Positions 1 to 64,000 of a stretch of DNA of 64,000 nt are shown piece by piece (positions within the stretch are counted from its first letter, which is position 1; every line of letters starts with the position of its first letter). The notes beneath the pieces were generated by a model, which saw only the letters and a program-made list of their open reading frames with translations, made no database searches and was not told where the DNA came from. The translations under genes and the position numbers were made by a program. The stretch comes from Sphingomonas ginsengisoli An et al. 2013 (GTDB taxonomy: Bacteria > Pseudomonadota > Alphaproteobacteria > Sphingomonadales > Sphingomonadaceae), in assembly GCF_009363895.1 (NCBI RefSeq), contig NZ_CP045434.1, positions 2,870,501 through 2,934,500 on the forward strand. The letters run 5' to 3'.

Positions 1-221
1 ATGGAGAACAGGCTGCGCATCTTGCCGTCGATCAGGACGAGGTTGACCGCCCACAGCCACAGGTCGGCGCCGGTGTGGCCGCCGTATGCGCCGGGGTTGA
101 AATACGCCCCCTCGATCATCGCGAAGGCGACCACGTTGACCGAGAAGATCCCCATCACCGCGACCCCGCGGATGAGGTCGAGCGTGGCGATGCGGTCGGC
201 GGGAGCGGCGACGCTGCTCAT
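1..221 (-). CDS. DUF418-type (YeiB-like) membrane protein, N-terminal fragment
   Basis: Only the first 73 codons lie in the window; the gene runs off the left edge. The N-terminus has the DUF418/YeiB signature: a short cytoplasmic start, then R-x-x-x-LDLIRGVAVMGIFSVNVVAFA, which is the conserved L-D-x-x-R-G-x-A-x-x-G-I-x-x-x-N pattern entering the first membrane helix, followed by a loop rich in Gly and Tyr. Family members are multi-pass inner membrane proteins of unproven function, distantly related to acyltransferase-like membrane domains. The ATG overlaps the TGA of the upstream small membrane protein by 4 bp (ATGA), so the two are probably co-translated. Family call is good; function unknown. 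Confidence 0.75.
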   Translation of the reverse strand, partial: MSSVAAPADRIATLDLIRGVAVMGIFSVNVVAFAMIEGAYFNPGAYGGHTGADLWLWAVNLVLIDGKMRSLFS

Positions 222-673
222 GCGAGCGGCCGCGTGGCCGGCAGGAAGCGCGCGGCGATCAGCGCAGTCGGAATGCCGACGAGGATGAGGTGGGCGAACA
301 ATTGTGTGCTGATCGCCAGCCCCGACGGCGGGAAGGGCGGGTGGAAGCGCAGCGGCACCACGACCAGATTCATGACGATGTAGGTGAGGAGGCCGTAGCC
401 AAGGCCGCTCAGCAGCGGGCGGCGGAGCAGGATCGGCCACTGGCTGGCGAGGAAGACGAACACCGCGACCATGATCGCCATCAGCGCGTAGTGGACGACG
501 AGGCCGAGCAGCGCGCCGCCGGTCTCCATCCCGCTCGCGGCGGGAAACGGCCCGCTGGCGACGTAGCGGAGCATCGCCCCGATCTCCTTGCCGCGGCTCA
601 AGGTCAGAAAAATCGCGAGAAGGATGTCGAGCGTCCCGCAAAGCGCGGTGGCGAGTGCAATCGGCCTCAGCAT
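218..673 (-). CDS. Small integral membrane protein, unknown function
   Basis: A 151-residue protein made almost entirely of hydrophobic segments: roughly residues 5-25, 52-77, 88-112 and 122-145 look like four membrane helices, with a Tyr/Met-rich third segment (YGLLTYIVMNLVVVPL). I do not recognise a named family with certainty; the pattern of a Pro-Leu-x-x-G-x-x-Y-G turn before an MN motif resembles uncharacterised YagU-like membrane proteins. It is the upstream partner of the DUF418 gene (4 bp stop/start overlap), and lies 70 bp downstream of purL on the same strand, so it may be transcribed from the purL side. No catalytic motif is seen. Confidence 0.65.
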   Translation of the reverse strand: MLRPIALATALCGTLDILLAIFLTLSRGKEIGAMLRYVASGPFPAASGMETGGALLGLVVHYALMAIMVAVFVFLASQWPILLRRPLLSGLGYGLLTYIVMNLVVVPLRFHPPFPPSGLAISTQLFAHLILVGIPTALIAARFLPATRPLA

Positions 674-743
674 CCCAGTCCCCCGTTGCCCGCGGCCATC
701 CTAACAGGACGACCGTGGGCGGGGTAGGGGGCGGCGCCGCCGC

Positions 744-3014
<2,271 letters not shown>

Positions 3015-3039
3015 GCGCGCGCCTTAGCGGATGGCGCGC

Positions 3040-3072
3040 AAAACAAAACCCCGGCCGGTGAGGGCCGGGGTT
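3040..3072 (-). terminator. Rho-independent terminator of the lipoprotein gene
   Basis: Perfect 10 bp stem (3047-3056 with 3063-3072, AACCCCGGCC) and a 6-base loop. On the minus strand it is followed by TTTTGTTTTG, so it ends leftward transcription from the lipoprotein gene just before purL begins. Confidence 0.8.
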
Positions 3073-3100
3073 GGTGGAAGTGTCGAATTGCGCGAGCCGG

Positions 3101-3439
3101 TCAGGCCTTGCAGGACTGACCCTTGTAGGTGATCGTCGCGGCGTCGGCGCTGCCCTTGAGGTCAGGCGAATCCTTGGCGATGTCGGTCCCGGCCGGATCG
3201 GTCTTGTTCTTCTTCACGCGCGCGGCGCCGTTGCTCAGCCAGTCGATGTAGACGAGGCTGTTGTCCTTGCAGCGATAGACCTTGCTGGCGGTGATCGCCG
3301 GCGGCAGCTCGACCGGCGCGGCATTGGCGAGCTGGTTGGCCATCGGATCGGGCGGACCGTTGTCGACGATGGTGTGCTGTTGGCAGCCAGCGACGGCAAA
3401 CGCCGCGGCGATCGGGAGCAGGAGGAGGTTGCGGTTCAT
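3101..3439 (-). CDS. Small lipoprotein, unknown function
   Basis: 112 residues from the ATG at 3439. This start is chosen over the longer frame because it puts a standard lipoprotein signal at the N-terminus: MNRN, a hydrophobic core, then the lipobox A-V-A-G-C at about residue 18. The mature part has a YRCKDNS...V segment and ends in YKGQSC, so it holds two well separated cysteines that may form a disulfide; this faintly recalls the MliC lysozyme-inhibitor fold but the match is too weak to name. It should sit in the outer or inner membrane facing the periplasm. A clear terminator follows at 3040-3072, so it is a single-gene unit. Confidence 0.7.
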   Translation of the reverse strand: MNRNLLLLPIAAAFAVAGCQQHTIVDNGPPDPMANQLANAAPVELPPAITASKVYRCKDNSLVYIDWLSNGAARVKKNKTDPAGTDIAKDSPDLKGSADAATITYKGQSCKA

Positions 3440-3560
3440 GACTCGGGCCTTTTGCGGCTGCAGCATGAACCGTCAATGGCCGATCGATGAAGGGTTGTTT
3501 GCAATGCCCCCGGAACGGGCATAGTCATGGGCCGGTCGTGGGGGAGGATTTGAGCTGGCG

Positions 3561-3776
3561 TTGGATAGCATGCAGCGCATCCGGTACGGCCTGACGGGGC
3601 TCGCCCTCGTCTTCCTGATCGTCCTGCTGGGAACCGCCATCGTGCGCAGCAGCGGCGAGCCCGAGACCAACAGCGTCAACGCCAGCGCGCCCAGCGATCC
3701 GCTGAGCGAATTGGGGGTCGCGCCAGGGCAGAACCCGGACGAGAACCAGGTCCACAACGTAACCAAGGCCAAGTGA
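3561..3776 (+). CDS. Small single-pass membrane protein
   Basis: About 70 residues with one N-terminal membrane helix (GLTGLALVFLIVLLGTAIV) followed by a polar tail ending in VTKAK. The start is not certain: a TTG at 3561 sits 13 bases after a GGAGG (3543-3547), while an ATG lies three codons later at 3570. The last codons overlap the GTG start of the next gene (GTGA), so the pair is translationally coupled. No family recognised. The pairing with a GldG-like periplasmic protein suggests a role in an envelope complex, but this is inference. Confidence 0.6.
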   Translation: MDSMQRIRYGLTGLALVFLIVLLGTAIVRSSGEPETNSVNASAPSDPLSELGVAPGQNPDENQVHNVTKAK

Positions 3777-4444
3777 TTAAGGCCATCGCGGCGGGGTCGC
3801 TCCTGCTCGGCTCGACCGCTTGCCAGCGCGCTGCGTCGCCCGTCGCGCCGCCGCCGAAACTCTTCCTCCTCACCGGCCTGCCGCTCGCTTTTGGTGAAAG
3901 TTTCACCCTCACCGCGCCGCCCTCGCCGGTGATGACCGCGCTGGAAGGCGCCTACCGCGTCCAATTGATCGACGGGCCCGAGGGGCTGCCGCCGCGCGGG
4001 CTGCTGCTCGCCGCGCAGCCGCGCGCGCTGACGGCCGAGCGGCTGGTCGCGCTCGACGCCTGGGTGCGGGGCGGGGGACGGCTGCTGCTGCTCGCCGATC
4101 CGCGGCTGACGTGGCCGAGTGCGCTCCGGCTCGGCGACCGCCAGCGACCGCCGACCAGCTTCGCCGACACCGGCCTTCTTGCCCACTGGGGGCTGCGCAG
4201 CGAGGCGCCGCTGCCGGGCGCGACCGCGACGCTCCGCTTCGTCGTCGCCGGCCAGACGCTCGCGAGCGACAGCCCCGGACGGCTGACCCGATCCGCCGGA
4301 TCCTGTCAGCTCGCTGTGGACGAACGCTCTGCCGATTGCCGGCTCGGGCAGGGAAGGGCGCTGGTCGTCGCCGACGCCGATTTCCTGCGGCTCGCGGGCG
4401 GACCGGAGGGCGTGGTCGCGATGCTCGGGGCGCTCAACCGCTAG
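3773..4444 (+). CDS. Putative lipoprotein with GldG/ABC_transp_aux-like fold
   Basis: 223 residues, starting at a GTG that overlaps the previous stop by 4 bp. The N-terminus is a lipoprotein-type signal (LLLGSTAC, Cys at about 17). The body contains the pattern LLLAAQPRALTAERLVALDAWVRGGGRLLLLADP, which is the characteristic core of the class I amidotransferase-like domain of GldG/ABC_transp_aux proteins: a strand, an Asp-x-W helix, then GG-R-x-L-L-L-x-D-P. Proteins of this kind are uncharacterised partners of ABC exporters or gliding complexes; no ABC gene is adjacent here. It is the last gene before the dcw control region, 286 bp upstream of mraZ. The fold is moderately supported, the function is unknown. 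Confidence 0.6.
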   Translation: MIKAIAAGSLLLGSTACQRAASPVAPPPKLFLLTGLPLAFGESFTLTAPPSPVMTALEGAYRVQLIDGPEGLPPRGLLLAAQPRALTAERLVALDAWVRGGGRLLLLADPRLTWPSALRLGDRQRPPTSFADTGLLAHWGLRSEAPLPGATATLRFVVAGQTLASDSPGRLTRSAGSCQLAVDERSADCRLGQGRALVVADADFLRLAGGPEGVVAMLGALNR

Positions 4445-4471
4445 CCGCCGCTGAGTCCCTTTCGCACAAGG

Positions 4472-4480
4472 TTATCCACA
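4472..4480 (+). promoter_or_regulatory. Single consensus DnaA box upstream of mraZ
   Basis: TTATCCACA, the exact DnaA-box consensus, 90 bp before the MraZ operator. One 9-mer can occur by chance in AT-poor DNA only rarely, but no second box is seen nearby. A GANTC site (GAGTC, 4453-4457) lies 15 bp upstream. Confidence 0.4.
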
Positions 4481-4563
4481 GCTTCCCGCACAGCGATTGC
4501 GCGTCTCGGGGCGGCGCAAACTGTGCCCCTGAAGCCGCAGAATTCCGCCAAAACGCATCATTG

Positions 4564-4608
4564 CCCATGAAATCCCATCAAATCCCATTGCTACCCATGC
4601 TAACCCGC
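4564..4608 (-). promoter_or_regulatory. MraZ operator: five TGGGN repeats at 10 bp spacing
   Basis: CCCAT occurs at 4564, 4574, 4584 and 4594, with a fifth, CCCGC, at 4604. Read on the minus strand these are TGGG-type repeats with an exact 10 bp period (5-base box, 5-base spacer), which is the arrangement known for the MraZ operator in E. coli and other bacteria (TGGGN separated by 5 bases). They lie 123-167 bp before mraZ in the dcw control region. This supports autorepression of the dcw cluster by MraZ. Confidence 0.8.
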
Positions 4609-4730
4609 GTTACACACATCCCCAGCGCGGGGCTGACCAACATTCGGTCACAGGGCGTCGGAGCGCACGGTGAGGCCGTGCATCCGGCGAACAGGGAAGC
4701 TTTGCCCGGCGCGGCGGGAGTGGTTGCGCG

Positions 4731-5222
4731 GTGGCATTGGAGCACCTGTTTCAGGGCAGTGCGCTCAATGCGGTAGACGCCAAGGGGCGCGTCTCCGTAC
4801 CCGCCTTCCTGCGCACCGTGATCGAGCGCCGCGGCGACTCGCGCACCATCGTCCTTGCCAAGCACGAGCAGTTCCAGGCCCTGAGCGCCTACGATCCCGC
4901 CTACGCGGCGCTCAAGCACGAGAAGCTCGAACGCCTGCTCGAGAAGCAGGAGACCGACCCCCAGGCGCAGCTCGAATATCAGCAGCGCAACCTGATGGCG
5001 TTCGCGGCGAGCGAGGAAGTGCCCTACGACAGTTCGGGCCGCATCCTCATGCCGCCGATGATGCGCCGCAAGGGCGGGATCGCCGACCTCGCGCTCTTCC
5101 TCGGCACCGGTGAGACCTTCCAGATCTGGAACCCCCAGACCTTCCTCGCCGACCCCAACATCCCGGAGGATTTGAAGGACATCTGCCGTTACCGGCTCGA
5201 AGAGCGGGGGATCAGCGCGTGA
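4731..5222 (+). CDS. mraZ: Transcriptional regulator MraZ
   Basis: First gene of the dcw cluster; a DNA-binding regulator of the AbrB-like double-psi barrel fold that represses its own operon. The 163 residues carry two copies of the SpoVT/MraZ motif: [17 protein letters not shown] near residue 13 and [16 protein letters not shown] near residue 99. The GTG start at 4731 follows GGGAG (4716-4720) by 10 bases and gives the expected F-x-G beginning ([13 protein letters not shown]). It is somewhat longer than the usual 145-150 residues, with the excess between the two halves ([14 protein letters not shown]). Five TGGG repeats upstream are its probable operator. The stop overlaps the rsmH start (GTGA). 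Confidence 0.95.
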
Positions 5223-6175
5223 TTGCTGTCCCCACCTCCGCTCAGGCCCACGTGCCGGTACTGGTCGATGAAGTCGTCGCTGCGCTCGCCGTGGTTCCTG
5301 GCGAAACGCTTGTCGACGGCACGTTCGGAGCTGGCGGCTATACGCGCGCTTTGCTCGGGGCGGGGGCGGGACGAGTGATCGGCTTCGATCGCGATCCGGA
5401 TGCGATCGCGAACGGGCCGGCACTCGTCCCTGCCGGCAATCTGACCCTAATCCACGACCGCTTTTCCCAGATGGACGCGGCGCTGGCCGAGCGTGACCTC
5501 GCGCCGGTCGACGGCGTCACGCTCGATATCGGCGTCTCCTCCATGCAGCTCGACCAGGCCGACCGCGGCTTCTCCTTCGCCAAGGACGGCCCGCTCGACA
5601 TGCGGATGAGCCAGGCCGGCCAGACCGCCGCCGACTTCCTCAACGAGGCCGATGAATCCGAGATCGCGCGCGTTATCCGCGATTATGGCGAGGAGCCGCG
5701 CGCCCGCACCGTCGCCCGCGCGATCGTCGCCGCCCGCCCGCTGACCCGCACGTCGGAGCTGCGGGCGGTGGTCCACAAGGCGCTCGGCCACCATGCGGGG
5801 ATGAAGACCGATCCCGCGACCAAGACCTTCCAGGCGATCCGCATCCACCTGAACGCCGAGCTCGAGGAGCTCGAGCAGGGCCTGCGCGCCGCCGAGCGCG
5901 TGCTGCGTCCCGGCGGCCGGCTGGCGGTGGTGACGTTCCATTCGCTCGAGGACCGGATCGTGAAGCGCTTCCTGCGTGACCGTAGCGGGGCGACGCCGGC
6001 CGGCTCGCGCCATCGCCCGACCGTCGCCGCCGGCCCGGCGCCGACCTTCGCCGCGGTCGCCAAGCCGGTCGGCCCGAGCGAGGCCGAACTCGTCCGCAAT
6101 CCGCGCGCCCGGTCTGCCCGGCTGCGCAGCGCCGTCCGCACCGACGCCCCCGCCTGGGAGGAGCTCGCCGCATGA
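5219..6175 (+). CDS. rsmH: 16S rRNA (cytosine1402-N4)-methyltransferase RsmH (MraW)
   Basis: Methylates N4 of C1402 in the ribosomal P site using S-adenosylmethionine. The 318 residues match the family: HVPVLVDEV near the start, the SAM loop [14 protein letters not shown] (about 34-47), [18 protein letters not shown] (about 101-118) and [12 protein letters not shown] (about 241-252) near the C-terminus. Second gene of the cluster, coupled to mraZ and to ftsL by 4 bp overlaps. GTG start at 5219. Confidence 0.97.
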
Positions 6176-6852
6176 GCCTCAAGAGCTTCAAGTCCGTTGG
6201 CTGGGTTGCCGGCATCGCCGCCACCGCGCTCGGCTGCTACATGGTCAATCTCCAGGTCGCCTCCGAGCGCGCCTCGCTCGAAGAAACCGAGAACCGCATC
6301 GTTCTGGCGCAGCGCGACATCCGCCTGCTTCAGACCGAGATCGGCACTCGTGGGCGTTTGGCCCAGCTCGAGCAGTGGAACGTCAAGGTGCTCGCGCTGT
6401 CGGCGCCCAAGGCCAACCAGTTCCTCGAGGGCAGCTTCCAGCTCGCGACCCTCGCCGCGCCGCACAAGACGATGGACCCGTCGGCGCCGGTGGTGCTGGC
6501 CTCGGCTCCGGCGCCCAAGCCGTCGGCGCCAGTGGTGGATGATGACGGTCCGGTCAGCAACGCTGCGCCGGTCGCGGCGCCCGCCGTCGCCGCTGCGCCC
6601 AAGCCGGCCTCGCCGTCGGAGATGATGCACGTCGCCAGCTTCCGCCGCGACCTCGGCGGGTCGTCGACCGTGGCGCAGAAAACTGTGGAAAAGCCGGCGG
6701 TTCGGGCCACGGCGCCTGCGACGCCTGCGAAAACCGCTGCTAGCAAGGTAGCGGAGTCGGCGGCCCGACCGAAGCCCAAGGGCCTCGATCCGCTCGCCGC
6801 CCGACCGTCGACACCCAAGTCCAAGTCCAAGGAAGCCGCAACCGACCGATGA
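6172..6852 (+). CDS. ftsL: Cell division protein FtsL with a long C-terminal tail
   Basis: Bitopic inner membrane protein that, with FtsB and FtsQ, bridges the Z-ring and the septal synthase FtsW-FtsI. Residues about 8-27 form the membrane helix and 33-65 a short coiled coil ([32 protein letters not shown]), the usual FtsL core. The first 100 residues would be a complete FtsL; a further 125 residues rich in Ala, Pro, Lys and Val follow, with no recognisable domain, probably a disordered periplasmic tail. The position between rsmH and ftsI and the 4 bp overlaps on both sides make the assignment firm despite the poor sequence conservation of the family. Confidence 0.85.
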
Positions 6853-8555
6853 ACGCGCCGACCCCCGCTCTCGTCGCCCGGCCCGAGCGGCTCCGCCTGG
6901 TCGGCCAGCGGCGGCAGACGCTCGCGGTGATGCACCAGCGGCTGATGTTCGGGATGCTGCTCTACGGCGGCATCGTTGCGCTGATCGTCCTTCGCCTGAT
7001 GTACCTCGCGGCGTTCGGCGACCATGCCGGGCGCAAGGGCATGGTGACCGCGCTGGTCCCGGCCCGCGGCGACATCGTCGACCGCAACGGCGAGCCGCTC
7101 GCGCGGACCATCGACGCCTGGACCATCGCGGTGCAGCCGGGCAAGGTCATCGGCGACAAGCTCGACCTCGCCCGCAAGCTTGCGGTGCTGATGCCCGAGC
7201 ATGACGCTGCCGGCTGGCTCGGGCTGCTGCGCTCGGACAAGCCGTTCATCTACGTCCGCCGCCGCGCATCGCCCGCGCTGGTCGAGCAGATCAACGCGCT
7301 CGGCGAGCCCGGCCTGGCATTGAGCCGCGAGCCCGACCGGCTCTACCCGCAGACCGACCTCGCCGCGCACGTGCTCGGCTTTACCAATATCGACGGCCAT
7401 GGCGCGGCGGGGATGGAGCGCGCGTTCGACGAGACGCTGACCAACCCCAACACCCGCGGCCAGCCGCTGGTGCTGTCGATCAATAGCTCGGTTCAGCAGG
7501 CGCTCGAACACGAGCTGCTCGACGCCAAGACCACCTTCTCGGCGTTGGGCGCGGCGGGCGTCATCATCGACATCCACACCGGCGAAGTGATGGCGATGGC
7601 CTCGCTCCCGCAATTGAACCCCAACGTTGCCGGCAATGCCGACCCCGAGGCGCGCTTCAACCGCGCGACCCAGGGCGTGTGGGAGCTTGGCTCGACCTTC
7701 AAGCCGTTCACCGTCGCCATGGCATTCGAGACCGGCAAGGTCCGCTCGATGGGGCAGATCTATCCCTGTCCGCTGGCGCTCAAGGCCTACGGTCGCACGA
7801 TCACCGACACTCACCCGTTCGGACGCGACTGCTCAGTCGCCGAGATCATGGAGGAAAGCTCCAACATCGGTACCGCCCAGATCGCCGCGCAGGTGGGGGC
7901 AACCGACCAGAAGCGCTACCTGAAAGCGATGGGCTTCCTCAATCCGATGCCGTTCGAGCTCAAGGAAAAAGGGCGTCCGCTCTACCCGCGCGACTGGACC
8001 CCACTCGACGTGATGACGGTCGGCTTCGGCCACTCGATCGCGGTCTCGCCGCTCCACCTCGCCACTGGCTATGCGACGCTCTTCAACGGCGGCGTCTTCC
8101 ACGCGCCGACTCTGCTCAAGGTCGGGCCGAACCACCCCGTCGCCCCCGGCCACCGCGTCTTCTCCGAAGAGACCAGCTACAAGATGCGCGCGCTTCTGCG
8201 GCTGGTGGTGATGAAGGGCACCGGCAAGCAGGCCGACGCGCCTGGCTACCGCGTCGGCGGCAAGACCGGCACCGCGGAAAAGATCGTCAATGGCCGCTAT
8301 TCGAAGAACGGCCTCAACGTCACCAGCTTCGCCGGCGTGTTCCCGATGGACGAGCCGCGCTATGCAATGGTGGTGATGCTCGACGAACCCAAGGCGACCG
8401 CGCAGACCTTCGGCTTCCGCACAGCCGGCTGGAACTCGGCCCCGACCTTCGGCAAGACGGTGGCGCGGATCGCCCCGATGCTCGGCATTCGGCCCGACAT
8501 GAACCGCGACGCCAACATGGCCGAGGTGCTGCCCTTCGTTCACGGGAAGAAGTAA
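6849..8555 (+). CDS. ftsI: Peptidoglycan transpeptidase FtsI (PBP3)
   Basis: Septal class B penicillin-binding protein, which crosslinks peptide stems at the division site as partner of FtsW. One membrane helix near residues 33-55, a pedestal/dimerisation domain starting with RGDIVDRNGEPLA, then the transpeptidase domain with all three active-site motifs: S-T-F-K at about 281, S-S-N at about 337 and K-T-G-T at about 471. Length 568 is typical for alphaproteobacteria. The ATG overlaps the ftsL stop; murE starts 7 bp after. Confidence 0.97.
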   Translation: MNAPTPALVARPERLRLVGQRRQTLAVMHQRLMFGMLLYGGIVALIVLRLMYLAAFGDHAGRKGMVTALVPARGDIVDRNGEPLARTIDAWTIAVQPGKVIGDKLDLARKLAVLMPEHDAAGWLGLLRSDKPFIYVRRRASPALVEQINALGEPGLALSREPDRLYPQTDLAAHVLGFTNIDGHGAAGMERAFDETLTNPNTRGQPLVLSINSSVQQALEHELLDAKTTFSALGAAGVIIDIHTGEVMAMASLPQLNPNVAGNADPEARFNRATQGVWELGSTFKPFTVAMAFETGKVRSMGQIYPCPLALKAYGRTITDTHPFGRDCSVAEIMEESSNIGTAQIAAQVGATDQKRYLKAMGFLNPMPFELKEKGRPLYPRDWTPLDVMTVGFGHSIAVSPLHLATGYATLFNGGVFHAPTLLKVGPNHPVAPGHRVFSEETSYKMRALLRLVVMKGTGKQADAPGYRVGGKTGTAEKIVNGRYSKNGLNVTSFAGVFPMDEPRYAMVVMLDEPKATAQTFGFRTAGWNSAPTFGKTVARIAPMLGIRPDMNRDANMAEVLPFVHGKK

Positions 8556-8562
8556 GCGCGCC

Positions 8563-9990
8563 ATGCGGCTGTCGGACATCGTGCCGGAGGCGGGCGAGCA
8601 GGAGGTCAGCGGCTTCGCGATCGATCATCGCAAGGTTGTCCCGGGCACCGTCTTCGGCGCCTTCCAGGGCAGCGTGCGTAATGGCGAGGACTTTATCCCC
8701 GCGGCGATCGAGCGCGGCGCGATCGCGGTGATCGCCCGGCCCGAGGCGCGGGTCGATGGCGCGCTCCACCTCGCCGACGCCGAACCGCGCCGCCGCTTCG
8801 CTCTGCTCGCCGCCCGCTTCTTCGCGCCCTATCCCGAGGTCACGGTCGCGGTCACCGGCACCAACGGCAAGACCTCGACCGTCGAGATGGCGCGGCAGTT
8901 GTGGCGGATGGCCGGCCACCGCTCGGCCTCGGTCGGAACGCTCGGCGTCACCACCGCAGACGACCAGGTTAAGACCGGGCTCACCACCCCCGACATCGTT
9001 ACCTTCCTCCACAATATGAGCGGCCTCAAGACGATGGGCATCGGCCACGTCGCTTATGAGGCGTCGAGCCACGGGCTCGACCAGTATCGCACTGAAGGGC
9101 TGCCGGTCCGCGCCGCCGCCTTCACCAACTTCTCGCGCGACCATCTCGACTACCACCAGACGATGGACGCCTATTTCGAAGCCAAGATGGCGCTGTTCGA
9201 GCGGGTGGTCGACGCCGACGGCGCCGCGGTGGTGTGGACCGGCGATCCCCGCAGCGAGGAAGTCGTCCTGCGCGCCAAGCGACGCGGGCTCAAGGTCGAG
9301 ACGGTCGGCCCCGGCGGCACGCTGATCGATCTCCAGCGCCAAAGCCCGAGCCCGCTCGGCCAGCAGCTCGACCTCGTCCATGCCGGCAAGCCGCACCTGC
9401 TCAAGCTGCCGCTGATCGGCGCCTACCAGGCGGCCAACGTGTTGACCGCGGCGGGGTTGGTGCTGGTCACCGGCGGCGACTGGGCGACCACCTTCGCCGG
9501 CATGGGCCGATTGAGTCCGGTGCGCGGGCGGCTCGAGCGGGCGGTCATCACCCGCGCCGGGGCGCCGGTCTACGTCGATTATGCCCACACTCCCGACGCG
9601 CTTGAGGCGGCGATTGCTGCGCTGCGCCCCCACGTCGCGGCCGAGAAGGGTGGCCGGCTGATCACCGTGTTCGGCGCCGGCGGCGACCGCGACGAGGGCA
9701 AGCGGCCGGAGATGGGCGCGGTTGCGGCACGGCTCAGCGATCTGGTGATTGTCACCGACGACAATCCGCGCAGCGAGGACCCCGCCAAGATCCGCGCCGA
9801 GGTGATTGCCGGCGCTCCGGGCGCGCGGGAGATTGGTGGCCGCCGCGAAGCGATCGCCGCCGCGATCGCCGACGCCGGCAAGGCCGACATCATCCTGCTC
9901 GCCGGCAAGGGACATGAAACCGTGCAGATCATCGGGGAGCGCACGCTCCCGTTCGACGACGCCGCCGTCGCCCGCGAGTGCGCGGCGTGA
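8563..9990 (+). CDS. murE: UDP-MurNAc-L-Ala-D-Glu:meso-diaminopimelate ligase MurE
   Basis: Cytoplasmic Mur ligase that adds the third residue of the stem peptide with ATP. 475 residues with the Mur ligase P-loop TGTNGKTSTVEM (about 99-110), the EASSHGLDQ and DHLDYHQTM segments, YVDYAHTPDALEAAI (C-terminal domain) and the DNPRSEDP motif near residue 402, which distinguishes enzymes that add meso-diaminopimelate from those adding lysine. So the organism has mDAP-type peptidoglycan. Separated from murF by a palindromic repeat rather than by the usual overlap. Confidence 0.97.
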   Translation: MRLSDIVPEAGEQEVSGFAIDHRKVVPGTVFGAFQGSVRNGEDFIPAAIERGAIAVIARPEARVDGALHLADAEPRRRFALLAARFFAPYPEVTVAVTGTNGKTSTVEMARQLWRMAGHRSASVGTLGVTTADDQVKTGLTTPDIVTFLHNMSGLKTMGIGHVAYEASSHGLDQYRTEGLPVRAAAFTNFSRDHLDYHQTMDAYFEAKMALFERVVDADGAAVVWTGDPRSEEVVLRAKRRGLKVETVGPGGTLIDLQRQSPSPLGQQLDLVHAGKPHLLKLPLIGAYQAANVLTAAGLVLVTGGDWATTFAGMGRLSPVRGRLERAVITRAGAPVYVDYAHTPDALEAAIAALRPHVAAEKGGRLITVFGAGGDRDEGKRPEMGAVAARLSDLVIVTDDNPRSEDPAKIRAEVIAGAPGAREIGGRREAIAAAIADAGKADIILLAGKGHETVQIIGERTLPFDDAAVARECAA

Positions 9991-10011
9991 GCAGGCAACG
10001 GATGCCATCAC

Positions 10012-10105
10012 CGCTCGTCCTGAGCGGAGGCCGCAGGCCGCAGTCGAAGGGCGTATGCGTGGCGAAGCGCCCTTCGACTTCGCTCCGCTCCGCTCAGGAC
10101 GAGCG
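10012..10105. repeat. Palindromic repeat element, copy 1 (murE-murF spacer)
   Basis: Inverted repeat of about 94 bp: CGCTCGTCCTGAGCGGAG at the left end pairs with CTCCGCTCAGGACGAGCG at the right end, and an inner arm (AGTCGAAGGGCG / CGCCCTTCGACT) flanks a 14-base centre. Two related copies are at 12735-12809 and 17801-17878. The right end supplies AGGA at 10096-10099, eight bases before the murF ATG, so the repeat also acts as murF's ribosome binding site. Confidence 0.85.
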
Positions 10106-10107
10106 TC

Positions 10108-11511
10108 ATGGCTGATGCACTGCCCCTCTGGACCTCGGCCGAGATCGAGGCCGCGACCGGCGGACGCGCGTCCGCCCCGTTCGACGCGACCGGCGTCACC
10201 TTCGACAGCCGCGAGGTCGAGTCGGGCTGGCTGTTCGTGGCGATGCCGGGAACGGTCGCAGACGGCCATGACTTCGTCGCCAAGGCCTTCGCGCAAGGCG
10301 CGGCGGGCGCGCTCGTCAGCCGGCCGGTCGACGGCCCCCACGTGCTGGTCGACGACGTCGCCGCGGCGCTGACCGCGCTGGCGGTCGCCAGCCGCGCCCG
10401 GATGCAGGGCAAGGTGGTCGGGGTCACCGGCTCGGTCGGCAAGACCGGCACCAAGGAAGCGCTCGCCGCCGCGCTCGCCCGCCGTCACCCGGGCCGCGTC
10501 CACCGCTCGCTCAAAAGCTATAACAACCACACCGGCGTGCCGCTCAGCCTCGCCCGGATGCCGCGCGACAGCGTGTTCGGCGTGTTCGAGATGGGGATGA
10601 ACCATTCGGGCGAGATCGCCGCGCTGACCCGCCTCGTCCGCCCCCACGTCACCCTGATCACCGCGCTCGCGCCCGCGCACATCGAGAATCTGGGGTCGAT
10701 GGAGGCAATCGCCGACGCCAAGGCCGAAATCGCGCAGGGGCTCGAGCCCGACGGCATCGCCATTGTGCCCGAGGACACGCCTTATCGCGACCGGCTGGTG
10801 AAGGCGGTCCGCCGCCATGCCGGTCAGGTCGTGACGTTCGGCTCGGGCGACGCCGACGTCACCGCGGTCCATGCGGTCCGCGCGAGCAATGGCGGCAGCC
10901 TCGTCACCGCCAGCCTGCTCGGCGCCGAACTCACCTACACCATCGCCCAGCCCGGCGATCACTGGGTATCGAACAGCCTCGGCGTGCTGGCGGCGGTCGA
11001 AGCGCTCGGCGCCGACCTCGCCGCGGGCGGCCTGGCGCTCGCCGACATGGGCGGGATCAAGGGCCGCGGCGAGCGGCACAAGATCGCGCTCGACGGCGGC
11101 GAGGCGCTGCTGATCGACGAAAGCTACAACGCCAATCCGGCCAGCATGGCGGCGACGCTCAAGAACCTCGCCGCCGAGCCGGTCGCCGGTCGCCGCCTGG
11201 CGGTCCTCGGCACGATGCTCGAGCTGGGCGAGCATAGCGAGCGCGAGCACGCCGGGCTGGCTGAGCCGGTGCTGACCAACAAGGTCGACGAACTCATCCT
11301 CGTCGGCGAGGCCACCGCCCCGCTCGAGCGCGAGCTCGTCGGCGAATTGCCGGTGACCCGCGTCGCCGACGCCGCGGCGGCGACCGAGGCGCTGCTCGAA
11401 CGGCTCCGTCCGGGTGATGCGGTGCTGGTCAAAGCCTCCAACGGGGTCGGCCTTGCCGGGCTGGTCGAGCGGGTGGCAGGCACCGCCAGCGGAAAGGGGT
11501 TCAAGCCCTAA
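10108..11511 (+). CDS. murF: UDP-MurNAc-tripeptide:D-Ala-D-Ala ligase MurF
   Basis: Last cytoplasmic Mur ligase; attaches D-Ala-D-Ala to give the UDP-MurNAc-pentapeptide. 467 residues with the P-loop [14 protein letters not shown] (about 110-123), the NNHTGVPL and [12 protein letters not shown] segments (about 137-160), and the C-terminal [11 protein letters not shown] motif near residue 341. The ATG at 10108 directly follows the palindromic repeat; a hypothetical GTG overlapping the murE stop is out of frame. Its stop overlaps the mraY start (TAATG). Confidence 0.96.
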
Positions 11512-12581
11512 TGCTTTACGTCTTCGCCGAGGCGCTGGGGTTCCCCGGGCTCCTCAACCTCATCCGCTACATCAGCTTCCGCGCCGGCGCGGCGACCGCC
11601 ACCGCTCTGTTCATCGGGCTGGTGCTCGGGCCGTGGTTCATCAACTGGCTGCGCGTCCGGCAGGGCAAGGGCCAGCCGATCCGCGCCGACGGGCCGCAGA
11701 CCCACCTCGCCAAGCGCGGCACGCCCACCATGGGCGGGCTGCTGATCCTGGTCAGCGTGACCACCTCGGTGCTGCTGTGGATGGACCTCGCCAACCCGTA
11801 TGTCTGGGCGTGCCTGCTGGTGACGTTGGGCTTCGGCGCGATCGGGTTCCTCGACGACTATGACAAGGTCAAGAAGGCGCACCATGCCGGCATCCCGGGC
11901 AAGGTCCGCCTCGCGCTCGAGTTCATCATCGCCGGCTTTGCCACGTGGCTGATGGTCCGCAACTCGGGCACCCACCTCTATCTGCCGTTCGTGCAAGGGT
12001 GGGTCGCCGACCTGTCGTGGTTTTACGTCGCCTTCGGCGCCTTCGTCATCGTCGCCTTCGGCAATGCGGTGAACCTGACAGACGGCCTCGACGGGCTAGC
12101 GACGATGCCGGTGGTGATCGCGAGCCTCGCCTTCGTGCTGATCGCCTACCTCGTCGGCAACGCCAAATACGCTACCTACCTCGGCATCCCGCATGTGCTC
12201 GGGACCGGCGACCTGACCGTGCTGCTGCTGTCGGTGGTCGGCGCCTGCCTCGCTTTCCTCTGGTTCAACGCGCCTCCGGCGGCGGTGTTCATGGGCGACA
12301 CCGGCAGCCTCGCGCTCGGCGGCGCGCTTGGGGCGGTGGCGGTGGCGTGCCACCACGAATTCGTGCTGGCGCTGATCGGCGGCCTGTTCGTCGTCGAGGC
12401 GCTCTCGGTCATCATCCAGGTCGCGGTCTACAAGCGGACCGGCAAGCGCGTCTTCCTGATGGCCCCCATCCACCACCATTTCGAGCACAAGGGGTGGAGC
12501 GAGCCGACCGTGGTCATCCGCTTCTGGATCATCGCCTTCATCCTGGCGCTGGCCGGGCTTTCCACCCTCAAGCTGCGGTGA
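11511..12581 (+). CDS. mraY: Phospho-N-acetylmuramoyl-pentapeptide transferase MraY
   Basis: Polytopic inner membrane enzyme that transfers phospho-MurNAc-pentapeptide to undecaprenyl phosphate, giving lipid I. 356 residues with about ten membrane helices and the family motifs: [10 protein letters not shown] near 115 (catalytic Asp pair), [10 protein letters not shown] near 190, [12 protein letters not shown] near 260 and the HHHFEHKGW histidine motif near 320. Lies between murF and murD, overlapping both. Confidence 0.97.
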
Positions 12582-13995
12582 TCACGGCTCAGGCCTGGGC
12601 CGGGAAGCACTACGCCGTCTACGGCCTCGCGCGGTCGGGGCAGGCGACGGTCCGCGCGTTGCTGGCGAGCGGCGCGCGGGTGACGGCGTGGGATGAGAAG
12701 GAAGAGGCGCGGGAAGCGCTCTCGCAAGAGTTCCGCTGGTCCCGAGCGCAGTCGAGGGGCGCTGACGGAGCGGTGGACGAACGCCCCTCGACTTCGCTCG
12801 GGACGAGCGGGCTGGACGTGGCGGACTTCACCCAGGCCGACCTCACCCCCTTCGACGCCCTCGTAGTCTCCCCCGGCGTCCCCCTCAACACCCACCCGCT
12901 CGCCGCCCGCGCCCGTGAGGCCGGCATCGAGATCATCGGCGACATCGAGCTGTTCGCCCGCGCCCGCCCCGAGCTGCCGCCGCACAAGGTGGTCGGGATC
13001 ACCGGCACCAACGGCAAGAGCACGACCACCGCGCTGGTCCATCACATCCTGAAGACCGCAGGCGTGCCGACCACGATGGGCGGCAACATCGGTCTCCCGA
13101 TCCTCGGGCAGGAGCCGCTATCGGCGGGCGGGGTCTATGTCCTCGAGCTGTCGAGCTACCAGATCGACCTCACCCAGAGCCTCGACTGCGACGTCGCCGT
13201 GCTCCTCAACATCACGCCCGACCATCTCGATCGGTACGAGAGCTTTGAGGCTTATGCGGCGAGCAAGGCACGGTTGTTCGAGATGCAGTCGTCCAAGCAC
13301 ATCGCTTACTTCGACGCGTCAAATGCGACCGCCACGGCCGTCGGCGAAGCCTTGCGAAGGACTCGCGGAAATTATCGAACCGTCGGATTCTACCGTTACG
13401 ACGATCTTTGGTCTTTCGATGAGAACGCCGAAATCTCAGCCGAGATTCGATCTCGTGGCAAGGAATGGTCTTGCCTCAAAGGGCCACACAACGCCAGCAA
13501 TGCGCTTGCTGCAAGCAACGTGGCTTTCGATCTTGGCGTCTCTCAAGAGCGCATCGATGCAGGTCTAGAGACCTTTCGTGGTTTGCCACATCGAAGTGAG
13601 CGCGTCCGTGACCGCGACGGCGTCCTCTTCGTCAACGATAGCAAGGCGACCAATGCCGAGGCGGCGGCGCCCGCGCTGGCGGCTTATCCCCACATTCGCT
13701 GGATCGTCGGGGGCAGGCCAAGACCAACGACCTCGGCGACACCGCCAACCATCTCGACCATGTCGTCCACGCTTACACCATCGGCGAGGCCGGTCCTTTG
13801 TTCGCCCGTCTGCTGCGCGAGCGTGGCGTCGCGGTGACCGAGTCGGAAACGCTTGAAAATGCGGTGAAAGGTGCGGCGGCGGATTCACAAGCGGGCGAGG
13901 TTGTTCTACTCTCGCCGGCGTGCGCGTCGTTTGACCAGTTTAAAGACTTCGAAGCACGCGGGGACGCCTTCAAGGCGCTAGTGGGGGCACTATGA
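12578..13995 (+). CDS. murD: UDP-MurNAc-L-Ala:D-glutamate ligase MurD, broken by an apparent -1 frameshift
   Basis: Adds D-Glu to UDP-MurNAc-L-Ala. From the GTG at 12578 (GTGA overlap with mraY) the frame shows [12 protein letters not shown], the P-loop [14 protein letters not shown] (about 144-157), the [12 protein letters not shown] and [10 protein letters not shown] segments and [15 protein letters not shown] near 350. At about codon 377, after IRWIVGG, the frame changes: the G run at 13709-13713 has five Gs where six are needed for the family sequence G-G-Q-A-K-T-N-D-L. The C-terminus ([12 protein letters not shown]... to [10 protein letters not shown]) continues in the next frame to a TGA at 13993 that overlaps ftsW. 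With one added base the gene is exactly 473 codons. As murD is essential, a sequencing or assembly error in the G run is the likeliest cause. Residues about 53-77 come from an inserted palindromic repeat, and 13321-13620 is unusually low in GC. Confidence 0.9.
12735..12809. repeat. Palindromic repeat element, copy 2 (in frame inside murD)
   Basis: 27-base arms, 12735-12761 and 12782-12808, complementary with two mismatches (GTCCCGAGCG...GTCGAGGGGCG against CGCCCCTCGAC...CGGGAC). Related to the copies at 10012 and 17801. It lies within the N-terminal domain of murD, adding about 25 codons without a stop, encoding SRAQSRG...[11 protein letters not shown]. Confidence 0.8.
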
Positions 13996-15203
13996 ACACG
14001 ATCCTGGCCGGGAAGCTCAAAGCGAGCCCGCTGCTTGACCCCAATCGCTACGGTCGCGCCGACCGTTCGGCGGTGGGCCGCTGGTTCTGGGAGATCGACC
14101 GCGTCCTCCTCCTGCTCGTCACAGTGCTGATCGGCATCGGCCTGATCGCGGTCGCCGCCGCCAGCCCGGCCGCGGGCGAGCGCTACTCGGGCGCCACCGT
14201 CTCGGTCGCGCCCTTGCATTATTTCTACCGCCAGATCGTGTGGATCGCGGTGTCGCTGCCGGTGATGATCGCCATTTCGATGATGCCGCGCGAGCGAGCG
14301 AAGCGGCTGAGCCTGATCGGCGCGGTCGCGTGCCTCGTCGCTTTGGTGTTCGTGCCGCTGATCGGGCCGGAAGTGAACGGCGCCCGCCGCTGGCTCGGTG
14401 TCGGCTTCGCCCAGGTCCAGCCGTCGGAATTCCTCAAGCCCTTCTTCATCGTGCTGACCGCCTGGCTGCTCAGCCTCAAGGACAAAGACAAGAAGCTGCC
14501 CGTCTTCTGGGTGTCGGGCGCGCTGACCGGGATGGTCGCGGTGCTGCTGATGATACAGCCCGACTTCGGCTCGACGATCATCTTCGGCTCGGTGTGGATC
14601 GTGATGCTTGCGCTCGCCGGCATCAACCTGCGCACGCTCGGCATCCTCGGGCTGGCGGCGGTGGTCGGGGTCGTCCTCGCTTACTTCTTCTATCCCGTCG
14701 CCACCGTCCGCATCGACGGCTTCCTGTTCGGCGAGGGCGACAATTTCCAGGTCGAGAATGCGATGCGGACGCTCACCGCGGGCGGGCTGTTCGGCATGGG
14801 GCCGGGCGGGGGCACCCGCAAGTTCGGCCTGCCCGAACCGCACACCGACTATATCTTCTCGGTGATCGGCGAGGAGTTCGGGCTGATCGCCTGCATCGCC
14901 ATCGCCGCCATCTACCTCGCCATCGTCGCCCGCGTGCTGGTCAAGCTGCTCGACGAGGAGGACAGCTTCGCCGTCCTGACCGCCGCCGGCCTTGCCGCGC
15001 AGTTCGGGTTGCAGGCGCTGATCAACATGGCGGTCAACGTCCGCCTCGCGCCGTCCAAGGGCATGACCCTGCCGTTCATCAGCTACGGCGGCAGCTCGAT
15101 GCTCGCGCTGTCGATCGGCATGGGTCTGCTGCTCGCCTTTACGCGCCGAAACCCGTATCTGAAGCGCTCTCCCTATGTGGTGACGTGGAACGGGGACCGA
15201 TAA
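13992..15203 (+). CDS. ftsW: Septal peptidoglycan glycosyltransferase FtsW (SEDS family)
   Basis: Inner membrane polymerase that joins lipid II units into glycan strands at the septum, partner of FtsI. 403 residues with about ten membrane helices. SEDS signatures seen: the R-W-L-G-V-G-F-A-Q-V-Q-P-S-E-F-L-K stretch near residue 135, the E-E-F-G-L-I motif near 295 and PFISYGGSSMLA near 358. It has a 35-residue cytoplasmic N-terminal extension. ATGA overlap with the murD stop; murG starts 5 bp after the stop. Confidence 0.96.
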   Translation: MNTILAGKLKASPLLDPNRYGRADRSAVGRWFWEIDRVLLLLVTVLIGIGLIAVAAASPAAGERYSGATVSVAPLHYFYRQIVWIAVSLPVMIAISMMPRERAKRLSLIGAVACLVALVFVPLIGPEVNGARRWLGVGFAQVQPSEFLKPFFIVLTAWLLSLKDKDKKLPVFWVSGALTGMVAVLLMIQPDFGSTIIFGSVWIVMLALAGINLRTLGILGLAAVVGVVLAYFFYPVATVRIDGFLFGEGDNFQVENAMRTLTAGGLFGMGPGGGTRKFGLPEPHTDYIFSVIGEEFGLIACIAIAAIYLAIVARVLVKLLDEEDSFAVLTAAGLAAQFGLQALINMAVNVRLAPSKGMTLPFISYGGSSMLALSIGMGLLLAFTRRNPYLKRSPYVVTWNGDR

Positions 15204-15208
15204 GACCA

Positions 15209-16372
15209 ATGCAATTCGTGCTCGCCGCCGGCGGTACCGGCGGCCACATGATCCCGGCCCATGCGCTCGCCGCCGAGTTGAAGGCGCGCGGGCATGGCGT
15301 GCTGCTGATCACCGATGAGCGTGGGCGTCGCATTCCGGGGCTGTTCGCCGGCGTGCCGGTCGAGGTGCTCCAGGCGGGGCGGATCACCAGGAACCCGATC
15401 GCGCTCGCCAGGGGCATGTTGAGCGTGCTCGCCGGGCGGCGTGAGGCCAAGGCGCTCTATCGCCGCGGCCGGCCCGATGCGGTGATCGGCTTCGGCGGCT
15501 ATCCCGCTTTCCCGGCGCTGCTCGCCGCGCGCTCGCTCGGCATCCCGACCGTGCTGCACGAACAGAATGCGGTGCTCGGCCGGGTCAACCGCCTGCTCGC
15601 CGGCGGCGCCCAAGCGATCGCCACCGCCTACGAGCGCATCGGGCGTTTGAAGCCCTCGCAGAAGGCCAAGTGCGTGCTGGTCGGCAATCCGGTGCGCCAG
15701 GCGATCGTCCGGCTGGGCGAGCAGCCGTTTCCCGCCTTCGACGAATATTCGCCGCTCAAGATATTGATCACCGGCGGCAGCCAGGGCGCGACCATCCTCG
15801 GCCGCGTCGTCCCGCGCGGCTTCGCGGCGCTCAACACCTCGCTCCGCCACCGGCTGCAGATCGTCCAGCAATGCCGCCCCGACGACATCGAGCTGGTCCG
15901 CGAGGCCTATCGCGTGCTCGAGATCCCGGCCGAGCTCACCACCTACATCGACGACATGGCCGCCAAGCTGTCCGACGCGCACCTCGTCATCGGCCGCGCC
16001 GGCGCCTCGACCATTGCCGAGCTGACCGCCGCCGGTCGCCCCGCGATCCTCATCCCGCTGCCGATCGCCACCGACGACCACCAGACCGCCAACGCGCGCG
16101 AGATGGCGCGGGCGGGCGGAGCGCGGATGATCCCGCAGCCCGACTTCACCCCCGAGATGCTCGCCCGGCAGATCGAAGCGCTCGCCGCCGACCCCGAGGC
16201 GCTCGCCAACGCCGCCGCCCGCGCGCTGTCGGTCGGCCGCCCCCGCGCCGCGCAGGACCTCGCCGACCTCGTCGAGCGGGTCGCCAACAAGCAGGCCCCG
16301 ACGCTCGTCGGCCCCGCCACCGCGACCGCGCCGGCGGCCTCGCTCAAGCCGGCGGGAGCAGCCGCGGCATGA
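15209..16372 (+). CDS. murG: UDP-GlcNAc:lipid I N-acetylglucosaminyltransferase MurG
   Basis: Peripheral membrane GT-B glycosyltransferase that converts lipid I to lipid II on the cytoplasmic face. The ATG at 15209 gives [20 protein letters not shown], the glycine-rich donor loop at the very N-terminus. Other motifs are [14 protein letters not shown] (about 91-104), [14 protein letters not shown] (about 117-130), ITGGSQGA (about 187-194) and [11 protein letters not shown] (about 262-272). The 387 residues include a slightly longer Ala-rich tail than most. It overlaps the murC start by 4 bp. Confidence 0.96.
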
Positions 16373-17781
16373 AGGCGTTCGGCACCGACATCGGCACCAT
16401 CCATTTCGTCGGCATCGGCGGCATCGGCATGTCGGGCATCGCCGAGGTGATGCACCAATTGGGCTACAAGGTGCAGGGCTCGGACGTCGCCGACAGCTAC
16501 GTCACCGAAGGCCTGCGCAAGGCCGGCATCCCGGTGATGATCGGGCAGAGCGCCGACAATCTGGGCGAGGCGACCGTCGTCGTCACCTCGACCGCGATCC
16601 GGGCCGACAATCCCGAGGTCGCCGCCGCCGCCGAGCGCCGCCTGCCGCGGGTCAAGCGCGCCGAGATGCTCGCCGAGCTGATGCGGATGCAGTCGACCAT
16701 CGCGGTCGCCGGCACCCACGGCAAGACAACCACCACCTCGATGATCGCGGCGATGCTCGACGCCGGCGGAATCGACCCGACCGTGATCAACGGCGGCATC
16801 ATCAACAGCTATGGCTCGAACGCCCGCCTCGGCAAGTCCGACTGGATGGTGGTCGAGGCCGACGAGAGCGACGGCAGCTTCCTCCGCCTCGACGGGACCA
16901 TCGCGGTGGTCACCAACATCGATCCCGAGCATCTCGACCACTACGGCAGCTTCGACGTGGTCAAGGACAAGTTCGTCGAGTTCGTCGAGAACGTGCCCTT
17001 CTACGGCCTCGCCGTGATGTGCATCGACCATCCGGTGGTGCAGTCGATCTTGAGCCGCATCCGCGACCGCCGCGTCATCACCTACGGCTTCTCGGCCAGC
17101 GCCGACCTGCGCGCGGAGAATGTAGTCGCGGCCGACGGCGGCTCGCGCTTCGACGCGCTGGTGCTCGAGCGCGACGGCGGGCGGCGGGTGATCGACGGGG
17201 TGCGTCTGCCGATGCCCGGGCGGCACAACGTCCAGAATGCGCTGGCAGCGATCGCGGTCGGGCTCGAACTCGGGATGAGCGACGAGGCCATCCGCAAAGG
17301 CTTCGCCCAGTTCGGCGGGGTCAAGCGCCGCTTCACCCGCGTCGGTGAGGTCGACGGCGCGCTGATCATCGACGACTACGCCCATCACCCGGTCGAGATC
17401 CGGGCGGTGCTGTCGGCCGCGCGCGAGAGCGCGGAAGGGCGCGTGATCGCGGTGGTCCAGCCGCACCGCTTCACCCGCCTGCGCGACCTGATGGAAGAAT
17501 TCTCCGCCGCCTTCAACGACGCCGACGTGGTGCTGGTCGCGCCGGTCTATGCCGCGGGCGAGCAGCCGATCGAGGGCGTCGACGCCGCCGCGCTCGCCGA
17601 CGACATCCGCGCCCGCGGCCACCGCATGGTCCGCACCGTCGCCGACCTCGACGACCTGTGCGGCGTATTGCGCGACCTCGCTGCCGAGGGCGACATGGTG
17701 ATCTGCATGGGCGCGGGCGACATCACCAAGTGGGCGGCCAAGCTCGCCGACGAGGTGTGCGCCGCAAGGGCCAACAAGTGA
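16369..17781 (+). CDS. murC: UDP-N-acetylmuramate:L-alanine ligase MurC
   Basis: First Mur ligase; adds L-Ala to UDP-MurNAc. 470 residues starting at the ATGA overlap at 16369. N-terminal Rossmann-like motif [16 protein letters not shown] (about 10-25), Mur ligase P-loop [12 protein letters not shown] (about 112-123), [10 protein letters not shown] near 160, [10 protein letters not shown] near 180, [11 protein letters not shown] near 335, and C-terminal GAGDI. Stop overlaps the murB GTG. Confidence 0.97.
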
Positions 17782-18797
17782 GCGAGCGGGCCACCGAGGT
17801 CGCTCGTCCTGAGCGGAGGCCGCAGGCCGCAGTCGAAGGGCGCCCTTCGACTTCGCTTCGCTCCGCTCAGGACGAGCGGATCCCAAGCGCTAGGGGCAAG
17901 CTCAAACCCAATGCCCCCCTCGCGCCCCTCGTCTGGTTCAAGTCCGGCGGCCCCGCCGAAACCCTGTTCGAACCCGCCGACGTCGCCGATCTCCAGGCTT
18001 TCCTTCGCGCTCTCCCGCCAGAGGTCCCCGTCATGGCCCTCGGCCTCGGCTCCAACCTGATCGTCCGCGACGGCGGCGTGCCCGGCGTGGTCGTCCGCCT
18101 CGGCAAGCCCTTCGCGACGGTCGAGCGGCTCGACGAGGTCACCATCCGCTGCGGCGGCGGCGCCTCGGGCATCCTCGTTTCCTCGACCGCGCGCGACGCC
18201 GGCATCACGGGCGTCGAATTCCTCCGCTCAATCCCCGGCACCGTCGGCGGCTTCGTCCGGATGAACGGCGGCGCCTACGGCCGCGAGGTAAAGGACGTGC
18301 TGATCGAAGCCGAGGTCGTCCTCCGCTCGGGCGAGCTTGTTACCCTGACCAACGCCGACCTCGGCTACACCTACCGCCATTCGGAGCTGCCGGCCGGCGC
18401 GGTGGTCGTTTCCGCCACCTTCCGCGGCGAGCCGGGCGAACCCGAGGCGATCCAGGCCGAAATGGACCGCATCGCCGCCAGCCGCGAAGCCTCGCAGCCG
18501 CTGCGCAGCCGGACCGGCGGCTCGACCTTCAAGAACCCGCTGCCCAAGAAGGCGTGGGAAGTGATCGACGCCGCCGGCTGCCGCGGGCTGACCCGCGGCG
18601 GGGCGCAGGTCTCGGAAAAGCATTGCAACTTCCTCCTCAACCTCGGTAGCGCGACCAGCGCCGACATCGAGCAGTTGGGCGAAGACGTGCGCACCCGCGT
18701 CCGAGCCCACAGCGGGGTCGAGCTAGAGTGGGAAATTCAGCGGGTCGGCATGTTTGCCGACGACGCCAAACAAGAGCGCGTGGGAGTGGCGGAGTGA
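17778..18797 (+). CDS. murB: UDP-N-acetylenolpyruvoylglucosamine reductase MurB with a repeat-derived N-terminus
   Basis: FAD/NADPH enzyme that reduces enolpyruvyl-UDP-GlcNAc to UDP-MurNAc. 339 residues from the GTG at 17778, which overlaps the murC stop (GTGA) and follows AAGGG (17766-17770) by 7 bases. Residues about 8-34 ([26 protein letters not shown]) are encoded by a palindromic repeat; the recognisable enzyme starts after it with [22 protein letters not shown]-binding motifs follow: [12 protein letters not shown], the [17 protein letters not shown] stretch, YRHSELP and GGSTFKNP, then QVSEKHCNF. No other in-frame ATG, GTG or TTG with a good site is seen between the repeat and the enzyme core. 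Confidence 0.92.
17801..17878. repeat. Palindromic repeat element, copy 3 (5' end of murB)
   Basis: 78 bp. The outer 18-base arms (17801-17818 and 17861-17878) are perfectly complementary, and the centre AGTCGAAGGGC/GCCCTTCGACT (17831-17852) is a loop-free palindrome. Left end is nearly identical to the copy at 10012. Its length is a multiple of three and it is open in the murB frame. Confidence 0.85.
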
Positions 18798-19720
18798 ATC
18801 GCGATCAGCATGTCGTCGTCCTGATGGGCGGCTGGTCGTCCGAGCGCGAAGTCTCGCTGATGAGCGGCAAGGGCGTCGCCGATGCCCTGCGCGAGCGCGG
18901 CTGGTCGAACGTCAGCACCCTCGACATGGGCCGCGACGTCGCCGAGCGACTGAACGAATTGAAGCCCGACGTCGTCTTCAACGCGCTCCACGGCCATCCG
19001 GGCGAGGACGGCACCGTCCAGGGCATGCTCGAGCTGATGGGCATTCCCTACACCCATTCGGGCGTCACCACCTCGGCGATCGCAATCGACAAGGAACTGA
19101 CCAAGCTGCTGCTCGTCCCGGCCGGCGTGCGGATGCCCAGGGGGACGATGGTCAAGAGCGCCGACCTCCACTCGGGCGACCCGTTGCCTCGGCCCTATGT
19201 GCTGAAGCCCGTCAACGAAGGCTCGTCGGTCGGCGTGGCGATCGTCACCGCCGAGGGCAATTACGGCAGCCCGATCGGCCGCGACGTCGCGGGGCCGTGG
19301 GCCGAATTCGACGAACTCCTCGCCGAGCCCTTCATCGCCGGCCACGAGCTGACCGTCGCGGTGCTTGGCGACGAGGCTTTGTGCGTCACCGAACTCAAGC
19401 CCAAGGTCGGCTTCTACGATTTCGACAGCAAATATACCGACGGCCTAACCGAGCACATCTGCCCGGCTCGGGTTCCGGACGAGATCGCCCAGTCGATGCT
19501 CGACATGGCGCTGACCGCGCATAGGGTGCTTGGCTGCAAGGGCGCCAGCCGATCGGATTTCCGCTGGGACGACACGCAGGGCGAGGCCGGCGTTTACCTG
19601 CTCGAGGTCAACACCCAGCCCGGCATGACCCCGCTGAGCCTGGTCCCCGAGCAGGCCCGCCAGCGCGGCATTTCCTACGGCGAGCTGGTCGAACAGCTGA
19701 TCGCCGAGGCGCTGCAATGA
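18794..19720 (+). CDS. ddl: D-alanine:D-alanine ligase
   Basis: ATP-grasp ligase that makes the D-Ala-D-Ala dipeptide used by MurF. 308 residues from a GTG overlapping the murB stop. The N-terminus VVVLMGGWSSEREVSLMSG, the HGHPGEDGTVQGMLELMGIPYT segment near residue 63, VKPVNEGSSVGV near 135, and the C-terminal EVNTQPGMTPLS metal-binding motif near 270 are all intact. It is a short, Ddl-B type enzyme, as usual in dcw clusters. Confidence 0.97.
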   Translation: MNRDQHVVVLMGGWSSEREVSLMSGKGVADALRERGWSNVSTLDMGRDVAERLNELKPDVVFNALHGHPGEDGTVQGMLELMGIPYTHSGVTTSAIAIDKELTKLLLVPAGVRMPRGTMVKSADLHSGDPLPRPYVLKPVNEGSSVGVAIVTAEGNYGSPIGRDVAGPWAEFDELLAEPFIAGHELTVAVLGDEALCVTELKPKVGFYDFDSKYTDGLTEHICPARVPDEIAQSMLDMALTAHRVLGCKGASRSDFRWDDTQGEAGVYLLEVNTQPGMTPLSLVPEQARQRGISYGELVEQLIAEALQ

Positions 19721-20613
19721 ACGCGCAAACGGTCCGGCGCGGTGGGACGGGCGCCCGCAAGGGCAGCCGCAAGCCCGCGCGCCAGGCCGCCGTTTCGGCC
19801 AAGGCCAAGCGCGAGATCGGCAAATTGGCCGGCTGGGGCCTCGGCCTGTTCGTCACCGCGCTGCTGGTCGGGGTCGGCTTCGCGCTCGACCTCCCCGCCA
19901 AGATCGGCCACGCCGCGGGCGAGGCGACCGGCGCCGCCGGCTTCTCGGTCGCCGGCTACCAGATCGTGGGCCTCAAACGGATGGACCGCCGCATCGTTGA
20001 CGAGGTCGTTACCGGCGAGCTCCACCGCGCCGCCGAATTGTCCGAGCGCGACGACAAGCCCGCGCAGGCCCTCGTCAGCGCCAGCGCGATCCGCGACCAG
20101 CTGATGCAATATGGCTGGGTCAAGGACGCCCGCGTTTCGCGCCGGCTGCCCGACCAGCTCGTCATCGACATCGTCGAGCGCAAGCCCGCCGCAGTGTGGC
20201 AGAACAAGGGGCAGTTGAGCCTGGTCGACGCCGAGGGCGTGGTGCTCGCGCCGGTCCCGCTCGACAAGATGCCCGACCTCCCGCTGATCATCGGCCAGGG
20301 CGCCAACGGCCATTCGGTCGAGCTGGGCGAATTGATGAAGGACGTGCCCACCCTGAAACCGCAACTCGCCTCGGCGACCTGGATCGGCGGCCGCCGCTGG
20401 GACCTCGCCTTCACCTCGGGTGAGACGCTCGCGCTCCCCGAAGGCGACGACGATGCCGCCACCGCGCTTAAGCGCTTCGCCAAGCGCGACCGCACCCAGG
20501 GCCTCCTCGGCCGCGGGTTCAAGCGCTTCGACCTGCGCGTGCCCGGCAAGATGATCGTCCGCCTGCCGCAGGACCTGCCGCCACCCCCCAAGCCGACCGA
20601 GCAGCCGAGCTAA
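19717..20613 (+). CDS. ftsQ: Cell division protein FtsQ
   Basis: Bitopic membrane protein linking early and late divisome parts, with FtsL and FtsB. 298 residues: a 35-residue basic cytoplasmic segment, a membrane helix (about 38-56, LGLFVTALLVGVGFALDL), a POTRA domain starting at FSVAGYQIVGLKRM (about 70), then the beta domain with VERKPAAVWQNKGQLSLVD. Position between ddl and ftsA and overlaps with both fit. Confidence 0.92.
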   Translation: MNAQTVRRGGTGARKGSRKPARQAAVSAKAKREIGKLAGWGLGLFVTALLVGVGFALDLPAKIGHAAGEATGAAGFSVAGYQIVGLKRMDRRIVDEVVTGELHRAAELSERDDKPAQALVSASAIRDQLMQYGWVKDARVSRRLPDQLVIDIVERKPAAVWQNKGQLSLVDAEGVVLAPVPLDKMPDLPLIIGQGANGHSVELGELMKDVPTLKPQLASATWIGGRRWDLAFTSGETLALPEGDDDAATALKRFAKRDRTQGLLGRGFKRFDLRVPGKMIVRLPQDLPPPPKPTEQPS

Positions 20614-21878
20614 TGGCCGCTCCCCAGACCACCCCGCTGATCGGGGCGCTCGACATCGGTTCGTCCAAGGTCACCGCGCTCATCTGCACCAGCGATGCCG
20701 ACGGGCGGCTGCGCGTGCTCGGCACCGGCCAGCGCGAGAGCCGCGGGGTCAAGCGCGGCTTCATCACCGACATGGAGGCGAGCGAGGTCGCCGTCCGCGA
20801 AGCGGTCGAGCAGGCCGAGCGGATGGCCGCGCAGTCGATCGACGACGTCTGGGCGAGCTTCGGCGCCGGCGGCCTCACCAGCGATCTCGCCAATGTCGAG
20901 GTGCTGCTCGGCGGCCACCAGGTCGAGCAATCCGACGTCGAGGAGCTGCTCGCCGCCGGGCGTCAGGCGGTCGACCGCCAGGGCCAGGTCGTGCTCCACG
21001 CCAACCCCGCGCTCTACACGCTCGACGACGTCCAGGGGGTCAAGCACCCGGTCGGGCTCCACGCCGAGAAACTGGGCGTCGACATCAACGTCATCGCCGC
21101 CAACGCCGGCCCCCTGCGCAACGTCGACCTCACCATCCGCCAGGCGCACCTCGGCGTCCGCGCGATCGTCGCCGCGCCGGTCGCGACTGGCCTCGCGGTG
21201 CTGAGCCAGGAGGAGCGCGACCTCGGCGTCGCCTTGGTCGAATTGGGCGCCGAGACCACCAACGTCTCGCTCCACGCCGGCGGGATGCTGGTGGGGCTGC
21301 GCTCGATCCCCCTGGGCGCGCGCGATATCACCGACGACATCGCCTGCGCCTTCGGAGTCAGCCGCCGCGATGCCGAGCGGATGAAATGCTTCCACGGCTC
21401 GGCGATGACCAGTCCCCGCGACAATCACGAGATGGTCGAGGCGCGCGGCGTCGGTGCCGACGAACATGCCGAGCCGATGCGGATCAGCCGCGCGCAGCTG
21501 ATGACCGTGATCCGCCAGCGGGTCGAGGAGATCACCGGCGAGATCGAGAAGAGCCTCAAGGAACTGGGCTTCACCGGCCCGGTCGGCCGCCAGGTCGTGC
21601 TGACCGGGGGCGGGGCAGAGCTCAAGAACATCGCCGATTACATGCAGGGCGTGCTCGGCCGCGCGGTGCGGGTCGGCCGGCCCAAGCAATTGACCGGCCT
21701 CCCCGACGCCCACTCGGGCCCGGGCTTCTCGACCCTGGTCGGGCTGGCCCTCATCGGCCACGGCGGCCCCAGCGACATTCGCGACATCGCGCTCGGCCAG
21801 GCCGGGCACCGCCGCAAGGCCGCGGGCGGGGGCATGTTCAGCCGGCTGATCGCGGCGATGAAGGGCGATTCGGCCTGA
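20613..21878 (+). CDS. ftsA: Cell division protein FtsA
   Basis: Actin-like ATPase that tethers FtsZ filaments to the membrane. 421 residues with the actin-family phosphate 1 motif GALDIGSSKVTALI (about 9-22), phosphate 2 VELGAETTNVSLH (about 209-221), the TGGGAELKNI adenosine motif near 330 and an amphipathic C-terminal helix (MFSRLIAAMKG) for membrane binding. The ATG overlaps the ftsQ TAA. A GANTC site lies at its 3' end, the first of a cluster before ftsZ. Confidence 0.97.
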   Translation: MAAPQTTPLIGALDIGSSKVTALICTSDADGRLRVLGTGQRESRGVKRGFITDMEASEVAVREAVEQAERMAAQSIDDVWASFGAGGLTSDLANVEVLLGGHQVEQSDVEELLAAGRQAVDRQGQVVLHANPALYTLDDVQGVKHPVGLHAEKLGVDINVIAANAGPLRNVDLTIRQAHLGVRAIVAAPVATGLAVLSQEERDLGVALVELGAETTNVSLHAGGMLVGLRSIPLGARDITDDIACAFGVSRRDAERMKCFHGSAMTSPRDNHEMVEARGVGADEHAEPMRISRAQLMTVIRQRVEEITGEIEKSLKELGFTGPVGRQVVLTGGGAELKNIADYMQGVLGRAVRVGRPKQLTGLPDAHSGPGFSTLVGLALIGHGGPSDIRDIALGQAGHRRKAAGGGMFSRLIAAMKGDSA

Positions 21879-22001
21879 ACCCAGACGGCCGGTTGTGCCG
21901 TTCTGAATCAGCTTGAGTCCGTTTGGTCACATCCCGCCTTCTTTTCGTCGGACTGGTTAACTTTTCCGCTTGCCCGCGGGACTCGGGCGATTCATAGATT
22001 C
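21867..22001. promoter_or_regulatory. Cluster of six GANTC (CcrM-type) sites upstream of ftsZ
   Basis: GATTC 21867, GAATC 21905, GAGTC 21915, GACTC 21980, GATTC 21989 and GATTC 21997. GANTC is the CcrM methylation site in alphaproteobacteria, and in Caulobacter ftsZ transcription depends on GANTC methylation with GcrA. At this base composition about one site per 340 bp is expected, so six in 135 bp is a strong excess. The 172 bp ftsA-ftsZ spacer is therefore probably a cell-cycle controlled promoter region. Confidence 0.7.
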
Positions 22002-22050
22002 GTGTCGAGCATTCAACGCGCTAGGCAGCGCCTTTGGGGGACTTCACGTC

Positions 22051-23439
<1,389 letters not shown>

Positions 23440-23472
23440 CGCCCGCGCTGGCGATCCTTGCTGATCGAACCC

Positions 23473-23505
23473 GAACCCCGGCCTTGTGCCGGGGTTCGTC
23501 GTTTC
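23473..23505 (+). terminator. Terminator after ftsZ
   Basis: Perfect 10 bp stem (GAACCCCGGC 23473-23482 with GCCGGGGTTC 23488-23497), 5-base loop, followed by a short T-containing stretch (GTCGTTTC). Marks the end of the dcw transcription unit. Confidence 0.7.
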
Positions 23506-23589
23506 AACTCACCCGCCGTCCACCACGCCCTGTCGCTCGCCCCCCTATCGGCAAGCTGCGGGCAAGCTAGGCGCAGGCACGGGGTGGGA

Positions 23590-24837
23590 ATGATCCGGAA
23601 CATCGTGCTCGGGGCGTGGGCGGCGGCGTTGGCGCTGCCCCAAGTGGCGTCCGCGCAATATATCGGCGGCAACGCGCCGCCGCCGCCCCCGGCGCCGCTG
23701 CCGGGGCAGATCGAGACGCCGGCTGCCGCGCTCGCCCGCAACATCCGCATCCTCGCCGGCGATCCGCGAAACTACCAGGCGCTCCTGGGCGCGGGCCAGG
23801 CCGCGCTTGCCAGCGGCGACGCCGAGGCGGCGATCGGCTTCTTCGGCCGCGCCAGCGACGTCAACACGTCGAGCTGGGTGCCGCGGGTCGGGCAGGGCGC
23901 CTCGCTGGTCCAGCTGATGGACCCCACCGCCGCGATGCAGGCCTTCGCCGCCGCCCAGCGGCTGGGCGCCAGCCAGGCCGCGATCGCGCTCGACCGCGGG
24001 CTCGCCTTCGACCTGCTCGGCGACCAGGCCAAGGCGCAGTCGGACTATCGCGTTGCGCTCACCGGCACCGATCCCAACGAAGCGCGCCGGCGGCTGGCGC
24101 TCAGCCTCGCGGTCAGCGGCCGCCGTTCGGAAGCGTTGGCGACGCTCGACCCGTTGCTCGCCCGCCGCGATCCCGGCGCGCTGCGCGCCCGCGCCTTCGT
24201 GCTCGCGTTGACCGGCGACACCGCGGGGGCGGTGAGCGCGGTCAACGCCGCGCTGCCGGGGCAGGGGAGCATGATGGACCCGTTCCTGCGCCGCCTGTCG
24301 ACGCTCCGCCCGGCCGACAAGATCGCCGCGGTCCACTTCGGCGTGATGCCCGGCACCGGCGCGCCGGCCCCGAGCGGCTCGATCGCCACGGTGGTGGCCG
24401 GACCCCCGGCCGACCGCCTCGCCGACATCGACCAGTTGCTCCGCGCCGGCACGCCGCAAGCGCCCGCGCCGGTCCCCGCCGCGCCGGTCGGCATCCCCGT
24501 CGCCACGCTCCCTGCCGCGCGCGTCGCCGCCAGCGCCGTGCCGACGGTGGGCGTCGCCACCGCGCGTCCGCGCATCTGGCTCCAGCTCGCCAGCGGCACC
24601 GACGCCGCCGCGCTGCCCGCGCAATTCCGCCGCCTCGCCAGCCGCAACCGCGACTTGTTCGAGAACATCAGCCCCTATCTCGCCGAGGACGGCGGCCGCA
24701 CCCGCTTGCTCATCGGCCCGTTCAAGAGCACGGCGGACGCCCAGACCTTCGCCGAGGACCTTTCCAGCGTGCAGATCCAAAGTTTCAGCTGGACCAGCGC
24801 GCCCGGCCAATTGGTCCGCAAGCTTCCCGCCCAATGA
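23590..24837 (+). CDS. Periplasmic TPR protein with C-terminal SPOR domain
   Basis: 415 residues from the ATG at 23590, the start that yields a signal peptide (MIRNIVLGAWAAALALPQVASA, cut after ASA). After a Pro-rich stretch, residues about 45-245 form TPR-like helical repeats (NYQALLGAGQAALASGDAEAAIGFFGRA and further A-x-x-x-G-x-x-x-L patterns). The last 80 residues (from RIWLQLASG) have the SPOR pattern, ending FKSTADAQTFAEDL. SPOR domains bind denuded septal glycan, so a role in division or septal remodelling is likely, in keeping with its place right after ftsZ. Its stop overlaps dgt by 4 bp. Confidence 0.8.
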   Translation: MIRNIVLGAWAAALALPQVASAQYIGGNAPPPPPAPLPGQIETPAAALARNIRILAGDPRNYQALLGAGQAALASGDAEAAIGFFGRASDVNTSSWVPRVGQGASLVQLMDPTAAMQAFAAAQRLGASQAAIALDRGLAFDLLGDQAKAQSDYRVALTGTDPNEARRRLALSLAVSGRRSEALATLDPLLARRDPGALRARAFVLALTGDTAGAVSAVNAALPGQGSMMDPFLRRLSTLRPADKIAAVHFGVMPGTGAPAPSGSIATVVAGPPADRLADIDQLLRAGTPQAPAPVPAAPVGIPVATLPAARVAASAVPTVGVATARPRIWLQLASGTDAAALPAQFRRLASRNRDLFENISPYLAEDGGRTRLLIGPFKSTADAQTFAEDLSSVQIQSFSWTSAPGQLVRKLPAQ

Positions 24838-25997
24838 CCTCCTTCGCGGCGCTCGCCGCCCGCGCCGACCAGTCCCGCGGCCGTTGCCATCCCGAACCCG
24901 ACCAGGGCCCGCGCGGCCCCCGCGACCTGTTCCAGCGCGACCGCGACCGCATCGTCCACTCGGTCAGCTTCCGCCGCCTCCGCCACAAGACCCAGGTGTT
25001 CGTCGCCCCCGACGGTGACCATTATCGCGTCCGCCTGACCCACTCGATCGAGGTCGCGCAGATCGGCCGCACCATCGCCCGCGCGCTCGGCCTCAACGAG
25101 GACCTTACCGAAACTCTCTGCCTCGCCCACGACCTCGGCCACCCGCCATTCGGCCATGCCGGCGAGGATGCGCTCGACGCCGCGCTCAAGGAGTGGGGCG
25201 GGTTCGACCACAACGGCCACACGCTGCGGCTGGTGACCTGCCTTGAGGCGCCTTACCCCGAGTTCGACGGCCTCAACCTCAGCTGGGAAGCGCTTGAAGG
25301 CCTCGCCAAGCACAATGGCCCGGTCGCCGCGCCGCAGTGGGCGCTGGCTGAGGTCGACCGCACGGTCGGCCTCGACCTCGCCTCCTGGCCGAGCCTTGAG
25401 GCGCAGGTCGCCGCGCTGAGCGACGACATCGCCTATGACAATCACGACATCGACGACGGGCTGCGCGCCGGGCTGCTGAGCCTCGACCAGTTGCTCGAGC
25501 AGCCCTTCGTCCGCCGCCACTGGGAAGCGATCGAGCGGCGCCACCCCGACCTCGCGATCGACCGCAAGCTGAAGGCGCTGGTCCGCGACCAGATCGGTAC
25601 CATGGTCGGCGACCTGCTCGACGAGACCCGCCGGCGGATCGCGGCGGCGGGTCCTCGGACCATCGCCGACGTCCGCCAAGCCGGCCACGCGCTGGTCGGC
25701 TTCTCGCCCGAACTGGCTGCGGAGGAGCGCGCCCTCAAGCGATTCCTCTACGCCAATCTCTACAACGCTCCCGCGCTGCAGCCGGTGCGCCGCGAAGCCC
25801 AGCGTGTCGTCGCCAACCTCGCCCAGGCCTACCTCGCCGAGCCGCGGCTGCTGCCCGACGCATGGCATCGCGGGGCCGACGATCTGACCGCGCGGGCGCG
25901 CAACGTCGCCGATTACGTCGCCGGGATGACCGACCCCTTCGCCATCCGCCGCCATCAGGAACTGTGCGGCAAAGTTAATCTTCCCGACCGCTTCTAG
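24834..25997 (+). CDS. dgt: Deoxyguanosinetriphosphate triphosphohydrolase-like protein
   Basis: HD-domain dNTPase that splits dNTPs into nucleosides and triphosphate. The ATG at 24834 gives 387 residues, a usual length for the dgtP-type proteins of alphaproteobacteria. Metal-binding H...HD...D is visible: RLTHSIEVAQIGR (about 66-78), then LAHDLGHPPFGHAGEDAL (about 98-115) and SDDIAYDNHDIDDGL (about 200-214). Coupled to the upstream SPOR gene. Typically followed in sphingomonads by argS; here four genes intervene. Confidence 0.9.
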   Translation: MTSFAALAARADQSRGRCHPEPDQGPRGPRDLFQRDRDRIVHSVSFRRLRHKTQVFVAPDGDHYRVRLTHSIEVAQIGRTIARALGLNEDLTETLCLAHDLGHPPFGHAGEDALDAALKEWGGFDHNGHTLRLVTCLEAPYPEFDGLNLSWEALEGLAKHNGPVAAPQWALAEVDRTVGLDLASWPSLEAQVAALSDDIAYDNHDIDDGLRAGLLSLDQLLEQPFVRRHWEAIERRHPDLAIDRKLKALVRDQIGTMVGDLLDETRRRIAAAGPRTIADVRQAGHALVGFSPELAAEERALKRFLYANLYNAPALQPVRREAQRVVANLAQAYLAEPRLLPDAWHRGADDLTARARNVADYVAGMTDPFAIRRHQELCGKVNLPDRF

Positions 25998-26062
25998 TCA
26001 GTCGGGGTTCACGCTCGGAAGCGGAGTTTGGCGCCGTTATTTGGCTGCTGGAGCGTTCGCTG

Positions 26063-27598
26063 ATGAGCGACCTGATCTTTGCCCAGAACCGGTTCGGGCT
26101 CGGCCCGCGCGGTGACCAGTCACAAGGCGGCGGCGATGGCCGCGGATGGGTCGAAGCCCAGCTCGGCGCCAGGCTCGCCATGCTCTCCGATGCGCCGACC
26201 GGGGCCGAGGCGGCGCAGGCGCTGATCGCCTATCGCGACGAGCGCCGGAACGCCAAGCAGGCGGGGCTGCTGCAGCCCGCGAGCGTGCCGAAAGGCATGC
26301 CGATGGCGATGGCGACGACCGCCCCGATGACGGGCGCCACGATGACCGCGCCGGGGAGCGGCCCCGCGATGACGGCGGAGCCGATGACCGGCATGACCCC
26401 CGACGCGCGCCCTCCCCGGCGGGCGTCGAAACCGCCCGAACTGATGGACGCCCAGAAGGCCCAGCGGCAGCTTTATCTGTCCGCGGTCGACGCGCGTCTC
26501 AAGGCGTCGCTGGTAACGCCGACGCCGTTCCTCGAGCGGATGGCCCATTTCTGGGCCAACCATTTTGCCGTCGGGGCGAACAAGGCGGACACGGTCGGCT
26601 ATGCCGGGCTGCTCGAACTCGACGCGATCCGCCCCAATCTGACGGGCCGTTTCGCCGACCTGTTGCTGGCGGTCGAGCGGCATCCCGCAATGCTCTTCTA
26701 CCTCGATCAGGCGCAGTCGGTCGGGCCGCACAGCCAGGCCGGGCTCCGCGCGCAAGGCCGCGGCCGCGATGTTGGGCTCAACGAGAACCTCGCCCGCGAG
26801 ATCATGGAGTTGCACACGCTCGGCGTCCGTTCGGGCTACAGCCAGGCCGACGTGACCGAATTCGCGCGCGCGCTGACCGGCTGGAACGTCGCCGGCATCG
26901 GCCGCGGCCCGGTGCAGCGTTTCATGACCGGCCAGCCCGGCGATTTCAATTTCGTTGAAGTGCTGCACGAGCCGGGCGCGCGGACGATCCTCGGCAAGCG
27001 CTACGCCGAGGACGGCGAGGCGCAGGCCCGCGCGGTGCTGATGGATCTCGCCGTCCACCCCGCCACCGCGCGCCACATCGCGACCAAGCTCACCCGCCAT
27101 TTCGTCGCCGACGATCCGCCGCCGGCGGTGGTCGCACGGGTCGAGCAGGCCTTCCTCAAGAGCCGCGGCGACCTCCCCACCGTCTATCGCGCGCTGATCG
27201 CCTCGCCCGAGGCGTGGCAGCCCGACCGCCCCAAATTCCGCAATCCGTGGGAATGGACGGTCGCCAGCCTGCGCGCGCTCGACGTCCCGGCGCCGCCTGC
27301 ACAGCGCACCGTCGGGCTGCTCCAGGAACTCGGCATGCCGGTGTGGCGGCCGACTTCGCCGGCGGGGTATGACGATCTCGCCGCCAGCTGGGCCGGTCCC
27401 GATGCACTGGTCCGCCGGGTCGAGGCGGCGCAGCGCTTCGCCAGCGCGGCAGGGCAGGGCACGGATGCCCGCGCCATCGCCCCCAAGGTGCTCGGCGCGC
27501 GCCTGACCGACGCCACCGCCACCGCGATCAGCCGCGCCGAAAGCCCCGCGACGGGCCTCGCCCTGCTGCTCGTCTCGCCCGAATTCCTGAGGAGGTAA
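26063..27598 (+). CDS. DUF1800 family protein with a Met-rich insert
   Basis: 511 residues. The conserved DUF1800 features are seen: N-terminal NRFGLGPR, the M-A-H-F-W-A-N-H-F segment near 158, NENLAREIMELHTLGV near 242 and TEFARALTGWNV near 272, with RPKFRNPWEWTVASLRAL in the C-terminal part. Residues about 79-116 are an insert with about eleven methionines, threonines, prolines and glycines and no homology that I can name. DUF1800 genes nearly always precede a DUF1501 gene, as here (2 bp apart), and the pair is thought to act in the envelope; the reaction is unknown. Confidence 0.88.
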   Translation: MSDLIFAQNRFGLGPRGDQSQGGGDGRGWVEAQLGARLAMLSDAPTGAEAAQALIAYRDERRNAKQAGLLQPASVPKGMPMAMATTAPMTGATMTAPGSGPAMTAEPMTGMTPDARPPRRASKPPELMDAQKAQRQLYLSAVDARLKASLVTPTPFLERMAHFWANHFAVGANKADTVGYAGLLELDAIRPNLTGRFADLLLAVERHPAMLFYLDQAQSVGPHSQAGLRAQGRGRDVGLNENLAREIMELHTLGVRSGYSQADVTEFARALTGWNVAGIGRGPVQRFMTGQPGDFNFVEVLHEPGARTILGKRYAEDGEAQARAVLMDLAVHPATARHIATKLTRHFVADDPPPAVVARVEQAFLKSRGDLPTVYRALIASPEAWQPDRPKFRNPWEWTVASLRALDVPAPPAQRTVGLLQELGMPVWRPTSPAGYDDLAASWAGPDALVRRVEAAQRFASAAGQGTDARAIAPKVLGARLTDATATAISRAESPATGLALLLVSPEFLRR

Positions 27599-27600
27599 TC

Positions 27601-28743
27601 ATGGACCGCCGCAGCTTTCTCGCCACCGGGGCGGTCGGCCTCGCCGCCACCACCTTCGCACCGCGCCTCGCCTTCGCCAAGGCGGCGACCGACCGCCGCT
27701 TCCTGTTCGTGATCCAGCGTGGCGCGGCGGACGGCCTCGCCATCCTCGCCCCGACCGGCGACCCCGGCTACGCCAGCCTCCGGCCCGAGCTTGGCGCCGA
27801 TGCCGCCGGCGGGACCAAGCTCGACGCCATGTTCACCCTTCACCCGGCGCTGAAGCAGGTGGCGGCGATGACCGCGGCGCGGCAGGCGCTGCTGGTCCAT
27901 GCGGTCGCCTCACCCTACCGCGACCGCTCGCATTTCGACGGCCAGAACGTGCTCGAGACCGGCGGCGCCTTGCCCTACCGGCTGCAGGACGGGTGGATGA
28001 ACCGCCTGCTGCGGACCATGCCCGACGATCCCCAGGCGATCGCCTTCGCGCCGACCGTCCCGCCGGCGCTGCGTGGGTCGGCGCGGGTCGCCTCCTACGC
28101 CCCCTCGAACCTCCCCGCCGCAGGGGACGACCTGATGATCCGGGTCGGCGACCTCTACGCCCGCGACGCCCAGCTCGGCCCCTTGTGGAACGAGGCGCTG
28201 CAGGCGCGGACCAAGGCCGGCGACCTCGCCTCGGGCAAGGGTGCGGCCGCCGCCGGTGCGCTCGCCGCGCGGATGATGAAGGGGCCTGCCGGCGCGCGGA
28301 TCGGGATGATCGAGACCGACGGCTGGGACACCCACACCGGGCAGAAGGGCCGCCTCACCGCGCAGCTCACCGGGCTCGACGCGATGCTCGCCGCCTACCG
28401 CGACGGGCTCGGCGAGGACTGGAAGAATACGCTGGTGCTGGTCGCCACCGAATTCGGCCGCACCGCGCATGAGAATGGCACCGGCGGGACCGACCACGGC
28501 ACCGGCGCGACCGCCTTCCTGCTCGGCGGCGCGGTCAACGGCGGCAAGGTGCTCGCCGACTGGCCGGGGCTCGCACCCACCGCGCTTTACGAAGCGCGCG
28601 ACCTCAAGCCGACGATCAACCTCGACGCGCTGGTGGCGACCGCGCTCGGCCAGCATTTCGGGCAGGATCCGGCGCGGATGGCGGGCGTGCTCTTCCCCGA
28701 CACCGGCTCGGCGCCGCTCCGCCAGACGCTTGCGCTGAGCTGA
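27601..28743 (+). CDS. DUF1501 family protein, Tat-exported
   Basis: 380 residues. The N-terminus MDRRSFLATGAVGLAATT is a twin-arginine signal (R-R-S-F-L), cut after AFA near residue 25. The rest shows DUF1501 features: FVIQRGAADGLAI near 39, HFDGQNVLETGG near 110, ETDGWDTHTGQKG near 238 and LVATEFGRTAHENGTGGTDHGTG near 280, with a metal-site-like His/Asp arrangement related to the alkaline phosphatase superfamily. Co-transcribed with DUF1800. As a Tat substrate it should be folded and perhaps metallated before export; tatABC lies 7 kb downstream. Confidence 0.88.
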   Translation: MDRRSFLATGAVGLAATTFAPRLAFAKAATDRRFLFVIQRGAADGLAILAPTGDPGYASLRPELGADAAGGTKLDAMFTLHPALKQVAAMTAARQALLVHAVASPYRDRSHFDGQNVLETGGALPYRLQDGWMNRLLRTMPDDPQAIAFAPTVPPALRGSARVASYAPSNLPAAGDDLMIRVGDLYARDAQLGPLWNEALQARTKAGDLASGKGAAAAGALAARMMKGPAGARIGMIETDGWDTHTGQKGRLTAQLTGLDAMLAAYRDGLGEDWKNTLVLVATEFGRTAHENGTGGTDHGTGATAFLLGGAVNGGKVLADWPGLAPTALYEARDLKPTINLDALVATALGQHFGQDPARMAGVLFPDTGSAPLRQTLALS

Positions 28744-28815
28744 CCGGGGCCGCCGCGCTGGACTTTGCCGGCGCCGGTGGCAAGCTCCCCGCGTATCACA
28801 TCAGGGGAGACGGAT

Positions 28816-29247
28816 ATGGACGGATTGTCGCGCTTTGCCGGGCCGGCGCACGCCTTGCTGCGGATCATGGCGGGGCTCTTGTTCTTCGAGCACGGGCTGC
28901 AGAAATTCTTTTCCTTCCCGCCGGGCCAGATGGCGGGGATGGGCCTCGCGCTTAACAATCCCGCCGCCTTCGCCGGGGTGATCGAATTCATCTGCGGCGC
29001 GCTGATCGCGCTCGGCCTGTTCACCCGCCTGGCGGCCTTCCTCGCCTCGGGCTGCATGGCGGTGGCTTATTTCATGGCCCACGCGCCCAAGGACTTCTTC
29101 CCGGTCAATAACATGGGCGACGCGGCGATCCTCTACTGCTTCATCTTCCTGTACCTCGCCGCCGCCGGAGCCGGCCCGTGGAGCCTCGACGGCAGCCGTC
29201 GCCGCACCGTGGTGACCGAGACCGAAGCGGAAACCCGCGCCGGCTAA
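28816..29247 (+). CDS. DoxX family membrane protein
   Basis: 143 residues, four membrane helices. The ATG at 28816 follows GGGGAGA by 5 bases. Pattern of the family: LRIMAGLLFFEHGLQKFF near 15-32 and G-x-I-E-F-I-C-G-A-L-I-A-L-G-L-F-T-R-x-A-A near 55-75. DoxX proteins are small quinone-linked or redox-associated membrane proteins, mostly uncharacterised. The unit ends with a strong bidirectional terminator. Confidence 0.85.
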   Translation: MDGLSRFAGPAHALLRIMAGLLFFEHGLQKFFSFPPGQMAGMGLALNNPAAFAGVIEFICGALIALGLFTRLAAFLASGCMAVAYFMAHAPKDFFPVNNMGDAAILYCFIFLYLAAAGAGPWSLDGSRRRTVVTETEAETRAG

Positions 29248-29261
29248 AACTCGCCGTTCGG

Positions 29262-29310
29262 ACAAACGAAAGGGCCCGGGGCGATCGCTCGCCCCGGGCC
29301 CTTCTTCATT
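29262..29310. terminator. Bidirectional terminator between doxX and the rcnB-like gene
   Basis: Perfect 15 bp stem (29270-29284 with 29289-29303, AAGGGCCCGGGGCGA) and a 4-base loop. CTTCTTCATT follows on the plus strand and TTTCGTTTG on the minus strand, so it serves both converging genes. Confidence 0.85.
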
Positions 29311-29319
29311 CCGCTGCTC

Positions 29320-29706
29320 TTAGTAATAGCGGTTGTGGATCACCCGCAGGACGCGGCCGTTGCGGATGTTCACCAGTACCAGGTCGTTGCCGTAGCGCAC
29401 CCAGCGCTGGTTGTAGGCCGGGCGACCGAGGTTCCAGCGGCCATAGTCGCTGATCACATAACGGTTGCCCCAGAAGCCCGGACGCAGCTGGTAGCCGACG
29501 GTCACCGGACGATAGGTCCAGCCCGCATAGGGCGCGACGTAGGCGACGCGACGGTCGCGATTATACTCACGACGGTCCTGGCGCAGCTCGCGGCGATCCT
29601 GGCGGATCTCCTGGCGATCGCGACGGATCTCCTGGCGCGACTGGGCGCTGGCGGCGGTCGGGATGGCGGTAGCGGCCATCAGGCCGAGCAGGATCAACTT
29701 ACGCAT
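29320..29706 (-). CDS. RcnB family periplasmic protein
   Basis: 128 residues from the ATG at 29706; an upstream in-frame ATG is rejected because its codons (AAG GAG) are the Shine-Dalgarno sequence of this one. Signal peptide MRKLILLGLMAATAIPTAASA, then four 7-residue repeats of the type R-x-E-I-R-x-D (RQEIRRD, RQEIRQD, RRELRQD, RREYNRD), then the RcnB-like domain with GYQLRPGFWGNRYVISDYGRW and RWVRYGNDLVLVNIRNGRV. E. coli RcnB takes part in Ni/Co homeostasis, but many family members have unknown roles. Shares a terminator with doxX. Confidence 0.85.
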   Translation of the reverse strand: MRKLILLGLMAATAIPTAASAQSRQEIRRDRQEIRQDRRELRQDRREYNRDRRVAYVAPYAGWTYRPVTVGYQLRPGFWGNRYVISDYGRWNLGRPAYNQRWVRYGNDLVLVNIRNGRVLRVIHNRYY

Positions 29707-29850
29707 GATAATCTCCTTCACATTCCCCGCGATACGAAAGACCTACGACTCGCAGGGTGAATTGTGCCGGAACGCGCTGTTCATCGTGCAACAAGCGCGA
29801 CGAACCGAAAAAGGTGACGTTCTGCGCCGTGCGCGCTAGACGCCGCGGCT

Positions 29851-31584
29851 ATGTCTTTGTTTGCCCGTTTCGCCGACCAAATGAACGAGATCCTCGACGC
29901 CATGGCGGCCGCGGGGGAGCTGCCGGTCGACCTCAATCGCAAGGCGGTGGCGGTCGAACCGCCGCGCGATGCCAGCCACGGCGACCTCGCCACCAATGCC
30001 GCGATGGTGCTCGCCAAGCCCGCCGGGAGCAATCCGCGCGCTCTCGCCGCGCTGCTGTCGCCGCGCCTCGAGCAACTCCCGGGTGTCACCGGGGTCGAGA
30101 TTGCCGGCCCCGGCTTCATCAACCTGCGCCTCGATCCCGCGCTGTGGCGGGCCGAACTGGGTGCCATTCTCCGCGAGGGCGACGCCTACGGCCGCCGCGA
30201 CCTCGGCAAGGGTGAGCGGGTCAACGTCGAATATGTCTCGGCCAACCCGACCGGACCGATGCACATGGGCCATTGTCGCGGCGCGGTGGTCGGCGACGCG
30301 CTCGCCAGCCTGCTCGAGGCGGCGGGCTTCGCGGTCACCCGCGAATATTACGTCAACGACGCCGGCAGCCAGGTCGACACGCTCGCCCGCTCGGCGCACC
30401 TGCGCTACCGCGAGGCGCTTGGCGCCGAGATCGGCGACATCCCCGAGGGCCTCTATCCGGGCGATTATCTGAAACCCGTCGGCCATCTGCTCGCCGCCGA
30501 GTTCGGCAGCAAATATGTCGATGCGCCCGAGGCCGAGTGGCTGGGCCTGTTCAAGCAGAAGACCGTCGCGGCGATGATGGATTTGATCCGTCACGACCTC
30601 GCCCGGCTCGGCATCCACCACGCCAAATTCGCTTCCGAGGCCGAATTGCAGGCCAGCGGCGCGCCCGAACGCGCGATGGAGATGCTCCGCGCCAAGGGCC
30701 TCGTCTACCAGGGCGAGCTCGAGCGGCCCAAGAGCCTCGACGAGCATGACGAGTGGGAACCGGTCGAGCTGACCCTGTTCCGCTCGACCCAGTTCGGCGA
30801 CGACCAGGACCGCCCGATGAAGAAGTCGGACGGCAGCTGGACCTATTTCGGCGCCGACGCCGCCTACCACCTCCAGAAGGCCGAAAGCGCCGACCACCTC
30901 GTCAACATCTGGGGCGCCGACCACGCCGGCACCGTCAAGCGGATCAAGGCGGCTGTCACCGCGCTCACCGACGGCAAGGTCGATCTCGACGTCAAGCTGG
31001 TCCAGATGGTCCAGCTGCTCCGCGCTGGCGAGCCCATCAAGATGAGCAAGCGGGCGGGCAATTTCGTCACGTTGGCCGACGTGGTGGGCGAGGTCGGCAA
31101 GGACGTCGTCCGCTTCATGATGCTGACCAAGCGCGCGGACACCCCGCTCGACTTCGACTTCGCCAAGGTGGTCGAGGCGTCCAAGGACAACCCCGTCTTC
31201 TACGTCCAATATGCCCATGCGCGGATCGCCTCGCTCGGGCGCAAGGCAGCCGAAGCGGGGATCGCGGGTGACAGTCCGGCCAATCTCGACCTGCTCGATG
31301 CGGAAGAACTGGCGCTGGTGCGTCAGGCGGCGCAATATCCGCGCGTGATCGAAGCCGCCGCTCTTGCCCACGAACCGCACCGGATCGCCTTTTTCCTCTA
31401 CGATCTGGCGGCGCAGTTCCACGCCCTGTGGAATCGCGGCAACGACGATCCCGGCCGCCGGTTCGTCCTCGACGACCAGCCCGAATTGAGCCGCGCCCGG
31501 CTCGAGCTGGCGCGCGGCGTCCAGCAGGTCATCCGCTCGGGCCTCAAGCTGATGGGCGTCGAAGCGGCGGAGGAACTGCGGTAG
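29851..31584 (+). CDS. argS: Arginine:tRNA ligase
   Basis: Class Ia aminoacyl-tRNA synthetase charging tRNA-Arg. 577 residues. N-terminal Add-1 domain (ASHGDLATNAAM), the HIGH motif as PTGPMHMGHCRGAVVGDAL near 131-149, GADHAGTVKRIKAAV near 352, and KMSKRAGNFV near 391 (the KMSK loop is present, unlike in many ArgRS). DALR anticodon-binding domain at the C-terminus with FFLYDLAAQFHALWNRG. The SPOR gene downstream starts after 2 bp, so argS heads an operon reaching nagZ-scpA-scpB. Confidence 0.97.
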   Translation: MSLFARFADQMNEILDAMAAAGELPVDLNRKAVAVEPPRDASHGDLATNAAMVLAKPAGSNPRALAALLSPRLEQLPGVTGVEIAGPGFINLRLDPALWRAELGAILREGDAYGRRDLGKGERVNVEYVSANPTGPMHMGHCRGAVVGDALASLLEAAGFAVTREYYVNDAGSQVDTLARSAHLRYREALGAEIGDIPEGLYPGDYLKPVGHLLAAEFGSKYVDAPEAEWLGLFKQKTVAAMMDLIRHDLARLGIHHAKFASEAELQASGAPERAMEMLRAKGLVYQGELERPKSLDEHDEWEPVELTLFRSTQFGDDQDRPMKKSDGSWTYFGADAAYHLQKAESADHLVNIWGADHAGTVKRIKAAVTALTDGKVDLDVKLVQMVQLLRAGEPIKMSKRAGNFVTLADVVGEVGKDVVRFMMLTKRADTPLDFDFAKVVEASKDNPVFYVQYAHARIASLGRKAAEAGIAGDSPANLDLLDAEELALVRQAAQYPRVIEAAALAHEPHRIAFFLYDLAAQFHALWNRGNDDPGRRFVLDDQPELSRARLELARGVQQVIRSGLKLMGVEAAEELR

Positions 31585-31586
31585 CG

Positions 31587-32348
31587 ATGGCCGAGCCGGC
31601 GCGACAGACTGGCGACCGGCTGCCGTGGCTGACGGAGGTGCCCCGCACCACGCCGCCGCCACCGGCGACCAAGCGCAAGCTGCGCCTGCCGTTGCTCGCC
31701 TTCCTGCTCGGCGCCCTGTTCGCGCTGATCGCGATCGGCGCCTTCTGGCTCGGCTCGCGGCCAAGCAGCGGCGGCAATGCGGTCGCGCAGCAGGAGGAGC
31801 GCCCCGGCATGACCGCGCAGGTCGACACGTCGGCCGAGGCTGAGGCGCAGGCCCGCCGCGCCGGGGCCGAGCCCGCCGACGACACCGCCAACCAGGCACT
31901 TGCCGAAGAGGCCGAGGGCGCCGCGACTGAGGCCCCCGACACCGGCGCCCGCCGCGCCGCCGCCGCGAGCAACGACCGCCAGCTCGCCGAGGCCGCGCGC
32001 CGCGCCGCCATCGCCGCCCGCCGCGCCCCGCCGCGCCGCCGGACCGAGCGCACCGCCGCTGCCGCCCCGGTCCCCGTCTCCTTGCAGCCGGTCGTCCGCG
32101 GCCGGATTATCCAGACCGGCGCTTATCCGAGCCGCGCGGCCGCCGAACTCGCGTGGCAGGAGCTGGTCGCCAAATGGCCCTATCTCGGCACCAAGCCGCG
32201 GCTCATCTCGCCGCTCGAGGTGCGCTCGACCGATGGCCGCTCGACCCAGATGTTCCGGGTCCAGCTGGCGACCGCTTCGCAAGCCCAGTCGGTTGTCATA
32301 TGCCAGCGCCTGACGGCGGCGAAACAGAGTTGCGTGGTGGTGTACTAG
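31587..32348 (+). CDS. SPOR domain membrane protein (first of a pair)
   Basis: 253 residues from the ATG two bases after the argS stop. A 33-residue cytoplasmic N-terminus, one membrane helix (LPLLAFLLGALFALIAIGAFWL, about 34-55), a long Ala/Arg/Glu-rich periplasmic linker (56-165), then a SPOR domain (about 172-253: GRIIQTGAYPSRAAAELAWQELV and MFRVQLATASQAQSVVICQRL). It should bind septal peptidoglycan stripped of stem peptides. Found between argS and nagZ, as is common in sphingomonads. Confidence 0.8.
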   Translation: MAEPARQTGDRLPWLTEVPRTTPPPPATKRKLRLPLLAFLLGALFALIAIGAFWLGSRPSSGGNAVAQQEERPGMTAQVDTSAEAEAQARRAGAEPADDTANQALAEEAEGAATEAPDTGARRAAAASNDRQLAEAARRAAIAARRAPPRRRTERTAAAAPVPVSLQPVVRGRIIQTGAYPSRAAAELAWQELVAKWPYLGTKPRLISPLEVRSTDGRSTQMFRVQLATASQAQSVVICQRLTAAKQSCVVVY

Positions 32349-32350
32349 GA

Positions 32351-33007
32351 ATGGCGACGCAGGATCAGAACTTCCCCTGGCTCGAAGCGGTCGAGGACGA
32401 GGATGACGCGCCGCGGCTGTCGGCGGGCCGGATGCTGATGGCGCTGACGCTGGTGCTGGTCGCCGCGCTGCTGGTTGCGGGGACGATGTTCTGGCTCGGC
32501 CGGCGCAACGCCGACGGCTCGGGCCCGGCAGAGCTGATCAAGGCCGATCCCAAGCCCTACAAGGTCAAGCCGAGCGATCCGGGCGGCCTCGACATCACCG
32601 GGGAGAGCGGCACCGCCTACGCCACCAGCGCGGGCGAGCAGCCCGACGCCCAACTCGACCTCAATGCCGTTCCCGAGGAGCCGGTCGCCCGGCCCAAGGC
32701 AGCGGCCCCGGCCCCGGCCCCGGCCGACGAGACACCGGACAAGGCGCCCGCCAAGGCCGAACCCGCCGCGCCCTCGGGCCCGGCCGGGAGCACCATCCAG
32801 CTCGGCTTCTATCCGAGCGGGTCGGCGGCCGAGAGTTCGTGGAAGTCGCTGTCAGGCCGCTTCTCGGCGATCGCCGGCGCGACCAAGCTGGTGGTCCCCT
32901 ATCAGCAGGGCTTTCGGCTCCGCGCGACCTTCCCCTCGGCGGGCGAGGCGGGCCATGCCTGCCAGCTGCTCAAGGTCGCCGGCGAAGCCTGCTTCGTCGT
33001 TCGCTAG
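32351..33007 (+). CDS. SPOR domain membrane protein (second of a pair)
   Basis: 218 residues, ATG two bases after the previous stop. Layout like its neighbour: acidic cytoplasmic start (WLEAVEDEDD), one membrane helix (about 29-50), a Pro/Ala-rich linker with a repeated AAPAPAPA stretch, and a C-terminal SPOR domain (TIQLGFYPSGSAAESSWKSL, FRLRATFPSAGEAGHACQLL). The two genes share architecture but little sequence outside the domain, so they are either an old tandem duplication or independent SPOR proteins. The stop is directly followed by the nagZ ATG. Confidence 0.8.
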   Translation: MATQDQNFPWLEAVEDEDDAPRLSAGRMLMALTLVLVAALLVAGTMFWLGRRNADGSGPAELIKADPKPYKVKPSDPGGLDITGESGTAYATSAGEQPDAQLDLNAVPEEPVARPKAAAPAPAPADETPDKAPAKAEPAAPSGPAGSTIQLGFYPSGSAAESSWKSLSGRFSAIAGATKLVVPYQQGFRLRATFPSAGEAGHACQLLKVAGEACFVVR

Positions 33008-34015
33008 ATGCAGGCCGCCATCTATTCGCTCGCCGGACCGGCGCTGACCGCCGACGAGCGCGCCTTCTTCGCCGACGTCGACCCGGCCGGCTACATCCTC
33101 TTCCGCCGCAATTGCGAGACCCGCGCGCAGCTGAAGGCGCTGACCGACGAGCTGCGCGCCATCCACGGCCGGCTCGAGCTGCCGATCCTGATCGACCAGG
33201 AGGGTGGCCGCGTCGCCCGGATGCGCCCGCCCGAATGGCCGTCCTTCCCCAGCGGCGAGGCGTTCGACCGGCTCTACCAGCTCGCCCCCTCCTCGGCGAT
33301 CGAGGCGGCGCGGATGAACGCCCGCGCGATCGCGCTGGTGCTCGCCGAATGCGGGGTCAACGTGAACTGCCTGCCGATGCTCGACGTCCGCCAGCCCGGC
33401 GCGACCGACATCGTCGGCGACCGCGCCTATGGCGGTGAGCCGATGCAGGTGTCGGCCCTCGGCCGCGCGGTGCTCGACGGGATGGCCACCGCGGGCGTCA
33501 TCGGCGTCGTCAAGCACATGCCCGGCCACGGCCGTGCTTTGGTCGACAGCCACCATGAGCTGCCGGTGGTGACCGCTTCCGACGACGCGCTGGCGAGCGA
33601 CCTCGAGCCGTTCGAGCGGCTGGCCTCGGCCCCGATGGGCATGGTCGCGCACATCGTCTTCACCGCCTGGGACGCCGAGCGCCCATCGAGCCAGTCGCCG
33701 ACGGTGATCGAGCGCATCATCCGCCAGCGGATCGGCTTCGGCGGCTTCCTGATGACCGACGACATCGGGATGGAAGCGCTGTCGGGCAGTCCCGGCGAGC
33801 GTTCGGCCGCCGCGCTCGCCGCCGGCTGCGACGCCACGCTCCACTGCTCGGGCAAGTATCACGAGATGCTCGACATCGCCGCCCACGTCGGTGCGCTCAC
33901 CCCCGAGGCCGACGCCCGCCTCGCCCGCGCGATGGCCGCGGTGATGCTCGACGGCGACGGCCCCGACCTCGCCGCCGCTACCGCCAAGCGCGACGAGTTG
34001 CTGGCGCTGGTGTGA
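33008..34015 (+). CDS. nagZ: Beta-N-acetylhexosaminidase NagZ
   Basis: Glycoside hydrolase family 3 enzyme that removes GlcNAc from 1,6-anhydro-muropeptides during cell wall recycling in the cytoplasm. 335 residues with ILIDQEGGRVARM near 60, KHMPGHGRALVDSHHELP near 166-183 (catalytic His/Asp loop) and FLMTDDIGMEAL near 247-258 (nucleophile Asp). The product is the substrate chain that AmpG-type uptake feeds; an AmpG-like permease is in the same window. Confidence 0.95.
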   Translation: MQAAIYSLAGPALTADERAFFADVDPAGYILFRRNCETRAQLKALTDELRAIHGRLELPILIDQEGGRVARMRPPEWPSFPSGEAFDRLYQLAPSSAIEAARMNARAIALVLAECGVNVNCLPMLDVRQPGATDIVGDRAYGGEPMQVSALGRAVLDGMATAGVIGVVKHMPGHGRALVDSHHELPVVTASDDALASDLEPFERLASAPMGMVAHIVFTAWDAERPSSQSPTVIERIIRQRIGFGGFLMTDDIGMEALSGSPGERSAAALAAGCDATLHCSGKYHEMLDIAAHVGALTPEADARLARAMAAVMLDGDGPDLAAATAKRDELLALV

Positions 34016-34767
34016 CCGCCGAGCTGCCCCTCCACGACGACGATGAGCTGACCCTCAGCCTCGGCGCGTGGGAAGGGCCGCTCGACCTCCTGCTGACGCT
34101 CGCCCGCACCCAGAAGGTCGACCTCGCGCAAATCTCGATCCTCGCGCTGGTCGAGCAATATCTCGCTTACCTCCACGGCGTCCGCGCGCTCAAGCTCGAG
34201 ATCGCCGCCGATTATCTCGTGATGGCGGCGTGGCTGGCCTATCTCAAATCCTGCCTGCTGCTCCCCAAGGACCCGACCCAGGATCCCAGCCCCGAGGAGC
34301 TGGCCGCGCGGCTTCACCTCCGCCTCCAGCGGCTCGATGCGATGCGCGAGGCGGGGGCGCGCTTGCTCGGCGGCGACCGGATCGGCCGCGACGTCTTCCG
34401 CCGCGGCGCGCCCGAGGGGCTGCGGCTGGTCCGCAAGGCCGCCTGGCAAGCGAGCGCCTTCGACCTGTTCGCCGCTTATGGCATGGTCCGCGCCCGCGCT
34501 GCCCCGGTGGTCCACCTGATCGCCCGCCGCGCGGTGCTGACGCTCGAGGAAGCGATCGAGCGGGTCTCGGCGCTGGTCGGCGCCCGGCTCGAATGGAGCC
34601 GGCTCGAAAGCTTCCTTCCCGTCACCCAGGACCCCGCCTTCCGCCGCAGCGCGCTCGCCTCCTCCTTCGCGGCGACGCTCGAGCTCGCCAAGCACGGCCG
34701 GATCGAGCTCCAGCAGGACGCGCCCTTCGCCCCGCTGATGGTCCGCGCCCGCGCGGCCAACGCCTGA
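34012..34767 (+). CDS. scpA: Segregation and condensation protein A
   Basis: Kleisin subunit of the Smc-ScpA-ScpB condensin. 251 residues from a GTG overlapping the nagZ stop. Family features: WEGPLDLLLTLARTQKVDLAQISILALVEQYL near residues 17-48 (split here by position), EIAADYLVMAAWLAYLKSCLLLP near 63-85 and the C-terminal winged helix. Smc itself is not in the window. Confidence 0.93.
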   Translation: MTAELPLHDDDELTLSLGAWEGPLDLLLTLARTQKVDLAQISILALVEQYLAYLHGVRALKLEIAADYLVMAAWLAYLKSCLLLPKDPTQDPSPEELAARLHLRLQRLDAMREAGARLLGGDRIGRDVFRRGAPEGLRLVRKAAWQASAFDLFAAYGMVRARAAPVVHLIARRAVLTLEEAIERVSALVGARLEWSRLESFLPVTQDPAFRRSALASSFAATLELAKHGRIELQQDAPFAPLMVRARAANA

Positions 34768-35336
34768 TGCACGACGAATTCGTCCGCGCCGTCGAGGCGA
34801 CGCTGTTCGCCGCCGAGACCCCGCTCACCCCCGACGAGATCGCGGTCCAGGTCGGGGAGGGGGACCTCGCCGCCGCGCTCGCCGAGCTCGCCGATCACTA
34901 TGCCGGACGCGGAGTGCAACTGGTCGAGCGCGGCGGCCGCTGGCATTTCCAGACCGCCCCCGACCTCGCCCACCTCCTCCGTCGCACCCGCGAGGAGCCG
35001 CGCCGGCTGAGCCGCGCGGCGACCGAGACGCTGGCGATTGTCGCCTATCACGAGCCCGTCAGCCGCGCCGAGATCGAGGCGATCCGCGGGGTCCAGATCT
35101 CCAAGGGCACGCTCGACGTGCTGATGGAAGCGGGCTGGGTGCGCACTGCCGGGCGGCGCGAAACCCCCGGCCGCCCGCTGCTCTACGCCACCACGCCCGA
35201 CTTCCTCAGCCACTTCGGGCTGGGCTCGCGCCGCGACCTCCCCGGCATCGATGACCTCAAGGCGGCGGGGCTGCTCGACCCGGTCGACCTCAGCCTTTCG
35301 CAACTCCAACTGGAAAGCGCCGACGAAGACGACTAG
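34767..35336 (+). CDS. scpB: Segregation and condensation protein B
   Basis: Kite subunit of the condensin complex, two winged-helix domains. 189 residues from the ATG overlapping the scpA stop by one base (TGATG). Typical pattern: FVRAVEATLFAAETPLTPDE at the N-terminus, LSRAATETLAIVAYHEPVSRAEIEAIRGV near 90-118 and GRPLLYATTPDFLSHFGL near 140-157. Ends in an acidic tail (SADEDD). Confidence 0.94.
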   Translation: MHDEFVRAVEATLFAAETPLTPDEIAVQVGEGDLAAALAELADHYAGRGVQLVERGGRWHFQTAPDLAHLLRRTREEPRRLSRAATETLAIVAYHEPVSRAEIEAIRGVQISKGTLDVLMEAGWVRTAGRRETPGRPLLYATTPDFLSHFGLGSRRDLPGIDDLKAAGLLDPVDLSLSQLQLESADEDD

Positions 35337-35365
35337 ATAGCGCCCATATTAGGAGTTCGAAGATC

Positions 35366-35659
35366 ATGGGCGGCTTCAGTTTCTGGCACATCCTCCTGTT
35401 GGCGCTGCTGGTGCTGCTGCTGTTCGGCGGCAACCGCTTCTCCGCGATGATGGGCGACGTCGCCAAGGGCCTCAAGAACTTCAAGGCCGGCATGGCCGAC
35501 GACGAGGACGACCAGCGCGCCCGCTACGAGCAGCAGCAGCGCGACCGCAGCCGATTGGGCAGCCCCGAGCATCCGATCGACGTCACCGCCCATCCGCGCA
35601 GCGCCGATCCGGTCGCGCCCCCGCCGCCGCCGCCCCCGGCGCAAGACCCGCGCGTTTAA
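35366..35659 (+). CDS. tatA: Sec-independent protein translocase subunit TatA
   Basis: Pore-forming subunit of the twin-arginine translocase. 97 residues: one N-terminal membrane helix (FWHILLLALLVLLLFGG), the hinge and amphipathic helix (FSAMMGDVAKGLKNFKAGM), and a charged and Pro-rich tail. The usual F-G hinge appears as F-G-G-N-R. AGGAG lies 10 bases before the ATG. First gene of tatABC, 29 bp after scpB, an order widespread in alphaproteobacteria. Confidence 0.95.
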   Translation: MGGFSFWHILLLALLVLLLFGGNRFSAMMGDVAKGLKNFKAGMADDEDDQRARYEQQQRDRSRLGSPEHPIDVTAHPRSADPVAPPPPPPPAQDPRV

Positions 35660-35677
35660 GCGCCCAAGGCCACGCCG

Positions 35678-36091
35678 ATGTTCGGCGTCGACAGTAGCGA
35701 GCTTCTCATCCTCGCCGTCCTGGCGCTGATCTTCATCGGCCCCAAGGAACTGCCTTCGACCATGCGCACCGTCGGTCGCCTGGTGGGGAAGGTCCGCGCG
35801 CACGCCCGCCACTTCACCGCGGGCATCGAGAACATCATGCGCGAGGCCGAGCTCGAGGAGATGGAGAAGCGCTGGCGCGAGGAAAACGAGCGGATCATGA
35901 AGCAATTCCCGGTCGATCCGCTGGGCCTCACCGCGACCCCGCCCGATCAGCCGACCCCGGTGATGACCTCGCTGCCGCCGCCCGCCGACCCCGCGCCGGC
36001 TGCGCCCGTGCCGCCAGTCGCCGAGCCGTCCGCCGATGAGCCGCGGCTGCCGCTCGGCGAACCCGACCATAGCGGCAAGCCGCTCCCGTGA
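35678..36091 (+). CDS. tatB: Sec-independent protein translocase subunit TatB
   Basis: Substrate receptor subunit with TatC. 137 residues: MFGVDSSELLILAVLALIFIGPKELP (helix and the G-P-K-E-L-P hinge typical of TatB), a long amphipathic helix (RTVGRLVGKVRAHARHFTAGIE, ENIMREAELEEMEKRW), and a Pro-rich tail. Overlaps tatC by 4 bp. Confidence 0.95.
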   Translation: MFGVDSSELLILAVLALIFIGPKELPSTMRTVGRLVGKVRAHARHFTAGIENIMREAELEEMEKRWREENERIMKQFPVDPLGLTATPPDQPTPVMTSLPPPADPAPAAPVPPVAEPSADEPRLPLGEPDHSGKPLP

Positions 36092-36858
36092 ACGACATCG
36101 ACGACACCAAGCAGCCGCTGCTCGAGCATCTGATCGAGCTTCGCCGCCGGCTGCTGGTCAGCTTCGCGACTTTGGTCGCCGCCTTCTTCATCTGCATGTA
36201 TTTCGCCAAGCCGATCTTCGCGGTGCTGGTCCAACCGCTGCTGCGGGCCGGGCAGGGCAAGCTCATCTACACCGACATTTTCGAGGCCTTCTTCACAGAG
36301 GTGAAGGTCGCCGTCTTCGCCGCGCTGATGCTCTGCTTCCCGGTGTTCGCGACGCAGATCTGGCGGTTCGTGGCGCCGGGCCTCTACGTCAAGGAGAAGA
36401 AGGCGTTCCTGCCGTTCCTCCTGATGACGCCCTTCTTCTTCATCGGCGGCGCCTGCTTTGCGTATTTCGTGGCGATGCCGTGGGCCTTGAAATTCCTGCT
36501 CGGCTTCGACGGCAATGTCGGCGGCATCCAGCAGGAGGCGCTGCCGGGCGTCGGCAATTACCTGAACTTCGTGACCCGCTTCCTGTTCGGCTTCGGTGTC
36601 GCCTTCCTGACCCCGGTGCTGCTGATGATCCTCGAGCGGGCGGGCATCGTCACCCGCGAGCAACTCGCCGCCCGGCGCCGCCACGCGGTGGTGATCTCGG
36701 CGGCGGTCGCCGCGGTGCTGACGCCGCCCGACGCGGTGTCGATGCTGCTGCTGCTGGTCCCGCTCTATCTGCTGTTCGAGTTCGCGCTGCTGGCGATCTG
36801 GGTCACTCACTGGCGCGCCGCCCGCAAGGCCGCGGCCACGCCGGACGCCGCCGCCTGA
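36088..36858 (+). CDS. tatC: Sec-independent protein translocase subunit TatC
   Basis: Core receptor for twin-arginine signal peptides; six membrane helices. 256 residues from a GTG overlapping the tatB stop. Conserved stretches: LLEHLIELRRRLL (about 11-23), FTEVKVAVFAALMLCFPVF (about 70-88), the QIWRFVAPGLYVKEKK motif (about 90-105) and the P-x-x-L-x-x-L-E-R-A-G segment near 175. Essential for exporting the DUF1501 protein found upstream. Confidence 0.96.
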   Translation: MNDIDDTKQPLLEHLIELRRRLLVSFATLVAAFFICMYFAKPIFAVLVQPLLRAGQGKLIYTDIFEAFFTEVKVAVFAALMLCFPVFATQIWRFVAPGLYVKEKKAFLPFLLMTPFFFIGGACFAYFVAMPWALKFLLGFDGNVGGIQQEALPGVGNYLNFVTRFLFGFGVAFLTPVLLMILERAGIVTREQLAARRRHAVVISAAVAAVLTPPDAVSMLLLLVPLYLLFEFALLAIWVTHWRAARKAAATPDAAA

Positions 36859-36944
36859 GGACGAGCCGCCGTGGCTACGCCATCGCCGCGTGCATCGCTG
36901 CTTGCCAACCGTCAGTTCGAATGTCGCGGAGCCCAGACGCAAGT

Positions 36945-37036
36945 GGGCCCGGAAGCGCTACCGGGGGGGGAGGGTAAGCGGTTCCGGGCCCATGTAAGCG
37001 GATAGCGAGAGCGGGGGGGCAAAAGGTCACTATCCG
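36945..37036 (-). ncRNA. Candidate EcfG-dependent small RNA with two C-rich hairpin loops
   Basis: The 220 bp between tatC and phyP has no ORF worth keeping. On the minus strand, a perfect EcfG-type promoter (37043-37069) would start transcription near 37036. From there the sequence folds into hairpin 1 (CGGATAG 37036-37030 with CTATCCG 37005-36999; its loop contains seven consecutive Cs) and hairpin 2 (36991-36982 with 36954-36945, GGGCCCGGAA/TTCCGGGCCC, extended inward by CGCTTACC/GGTAGCG; loop CTCCCCCCCC). Exposed C-rich loops are typical of stress-induced RNAs such as GsrN of Caulobacter, which is made by the equivalent sigma factor. No clear terminator is seen after hairpin 2, so the 3' end is uncertain. 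This is inference from promoter, fold and place in the stress locus. Confidence 0.45.
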
Positions 37037-37042
37037 AAGAGT

Positions 37043-37069
37043 AAAACGACGCTTTTGGAATGGGGTTCC
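37043..37069 (-). promoter_or_regulatory. EcfG-type promoter pointing away from phyP into the tatC-phyP gap
   Basis: On the minus strand GGAAC (37069-37065), 16 bases, then CGTTTT (37048-37043): an exact match to the GGAAC-N16/17-CGTT consensus of EcfG-controlled promoters. It lies just downstream of the phyP stop and faces leftward, so it does not serve phyP or tatC. Confidence 0.6.
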
Positions 37070-37078
37070 CACCCATTC
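37058..37078 (-). terminator. Hairpin directly after phyP
   Basis: GAATGGG/CCCATTC stem of 7 bp, starting one base after the phyP stop on the minus strand; the T-run (CGTTTT) comes 9 bases after it. It overlaps the EcfG promoter, so termination of phyP and the start of the candidate RNA share this DNA. Confidence 0.45.
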
Positions 37079-38683
37079 TCAATTTTTTTGCGCGGCCTCA
37101 TCTTTTTCTTCCGCCAGATAATCGCGCGGCGGGAAGACGGGGCAGATGACGGTATAGCGGCCCGGCTCGCGCTCGAGCGGCGAGCGGAGCTGCTTGGCCA
37201 GCCCGGTGATGATCCGCTCGAACTGCGGCCGCTCCTCGACCCGCGCCGGGTCGAGCATGGTCGCGGCGATCGAATAGCGCGCACTGGTGTCGTCGATCCG
37301 CGTCAGCGTCAGCCGCACCGCATCGTCGGGATTGGTCAGCATCGCGCACTCGACCACCTCGGTGGTGAAGAAGGCGAGCGCCACCGCCGAATCCTGCGTC
37401 GCATTGAGCGAGTCGAGTTCGAGGTCGATGTTGAAGCGGCGGGCGTGGTCGGGCGCACTGCCGCGCAGGCTCGACGCCAATTCGCTGATCAGCGGCCGCA
37501 GCGAAATCCCGCGGCTCTCCTCCAGCTCGGCATAATGGTTGCGGTGGACCACCGCGAGCGCATCGACCCGCCGCCCGATCGAGGCATAGGCCTCGCGCGC
37601 GTCGGGGGAGGCGGTCATCCGGCTGTGGATGTTGAGCAGCGAGGCGATCACCTGGAGGTTGTTCTTGACCCGGTGATGGACCTCGCGGACCAGCCGGCGC
37701 TGCCCCTCGAGCGCGGCGCCGGTGTGGCCTTCGGACTCCTCGATCCGCGACATCGCCCGGCTGAAGCTGGCGCCGAGCTCGCGGATTTCGGTCGCCGAGC
37801 CCAGCCGCGGCAGGATCAGCGGTCCGCTGCCCGGCTCGTAGCGGGCAATCGCGCGCTGCATACGGCTGAGCGGGCGGATCAGGAAGCGGCTGACCATCAG
37901 CCAGCTAAGCAAGGTGGCGAGGATCCACATTAACAGCGGCAGCAGGATCACCCCGCGCTCGCCCGCGGTGATCCGCCGGACATAGGCCGCGGTGTGGACG
38001 GTCAGCTGGTCGCCGGCGAGCGGCCAGTCGCGGTCGATTAGCTGGAGGTCGGCCTCGCGCGCCGGCAGCGCCGAGGGTGGCTCGGTCGAGGCGTCCGCAT
38101 CGTCGATCAGCGTGGCGGTGGCCCGCCCGTCGGTCAGCGTCAGCCGGCGCAGGATGTCGGTGGCGTTTAGCGCGGCGTCGCGCAATTCCTCGCGCGACAG
38201 GGCGCCGGTGCCGATCCCGCCGGGCACGCCGACGCGATAATAAAGCACGTTGCCGGTCGGCGAGAGCCACAGCCGGACCCGCCCCGGTTCGATCAGCACC
38301 CCGTCGTCCTGCGGCTGGATCGTGCCCACCGTGCACAGCAATTGCCCGCTCGAATCCTGCAGCGCGAAGCTGCGGGCGACGCCGGGCGACACGCTCAGCG
38401 ACCGCTGCGCGAGCCCGCAGGCGTCCTCGCCCGGGGTCCTGAGCGCTGCGGTGGTGGCGATCCTCAAGGCGAGCACGTTACGCGCGAGCAGGCTCTCGAC
38501 CGCCCGGCTCGCGCCGCGGCTGCGCGCCTCGGTGGCGGCGATCAGCGCCTGGTTGGCGCGGTTGATGCTGGTGGTCGCCGCCCACGCCAGGACAAGCCCG
38601 AGCGGAAGGATGGCGGCGGACAGGATGATGAGCAGCTTGCCCGGGGTAGGCAAGCGGCGGAACCAGCCAATGAGCGCGGTCAT
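37079..38683 (-). CDS. phyP: PhyP-like membrane HisKA_2 kinase/phosphatase of the general stress response
   Basis: 534 residues. Two membrane helices (about 17-38 and 252-275) enclose a periplasmic sensor segment; a HAMP-like stretch follows, then the HisKA_2 dimerisation domain REVHHRVKNNLQVIASLLN with the phospho-accepting His near 335. The ATP-binding part is degenerate: where the N-box should read E-L-V-x-N-A the sequence has EVVECAML, and no D-x-G-x-G or G-L-G box is seen. A protein of this kind, PhyP of Sphingomonas sp. Fr1, sits at the same locus and acts as a phosphatase of PhyR, so a negative role is more likely than kinase action. 27 bp downstream of nepR, same strand. Confidence 0.8.
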   Translation of the reverse strand: MTALIGWFRRLPTPGKLLIILSAAILPLGLVLAWAATTSINRANQALIAATEARSRGASRAVESLLARNVLALRIATTAALRTPGEDACGLAQRSLSVSPGVARSFALQDSSGQLLCTVGTIQPQDDGVLIEPGRVRLWLSPTGNVLYYRVGVPGGIGTGALSREELRDAALNATDILRRLTLTDGRATATLIDDADASTEPPSALPAREADLQLIDRDWPLAGDQLTVHTAAYVRRITAGERGVILLPLLMWILATLLSWLMVSRFLIRPLSRMQRAIARYEPGSGPLILPRLGSATEIRELGASFSRAMSRIEESEGHTGAALEGQRRLVREVHHRVKNNLQVIASLLNIHSRMTASPDAREAYASIGRRVDALAVVHRNHYAELEESRGISLRPLISELASSLRGSAPDHARRFNIDLELDSLNATQDSAVALAFFTTEVVECAMLTNPDDAVRLTLTRIDDTSARYSIAATMLDPARVEERPQFERIITGLAKQLRSPLEREPGRYTVICPVFPPRDYLAEEKDEAAQKN

Positions 38684-38710
38684 TTCGTTAGGCCGCGGCG
38701 ATGGGGCAAA

Positions 38711-38893
38711 TCAGCTGAGCTTGCCGAGCAGGTCCATGAAGTCGTTGGGGACTTCCTCGCGAAGCGTGTTGTCGTAGACGGTCTTGAGCGCACGACCGAC
38801 AGCCCCAGGCGGATCGGCGCGACGACGCTTCTTGGCCATCTCGTTCCGCTCCTCGGTTGGACGGCGGTTGTCCGCATCGTTGTTCGCACTCAA
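38711..38893 (-). CDS. nepR: Anti-sigma factor NepR
   Basis: 60 residues. The conserved NepR core is clear: VGRALKTVYDNTLREEVPNDFMDLLGKL, with the helix 1 (ALKTVYDNTL) and helix 2 (DFMDLLGKL) that hold the EcfG sigma factor and are captured by phosphorylated PhyR. The start is a TTG at 38893 preceded by GGGGGA; an ATG at 38839 with GAGGAG before it would give a 42-residue form that still contains the core. Transcribed divergently from phyR and just ahead of phyP. Confidence 0.93.
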   Translation of the reverse strand: MSANNDADNRRPTEERNEMAKKRRRADPPGAVGRALKTVYDNTLREEVPNDFMDLLGKLS

Positions 38894-39033
38894 CCTTTCG
38901 TCCCCCGTAACGCCGTCACTGGTGTGGCGCGCATTGCTTTCTGCCTCGTCTGGAAAGCGCAGCGAAAGCTCGGCCGCCCCCCTAGAAGTCTGGCAGCCGA
39001 CTCGTCAACGAGATGCGACTAACCCCGCCACGG

Positions 39034-39059
39034 AAACCAAATCGAATGCGGTTTGTTCC
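39034..39059 (-). promoter_or_regulatory. EcfG-type promoter upstream of nepR-phyP
   Basis: Minus strand GGAAC (39059-39055), 16 bases, GGTTT (39038-39034): one mismatch from the GGAAC-N16/17-CGTT consensus. It would give a leader of about 135 bases before nepR and makes the anti-sigma gene part of the sigma factor's own regulon, a known negative feedback in this system. The rest of the 267 bp nepR-phyR spacer holds no ORF; I could not find a good EcfG site for phyR itself. Confidence 0.5.
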
Positions 39060-39160
39060 GGCGCTATTGCAAGATTTTTGCGCTGCGCCCGTAGGGTTGC
39101 AGTTTGCGGTTGCGGCTTCCAATAGGGGGCCAAATTTCGATCATGGAGAGATCACACCAT

Positions 39161-39964
39161 ATGTCGCTGGGCCAGGAACTCGCTCCGCATCTGCCTTTCC
39201 TGCGCCGGTATGCCCGCGCGCTGACCGGCAGCCAGACCCATGGCGACGCCTTCGTGCGCGCCACGCTGGAGGCGATCGTTGCCGCGCCCGAGAGTTTCCC
39301 GCGCGACGTCGAGCCGCGGCTCGGCCTCTACCGGACCTTCCACGCCATCTGGTCGACCGCCAACATCGAGGAAGGCGAGGACGGCTTCGCCGGCGACCTC
39401 GGCAATGCCGAGAGCATCGCCCAGGCCCGCCTGTCGCGGGTCACTCCGCTGTCGCGCCAGGCGCTGCTGCTGACCGCGCTCGAGGGCTTCTCGTCGAGCG
39501 ACGCCGGCTATCTCATCAACGCCAGCCCGGACGAGGTCGAGAATCTCGTCGCCGAGGCGATGGAGGAAATCGAGCGCCAGACCCACGCCGACGTCCTCAT
39601 CATCGAGGATGAGCCGATCATCGCGATGGATATCGAGACCATCGTCCGCGACCTCGGCCACAACGTCACCGGCGTGGCGGTCACTCGCGACGAGGCGGTG
39701 GCGCAGGCCCGTGCCCATCCGCCGGGCCTGGTGCTCGCCGACATCCAGCTCGCCGACGATTCGAGCGGGATCGACGCCGTTCGCGACATCCTCGCCGAAT
39801 TCGCGGTGCCGGTGATCTTCATCACCGCTTTCCCCGAGCGGCTGCTGACCGGCACCCGCCCCGAGCCGACCTTCCTCATCACCAAGCCGTTCCAGCGCGC
39901 CACGGTGAAGGCGGCGATCGCCCAGGCGTTGTTCTTCGACGCGGCGACCGTTCCGGCGGGTTAA
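39161..39964 (+). CDS. phyR: General stress response anti-anti-sigma regulator PhyR
   Basis: When phosphorylated it binds NepR and frees EcfG. 267 residues from the ATG at 39161 (MSLGQELAPHLPFLRRYARAL). Residues about 1-135 form a sigma-factor-like domain (sigma2-like FLRRYARALTGSQTHGD, sigma4-like YLINASPDEVENLVAEAMEE); residues about 140-260 form a receiver domain with the acidic pair in IIEDEPIIAMD, the phospho-acceptor Asp in VLADIQLAD, Thr in IFITAFPERLL and Lys in LITKPF. The stretch from FITAFP to KPF fits the FATGUARD receivers of this pathway. Confidence 0.97.
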   Translation: MSLGQELAPHLPFLRRYARALTGSQTHGDAFVRATLEAIVAAPESFPRDVEPRLGLYRTFHAIWSTANIEEGEDGFAGDLGNAESIAQARLSRVTPLSRQALLLTALEGFSSSDAGYLINASPDEVENLVAEAMEEIERQTHADVLIIEDEPIIAMDIETIVRDLGHNVTGVAVTRDEAVAQARAHPPGLVLADIQLADDSSGIDAVRDILAEFAVPVIFITAFPERLLTGTRPEPTFLITKPFQRATVKAAIAQALFFDAATVPAG

Positions 39965-39977
39965 TCCCCGCCGCGAG

Positions 39978-40003
39978 GGAACTCCGGTTCCCACCGTTGC
40001 GTT
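39978..40003 (+). promoter_or_regulatory. EcfG-type promoter of the small membrane gene and ecfG
   Basis: GGAAC (39978-39982), 17 bases, CGTT (40000-40003), an exact consensus match, 14 bp after the phyR stop. Transcription should start near 40010, about 30 bases before the small ORF and 240 before ecfG, giving positive autoregulation of the sigma factor. Confidence 0.65.
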
Positions 40004-40039
40004 GGCTTATCGAATACGCATCGTCGGGGAAGTTTCGTC

Positions 40040-40183
40040 ATGGAAGAAGAGCGGCCGGAGCATCTCACCGGAACCGAGGCGCGTGCCGGCACCACGCCGC
40101 ACGTCGCGCGGGTCGCGCTGTTCGGCGGCCTGGGTCTGGTAATCCTGATCTTCATCATCATCTTGTGGGTCTACGGCCGCTAG
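40040..40183 (+). CDS. 47-residue single-pass membrane peptide in the stress locus
   Basis: Open reading frame ATG 40040 to TAG 40183 between phyR and ecfG. Its product is a charged N-terminus (MEEERPEHLTGTEARAG), a basic step (TTPHVARVA) and one membrane helix (LFGGLGLVILIFIIILWVYG), ending in R. It follows an exact EcfG promoter by about 30 bases. A weak purine-rich site (GGGGAAG, 40026-40032) precedes the ATG. Codon use fits the rest of the window. No family recognised; a membrane peptide made under stress is plausible. Confidence 0.6.
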   Translation: MEEERPEHLTGTEARAGTTPHVARVALFGGLGLVILIFIIILWVYGR

Positions 40184-40246
40184 GGCCGCGCGACTTTTTC
40201 GGCTAAGCCCGATGCGTACAACGCCGCCGGCGGCGAGTGGGGGAAT

Positions 40247-40894
40247 TTGAGCGCTCACGACGATATCGACGAGGACGAGGTGGACGAAGCTCCCAAGCCG
40301 GAGCCGATTCCGCTTTCCGATCCCGAGTTCAAGGACCAGCTCGCGCAGGTCATTCCGCACCTGCGCGCGTTCGGCCGGTCGCTGTCGGGCAGCCGCGATC
40401 TCGCCGACGACCTCGTCCAGGAAACGCTGCTTAAGGCGTGGGCCGCGCGCAAGCGCTTCCAGGCCGGCACCAACATGCGCGCGTGGACCTTCATCATCCT
40501 GCGCAACCTGTTCCTGAGCCAGATGCGCCGCGCCCGCTTCAAGGGCGAGTGGGACGAATTGACCGCCTCAAAGCTGCTCGCCGCGCCGGCCAGCCAGGAC
40601 CGTCACGTCGAGCTGGGTGACATGCAGCGCGCGCTGATGCACTTGCCCCAGCCGCAGCGCGAGGCGCTGATCCTGGTCGGTGCGGGCGGCTTCGCTTACG
40701 AAGAAGCGGCTGAGATTTGCGGCTGCGCGGTCGGCACGATCAAGAGCCGGGTCGCGCGCGGCCGCGTCGCGCTCGAGCAATTGCTGTCGGGGGGCAAGCT
40801 GCCCAGCCGGCGCCAGCACAAGACCGACCCCAACGTCTCGGCGCTGTCGCAGATCATGGGCGAAGTCGACGAGCTCGCGCGCGACCGCGAATAG
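40247..40894 (+). CDS. ecfG: RNA polymerase sigma factor EcfG (general stress response)
   Basis: Group ECF15-type sigma factor. 215 residues: region 2 with HLRAFGRSLSGSRDLADDLVQETLLKAW and NMRAWTFIILRNLFLSQMRR (about 31-93), region 4 with MHLPQPQREALILVGAGGFAYEEAAEICGCAVGTIKSRVARGR (about 130-172, quoted here only to locate the helix-turn-helix). The start is a TTG at 40247 with GGGGGA very close; a GTG at 40280 is an alternative. Held inactive by NepR and released by PhyR. Candidate target promoters in this window: nepR-phyP, its own, ldt, the hemerythrin-like gene and the putative small RNA. Confidence 0.93.
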   Translation: MSAHDDIDEDEVDEAPKPEPIPLSDPEFKDQLAQVIPHLRAFGRSLSGSRDLADDLVQETLLKAWAARKRFQAGTNMRAWTFIILRNLFLSQMRRARFKGEWDELTASKLLAAPASQDRHVELGDMQRALMHLPQPQREALILVGAGGFAYEEAAEICGCAVGTIKSRVARGRVALEQLLSGGKLPSRRQHKTDPNVSALSQIMGEVDELARDRE

Positions 40895-40983
40895 GTCCGC
40901 GCGTCAGTTCGCCTTGGCGGCCCGTCCGGGCACCGCTATCGCCACTGGAATGTCCGGGTTTCGCTGTGTCGACCCCGTCGCCC

Positions 40984-41118
40984 CTAGCCGAGGCGTGCGA
41001 GGAGGTCCTCGAACTGGCGCTCGTCGCCGTTCGACGCCTGAGCGAACGCGCGCCGCAAAGCGGCGGTCACTCCGGCATGTGCGGGCGGGAGCTCGACACG
41101 AATGATCCGACGATCCAT
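40984..41118 (-). CDS. Small conserved protein of 44 residues
   Basis: MDRRIIRVELPPAHAGVTAA followed by LRRAFAQASNGDERQFEDLLARLG. The ATG at 41118 is chosen because the sequence before it in the longer frame (start 41178) looks like non-coding DNA. A soluble, helical peptide; I recall similar short proteins next to glnE in sphingomonads but know no function. Divergent from glnE (109 bp between starts) and converging on ecfG. Confidence 0.55.
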   Translation of the reverse strand: MDRRIIRVELPPAHAGVTAALRRAFAQASNGDERQFEDLLARLG

Positions 41119-41226
41119 GTTGCTCTCACGTAAGCCCGACGCCTTCTTGGCTGTCTCGGAAATCATTTGCCCATTCAACGCCGTAGGACGCCCGAGGTTG
41201 CGTCAAGCGAGCTATTGGATGAACCG

Positions 41227-43929
41227 ATGAGCGGCGAGATCACGGCGCCGTTGCGCATCCGCGACACCGCGCTCGAGCGGGCGCGGACCCATTCACCCTT
41301 CCTCGGCGAGGCGATCGTCCGCTGCCCCGACGTGGTCGAAAGCTTCCGCGCCAATGGTGCCGCCGCGGCGGTCGACACCGCCCTCGCGGTGGCCGGCGAC
41401 GCGCCGTTGGGCGAGCGCCTGCGCCGCCAGCGGCTGCGGCTCGCGCTGGCCACCGCGCTCGGCGACCTGTCGGAAGAATTCTCGCTCGAGGCGGTCACCG
41501 CGGCCCTGTCCGACTTCGCCGACGGCGCGATCGACGCCGCCCTTCGCCAGGCGGTCGCCGAGCGGATGGGCGCCGACATTCCCTTCGTCGGATTGACGGT
41601 GCTCGCACTCGGCAAGCTCGGCAGCCGCGAACTCAACTACAGCTCGGACGTCGACCTCATTCTGCTGTTCGACCCCGAGACCTTGCCCCGCCGCGGGCGC
41701 GACGACCCGAGCGAGGCCGCGGTCCGCTACGGCCGCCGCCTGATCGAGTTGCTCCAGCGCCGCGACGAGCATGGCTATGTCGTCCGCGTCGACCTCCGCC
41801 TGCGGCCCTCGCCCGAAGTCACCCCGATCGCGCTGTCGATCGGCGCCGCCATCTCTTACTATGAAAGCTCGGCGTTGCCGTGGGAGCGCGCCGCCTTCAT
41901 CCGCGCCCGCGCCTGCGCCGGCGACCGCGCGCTCGGCGAGAGCTTCCTCGCCGCGATCCAGCCGTTCGTCTGGCGGCGCAGCCTCGACTTCGGCGTGGTC
42001 GACGAGATCCGCGCCATCTCGACCCGCATCCGCGACCATTACAGCCAGGGCCAGCAGCTCGGCCCCGGCTATGACCTGAAGCGCGGCCGCGGCGGCATCC
42101 GCGAGGTCGAATTCTTCGCCCAGATCCAGCAATTGATCCACGCCGGGCGCGAACCCGCACTGCGCACCCCGGCGACGCTCGAGGCGCTGGCGGCGTTAAG
42201 CGCGGCGGGCAAGCTCGACCCCGCCGACGCCGAAGCGCTCGCCGCCGCCTATCGCGCGCTGCGCACCGCCGAGCACCGGGTCCAGATGATCGCCGACGCG
42301 CAGACCCACCTGCTGCCCGCTTCCGGAGAAGCGCTTGATCGCGTAGCGGCGCTCCACGGCCTTGCCGACGGCGCCGCGCTGATCGCCTGGCTCGCCCCTC
42401 ACGTCACCGCCACCGAGCGCCTGTTCGGCGCGCTCGCCGACGATCGCGGCGGGCGGCTCAGCAACGACCCGCAAATGCTCACCGACGAGCTGGCGCGGAT
42501 GGGCTTTCCCGATCCGCATCTGCCCGCCCGGCACGTCGCCGACTGGCGCTCGGGCAAGGCGCGCTCGCTGCGCTCGGCCACCGCGCGCGAAGCATTCGAG
42601 GCGATGCTCCCCGCGCTGCTCGAAGCGATCGCGCAAGGGCCCGACCCGGCGGCGGCGCTCAACCGCCTCGCCGACCTCGTCGAGCGGCTGTCGAGCGGGG
42701 TCAATCTCTACCGCCTGATCGCTGCCCAACCCGAGCTCGGCGCCCTGCTCGCGACCATTCTCAGCCACGCCCCCGCGCTCGCCGCGCAGCTCGGCCGCCG
42801 CCCCGAATTGCTCGACGGGCTGCTCGACGCCTCGAGCTTTGGCGTGCCCCCTTCGGCCGCCGAGTTCGCAGAACGGCTCGCGGCCGCGGTCGCCGGCCTC
42901 CCGTACGACGCCGCGCTCGACCGCGCCCGCGCGGTGGTCGGCGAGCGCCGCTTCGGGCTCGGAGTGCAACTGGTCAGCGGCCACCGCGACCCGATCGCCA
43001 TTGCTGAAGGCTATAGCGACGTCGCCGAAGGGACGGTGATCGCGCTCGCCGCGCTCGCCCAGGCCGATTTCGAAGCGAGCCACGGCTCCATGCCGGGCGG
43101 TGAGCTGGTCGTCCTCGCGCTCGGGCGGCTCGGCGGCCGCGCGCTGACCCACGCCTCCGACCTCGATCTCATCTTCGTCTACGACGCCCCCGACGGCGCG
43201 CAGAGCGAGCATGCCAAGCCGCTCACCGCCGCCGACTATTACAACCGCCTCGCCCGCCGAGTGGTGGCGGCGTTGAGCGTCCCGACCGCCGCCGGCCCGC
43301 TCTACGAGGTCGACACCAGGCTGCGTCCGCAGGGCGAGCAGGGGATGCTCGCGGTCAGTCTCGCCGGCTTCACTTCCTATCAGCGCAGCGAAGCGTGGAC
43401 GTGGGAGCATATGGCGCTGTGCCGCGCCCGCCCGCTGACCGGCCCGGAGCCCGCCCAGCAGCGCCTCCGCCAGGCGATCACCGCCGTGCTCTCGGGGCCG
43501 CGCGACCCCGCCAAGGTGCGTGCCGACGCGGCGGTGATGCGGGCCGACATGGCGCGGCACAAGCCGCCGTGGGGACCGCTCGACGTGAAGCTCGGCGACG
43601 GCGGGCTGGTCGACCTCGAATTCGCGGTCCACACGCTCCAGCTCTCGAGCGGGCTCGGCCTCGACCCCCGGCTCGAGGTGGCGATCGCCGCGCTGGGTGA
43701 GGCCGGCCTGCTCGACGCTGCAGCGGTCGACGCCGACCTCCGCCTGCTGTCGCGGATCCTCGTCTGCCTGCGGCTGCTCGCCCCCGGCCAGGTCAAGCTG
43801 ACCCCGCCGACCGAAGTGCTGCTCGCCCGGCTGTGCGGGCAGGCCGACTGGGACGCGCTGGTTGCGGCGATGACCGCGGCACGGCAGAGGATCGCGGCAT
43901 TATGGACCAGGGTGAGGGACGGAGCATGA
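41227..43929 (+). CDS. glnE: Bifunctional glutamine synthetase adenylyltransferase/adenylyl-removing enzyme
   Basis: Switches glutamine synthetase by adding or removing AMP, in response to PII and glutamine. 900 residues from the ATG at 41227; a longer frame from a TTG at 41167 is judged non-coding. It has two nucleotidyltransferase domains: GKLGSRELNYSSDVDLILLFD near 130-150 (N-terminal, de-adenylylation) and GRLGGRALTHASDLDLIFVYD near 635-655 (C-terminal, adenylylation), each with the G-x-D-x-D metal site. Slightly shorter than the 945 residues of E. coli. Overlaps bcp by 4 bp. Confidence 0.95.
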   Translation: MSGEITAPLRIRDTALERARTHSPFLGEAIVRCPDVVESFRANGAAAAVDTALAVAGDAPLGERLRRQRLRLALATALGDLSEEFSLEAVTAALSDFADGAIDAALRQAVAERMGADIPFVGLTVLALGKLGSRELNYSSDVDLILLFDPETLPRRGRDDPSEAAVRYGRRLIELLQRRDEHGYVVRVDLRLRPSPEVTPIALSIGAAISYYESSALPWERAAFIRARACAGDRALGESFLAAIQPFVWRRSLDFGVVDEIRAISTRIRDHYSQGQQLGPGYDLKRGRGGIREVEFFAQIQQLIHAGREPALRTPATLEALAALSAAGKLDPADAEALAAAYRALRTAEHRVQMIADAQTHLLPASGEALDRVAALHGLADGAALIAWLAPHVTATERLFGALADDRGGRLSNDPQMLTDELARMGFPDPHLPARHVADWRSGKARSLRSATAREAFEAMLPALLEAIAQGPDPAAALNRLADLVERLSSGVNLYRLIAAQPELGALLATILSHAPALAAQLGRRPELLDGLLDASSFGVPPSAAEFAERLAAAVAGLPYDAALDRARAVVGERRFGLGVQLVSGHRDPIAIAEGYSDVAEGTVIALAALAQADFEASHGSMPGGELVVLALGRLGGRALTHASDLDLIFVYDAPDGAQSEHAKPLTAADYYNRLARRVVAALSVPTAAGPLYEVDTRLRPQGEQGMLAVSLAGFTSYQRSEAWTWEHMALCRARPLTGPEPAQQRLRQAITAVLSGPRDPAKVRADAAVMRADMARHKPPWGPLDVKLGDGGLVDLEFAVHTLQLSSGLGLDPRLEVAIAALGEAGLLDAAAVDADLRLLSRILVCLRLLAPGQVKLTPPTEVLLARLCGQADWDALVAAMTAARQRIAALWTRVRDGA

Positions 43930-44381
43930 TCGACGAAGGACAGCAGGCGCCCGCGCTGACGGTGACGACAACCGACGGCCACGCCATCGACCTCGCCGCG
44001 CCGGGGCATCCGGTCGTGCTCTATTTCTACCCCAAGGACGACACCTCGGGCTGCACCCGGGAAGCGCAGGACTTCACCGGTCTCGCCGAGGACTTTGCCG
44101 CCGCCGGTGCCCGCGTCATCGGCGTCTCGCGCGACAGCGAGAAGAGCCACGAGAAGTTCATCGGCAAATACGACCTCAAGGTCCCCCTCGCGACCGACGA
44201 TGGCGCGCTCAGCGAGGCGTTCGGCACCTGGGTCGAGAAGTCGATGTACGGCCGCAAATATATGGGGATGGAGCGCGCGACCTTCCTGATCGGCGCCGAC
44301 GGCAAGGTCCTCAAGGCCTGGCGCAAGGTCAAGGTGCCGGGCCACGCCGCGGCGGTGCTCGCGGCCTTACCGCGCGGCTGA
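43926..44381 (+). CDS. bcp: Peroxiredoxin of the Bcp/PrxQ type
   Basis: Thiol peroxidase reducing H2O2 and organic peroxides. 151 residues from the ATGA overlap with glnE. The peroxidatic Cys lies in FYPKDDTSGCTREAQDF (about residue 45) with the Thr three before it replaced by D-T-S-G order usual for Bcp. The resolving Cys found five residues later in E. coli Bcp is a Gln here, and no other Cys exists in the protein, so it must work as a 1-Cys enzyme or use an external thiol such as the glutaredoxin system. Confidence 0.9.
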   Translation: MIDEGQQAPALTVTTTDGHAIDLAAPGHPVVLYFYPKDDTSGCTREAQDFTGLAEDFAAAGARVIGVSRDSEKSHEKFIGKYDLKVPLATDDGALSEAFGTWVEKSMYGRKYMGMERATFLIGADGKVLKAWRKVKVPGHAAAVLAALPRG

Positions 44382-44454
44382 ACCCTGGCCCCGCGGCGGG
44401 CTTTTCAACCGCGCCTCGCGGGCCTAAGCCGCGCCCCAAGCACAAGAGGATTTC

Positions 44455-45240
44455 ATGGCCGAGTTCACGCTTCCGAAGAACAGCGTCATTTCCAAGAAGG
44501 GCAAGCGCTATCCCGCACCCAGCGGCGCCAAGCGCACCAAGGCGTTCAAGGTCTATCGCTACGATCCCGACAGCGGCCAGAACCCGCGCTACGACACCTA
44601 TGAGCTCGACCTCGACGAGACCGGGCCAATGGTCCTCGACGCCCTCCTCAAGATCAAGAATGAGGTCGACCCGACGCTGACCTTCCGCCGCTCGTGCCGC
44701 GAAGGCATTTGCGGCAGCTGCTCGATGAACATTGCTGGCTCGAACGGCCTCGCCTGCACCACCGCGATCGAGGATGTGAAGGGCGAGGTTCGCATCACCC
44801 CGCTGCCGCATTGCGACGTGGTCAAGGATCTCGTCCCCGACTTCACCCACCTTTACGCCCAATATGCCTCGATCGAGCCGTGGCTGAAGTCGGCCTCGCC
44901 CGACCCCAGCGGCAAGGAGCGGCTGCAGAGCCCCGAGGACCGCGAGAAACTGAACGGCCTCTACGAGTGCATCCTGTGCTTCTGCTGCTCGACCAGCTGC
45001 CCGAGCTACTGGTGGAACGGCGACCGCTTCCTCGGCCCCGCGATCCTGCTCCAGGCCTATCGCTGGCTCGCCGACAGCCGCGACGAGATGACGGGCGAGC
45101 GCCTCGACCAGCTCGAGGACCCGTTCCGCCTCTATCGCTGCCACACGATCATGAACTGCGCCAACGTCTGCCCGAAGGGGCTGAACCCGGCCAAGGCGAT
45201 CGCCGAGACCAAGAAGCTGGTCGCCGAACGCGCGGCGTAA
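44455..45240 (+). CDS. sdhB: Succinate dehydrogenase iron-sulfur subunit
   Basis: Carries electrons from the flavin in SdhA to quinone. 261 residues. The three cluster-binding regions are complete: [2Fe-2S] with [14 protein letters not shown] and the later C-T-T (about 81-103), [4Fe-4S] in [14 protein letters not shown] (about 165-178) and [3Fe-4S] with [17 protein letters not shown] (about 228-244). GAGGA lies 6 bases before the ATG. sdhA, sdhC and sdhD are not next to it: bcp is upstream and an unrelated gene downstream, so in this window sdhB stands alone; the others may lie elsewhere. Confidence 0.96.
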
Positions 45241-45298
45241 ACGGCGGATTGCCCTGCTTCCCTGCCACGCTAAGATCGCGCGGGTGGGGGACTGAGGC

Positions 45299-45982
45299 AT
45301 GCGGTGGCGCGTCCGGCCGGTTCATGGCTGGCCTGAATTCCTGACCGAACTGGCGATCGTCGTGTTCGGCGTGCTGATCGCACTCGGCGCCCAGCAATTG
45401 GTCGACGACTGGCACGGCCGCCGCGACGTCGCCGACCTGCGCACCGCGGTCGACGCCGAAGTCGCCGAAAATCTCGCAGGTTACCGGCGCCGCATCGGCG
45501 AGAGCCCCTGTCTCAACCGCAAGCTCGATCAGCTTGATCGCTGGCAACAGGCGTGGCGCGGCGGGGCGGGGCCGGCTGCCAGCGGAACCATCGGGCGGCC
45601 ACGTCCACCCAACAACCGAACCAGCGTCTGGCGGACCGGAGCGACCGGCATCGCCGGGCAGATGCCGCTCGATCAACGGCTGACCTATGGCGATATCTAC
45701 GATGCACTCGACGCCTATGACAGCCTGCGCACGCGCGAAAACGCGGTCTGGTTTCAGTTCTTCGCCTTCGACGGCGCCCAGCGACTGTCGCCGCCCGAGG
45801 TCAATCAACTGCGCGGGCTGATCCTCTCGGCGCGCTCGATCGATCAGGCACTGCAAAGCAATTACGAACAGATTGTCGGCGAGGCCGCGGGCATCGGCAT
45901 TCGCCCCAGGCCCGTCGATCCGGTCATCGAGGCGCGCGTGCTCGCGCTGACCGGGCTGTGCGAGCCGCTGGCGACCGGCTGA
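45299..45982 (+). CDS. Membrane-anchored protein of unknown function
   Basis: 227 residues. After MRWRVRPVHGWPEF comes one membrane helix (LTELAIVVFGVLIALGAQQLV), then a W-H-G-R-R-D-V...L-R-x-A-V-D-x-E stretch that starts a long helical periplasmic or cytoplasmic region. This N-terminal pattern (helix followed by A-x-Q-x-V-D-x-W and a basic coil) recurs in uncharacterised proteins of sphingomonads and xanthomonads. No catalytic motif. Two Cys (about 72 and 220). GACTGAGG precedes the ATG. Confidence 0.65.
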   Translation: MRWRVRPVHGWPEFLTELAIVVFGVLIALGAQQLVDDWHGRRDVADLRTAVDAEVAENLAGYRRRIGESPCLNRKLDQLDRWQQAWRGGAGPAASGTIGRPRPPNNRTSVWRTGATGIAGQMPLDQRLTYGDIYDALDAYDSLRTRENAVWFQFFAFDGAQRLSPPEVNQLRGLILSARSIDQALQSNYEQIVGEAAGIGIRPRPVDPVIEARVLALTGLCEPLATG

Positions 45983-46038
45983 GGACACTCTCCTCAGCGC
46001 ATGTTGCACCTGCTCACGACGACGATTAACCCCACTCC

Positions 46039-46506
46039 ATGGACGCCCCCGAAGATCTGCCCAACCGCCCCTCGGGCGCGCGTGAGGACCCCGAGCATCC
46101 CGGCTGGTACAGCTGGGTCGACCTGCCGCCCGACAGCTTTGCCGCGCAGGTCGGCAAGATGATCTTCCGCCCCGACGGCGAGGGGCGCGCGGTGGTGCGG
46201 ATGTTCCCCACCGAGAAGCACCTCAATCTCGGCGGCTCGCTCCACGGCGGGATGGTGATGAGCTTTATCGACATGGCGCTGTTCGGCGGCGGGCGCTGCG
46301 CCGGCATGGCCCGGGCGCATTACGTGACGCTCGACCTCACCACCCACTTCCTCGCCCGCGGCGAGGTCGGCAAGCCGCTCGACGCGCATGTCGAGCTGAT
46401 CCGCCAGACCCGCAGCCTCGCCTTCCTTCAGGGCGTTGTCCGCCAGGACGGCCAGCCCTGCTACAGCTTCACCGGCACGCTCAAGAAGTTGCGCGACCGC
46501 ACATGA
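46039..46506 (+). CDS. PaaI-type hotdog-fold thioesterase
   Basis: 155 residues with the hotdog core: HLNLGGSLHGGMVMSFIDMALFGG near residues 57-80, where the H-G-G-M-x-x-x-x-x-D pattern is the PaaI/YbgC active-site helix, followed by YVTLDLTTHFLARG. It hydrolyses acyl- or aryl-CoA thioesters, substrate unknown. Overlaps zapE by 4 bp, so the two are likely co-translated, although no functional link is known. Confidence 0.85.
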   Translation: MDAPEDLPNRPSGAREDPEHPGWYSWVDLPPDSFAAQVGKMIFRPDGEGRAVVRMFPTEKHLNLGGSLHGGMVMSFIDMALFGGGRCAGMARAHYVTLDLTTHFLARGEVGKPLDAHVELIRQTRSLAFLQGVVRQDGQPCYSFTGTLKKLRDRT

Positions 46507-47612
46507 GCGGACCCGTCGCGGCCGCGTATCAGGTCCTGCTCGAGGCGCATGAACTTAAGGCCGATCCCGACCAGGCGCGCGCGGTCGCCGCGCTCGACCG
46601 GCTGGCGCGCGATCTCGCGGCGCCGCGCGGCGGCCTCTTGAAGCGCCTGCTCGGCCGCGCCGACGCGCCGGTCTGCGGCGTCTACCTCTGGGGTGGGGTC
46701 GGGCGCGGCAAGTCGATGCTGATGGACCTGGCGTTCGACCACGTCCCGGTCGCGCCCAAGCGCCGCGTCCACTTCCACGCCTTCATGCTCGACGTCCACC
46801 AGCGCCTCCGCCGCGCCCGCGAGGAGACCCCGGGCGACCCGATCCCGCCGGTCGCCGAGAGCCTAGCCGCCGAAGCGAAGCTCCTCTGCTTCGACGAGAT
46901 GGTGATCAACAACACCGCCGACGCGATGATCCTCTCGCGCCTGTTCACCGCGCTGCTTGGCGAAGGCGTCGCGGTCGTGACCACCTCCAACCGACCCCCG
47001 ACCGACCTCTACAAGGACGGCCTCAACCGCGAGCTGTTCCTGCCCTTCATCGACCTTATCCAGGCCCGGATGCAAGTGATCGAGATTGACGGCCCGACCG
47101 ACTATCGGCTCGACCGACTGGGCGGGGTCGAGACCTGGCACGTCCCCAACGGCCCCGCCGCCACCGCAGCTTTGAGCCAAGCCTTCTTCCAACTCACCGA
47201 CTATCCCGTCGAGGATCGTGCCAAGGTCCCCGCCGAGGAGCTCGACGTCGGCGGCGGCCGCACGCTCCACGTCCCCAAGAGCCTCAAGGGCGTCGCCGTC
47301 TTTTCCTTCAAGCGCCTGTGCGGCGAAGCGCGCGGCGCCGCCGACTATCTCGCCGTCGCCCGGCGCTTCCACACCGTGATCCTCGTCGGCATCCCGGTGA
47401 TGGGCCCCGAGATGCGCAACGAGGCGGCGCGCTTCGTCACGCTGATCGACGAGCTCTACGAGCATAAGGTAAAGCTCCTCGCCGCCGCCGACGCCGAGCC
47501 CGAGGGCCTTTACCCGGCGGGCACCGGCGCCTTCGAATTCCAGCGCACCGTCAGCCGCCTCGAGGAGATGCGCTCGGCCGACTATCTGGCGCTGGGGCAT
47601 GGTATCGACTGA
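46503..47612 (+). CDS. zapE: Cell division ATPase ZapE (AFG1 family)
   Basis: 369 residues. Walker A GGVGRGKSMLMD (about 64-75), the HFHAFMLDVHQRL segment (about 88-100), Walker B KLLCFDEMVINN (about 123-134) and sensor TTSNRPPTDLYKDGLNRELFLP (about 160-180) are the AFG1 hallmarks. In E. coli ZapE is a Z-ring associated ATPase needed under heat or low oxygen; mitochondrial relatives handle misassembled respiratory subunits. The place after sdhB would suit either role. Confidence 0.9.
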   Translation: MSGPVAAAYQVLLEAHELKADPDQARAVAALDRLARDLAAPRGGLLKRLLGRADAPVCGVYLWGGVGRGKSMLMDLAFDHVPVAPKRRVHFHAFMLDVHQRLRRAREETPGDPIPPVAESLAAEAKLLCFDEMVINNTADAMILSRLFTALLGEGVAVVTTSNRPPTDLYKDGLNRELFLPFIDLIQARMQVIEIDGPTDYRLDRLGGVETWHVPNGPAATAALSQAFFQLTDYPVEDRAKVPAEELDVGGGRTLHVPKSLKGVAVFSFKRLCGEARGAADYLAVARRFHTVILVGIPVMGPEMRNEAARFVTLIDELYEHKVKLLAAADAEPEGLYPAGTGAFEFQRTVSRLEEMRSADYLALGHGID

Positions 47613-47666
47613 CGGCGTGGGGGCCGAGGCTTGCCGCGGTGGCCGCGAACCGCCACCTTCTGCGCA

Positions 47667-49892
47667 ATGCCCCGCAAACCCCTCCCGGCCGGGCTGCCGA
47701 GCCGGCAGCAGATCCTCGATTTCATCACCTCGTCCGGCCAGCCCGCGGGCAAGCGCGAGATCGCGCGCGCCTTCGGCCTCCACGGGCATGACAAGATCAT
47801 GCTCAAGAGCCTGCTCAAGGACATGGCCGACGAGGGGCTGATCGATTCAGCCCCGGGCCGCGCGTTCCACAAGGCGGGCGGAGTGCCCAAGGTCACCGTG
47901 CTGCGGATCGTCGCGGTCGACGATGGTGACGTCGCGGTCCCCGACAATTGGCAGGGCGAGGGCCCGCCGCCCCGCCTCCGTGTCCTCCAGCAAGGCCGCC
48001 GCTCGGCGCTCGCGCTCAACGACCGTATCCTCGCCCGCACCGAGGAGCGCGGCCGCGGTCATGTCGCGCACCTGATGAAGAAACTGCAGCGCTCGGCCGA
48101 CCTCATCCTCGGCGTCGTCCACGAGGACGAGGACGGCAAGCGCTGGCTGAAACCCGTCGACAAGCGCGAGCGGCGCGAACTGCCGCTAAGCGACTTGGGC
48201 GAAGCCCAGACCGGCGACCTCGTCCTCGCCGAACCCTCGGGCCGTCCGCCGCGGGTCTCGGCGCGGGTCGATGCCGTCCTCGGCGATCCCTTCGCGCCGC
48301 GCAGTTTCAGTCTGATCGCGATTCACAAGCACGGCCTGCCGAGCGAGTTTCGCGAAGTGACCGTCGCCGAGGCGCGCCAGGTCTCGACGCTCGAACTTGG
48401 CAAATGGCGGACTGATCTCCGCCATTTGCCAATTTTGGCGATCGATCCGGTCGATGCGCGCGACCATGACGACGCCATCTGGGCGAGCGCGCGCGAGGAT
48501 GGCGGGTGGGACGCGATCGTCGCCATCGCCGACGTCAGCTATTACGTCCGCCCCGGCAGCGCCCTCGACCGCGAGGCCCGCCGCCGCGGCAACAGCGTCT
48601 ATTTCCCCGACCGCGTGGTGCCGATGCTGCCCCACGAATTGTCGAGCGATATCTGCTCGTTGAAGGAAGGCGCCGACCGCGCCGCGCTCGCCTGCCACCT
48701 GGTCGTCGGCGCCGACGGCGCGCTCAAGAGCTGGCGCTTCAGCCGCGCCCTGATCCGCGTCGCCGCCAACCTCGCTTATGAAGACGCCCAAGCGGCGATT
48801 GACGGGGCGAGCGACGCCGTCCCCGCCGAGCTGGTCGAGAGCGCCCTCAAGCCGCTCTGGGCCTGCTGGAGTGCGCTGAGATCAGCACGCGAACGGCGCG
48901 AGCCGTTGGAGCTCGATCTGCCCGAACGGCAGGTGGTGCTCGACGAGAAGGGGCGGATCGCCTCGGTCGCGGCGCGCGAGCGGCTCGACGCGCACCGGCT
49001 GGTCGAGGATTACATGATCGCCGCCAACGTCGCGGCGGCCAAGGCGCTCGAGGCGAAGAAGGCGCCGGTGATGTATCGCGTCCACGAGACCCCGAGCCGC
49101 GAAAAGCTGGTCGCGCTCAAGGACTATCTGAAGACCCTCGACGTCGAATTCGCGCTCGGCCAGGTGGTGCGGCCGGCGACCTTCAACCGGGTGATCGAGC
49201 GGATCGGCGACAGCGACGCTCGCCCCGAAATCATGGAGCAATTGCTCCGCACCCAGATGCAGGCGCGCTATGCCCCCGACAACCTCGGTCACTTCGGGCT
49301 CTCGCTCGGCAGCTACGCGCACTTCACCTCGCCGATCCGTCGCTACGCCGACCTCCTCGTCCACCGCAGCCTGGTCCGCGCCTACAACCTCGGCGAGGGC
49401 GCGCTGCCGGCCGAGGATGTCGAGCGCTTCGCCGAGATCGGCGAGCAGATCTCGATGCTCGAGCGGCGCGCGATGGAGGCCGAGCGCGAGACAGTCGACC
49501 GCTATGTCGCGGCCTATCTTTCGGACCATGTCGGGCAGCTGATCGACTGCCGGATCACCGGGGTGCAGCCGTTCGGCTTCTTCGCCACAGTCGATGGGCT
49601 GGGCGGCGACGGGCTGGTGCCAGCGGCCGAGCTGGGGACCGAATATTTCCGCTACCAGGAGGACGCCCGCCAATTGGTCGGCGAAGAGAGCGGCGAGACC
49701 TATCGGGTCGGCCAGCGGCTCCAGCTCCGGCTGACCGATGCAAATCCGGTCAGTGGCGCGCTGCGCTTCGAGCTTGCCGAAGGCAGCTACGCCCGCGGAC
49801 CGGGGCCGCGCCGCGACCGGGTGCGCCGACCGCCGATGGGACGGCGCGGGCGGCCGGCCAACATCCGTCATCAGGGTCGCAAGAAGCGCTGA
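47667..49892 (+). CDS. rnr: Ribonuclease R
   Basis: Processive 3'-5' exoribonuclease that degrades structured RNA. 741 residues from the ATG at 47667 (MPRKPLPAGLPSRQQILDFI); an upstream TTG would add 12 unlikely residues. Order: N-terminal winged helix (about 10-70), cold-shock-like domains, the catalytic RNB domain with AIDPVDARDHDDAIWA near 262-277 (Asp cluster) and SLGSYAHFTSPIRRYADLLVHR near 545-566, an S1 domain (LIDCRITGVQPFGFFATV) and a basic tail ending in RQGRKKR-like sequence. An exact 15 bp inverted repeat lies inside the reading frame at 48397-48432. Confidence 0.94.
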   Translation: MPRKPLPAGLPSRQQILDFITSSGQPAGKREIARAFGLHGHDKIMLKSLLKDMADEGLIDSAPGRAFHKAGGVPKVTVLRIVAVDDGDVAVPDNWQGEGPPPRLRVLQQGRRSALALNDRILARTEERGRGHVAHLMKKLQRSADLILGVVHEDEDGKRWLKPVDKRERRELPLSDLGEAQTGDLVLAEPSGRPPRVSARVDAVLGDPFAPRSFSLIAIHKHGLPSEFREVTVAEARQVSTLELGKWRTDLRHLPILAIDPVDARDHDDAIWASAREDGGWDAIVAIADVSYYVRPGSALDREARRRGNSVYFPDRVVPMLPHELSSDICSLKEGADRAALACHLVVGADGALKSWRFSRALIRVAANLAYEDAQAAIDGASDAVPAELVESALKPLWACWSALRSARERREPLELDLPERQVVLDEKGRIASVAARERLDAHRLVEDYMIAANVAAAKALEAKKAPVMYRVHETPSREKLVALKDYLKTLDVEFALGQVVRPATFNRVIERIGDSDARPEIMEQLLRTQMQARYAPDNLGHFGLSLGSYAHFTSPIRRYADLLVHRSLVRAYNLGEGALPAEDVERFAEIGEQISMLERRAMEAERETVDRYVAAYLSDHVGQLIDCRITGVQPFGFFATVDGLGGDGLVPAAELGTEYFRYQEDARQLVGEESGETYRVGQRLQLRLTDANPVSGALRFELAEGSYARGPGPRRDRVRRPPMGRRGRPANIRHQGRKKR
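48397..48436 (+). other. Terminator-like inverted repeat inside rnr
   Basis: TTGGCAAATGGCGGA (48397-48411) and its exact complement (48418-48432) with a 6-base loop, followed by TTTT (48433-48436, partly overlapping the arm). It falls just before the catalytic Asp cluster of RNase R and codes for LGKWRTDLRHLPIL. Confidence 0.6.
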
Positions 49893-49933
49893 ACTTCGCT
49901 ATTCCTGCCTCACGGCAGGGGCAGGGGGGTGTC

Positions 49934-50782
49934 ATGCGTAAGGTAGTGCGGTGGGTCGGTTACGCGCTGGCGGGCCTGCTCGGGCTGGGGATCGTCGGGG
50001 CAGCGACGCTCTATGCGGTCTCCGAACACACCATCCACCAGACGCTGAGTGCGCAGCCCGAACCGTTGCTGATGGCGAGTGCCGATGCGGGCCGCGGGTG
50101 GCACATCATTCGGACGCGAGGCTGCGGCGGTTGCCATGGCGGCGACCTGCGCGGCGCCAACATGATCGACCAACCGAGCGTCGCTACGCTTTATGCGCCC
50201 AACCTGACCTTGCTCGCGGCGACGGCGAGCGACCAGCAGCTGGCGCAGGCGCTGCGCCAGGGGATCGGGCACGACGGGCGTCCGCTCTACATCATGCCCT
50301 CGGGCGAAGCCGCGGCACTGACCGACCAGGAATTGTCGGACGTGATCGCTGCCCTTCGCTCGGCGCCGCGCGGCGGGTCGGCAACGCCCGCGCTGGCGCT
50401 GGGGCCGCTGGGCCGCATTGGCGTGGCGACCGGCAAGCTCCCGTCGGCGCCGACCGAGATCGTCGATTATCGCGCGCATCCCGCCGCCGACCTAGGCGTG
50501 GCCACCGCGGCGGGGCGGCACCTGGCAATGACGACCTGCTCGGGCTGTCACGGCTCCGCGCTGACCGGGCGCGAAGTCGAGCCGGGTATCCAGTCGCCCG
50601 ACCTGACCATCGTCGGCGCCTACGACGGGCAGCAGTTCGCCCGCCTGATGAAGACCGGGCGGCCGCCCAATGGCCGCAACCTCAAACTGATGAGCGAAAC
50701 CAGCCGCAAGGCGTTCAGCAACTTCAGCGATGTGGAAGTGCAGCAACTCTTCGCTTATCTCCAGGCGCGAGCCCAACGGTAG
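49934..50782 (+). CDS. Membrane-anchored di-haem cytochrome c
   Basis: 282 residues. One N-terminal membrane helix or uncleaved signal (YALAGLLGLGIVGAATLYAV), then two class I cytochrome c domains, each with a haem-binding C-x-x-C-H: CGGCH near 60 and CSGCH near 202. Distal Met ligands may be M in YIMPSGEA near 121 and K-L-M near 258. It resembles the cytochrome subunits of alcohol or aldehyde dehydrogenases, but no partner dehydrogenase is adjacent. A small CCTGCC/GGCAGG hairpin lies at 49904-49919, between rnr and this gene. Confidence 0.88.
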   Translation: MRKVVRWVGYALAGLLGLGIVGAATLYAVSEHTIHQTLSAQPEPLLMASADAGRGWHIIRTRGCGGCHGGDLRGANMIDQPSVATLYAPNLTLLAATASDQQLAQALRQGIGHDGRPLYIMPSGEAAALTDQELSDVIAALRSAPRGGSATPALALGPLGRIGVATGKLPSAPTEIVDYRAHPAADLGVATAAGRHLAMTTCSGCHGSALTGREVEPGIQSPDLTIVGAYDGQQFARLMKTGRPPNGRNLKLMSETSRKAFSNFSDVEVQQLFAYLQARAQR

Positions 50783-50802
50783 GCAGCAAGACGGAGGTTT
50801 CG

Positions 50803-51141
50803 ATGGCCAAGGACAAGAAGAGCAAAAAGGCCAAGGAGCCGAAGGGCGGCGTCCGGGTCGCCGTGAGCGTGGACGGTGAGGGCAAGCGCAAGGGGAAGAA
50901 GAACAAGGGCGGCGAGCATGGCCTCGAGGCGCTGGCGTCCAAGGTGCTCGATCATCCGCTGGTGAGCGACCTGCTGGCGATCGGGGCGATGGCGGCGGTG
51001 GCGGCGATCGCCGAGAGCGGCAAGGCCGATCCGGCCAAGGCCAAGAGCAAGAATGCGGTCAAGGCTGCTGGCAAGGCGGCGGCGGCGGCGATCGGGACCC
51101 GGCTGCTCAAGGAAGTGACCGGCGGCGCGAAAAAGGCCTAG
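50803..51141 (+). CDS. Lys/Ala-rich small protein, unknown function
   Basis: 112 residues from the ATG at 50803, six bases after ACGGAGG. N-terminal half is very basic (MAKDKKSKKAKEPKGG, GEGKRKGKKNKGG), followed by a hydrophobic helix (LVSDLLAIGAMAAVAAIAES) and a further basic segment. The composition suggests nucleic acid or membrane-surface binding. No family recognised. Its TAG shares a CTAG with the stop of rsmD on the other strand. Confidence 0.65.
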   Translation: MAKDKKSKKAKEPKGGVRVAVSVDGEGKRKGKKNKGGEHGLEALASKVLDHPLVSDLLAIGAMAAVAAIAESGKADPAKAKSKNAVKAAGKAAAAAIGTRLLKEVTGGAKKA

Positions 51142-51674
51142 GCCGCGCGCCGCAACAAGGTGAGACGGGCGCGGCCGGTGTCGCGCTCGACCATCGTTTC
51201 AAACGAGTTTTCGGCGATCGCGTGGCCGCGTGCAGTCTCGATCGCGAGCCAGCCGCCCGGCGCGAGCCAGCCGGCTGCCGCCACTGCCCTCACCACCTTG
51301 TCGCCGGCGCCATCGGCGTAGGGCGGGTCGGCGAGGATCAGATCGAAAGCGGGGCGCGGCGGGAGTCGTTCGGCGGAGGTGGCGAGCAATTCGATCGTTG
51401 CGCCCAGCGCCGCGGCGTTGCGTTCGATCACCTTGCGGGCGGCGGCGTCGGTCTCGACGAACAGCGCCGAGGCCGCACCGCGCGACAGTGCTTCGAGCCC
51501 TAGGGCCCCCGAGCCCGCGTAGAGGTCGGCGACCCGTAGCTCGGCGAAATTGCCGAGCCGGCTGGTCAACATGCTGAACAACGTTTCGCGGATGCGGTCG
51601 GCGGTCGGCCGGGTGATTTCGCCCGGCGGTGCAAGCAATGGGCGCCCGCGCCACCGGCCAGCGATGATCCTCAT
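51138..51674 (-). CDS. rsmD: 16S rRNA (guanine966-N2)-methyltransferase RsmD
   Basis: 178 residues from the ATG at 51674. Family pattern: MRIIAGRWRGRPLLAPPG at the N-terminus, RPTADRIRETLFSML near 22-36, the SAM loop LYAGSGALGLEALSRGA near 50-66 and the catalytic DPPY in LILADPPYADG near 117-127. The ATG overlaps the stop of the pseudouridine synthase (ATGA), a conserved gene pair in alphaproteobacteria. Confidence 0.95.
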   Translation of the reverse strand: MRIIAGRWRGRPLLAPPGEITRPTADRIRETLFSMLTSRLGNFAELRVADLYAGSGALGLEALSRGAASALFVETDAAARKVIERNAAALGATIELLATSAERLPPRPAFDLILADPPYADGAGDKVVRAVAAAGWLAPGGWLAIETARGHAIAENSFETMVERDTGRARLTLLRRAA

Positions 51675-52495
51675 TTGAGTGAGGCGCGGAAGCGGAACAG
51701 GTCTTCGCGCTGGACCTCGGCGACCTCGCCGGGTTCGAGCTCGTCGAGCGCGAGCGGGCCGTAGCTGGTGCGGATCAGGCGCGAGACCTGCATCCCGAGC
51801 CAGGCGAGGACGCGGCGGACCTCGCGATTTTTGCCCTCGGTCAGCGCGAGCTCGATCCACACGTTGGCGCCGGTGCGGCGCTCCATGTTGGCGTCGATGC
51901 TGCCGTAGCGGACGCCCTCGATCTCGACCCCTTCGCTCAGGGATTCGAGCTGTTCCTGGGTGACGTCGCCGAAGGCGCGGGCGCGGTAGCGGCGGACGAC
52001 GCCGGTCTTGGGCAGCTCGAGCTGGCGCTTCAATTCGCCGTCGTTGGTGAGGAGCAGCAGCCCCTCGGTCATGAAGTCGAGGCGGCCGACGGGCATCACG
52101 CGGGGCAGGCCGCGCGGCAGTTTGTCGTAGATGGTCGGGCGGCCCTTGGGGTCGTTGGCGGCGGTGAGGCAGCCGGCGGGCTTGTAGAAGCGCCACAGCC
52201 GCGCGCTTTCGGCCGGGCGGACCGGCTTGCCGTCGACGGTGACCCCGGTGAGCGTTTCGAGGATGGTCGCGGGGGTGGTCAGCACCTGTCCGTCGAGCGC
52301 GATGCGGCCCTCGGCGATCATCCGCTCGATCTCGCGGCGGGAGGCGATTCCGGCCCGCGCAAGGAGCTTGGCGATGCGCTGCGGGCCGCCGCTGGGCGCG
52401 GCTGGCTTGCGGCTGGGCTCGCCCCGTGACGGGCCGCCCTTTTTCTGTGCCCGCTTTTGCGGCACAGGCGCGGCTCTCGTTCGTTCCGGGGGCAA
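51671..52495 (-). CDS. rluB: Ribosomal large-subunit pseudouridine synthase, RluB/RsuA family
   Basis: Converts a specific uridine in 23S rRNA (U2605 in E. coli RluB) to pseudouridine. 274 residues from a TTG at 52495, chosen because AAGGA (52508-52504 on the minus strand) lies 8 bases before it; there is no suitable ATG ahead of the S4 domain. After a basic Pro-rich start come the S4 RNA-binding domain (RIAKLLARAGIASRREIERM), the catalytic motif MPVGRLDFMTEGLLLLTNDG with Asp in G-R-L-D, and EGKNREVRRVLAWLGM. Divergent from the response regulator. Confidence 0.88.
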   Translation of the reverse strand: MPPERTRAAPVPQKRAQKKGGPSRGEPSRKPAAPSGGPQRIAKLLARAGIASRREIERMIAEGRIALDGQVLTTPATILETLTGVTVDGKPVRPAESARLWRFYKPAGCLTAANDPKGRPTIYDKLPRGLPRVMPVGRLDFMTEGLLLLTNDGELKRQLELPKTGVVRRYRARAFGDVTQEQLESLSEGVEIEGVRYGSIDANMERRTGANVWIELALTEGKNREVRRVLAWLGMQVSRLIRTSYGPLALDELEPGEVAEVQREDLFRFRASLK

Positions 52496-52526
52496 GACCA
52501 AGTTCCTTGAAGTTAGGGGTGCCCGG

Positions 52527-53009
52527 GTGCTGTTCAGCAAGCGCAAGCGGATCGTCAAGCGCATCCTCATCGTCGAGGACGAGCCGCTGGTCGCGTTCGA
52601 CAATGAAACCATGGTCGCCGACGCCGGCTATACGGTGGTCGCGACGGTCGACGCTTATGCCGACGTGGTCCGCGTTCTCGATACCGAAGCCGAGAAATTG
52701 CCGCCGAGTGGCGACGAGGACGAGGACCCGCGCGGGGTCGACCTCATTCTCACCGACATCAGCCTGGCGGGAAAGCGCGACGGTTATGCGGTCGCGCGCG
52801 AAGCGAGCAAGCGGGGCATCCCGGTACTGTTCGTCAGCGCGTCCCCGCCCGAAGGCGCCGAGGAAATCGCGCTCGGCTACATGCTCAAGCCCTATCAGGA
52901 GCGGACACTGCGCGCCGCGCTGCGCGAGGTCGACAAAAGGCTGGCGGGCGAGCGCACCAAGAAGATCGACGGAATGGTGCTATACGAGGCGGCGGCGAAG
53001 CCCGCCTAG
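52527..53009 (+). CDS. Single-domain response regulator
   Basis: 160 residues from a GTG at 52527 with AGGGG before it. It is only a receiver domain: acidic pair in LIVEDEPLVAFDNETM (about 15-30), phospho-acceptor Asp in LILTDISLAGKRDG (about 77), Ser in LFVSASPPEG and Lys in MLKPYQERTLRAAL. The K-P-Y-Q-x-x-x-L pattern and the absence of an output domain match the regulators that feed phosphate into PhyR-type general stress responses in sphingomonads, but a different partner cannot be excluded. No kinase gene adjacent. It ends in a CTAG shared with the Rieske gene. Confidence 0.85.
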   Translation: MLFSKRKRIVKRILIVEDEPLVAFDNETMVADAGYTVVATVDAYADVVRVLDTEAEKLPPSGDEDEDPRGVDLILTDISLAGKRDGYAVAREASKRGIPVLFVSASPPEGAEEIALGYMLKPYQERTLRAALREVDKRLAGERTKKIDGMVLYEAAAKPA

Positions 53010-54181
53010 TCGACCGCCTCGTCGAGCAGGCGGTGGAAGTCGGCGATGCCCGATTCGAGGGTGCCGAGCGTGACCTGCTGGATTAGCCCCGCCGAAATCC
53101 CTTGGTGACAGAGCGCCGCGGCGCGGAAGTCCTCGCCGCCGAAGGTGCCGGCGTCGAGCAGGTCCCAGCTCTTGCGCCAGTGCGCCTCGGCCTCGTTGGT
53201 CTGCGGCGCCTCGGGGATGAGCATGACGTCCTCGACCCGGGTCGAGCCGACGCCCTGCGGATAGCAGAGCAGCAGGTTGATGTAGTCGGGCGAGACGATG
53301 ATCACGCTGTTGGGGAAGAAGTGGTAAGTGAAGGTCGCCGCGCGGCGGATCTGCGTCCAGTCGTCGCGCTCGACCCGCGCCAGATAGTCGGTCCGGCCGA
53401 CCACCGCCCGCTGGTGCTGGCCGATGCGGTCGGCGACGGTGATCCCGTCGGCGAAGAAAGGCGCGATGGTCGCCGCGTGCAGCCGCTGGACGTGATAGCT
53501 TTCGAGGAAGGCGTCGATCACCAGCTTCCAGTTGGCGGCGACTTCATGGGTGCGGCGCTGGTAGAGGTGCAAGCCGGCAAGGCCGAACGCCTCCATGTCG
53601 GGGGTGAGGGCCTCGACTCCGCCGAAGTCCGCGTCAGGGTCGCGCGAGAACCAGATGAGGCCGCCGCTTTCACACGCGGCGAAGCGCGCCAGCGGCATTT
53701 CCGCCTTGTCGAGGCCGGGGAAGCAGTCGGGACGGGGCACGGCGGCGAGGCGGCCGTCGGCACGATAGGCCCAGGCATGATAGGGGCAGACGATCCGGCT
53801 GGCGGGGACCGGCTCGGTCGTCTCGAGCAGGCGCGTGCCTCGATGGCGGCAGACGTTGGCGAGGACGTGGACCTGCCCGTCGCCGTCGCGGCTGACGATC
53901 AGCGGGACGCCATAATCGTCGTGGGTGACCGCCATGTTCGGGCGCGGCAGCAGCGCCGACGGGCCGAGCAGCAGCGGCTGGCGGGCGAAGACGATGGCTT
54001 GCTCGCGGGTGAAGCGGTCGGGATCGGTATAGAGCGCGGCGGCGAGCTGCTGCACGCCCGAGCCGAGCAGCGCCTCGCCACGCGCGAGCTGGTCGACCAG
54101 TTCGCGTTGACCGGCGGTGGGGCGCGACGAACGGAGCGGTGCATCCATCGAAGCGGACAGTGCCCCTGTTGCACCGACCAT
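53006..54181 (-). CDS. Rieske non-haem iron oxygenase, catalytic subunit
   Basis: 391 residues (an inner ATG at 54148 is an alternative start). Rieske [2Fe-2S] site: CRHRG near 112 and CPYHAW near 132. Mononuclear iron site: DAFLESYHVQRLH near 220-232 (two His), with the carboxylate expected later near TLGTLESG. These enzymes oxygenate or demethylate small molecules such as aromatics, quaternary amines or sterol-like compounds. The spacing is close to the carnitine/glycine betaine-type group. No reductase or ferredoxin gene is near, so electrons must come from elsewhere. Substrate unknown. Confidence 0.85.
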   Translation of the reverse strand: MVGATGALSASMDAPLRSSRPTAGQRELVDQLARGEALLGSGVQQLAAALYTDPDRFTREQAIVFARQPLLLGPSALLPRPNMAVTHDDYGVPLIVSRDGDGQVHVLANVCRHRGTRLLETTEPVPASRIVCPYHAWAYRADGRLAAVPRPDCFPGLDKAEMPLARFAACESGGLIWFSRDPDADFGGVEALTPDMEAFGLAGLHLYQRRTHEVAANWKLVIDAFLESYHVQRLHAATIAPFFADGITVADRIGQHQRAVVGRTDYLARVERDDWTQIRRAATFTYHFFPNSVIIVSPDYINLLLCYPQGVGSTRVEDVMLIPEAPQTNEAEAHWRKSWDLLDAGTFGGEDFRAAALCHQGISAGLIQQVTLGTLESGIADFHRLLDEAVD

Positions 54182-54223
54182 GCAAGCGGCTAGGGTCGGA
54201 CCCTGGGCGAAGGGAGAGGTGGA

Positions 54224-55975
54224 TTGGCGAGCGCGGGGACGGCGGACGGCAAGCCGGCACGGCCGAAGGGCTGGCGGCTGCTCAAGGTGGCGTTGTCGAC
54301 GCGCAAGTCGGCGATCATGCTCGCCTTCGGCTTCTCCTCGGGACTGCCGTTCGCGCTGCTGATTGGGACGCTCAACGCCTGGCTCGGCGACGCCAAGATC
54401 AGCCTGGCGACGATCGGCGTGCTGTCGTGGATCGGCCTTACCTACAGCTTCAAATTCCTGTGGTCGCCGCTGGTCGACCGGGTCGAGCTGCCGCTGCTGG
54501 CGAGGCTCGGCCGGCGCAAGAGCTGGATCCTGCTCTGCCAGGCGGTGCTGATCGCGAGCTTCTCGCTACTGGCGCTGACCAATCCCGCGACCAACATCGG
54601 CTGGTTCGCGATCTTCGCGGTGATCGGCAGCTTCGCCTCAGCGACGCAGGACATTGCGGTCGACGCGTGGCGGATCGACGTCGCCGACGAGGAGGTCCCG
54701 GTCGAGCTGCTCTCGGCGATCTATCAGTTCGGCTATCGCATCGCCTCGATCGTCGGCGGCGCGCTGGCGCTGTTCCTGGCGGCGCGGATGAGCTGGGGGC
54801 TGGTCTATGCGATCATGGCCGCGCTGGTGCTGGTGGTGCTGATCATCGCCACCCAGGCGCCCGACACCGAGCGGCCGCCCAAGGGCCTGCTCAACGCCCA
54901 GCTCGAACAGGCGGGCGAGCTCAACCCGACGGTGCGCGCGGTCGCGCTGGCGATCGTCAGTCTGGCGTGGGCCTGGGCGATCGTCACCATCGGCCATTTC
55001 ATGACCTCGATGCTGACCGTCGCGCCGGGCGCCAAGCCGCCATCGGTCGCCGACTTCACCAAGAATATCGGGCCGTGGATCATCGCCGCGACGGTGCTGG
55101 TGCCGCTGATCGTCGCCGCGACGACCAACTGGTTGCGCGCGCATGGGCGCGGGGTCCAGGTGGAAGCGGGCAGCGCGACCGGCGCCGGCCGCACCGCGCT
55201 CAATCACATGTACGGGGCGCTGGTCTCGCCGCTCGCCGAGCTGTCGGGGCGGCTCGGCTGGGGCGTGCTGATCATCATCGGCTTCATCCTGACCTACGCG
55301 CTTTGCTACAACATCTGGTCGAGCTTCGCCTTCCCCTTCTACCTCGACTATCTGAAGTACACGAAGGACGAGGTGGCGTTCGCGTCCAAGATCTTCGGCA
55401 TCATCATGACGATGATCGGGATCAGCCTGGGCGGCTACCTATTCGGGCGGCTGGGCAAGTTCCCGACGGTGCTAATCGGCGCGGCGGTGACCCCGTTCGG
55501 CAACCTCGTCTATGCCGACCTCGCCGATGGCGGCCCGGTGATCGACACGGTGGCGCGGGTGACCGGCCTGACCGCGCTCGGCGGCCTGCTCGGCGCCGAC
55601 GAGCGGATCGTCCGCCTGCTAATGGCGATCAGCTACGAGAATATCGCCACCGGCATCGCGCTGACCGCTTTCGTCGCCTACCTCTCGGGGGTCGTCTCGA
55701 AGAAGTTCACCGCGGTCCAATATTCTTTGCTGTCGTCGCTGACCTTCCTGGTCGGCTCGCTCGGGCGTGGCGTCGCGGGCGAGGCGTTCGACAAATATGG
55801 CTATGCTCTGGTGTTCCGCTGGACCGCGACGGCGGGGCTGATCGCGGTCGCCTTCGTGCTGCTCGAATGGGCCCGGGTCAGCGCCCGCGAGCGCCGCGAG
55901 CGCGCGCTGCAACCCGCCGACGAGGGCGCCAAAGCGACCGAGGCGCTGGGCGAAAGCGGGGAGCCGGCGCGCTAG
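54224..55975 (+). CDS. ampG: AmpG-like major facilitator permease
   Basis: 583 residues from a TTG at 54224, five bases after GAGAGG. About 12-14 membrane helices. The N-terminal half fits the AmpG family, which imports anhydro-muropeptides: SAIMLAFGFSSGLPFALLIGTL, SWIGLTYSFKFLWSPLVDRV and GRRKSWILLCQ, with SATQDIAVDAWRIDV near 145-160. It has extra central segments (about 225-330), making it longer than the E. coli protein (491). With nagZ in the same window it supports a recycling pathway. Symbol is by family; transport substrate not proven. Confidence 0.8.
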   Translation: MASAGTADGKPARPKGWRLLKVALSTRKSAIMLAFGFSSGLPFALLIGTLNAWLGDAKISLATIGVLSWIGLTYSFKFLWSPLVDRVELPLLARLGRRKSWILLCQAVLIASFSLLALTNPATNIGWFAIFAVIGSFASATQDIAVDAWRIDVADEEVPVELLSAIYQFGYRIASIVGGALALFLAARMSWGLVYAIMAALVLVVLIIATQAPDTERPPKGLLNAQLEQAGELNPTVRAVALAIVSLAWAWAIVTIGHFMTSMLTVAPGAKPPSVADFTKNIGPWIIAATVLVPLIVAATTNWLRAHGRGVQVEAGSATGAGRTALNHMYGALVSPLAELSGRLGWGVLIIIGFILTYALCYNIWSSFAFPFYLDYLKYTKDEVAFASKIFGIIMTMIGISLGGYLFGRLGKFPTVLIGAAVTPFGNLVYADLADGGPVIDTVARVTGLTALGGLLGADERIVRLLMAISYENIATGIALTAFVAYLSGVVSKKFTAVQYSLLSSLTFLVGSLGRGVAGEAFDKYGYALVFRWTATAGLIAVAFVLLEWARVSARERRERALQPADEGAKATEALGESGEPAR

Positions 55976-57213
55976 GTCGGCAGCTCGCCGTTGCGCTCGA
56001 GGACCTCGCCGGCGAGGTAAAGCGAACCGGCGATGAGGATCGGGCCGGGCAGGTCCGCCAGCGCTTCAGTGAGGCCTGACGTCGCCCGGCCGGCGTAGCG
56101 CGCCGCGAGCGCCTGCGGATCGTGGCAGTCGTGTCCCTCGATCGGGACGAAGGTAAGGTTCAGCGCGTGGCGGGCGAGGAGCGGGACGATCGCGTCGGCC
56201 TGCTTGCTGGCGAGGATGCCGAGGACGAGGTGCATCGGTTGGGGCAGGGCATCGGCCAGCGCTTGGGCCGCCGCCGCATTATGCGCGCCGTCGAGCCAGA
56301 CCTCGCGCCCCGCCGCGAGCGGGCCGCGGGGGTCGAGTTTCTGCATCCGGGCGGGCCAGGTGGCGGTGGCGACCCCTTGGTGGAGCGCGGCGTCTGACAC
56401 CTCAAGCTGCGCCTGCGCGCGCAGCATCGCTGCCGCCAGACTGGCGTTGCGCTGCTGATGCGGTCCGGGGAGCGAGGGATGCAGGGTCGGGTCGAGGTGC
56501 CAGTCGTGACCTTCGACCAGCAACGGCGCACCGACGCGGGCGGCCGTCGCCGCGACCGCCGCGGTGGCGCCGGCGGGATAGTGCTGGACGACGAGCGGCA
56601 CGCCCGGCTTGGCGATCCCGGCCTTCTCGAAGCCGATGCGGGCGAGTGGCTCGGCCGGCGTGCCGGGTTCGTCGGCGAGGAGAAAGGCCTCGTGGTCGAT
56701 GCCGAGGCCGGCGATGCCGCAAACCAGTGGCGCCTCGATGACGTTGGTCGCGTCGAGCCGGCCGCCGAGCCCGACCTCGACGATGCAGGCGTCGGCGGGG
56801 GTTGTGGCGAAGGCGAGGAAGGCGACCGCGGTGTTCACCTCGAACAGGCTGGCGCTCAGATCCTCATTGGCGTCGAGCGCTTGGACCATCAGCGCGGCGA
56901 GCTCGTCGTCCGAGATGAGCGTGCCGGCGATGCGGATGCGCTCGTTGTAGCGGACGAGGTGCGGGCTGGTGAAGGCGTGAACGCGGTGGCCGGCGGCCTC
57001 GAGCGCGGCGCGGAGGAAGGCGCAGGTCGAACCCTTGCCGTTCGTTCCAGCGACGTGGAACACCGGCGGAAGCCGGTCCTGCGGGCGACCGAGCCGGTCC
57101 AGCAGCGCACGAATGCGGTCGAGGCCGAGCTGGTCGCGGCCGGCATATTGGGTCGCCTGGCGGGCGATCAGCGCCGCCACCCGCGGATCCGCCGAGCGGA
57201 TCACTTCCTTCAT
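55972..57213 (-). CDS. folC: Bifunctional folylpolyglutamate/dihydrofolate synthase
   Basis: Joins glutamate to dihydropteroate and to folates, a Mur-ligase relative. 413 residues. P-loop HVAGTNGKGSTCAFLRAAL near 52-70, TSPHLVRYNERIRI near 83-96, the EVGLGGRLDATNVI segment near 145-158 and DGAHN near 307. Its ATG is separated from the accD stop by one base, so accD-folC are one unit, a pairing kept across many proteobacteria. The stop shares CTAG with the permease. Confidence 0.95.
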   Translation of the reverse strand: MKEVIRSADPRVAALIARQATQYAGRDQLGLDRIRALLDRLGRPQDRLPPVFHVAGTNGKGSTCAFLRAALEAAGHRVHAFTSPHLVRYNERIRIAGTLISDDELAALMVQALDANEDLSASLFEVNTAVAFLAFATTPADACIVEVGLGGRLDATNVIEAPLVCGIAGLGIDHEAFLLADEPGTPAEPLARIGFEKAGIAKPGVPLVVQHYPAGATAAVAATAARVGAPLLVEGHDWHLDPTLHPSLPGPHQQRNASLAAAMLRAQAQLEVSDAALHQGVATATWPARMQKLDPRGPLAAGREVWLDGAHNAAAAQALADALPQPMHLVLGILASKQADAIVPLLARHALNLTFVPIEGHDCHDPQALAARYAGRATSGLTEALADLPGPILIAGSLYLAGEVLERNGELPT

Positions 57214-57214
57214 G

Positions 57215-58069
57215 TCAGGCGGCTTCCCGCTCCGGCGCCAGATAAGCGATGAGCTTGCCGATCGTCTCGCGCAGCTCGGCGCGGGGGACGACCCGGTCGA
57301 CCATGCCGTGGTCGCGTAAGTATTCGGCGCGCTGGAAGCCCTCGGGCAGCTTCTCGCGGATGGTCTGCTCGATCACCCGCTGGCCGGCGAAGCCGATCAG
57401 CGCACCCGGCTCGGCGAGCTGAACATCGCCGAGCATGGCGTAGCTGGCGGTGACGCCGCCGGTGGTCGGGTCGGTCAGCACGACGATGTAGGGGAGGCCG
57501 GCTTCGCGCAGCTCGGCCAGCGCGACGGTGGTGCGTGGCATCTGCATCAGACTCAGGATGCCTTCCTGCATCCGCGCGCCGCCGGCCGCGGTGAAGATGA
57601 TGTAGGGGGCCATCGCCTCGAGCGCGGCCTTGACCCCGGCGACGAAGGCCGAGCCGACCGCCACCCCCATCGACCCGCCCATGAAGGCGAAGTCCTGGAC
57701 CCCGACGATCGCCAGGCGGCCCTCGATCAGGCCGCGCGCATTGAGCAGGGCGTCGCGCTCGTCGGTCGCGGCGCGGGCGGCCTTGAGGCGGTCGACGTAG
57801 CGCTTGGTGTCGCGGAACTTGAGCGGATCCTCGCGCACCTCGGGGCTGGGGAGAAGCTGGTATTTCCCCTCGTCGAACAGGATCGAGAAGCGCTGCTCGG
57901 CGCGGATGCGGTCATGGTGCTCGCAGCGCGGGCAGACCCAGAGGTTGTCTTCCCATTCCTTGATGAAGACCATCGTCCCGCAGGTCTTGCACTTGTGCCA
58001 CAGATTCTCGGTCGCCTGCCGCTTGGGGAGGAAGGAGATGCTGTTGCGGACGCGGGTGAGCCAGCTCAT
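57215..58069 (-). CDS. accD: Acetyl-CoA carboxylase carboxyltransferase subunit beta
   Basis: Zinc-binding half of the carboxyltransferase that makes malonyl-CoA for fatty acid synthesis. 284 residues. The N-terminal four-Cys zinc ribbon is complete: CKTCG near 27-31 and CPRCE near 46-50. Then the crotonase-like core with [16 protein letters not shown] (about 131-146), [16 protein letters not shown] (about 159-174) and [13 protein letters not shown] (about 203-215). Directly upstream of folC; pyrF lies 50 bp before it. Confidence 0.97.
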
Positions 58070-58119
58070 GGGCGAAATCTCTGTTTGAAAGGGTGGCGGC
58101 GGACTAACGCCCGAGGGGG

Positions 58120-58794
58120 CTAGAGGGAAGCGGCGATCGCCCGCGCGGTGGCGGCGGGGTCGGCGGCGCCGGTGATCGGCCGGCCGATGACCAGCATCGA
58201 GGCGCCCGCGGCGAGCGCATCGGCGGGGGTCATCACGCGCTTCTGGTCGGCCAGCTCGCCGCCGGCGGGGCGGACACCGGGAATCACGAAATAGCCGTCG
58301 GGCCAGACGCTGCGCGCGGCGGCGACTTCGGCGCCCGAGCAGACGATGCCGTCGCAGCCGGCGGCGCGGGTGAGCTCGGCGAGGCGGCGGACCTGGTCCT
58401 CCGGCGCACCGGCGACGCCGATCGCGCCGAGATCGCTCTCGTCGAGGCTGGTGAGCACGGTCACCGCGACGACTTTGGTCTCGGGCCGCGCGGCGGCGCG
58501 GGCGGCGGCGAGCATCGCCTGGCCGCCGGCGGCGTGTACGGTCAGCACCGCCGGCTTGAGCGGCGCCAGCGCCTCGACCGCCTTGGCGACCGTGTTGGGA
58601 ATGTCGTGCAGCTTGAGGTCGAGGAAGATCGGCAGCCCCTCGACCGCCAGCCCGCGCACCCCGCCGGGGCCGTTGGCGGCGAAGAATTCGAGGCCGAGCT
58701 TGATCCCGCCGACCGAGGCGCGGACCGCCGAGGTCAGCCGCTGCGCGCGCGACAGGTCGGGCGTATCGAGCGCGACGAAGATCGGGCTGGTCAT
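58120..58794 (-). CDS. pyrF: Orotidine 5'-phosphate decarboxylase
   Basis: Last step of UMP synthesis. 224 residues from the ATG at 58794. Active-site cluster D-L-K-x-x-D as [17 protein letters not shown] near 58-74, VALDTP at the N-terminus (first Asp) and VIPGVRPAG near 178, plus V-I-G-R-P-I near 204. Coupled to lapA by a 4 bp overlap. In many alphaproteobacteria trpF-trpB-trpA follow here before accD; in this window they do not. Confidence 0.96.
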
Positions 58795-59078
58795 AGGGTC
58801 GGGCTGCCGTCGACCGGCGCGGCGGGCGGATTGGCGATCGGCTCGACCGGCCGGGCGGGCACGCCCTGCCGTCGCTTCAGCGCCCAGATCCGCCCGCGCA
58901 GGATGAGGAAGGTCGGGAGGAAGCCCAAGAGGAAGACGATCAGGACCAGCAGCGGGATCTTGATGTCGGCCTGGAACGGTCCCCACAGGTTCAGGGTGAC
59001 GTCGGACCAGTTGTTGCGACCGAGGATCGCGAGGAAGACCGCGATCACCACCCAGAATGTCGTGCGCAGGAACTGCAT
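58791..59078 (-). CDS. lapA: LapA-domain membrane protein
   Basis: 95 residues, two membrane helices (about 5-22 and 40-60) with the LapA/DUF1049 pattern: [38 protein letters not shown] and [10 protein letters not shown]. coli LapA sits in the inner membrane with LapB and helps control LPS synthesis through LpxC. The Pro-rich C-terminal tail is cytoplasmic. First gene of the lapA-pyrF unit; a promoter must lie in the 93 bp before it, which also serves the divergent hydrolase. Confidence 0.88.
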
Positions 59079-59171
59079 GGCGGCTTCCTAGGACAGGAGC
59101 GGAGCCTTTGCCAGCTTGGGTGCGTTCGTCGCTGCAACCTATCGCTTTGCCGCACTCGCGCGGCGGGCCCG

Positions 59172-60560
59172 TTGAGCGTCTCCCACCTGACCGCCAAGAG
59201 CTTGCGCTCCGGGGAGGATGGTCCACTGAAGAAGAGCACCCTGTTTGGGGCGGGTGCGGTGCTGCTGGTCGGCGCCGCGATTGCCAGCGTCCGCGTGGTG
59301 GACAGCGGGACGCCTGCGCGCGCCCAGGGCGGGGCGACGGTGTCGGCGGCCAATTTGGCGCTGGCCAAGGTCGCGCCTGAAGCGCGCGAGGACGTCAATT
59401 ATGCGCAGATCGACGCGCGGCTGAAGCAATTGGTGACCAAGCCCGGGATGGTCGGGCTGGCGGTCGGGATCGTCGAGAACGGCCGGATCACCTTCTTGAA
59501 CGGCTATGGCGAGACCGTGGCCGGGTCGGGCGACAAGGTGACGCCGCAGACGGTGTTCCGCTGGGCCTCGTGCAGCAAGGGGGTAGCCGCGACGATGGTC
59601 GCCAAGCTGGCCGAGCAGGGCAAGGTCAAGCTCGACGCGCCGCTGGTGACCTACGCGCCGGGGCTCAAGCTGCCGACCGGAGCCGAATATCGCGCCACCG
59701 TCAGCGACCTCCTCAGCCATCGGTTGGGGCTGCCCAAACACAGCTTCGACAACAAGCTGGAAGAAGGCGATTCGGTGCCCATGCTCAAGGCGCAGTTGGC
59801 GACGGTCGGGCTGGGCTGCGCGCCGCATAGTTGCTGGAGTTACCAGAACGTCGCTTATGACGGGGCCAGCGACATCGTCGCGAAGGCGACCGGCAAGACC
59901 TACCAGCAGACGGTCATCCAGCAATTGTTCGGGCCGATCGGGATGACCTCGGCGAGCATGACCCGCGACGCGCTGCTGGCCTCGCCGAGCTGGGCGCGGC
60001 CGCACAGCATCGGGCGCCGGCCGCTCGAGGTGACCGAGCCTTACTACGACGTGCCCTCGGCGGGCGGGGTCAACAGCAACATCAAGGATATGGCGCTGTG
60101 GATGATCGCCCAGGCGGGCGGGATGCCGAGCGTGCTGTCGCCGCGGGTGCTGGCGGAGCTGCACGCGCCGCTGGTGAAGACGCCGGGCGAGCGCCAGCGG
60201 ATGCGCAAGTTCCTCGAGCGGCTGGGCGATGCCTATTACGGGCTCGGCTGGCGCAGCTACGATTATGCCGGGCATACGATCGTCGGACACCGCGGCGGGA
60301 TCAACGGCTACCGCTCGCTGATCCTGTTCGATCCGGCCAAGAAGAGCGGCGTGGTGGCGCTGTGGAACAGCAACACCAACCAGCCCGGCGGGCTCGAGTT
60401 CGAGGTGATGGACATGCTCTATCACCTGCCGTTCCGCGACTGGCTCGAACTGAGCAAGACGCGCGGCCGGCTGGTCGAGCCGACCGACGACACCGAGGAC
60501 AGCGGCGCGCCCGAAGTCGCGGCGCGGAGCGGCGGCGGGGGTCTCAGCAGGGGCCGCTGA
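59172..60560 (+). CDS. Serine beta-lactamase-like hydrolase (class C/esterase type)
   Basis: Up to 462 residues. Active-site motifs of the AmpC/EstB-like group: S-x-x-K in WASCSKGVAATMV near 134-146, Y-x-N in SYQNVAYDGAS near 218-228 and HRGGINGYRS near 376-385 in place of K-T-G. It is therefore a serine hydrolase of the beta-lactamase fold; whether it attacks beta-lactams, muropeptides or esters cannot be told. A signal-like helix begins at KKSTLFGAGAVLLVGAAIAS. The TTG at 59172 has a poor site, whereas a CTG at 59226, 8 bases after GGGGAGG, would start the protein directly at the signal peptide. Confidence 0.85.
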   Translation: MSVSHLTAKSLRSGEDGPLKKSTLFGAGAVLLVGAAIASVRVVDSGTPARAQGGATVSAANLALAKVAPEAREDVNYAQIDARLKQLVTKPGMVGLAVGIVENGRITFLNGYGETVAGSGDKVTPQTVFRWASCSKGVAATMVAKLAEQGKVKLDAPLVTYAPGLKLPTGAEYRATVSDLLSHRLGLPKHSFDNKLEEGDSVPMLKAQLATVGLGCAPHSCWSYQNVAYDGASDIVAKATGKTYQQTVIQQLFGPIGMTSASMTRDALLASPSWARPHSIGRRPLEVTEPYYDVPSAGGVNSNIKDMALWMIAQAGGMPSVLSPRVLAELHAPLVKTPGERQRMRKFLERLGDAYYGLGWRSYDYAGHTIVGHRGGINGYRSLILFDPAKKSGVVALWNSNTNQPGGLEFEVMDMLYHLPFRDWLELSKTRGRLVEPTDDTEDSGAPEVAARSGGGGLSRGR

Positions 60561-60594
60561 CCGGCCGGGACGCACGGTCCCGCTTCAAGGCATG

Positions 60595-60620
60595 GGAACA
60601 AGGGTCTGCGCGTGCCGGTT
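60595..60620 (+). promoter_or_regulatory. Possible EcfG-type promoter of the hemerythrin-like gene
   Basis: GGAAC (60595-60599), 17 bases, GGTT (60617-60620), one mismatch from GGAAC-N16/17-CGTT. The predicted start near 60627 leaves a 20-base leader with GAGGAGA before the ATG at 60648. Confidence 0.4.
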
Positions 60621-60647
60621 GGGGAACTCCAGTCCGAGGAGACCACC

Positions 60648-61145
60648 ATGCCCGACGCCGTCACACTGCTGAAGGAAGATCACCGCAAGGTGGAAGACTT
60701 GTTCGAGCAATATGAGGACGCCGTGCGGGACGGCCGCAAGCGCAAGCTCGCCGAACAGATCGCAGCCGAGCTCATCGTCCACAGCCAGATCGAAGAAGAA
60801 ATCTTCTATCCGGCGTGCGAGGGCAAGGTCGAGGAAGCCGACCTCAAGGAAGCTTATGTCGAGCATGACGCGGCCAAGGTGCTGATCGCCGAAATCATTG
60901 CCGGCGGTCCGGACGACGATTATTACGACGCCAAGGTGAAGGTGCTGAAGGAAGAGATCACGCACCACATCAAGGAAGAGGAAGGTTGGCTCAGCGGCAT
61001 GTTCAGCCAGGCCAAGCGCCATGGCGTCGACATGGATGCCTTGGGTGAGGAGCTGGCGGCGCGAAAGACCGAACTGATGGGCGGCATCAAGAAAAACGGG
61101 CTGCCCAAGGTCAAGCTGACGACCATGGACGAAGTGAAGGTCTAG
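60648..61145 (+). CDS. Hemerythrin-like HHE domain protein
   Basis: 165 residues from the ATG at 60648 (GAGGAGA just before). Four-helix bundle with the iron-binding pattern: LKEDHRKVEDLFEQYE near 7-22, HSQIEEEIFYPA near 46-57, VEHDAAKVLIAEI near 71-83 and THHIKEEEGWL near 105-115, giving the His and Glu ligands of a di-iron site. Such proteins sense or store O2 or NO, and are frequent in general stress regulons. An EcfG-like promoter precedes it. Stop shares CTAG with the next gene on the other strand. Confidence 0.88.
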   Translation: MPDAVTLLKEDHRKVEDLFEQYEDAVRDGRKRKLAEQIAAELIVHSQIEEEIFYPACEGKVEEADLKEAYVEHDAAKVLIAEIIAGGPDDDYYDAKVKVLKEEITHHIKEEEGWLSGMFSQAKRHGVDMDALGEELAARKTELMGGIKKNGLPKVKLTTMDEVKV

Positions 61146-61549
61146 TCGACCGGTTCGAGGTCGGGATTGCCGATCAGGAAAGCGAGCGGGACCGCGAGGC
61201 AGAGGGCGGCGAGCGGCAGGAGCAGGACTTGGCCGCCGGCAGCGATCATCAGCGCCAGCGGCGGGATGCACAGCAGCAGCAGCATGGTCAGGACCAGCGG
61301 CCCCGAGCCCTCGCGGACGGTGTCGCGAAGGCGGTCGCGCTCGCCGAACAGGCGGGTCAGCAGCGCGACGATCCGGCTCGCCGAGCGGCGGCAGAAGGCC
61401 GGCACCAGCGCGTGAATGAAGCAGGCGATCGCGGCGGCGAGGAGCAAGGCGGCGACCAGCGACGCGAAGGCGAGGTGCTGGAGATAGCTCTCGCCCGCTT
61501 CGTGGAGATGCTCGCGACTGGCTTCGAGGACAGGTTTGCTGTGGCTCAT
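61142..61549 (-). CDS. DUF6356-like membrane protein
   Basis: 135 residues from the ATG at 61549. The N-terminal part fits the DUF6356 pattern: an EAGESYLQHLAFA stretch, then a membrane helix and ACFIHALVPAFCRRSASRIV, the conserved H-A-x-x-P-A-x-C/F-x-x-x-x-S. It continues with two more membrane helices (LVLTMLLLLCIPPLALMIA and QVLLLPLAALCLAVPLAFLI) that the shorter family members lack. Function unknown. Confidence 0.65.
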   Translation of the reverse strand: MSHSKPVLEASREHLHEAGESYLQHLAFASLVAALLLAAAIACFIHALVPAFCRRSASRIVALLTRLFGERDRLRDTVREGSGPLVLTMLLLLCIPPLALMIAAGGQVLLLPLAALCLAVPLAFLIGNPDLEPVD

Positions 61550-61620
61550 GCGGACAGAGCAGGACAGAAGCCGGCACCTCGTCAAGCTCCGCGCGGTGAA
61601 CGGCGGGCGCCGACCGCCCA

Positions 61621-61658
61621 AACGAAAGCCGGCGTCGCGGGGGGAGCGCGACGCCGGC
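61621..61658 (-). terminator. Rho-independent terminator after the L,D-transpeptidase gene
   Basis: 12 bp perfect stem (GCCGGCGTCGCG 61628-61639 with 61647-61658), 7-base loop, and TTTCGTT following on the minus strand. Confidence 0.8.
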
Positions 61659-61701
61659 GGGAAGCGGCGACAAGGGGAGCACCGCCGCTTTGGGGTAGAA
61701 A

Positions 61702-62247
61702 TCAGGCGCCGATCAGGACCGGGGTGCCGACGGTGGTGACCTGGTAGAGCTTGGCGGCGAAGGCGCTCGGCAGGCGGACGCAGCCGTGGCTGGCCGGCTC
61801 ACCCGGATTGTGGCCGGCGTGGAGCGCGATGCCGTAGGTGTCGATCCGCTGCATGAACGGCATCGCGGCATTGTCGTACTTCTTGCTGCGATACATCGGC
61901 TGCTTTTCGAGCACGTTGAAGATGCCGGTCGGCGTGTCCTTGCCGGGCTTGCCGCTGGATACGGTGGTGACGCCGATCAACTGGTCGCCGCGATAGACGT
62001 AGGCCATCTGGTCAGTGAGGCTGATGACCACGCGCGACGGGCCGCTGCCAAGGTCGCTCGCCCAGACATATTGGCCGGGCTTGAGCACCTTGGGACCGAA
62101 CGTGTCCATCATGTCCATCCGTGCCGTGTCGGCGGCACTGGCGGCTTCCATCTTGGCTTCTTCGGTCTCCATCGAGGCCGAGGCTGCGGTCGGAATCGAG
62201 AGTGCAAGCATCCCCGACGCCGCCAGCGCGATCGCTAGCTTCTTCAT
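61702..62247 (-). CDS. L,D-transpeptidase (YkuD domain)
   Basis: 181 residues from the ATG at 62247, which gives a signal peptide MKKLAIALAASGMLALSIPTAASAS. After a Met/Glu/Ala-rich linker (about 25-50) comes the YkuD domain with the catalytic HAGHNPGEPASHGCVRLP motif near 147-164 (His and Cys). These enzymes form 3-3 crosslinks in peptidoglycan or attach proteins to it, and are insensitive to most penicillins. A perfect EcfG promoter precedes the gene and a terminator follows, so it is a single-gene unit of the general stress regulon by prediction. Confidence 0.9.
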   Translation of the reverse strand: MKKLAIALAASGMLALSIPTAASASMETEEAKMEAASAADTARMDMMDTFGPKVLKPGQYVWASDLGSGPSRVVISLTDQMAYVYRGDQLIGVTTVSSGKPGKDTPTGIFNVLEKQPMYRSKKYDNAAMPFMQRIDTYGIALHAGHNPGEPASHGCVRLPSAFAAKLYQVTTVGTPVLIGA

Positions 62248-62290
62248 TGCTCTCACCTGCAAAAATTCAGTTGACTTCTTTTGAAAGCTG

Positions 62291-62316
62291 AAACGGAGCA
62301 GGTGCGCGGCTGTTCC
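62291..62316 (-). promoter_or_regulatory. EcfG-type promoter of the L,D-transpeptidase gene
   Basis: Minus strand GGAAC (62316-62312), 16 bases, CGTTT (62295-62291), an exact consensus match. Predicted start near 62285, 38 bases before the ATG. Confidence 0.65.
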
Positions 62317-62360
62317 CGCAGTGACGGGGGCGAAACGGTCCGTAGGCTCGGAAAAGGCAA

Positions 62361-62396
62361 AGAAAAGCGCCGCTCCCGACCGTAGGGGAGCGGCGC
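62361..62396 (-). terminator. Rho-independent terminator after the glutaredoxin gene
   Basis: 11 bp perfect stem (GCGCCGCTCCC 62367-62377 with 62386-62396), 8-base loop, followed on the minus strand by TTTTCTTT. It lies just upstream of the L,D-transpeptidase promoter. Confidence 0.85.
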
Positions 62397-62422
62397 CGGA
62401 TGCGGCTCAGTACTGATTCGGA

Positions 62423-62665
62423 TCAGACGTGCGCGCTAAGGAACTTTTCAAGGTCGCTGCAGCCGCCGACCTGCTCGCCGTCGACCCAGATCTGCGGGGT
62501 GGTGTCGACGCCGTGCTTTTCCTTGAAGGCCTCGACCTCTTCGCGGCTCGACAGGATGTGCTCCTCGACGTCGAAGCCGTTTTCGTCGAGCAAGTCCTTG
62601 GCGCGGCGGCCGAAGGGGCATTCGTGGTCGGGCAGGACCATGCGGTAGATGGTGGCGGATGGCAT
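62423..62665 (-). CDS. Monothiol-type glutaredoxin
   Basis: 80 residues from the ATG at 62665, a start preceded by CGGAGA; the longer frame adds residues of no family likeness. Thioredoxin-fold features: CPFGRRAKDLL near 15-25 (active site C-P-x-G rather than C-P-Y-C, so one redox Cys), the cis-Pro in DTTPQIWVDG near 53-62 and GGCSDLEKFL near 67-76, the glutathione-binding loop. It can reduce glutathionylated proteins or bind an iron-sulfur cluster. Confidence 0.88.
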   Translation of the reverse strand: MPSATIYRMVLPDHECPFGRRAKDLLDENGFDVEEHILSSREEVEAFKEKHGVDTTPQIWVDGEQVGGCSDLEKFLSAHV

Positions 62666-62725
62666 GTCGGTCTCCGTGGCTGGATGGCTTGCCTTCAAGA
62701 GCGCGCCATCGCCGCGCCGGTTCCG

Positions 62726-64000
62726 TCAGCCGAGGCTGACGAAACTGTCGAGGACGCGCTTGCGGCCGGCGTGCTCGAAATCGATCTCGAGCTTGTTGCC
62801 CTCGATGACGGCGATGGTGCCGTAGCCGAACTTGCCGTGGAACACGCGCTGGCCGAGCGAGAGGTCGTCGCGGCCCTTGTTGCCGAGGCTGACCGCGCTG
62901 GCGCGGACCTCGACCGGCGGACGGGCGCTGTGCGCCGGGCGGCCGCTGCGGTCGTCGAGCTGGGCGCGGAAGTCGGAGGCGGCGCGCTGGAAACCGGGAC
63001 CGCGGGTGCTCGCGCGGGCGACGTGGGCGAAGGGGTCGCTATGTTCGCTCCACTGGGCTCGCCACAGCGACTCGCCGCCGGTCATGGTGGTTTCCTGCTC
63101 GACATGGTCGGCGGGAAGCTCGGCGATGAAGCGGCTGGGAATCGAGCTTGTCCACTGGCCGTAGATGCGGCGGTTGGCGGCGTGGAAGATGGTGGCGCTG
63201 CGCCGCGCGCGGGTGATCGCGACATAGGCCAAGCGGCGTTCTTCCTCGAGGCTGGCGAGTCCGCCTTCGTCGATCGCGCGCTGCGAGGGGAAGACGCCCT
63301 CTTCCCAGCCGGCGAGGTAGACCATCGGGAATTCGAGGCCCTTGGCGGCGTGGATGGTCATGATGGTCACCTTGGGCTCACCACGCGCGGCGTCATTGTC
63401 CATCACCAGGCTGACATGCTCGAGGAAGGCGGGGAGGCTTTCATATTCCTCCATCGCACGGGCAAGTTCGGCGAGGTTTTCGAGCCGGCCAGCGGCCTCG
63501 GCCGAACGTTCGGCCTGGAGCATGGCAGTGTAGCCCGATTCCTCGAGCATGAGCCGGGCGATCTCGGCGTGGGGGGCGGCGCGGTTGGCGCCGGTCTCGG
63601 CGGGCAGGTTGGCGCCGTCGGTCGCGGTCGACAGGTGCATCTGCCGCCAGCGGGCGAAGTCCCCGACGAAGCGGCCGAGGCTGCGGCGGGCCTGGGGGGT
63701 CATCTCGTCCGAATCGAGCATCTGCGCGGCCGCCAAGAGTAGCGGCAGCTGGGCGGCGCGGGCGTGGCGGTGGATCGCCGCCACCGCCTTGTCGCCCAAT
63801 CCGCGCTTGGGGGTGTTGACGATCCGCTCGAAGGCGAGGTCGTCGGCGGGGGACTGGATCAGGCGGAGGTAGGCGAGCGCGTCGCGGATCTCGGCGCGCT
63901 CGTAGAAGCGGAAACCGCCGACGATCTGGTAGGGGAGGCCAATCGCGATGAAGCGTTCCTCGAACTCGCGGGTCTGGAACTGGGCGCGGACGAGGATGGC
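62726..64000 (-). CDS. uvrD: ATP-dependent DNA helicase UvrD/PcrA, C-terminal part
   Basis: The last 424 codons of a superfamily 1A helicase; the N-terminal Walker motifs lie beyond the right edge. Seen: RAQFQTREFEERFIAIGLPYQIVGG (motif IV region), FYERAEIRDALAYLRLI, KRGLGDKAV, motif V TIHAAKGLEFPMVYLAGWEEGVFPS (partly quoted), motif VI EEERRLAYVAITRARR, and the C-terminal Tudor-like segment VFHGKFGYGTIAVIEGNKLEIDF that binds RNA polymerase in UvrD/PcrA. Roles: mismatch and nucleotide excision repair, and removing stalled polymerases. Confidence 0.94.
   Translation of the reverse strand, partial: AILVRAQFQTREFEERFIAIGLPYQIVGGFRFYERAEIRDALAYLRLIQSPADDLAFERIVNTPKRGLGDKAVAAIHRHARAAQLPLLLAAAQMLDSDEMTPQARRSLGRFVGDFARWRQMHLSTATDGANLPAETGANRAAPHAEIARLMLEESGYTAMLQAERSAEAAGRLENLAELARAMEEYESLPAFLEHVSLVMDNDAARGEPKVTIMTIHAAKGLEFPMVYLAGWEEGVFPSQRAIDEGGLASLEEERRLAYVAITRARRSATIFHAANRRIYGQWTSSIPSRFIAELPADHVEQETTMTGGESLWRAQWSEHSDPFAHVARASTRGPGFQRAASDFRAQLDDRSGRPAHSARPPVEVRASAVSLGNKGRDDLSLGQRVFHGKFGYGTIAVIEGNKLEIDFEHAGRKRVLDSFVSLG

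Follow-up and report, generated by a model that had tools for sequence, protein, structure and literature searches.

A candidate EcfG-driven small RNA with two C-rich loops beside the general stress response genes of Sphingomonadaceae

Under stress, PhyR sequesters NepR in a partner switch that frees the EcfG sigma factor, and detailed work on the stress response of Sphingomonas has treated it as a circuit of proteins. Erythrobacter litoralis belongs to the same order, the Sphingomonadales. The closest described RNA is GsrN of Caulobacter: the main text of the GsrN study proposes that a run of six Cs recognises G-rich targets and describes pairing of the loop with the katG leader (PMC5869019). 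GsrN homologues are described there in Caulobacteraceae and GsrN-like RNAs are proposed in Rhizobiales (Tien et al. 2018, PMC5869019); the same text uses E. litoralis as an outgroup without an apparent gsrN-like gene and contains no sphingomonad GsrN homologue (PMC5869019). Two further small RNAs invite comparison, each as presented in the accessible text of its description. PmaR of Agrobacterium, which is induced in stationary phase, regulates several mRNAs through a C-rich loop (PMC6234868), and SuhB of Sphingopyxis granuli is a 61-nt RNA linked to growth rate and carbon catabolite repression (PMC6563040). In its main text, the transcriptome study of EcfG in S. melonis makes no mention of small, non-coding or intergenic RNA, and the sole small RNA mentioned in the S. 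granuli EcfG paper is a reference to SuhB. Among the titles and abstract openings listed in a survey of the open-access literature, there was no report of the sphingomonad RNA described below, and by title no open-access paper on GsrN appears to treat sphingomonads.

The locus analyzed here lies within a stretch of 64 kb from the Sphingomonas ginsengisoli genome, hereafter the window. Conservation in relatives strongly supports an EcfG-driven small RNA with C-rich loops at this locus, encoded beside the following genes:

36088..36858, plus strand: tatC, convergent neighbour of the RNA (Pfam TatC, E 5e-68)
37079..38683, minus strand: phyP-like HWE/HisKA_2 sensor histidine kinase gene (Pfam HisKA_2 and HWE_HK), upstream of the RNA on the same strand
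38711..38893, minus strand: nepR (Pfam NepR, E 7e-8)
39104..39964, plus strand: phyR (Pfam PhyR_sigma2, PhyR_sigma-like and Response_reg)
40247..40894, plus strand: ecfG-type sigma factor gene (Pfam Sigma70_r2 and Sigma70_r4_2), its EcfG subtype suggested by its neighbours

The name phyP is taken from a first-pass annotation of this DNA and from the layout of the locus. That annotation had placed an RNA next to stress-response genes, and the Pfam assignments for NepR, PhyR, the sigma factor, the HWE/HisKA_2 kinase and TatC bear this out. From the phyP stop at 37079 to the tatC stop at 36858 the gap measures 220 bp; it had been described as free of genes, and only mechanical open reading frames cross it.

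Three elements of a predicted promoter lie on the minus strand at the phyP end of this gap:

37070..37099, minus strand: A/T-rich upstream tract resembling an UP element, overlapping the last codons of phyP in the source genome
37065..37069, minus strand: -35 element GGAAC of an EcfG-type promoter, kept in 59/59 genus loci
37045..37048, minus strand: -10 element CGTT, with a spacer of 16 nt; the longer CGTTTT extends to 37043

The EcfG promoter announced for this gap was read without change as GGAAC-N16-CGTT at 37069-37045, which is the EcfG motif published for Sphingopyxis granuli in the accessible text of that study (PMC7083833). CGTT is followed by 9 nt and then by GGATAG (37035-37030, minus strand), which places the promoter 9 nt ahead of hairpin 1. 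The upstream tract is a feature of the genus: an A/T run of at least 6 occurs within the 30 nt 5' of GGAAC in 58 of 59 loci, against 4.0% of random 30-nt windows from the same loci. Taken alone, the promoter motif is unremarkable in the window, where GGAAC-N15-18-CGTT was found 3 times against 1.39 expected and where 18 of 100 shuffles gave at least 3. A second motif, GGAAC-N17-CGTT at 39978-40003 (plus strand), lies between phyR and the ecfG gene and is likely to be an autoregulatory EcfG promoter; a third, GGAAC-N16-CGTT, stands at 62292-62316 (minus strand). On the tatC strand, a terminator-like hairpin with TTTTTTT at 37057-37079 (plus strand) overlaps the -35 region, and this stretch is without conservation in relatives. 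When the promoter was joined to a C tract (GGAAC-N15-18-GTT with C6 within 10-38 nt), two rows remained in the 3.04-Mb genome, both of them the single site of the RNA locus itself, and the reversed-pattern control gave 0. Across a sample of the class the promoter and C6 pattern matched 119 of 289 genomes; the controls, compared unsummed, look similar, so this pattern alone is no detector.

The predicted RNA gene and its parts were mapped as follows:

36930..37039, minus strand: predicted small RNA gene of ~105-110 nt, with a probable start at ~37039-37035 and a probable end at ~36930
36999..37036, minus strand: hairpin 1, the 5' domain, with 10 outer pairs in the MFE fold
37013..37019, minus strand: C7 tract of loop 1 with GCTCT directly after it, where pairing with mRNAs is proposed
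36944..36992, minus strand: hairpin 2, a long G+C-rich stem and probable terminator stem
36963..36972, minus strand: C-rich loop 2, CUCCCCCCCC (CTCCCCCCCC), the loop of hairpin 2; C8 in the source genome

The 109-nt RNA folds at -47.4 kcal/mol, with a z of -5.3 against dinucleotide shuffles, none of 200 being as good. A covariance model of the RNA, R2, matches 36931-37039 with 106.8 bits, the source sequence being among its training set. In the first description, hairpin 1 had a loop of seven Cs on a stem of 7 bp; the loop stands, and the stem is replaced by the 10 outer pairs of the MFE fold. The second long hairpin, given as 36991-36945, was found at 36992-36944 with its C-rich loop. The missing U-run after it, named at the outset as a weak point, is indeed missing in the source genome, where the longest T run in the following 14 nt is 2. 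Among the 59 genus loci, this run reaches at least 4 in 20 and is at most 3 in 39.

Conservation was examined within the genus by searching a 146-nt DNA query, including the promoter, in 61 genomes with the source included. It matched 59 of them, the two misses being genomes that are 77% and 79% complete, and none of the 39 genomes sampled from the order's other families gave a match. The 59 genus loci examined come from 58 genomes (G003 gives two); two end-of-contig fragments (G050:C115 and G031:C10) were left out, and L060, a weak second match in G011, was excluded from the genus counts. GGAAC-N16/17-CGTT is present in 59/59 loci, with exactly 9 nt from CGTT to GGATAG in 59/59, and this includes the 10 loci in which the BLAST match starts 3' of the -10 element. 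The spacer between the -35 and -10 elements is unconserved, and the alignment of the RNA is invariant in 51 of 114 columns. A phyP match adjoins the RNA in all 59 loci and a tatC match in 58, the one exception being truncated where its contig stops. For the PhyP protein, identity falls mostly at 41-56% and in a few loci at 60-81%. The C run of loop 1 varies from C6 to C9 and that of loop 2 from C7 to C11, each in 59/59 loci. This conservation makes the RNA locus more than chance.

The same loci bear on a short peptide gene in the gap, for which the mechanical open reading frames that span it could be cited, for example one of 65 aa at 36875-37072 on the minus strand. Measured from GGATAG to where stem 2 ends, the element spans 89 to 96 nt, and in 18 of 59 loci this length is not divisible by 3. 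The lengths of the element and of its C runs thus vary out of frame, which rules out a conserved reading frame, and conservation tracks stems and loops instead; a peptide gene is extremely improbable.

Beyond the genus, two covariance models were used, and both search samples include genomes that supplied training sequences. R1, a model of the RNA only, was searched in 296 genomes of the order and gave matches at E <= 0.1 in 76 of them and in 19 of 79 genera, the weakest ones being doubtful. R2, built from 53 sequences with the promoter excluded, was searched in 298 family genomes and at E <= 0.01 matched 121 genomes and 44 of 96 genera. Among these 121, at least five (G233, G266, G328, G657 and G724) are judged to be false matches, and the count at E <= 1e-6 is preferred for this reason: in a recount of the match list it amounts to 108 genomes and 37 of 96 genera. 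The expectation, stated with the first description, that promoter and C-rich loops recur in relatives agrees with both data sets, the promoter and both C tracts in 59/59 genus loci examined and the R2 matches in 108/298 family genomes. R2 gave strong matches in only two of 289 class genomes, both Sphingomonadaceae, and six others reached at most 23.7 bits. In named genomes, a sequence pattern for hairpin 1 returned at least 120 matches; among the 80 listed, every named genus is sphingomonad (Sphingomonas, Sphingobium, Sphingomicrobium, Sphingosinicella, Sphingorhabdus, Stakelama, Hephaestia and Parasphingopyxis), and the remaining matches belong to MAGs to which no genus is assigned. A chance promoter match beside low-complexity C runs would be in keeping with a motif that is not rare in the window, and with the loosened promoter and C6 pattern that in 119/289 class genomes looks like its controls. 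The recurrence in 59/61 genus genomes and 108/298 family genomes (E <= 1e-6) already refutes it, and it deserves practically no weight.

The loci outside the genus, 47 in number, retain much of this anatomy. GGAAC-N16/17-NGTT is in place before hairpin 1 in 41 of them (at 9 nt in 40, at 10 nt in 1), against a chance of 0.16% per upstream region in a mononucleotide shuffle. Strict CGTT is found in 29/47; in Sphingobium (g46) the -10 element is often GGTT, another known variant. C6 or more stands in both halves of the RNA in 44/47 loci, CCCCGCTCT, a C run followed by the conserved GCTCT, in 41/47, and an adjoining phyP match in 35/47. Among the promoter misses, L130 has its promoter at a slightly different spacing, L086 has CATT as its -10 element, a variant known from Sphingopyxis in the accessible text (PMC7083833), and the boxes of L116 and L124 are altered. 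The sequence of L128 stops at the edge of its contig, and L129, rejected as a member, is a hairpin that follows a peroxiredoxin gene; both are counted among the 47 as misses. The Sphingobium loci show that the gene neighbours can change: L118-L122 have a tatC match and no phyP match, L123 and L125 have neither, and all seven carry GGAAC-N16/17-NGTT in front. By Pfam, L118, L123 and L125 have a cell wall hydrolase gene (Hydrolase_2) on one side and a TatC or DUF4136 gene on the other.

A further 20 weak R2 loci divide into 9 with GGAAC-N16/17-NGTT in place (L428, L421, L427, L422, L423, L417, L418, L410 and L411) and 11 without. L413, L414, L415, L416, L425 and L426 were judged non-members, being hairpins without the promoter, even though the loop of L415 contains C4-GCTCT and those of L425 and L426 are rich in C. 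The promoter is likewise not in place in L419 and L420. L409, L412 and L424 were likewise rejected as members, each being a promoterless C-rich-loop hairpin just 3' of an AhpC-type peroxiredoxin gene. In the window, an R2 match at 29256-29315 (18 bits) was rejected as a second copy, since it is a plain terminator hairpin. When 30 unmatched family genomes were scanned for the promoter and C6, 34 rows were returned against 19 for the control, with no convincing member by eye; one of these genomes, G178, had given a weak R1 match at E 0.04.

Two of the weak loci with a promoter are extra copies, in two family genomes, that lie away from tatC and phyP and combine an EcfG-type promoter with a C-loop hairpin on a new stem:

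L410, 2047-2145, plus strand: extra copy with loop GACCTTTTGCCCCCCCGCTCTC on a new stem, adjoining an SRAP gene
L411, 1975-2087, minus strand: extra copy adjoining an adenylosuccinate lyase gene

The hairpins after AhpC-type peroxiredoxin genes form a separate observation. They occur in four genomes from two other family genera, resemble hairpin 2 and are without an EcfG promoter (Pfam assignments for L409 and L129 only):

L409, 2018-2105, plus strand: peroxiredoxin 3' hairpin
L412, 2003-2085, minus strand: peroxiredoxin 3' hairpin
L424, 1982-2065, minus strand: peroxiredoxin 3' hairpin
L129, 2478-2564, plus strand: peroxiredoxin 3' hairpin

A 3'-UTR-derived C-loop RNA of a peroxide-stress gene is a possible interpretation of their sequence.

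Such plain 3' hairpins, promoterless and C-rich in their loop, show what the stress-locus hairpins might also be: nothing more than the 3' UTR or the terminator of phyP, or a terminator that phyP shares with tatC, in which case there would be no separate RNA. In favour of this, the stem of hairpin 2 is strong, rich in G+C and located downstream of phyP, and a T run of at least 4 follows it in 20/59 genus loci. A terminator, however, would not be expected to have a promoter at a fixed distance in 59/59 and 41/47 loci, nor to have an ultra-conserved loop 1, and the RNA persists where there is no phyP match (L118-L122) and where both phyP and tatC are missing (L123 and L125). This explanation is accordingly considered improbable, and an RNA with its own EcfG promoter is preferred.

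The fold of this EcfG-driven RNA was assessed in 53 family sequences, in which 99.2% of pair cells are standard and 15 of 21 pairs show double changes. Double-change cells number 85 against 16.0 in shuffles that ignore relatedness (0/500), and slid structures pair at 25-47%, a control over which the structure is favoured by having been derived from the tested alignments. The genus alone gives 41 double-change cells against 8.8 in shuffles. In hairpin 1, 99.8% of cells are paired across the family and double changes occur at 4/9 pairs; in hairpin 2 they occur at 11/12 pairs. Despite both biases, the double changes give convincing support to a two-hairpin fold. In the remote members L421, L427, L417, L418, L422 and L411 the promoter and a C-loop persist although the stems are quite different, which argues that selection holds the promoter and the C-loop.

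Searches for mRNA targets established none. AGAGCGGGGG, the complement of the conserved loop 1 seed CCCCCGCUCU, occurs 9 times in the genome including the RNA locus, against 14 for the control. At 2 of the 8 other sites, an open reading frame on the same strand starts within 120 nt 3', and the rest do not stand before a start; one site lies 96 nt before a mechanical open reading frame start. One copy of AGAGCGGGGG, a perfect complement of CCCCCGCUCU, stands at window 5201-5210 (plus strand), where mraZ ends, and occupies positions 9-18 nt upstream of the start of mraW. The pairing energy of this site with loop 1 is equalled in 37 of 1500 random 60-nt windows, and the site is a lead only, as chance can explain the match.

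Longer G tracts before start codons were also surveyed. GGGGGGG-N2-14-ATG gave 9 rows (7 sites) in the source genome against 2 for the control, and 120 against 48 in 14 relatives, an excess that could be explained by G-richness of the SD type. In the source genome and the 14 relatives, 80 of 112 distinct G7 sites have an open reading frame of at least 70 aa starting no more than 40 nt after the tract. The genes 3' of these sites seldom recur and form five homologous pairs: L284/L319 and L339/L359, which lie inside genes, L286/L363 (outer-membrane-like), L316/L371 (MurJ-like by eye) and L292/L314 (32-38% identity). As a conserved target, the L286 gene was not sustained, since G6 or more precedes one of the first three ATGs in 3/26 homologue loci, with start codons guessed mechanically. 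In L316 and L371, from two genus members, a tract of G7 or more stands shortly before the start of the gene that looks MurJ-like by eye. At L269 1501-1517 (plus strand), in the source genome, a G7 tract precedes a DUF2167 gene that starts 14 nt further on. Pairing with a G-rich katG leader, the behaviour implied by the comparison with GsrN, finds no support here: no G run longer than 3 occurs in the ~160 nt before katG in the source genome, where the position of the katG start site is uncertain. Such pairing is a feature of the target and not a strict criterion of the GsrN family.

That these searches established no conserved mRNA target could favour an RNA that is real and EcfG-driven, with C tracts that capture a protein (Rho, a cold-shock protein or Hfq) and do not pair with mRNAs. 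Tandem homopolymeric C loops of variable length would also suit a protein-binding role. Base pairing, however, fits better with C runs held in hairpin loops and followed by a conserved GCTCT, and GsrN and PmaR, which both have C-rich loops, pair with mRNAs in the accessible text of their descriptions (PMC5869019, PMC6234868). Protein capture is therefore regarded as unlikely.

The preferred reading, with a probability of roughly three in four, is that the gap holds a gene for a trans-acting, EcfG-driven small RNA whose C-loops would pair with mRNAs, giving the stress response a post-transcriptional arm. Taken together, the sequence, the EcfG motif in the literature and the established partner switch suggest that PhyR would take up NepR under stress, free EcfG would bind GGAAC-N16-CGTT, and transcription would start just 5' of hairpin 1. 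The RNA of ~105-110 nt probably folds into two hairpins, as covariation suggests, with hairpin 2, by its anatomy, as the probable intrinsic terminator. By analogy with GsrN in Caulobacter, loop 1 may pair through its C tract, and loop 2 perhaps likewise, with G-rich stretches of mRNAs and alter their translation or stability. The RNA would thereby extend the general stress response to the post-transcriptional level across much of the Sphingomonadaceae. If this is true, a conserved RNA gene adds a regulatory layer at the stress locus in 37 of 96 sampled genera (E <= 1e-6), and it opens the question of why the EcfG circuits of different alphaproteobacterial families each carry a C-loop RNA.

Comparison with known RNAs places this candidate closest to GsrN. 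Rfam gave 0 matches at gathering score in the 64-kb window; in the RNA region, at E up to 10, only alpha-r14 (ar14, RF02344) appeared, and membership in that family was rejected, since its 12.9 bits (E 2.7) fall far short of the gathering score, 58.8. The RNA is thus proposed as a new family, absent from Rfam and from the literature searched, and is likened to GsrN by anatomy; kinship by descent would be conjectural. RepG of Helicobacter pylori, in which a C/U-rich terminator loop pairs with a homopolymeric run of Gs whose length varies, is a parallel for loop 2 only, its organism and promoter being unrelated. SuhB is likewise a small RNA of the sphingomonad group, but its accessible description contains no EcfG promoter or C-loop (PMC6563040). 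PmaR shares a C-rich loop, the element through which it regulates several mRNAs; unlike the sphingomonad RNA, it consists of one long stem with a large loop, and neither an EcfG promoter nor a stress-locus neighbour appears in its accessible description (PMC6234868). The likeness to GsrN goes further. As presented in the main text of its study, GsrN has an EcfG/sigma-T promoter, a gene usually beside the ecfG-nepR-phyR locus, a length of about 106 nt, a C-rich loop in the 5' half and a 3' intrinsic terminator. Processing to a stable 5' isoform and stabilisation by Hfq also characterise GsrN. By sequence, the sphingomonad RNA has an EcfG-type promoter directly upstream, a location at phyR-nepR-ecfG and an exposed C-rich 5' loop; of a GsrN-type 3' terminator it has the stem, with a T run of 2 in the source genome and of at least 4 in 20/59 genus loci. 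It differs from GsrN, as described there, in that its probable terminator hairpin also bears a C7-C11 loop and in that the katG leader of the source genome has no G-tract. R2 also finds no strong relative outside the Sphingomonadaceae in the 289 class genomes, a sample in which the presence of Caulobacteraceae is uncertain. The original label of a GsrN-like RNA consequently holds for anatomy and location, with promoter, spacing, loops and structure conserved, and does not extend to the pairing with katG. An EcfG-dependent small RNA family that is GsrN-like in anatomy is very likely. The odds seem evenly poised for a broader proposal: that this unreported two-headed C-loop RNA is the post-transcriptional stress arm in much of the Sphingomonadaceae and a very diverged or independently evolved counterpart of GsrN, in which selection would hold constant only the C-tract loops and their EcfG promoter, with entire stems exchanged and additional copies present.
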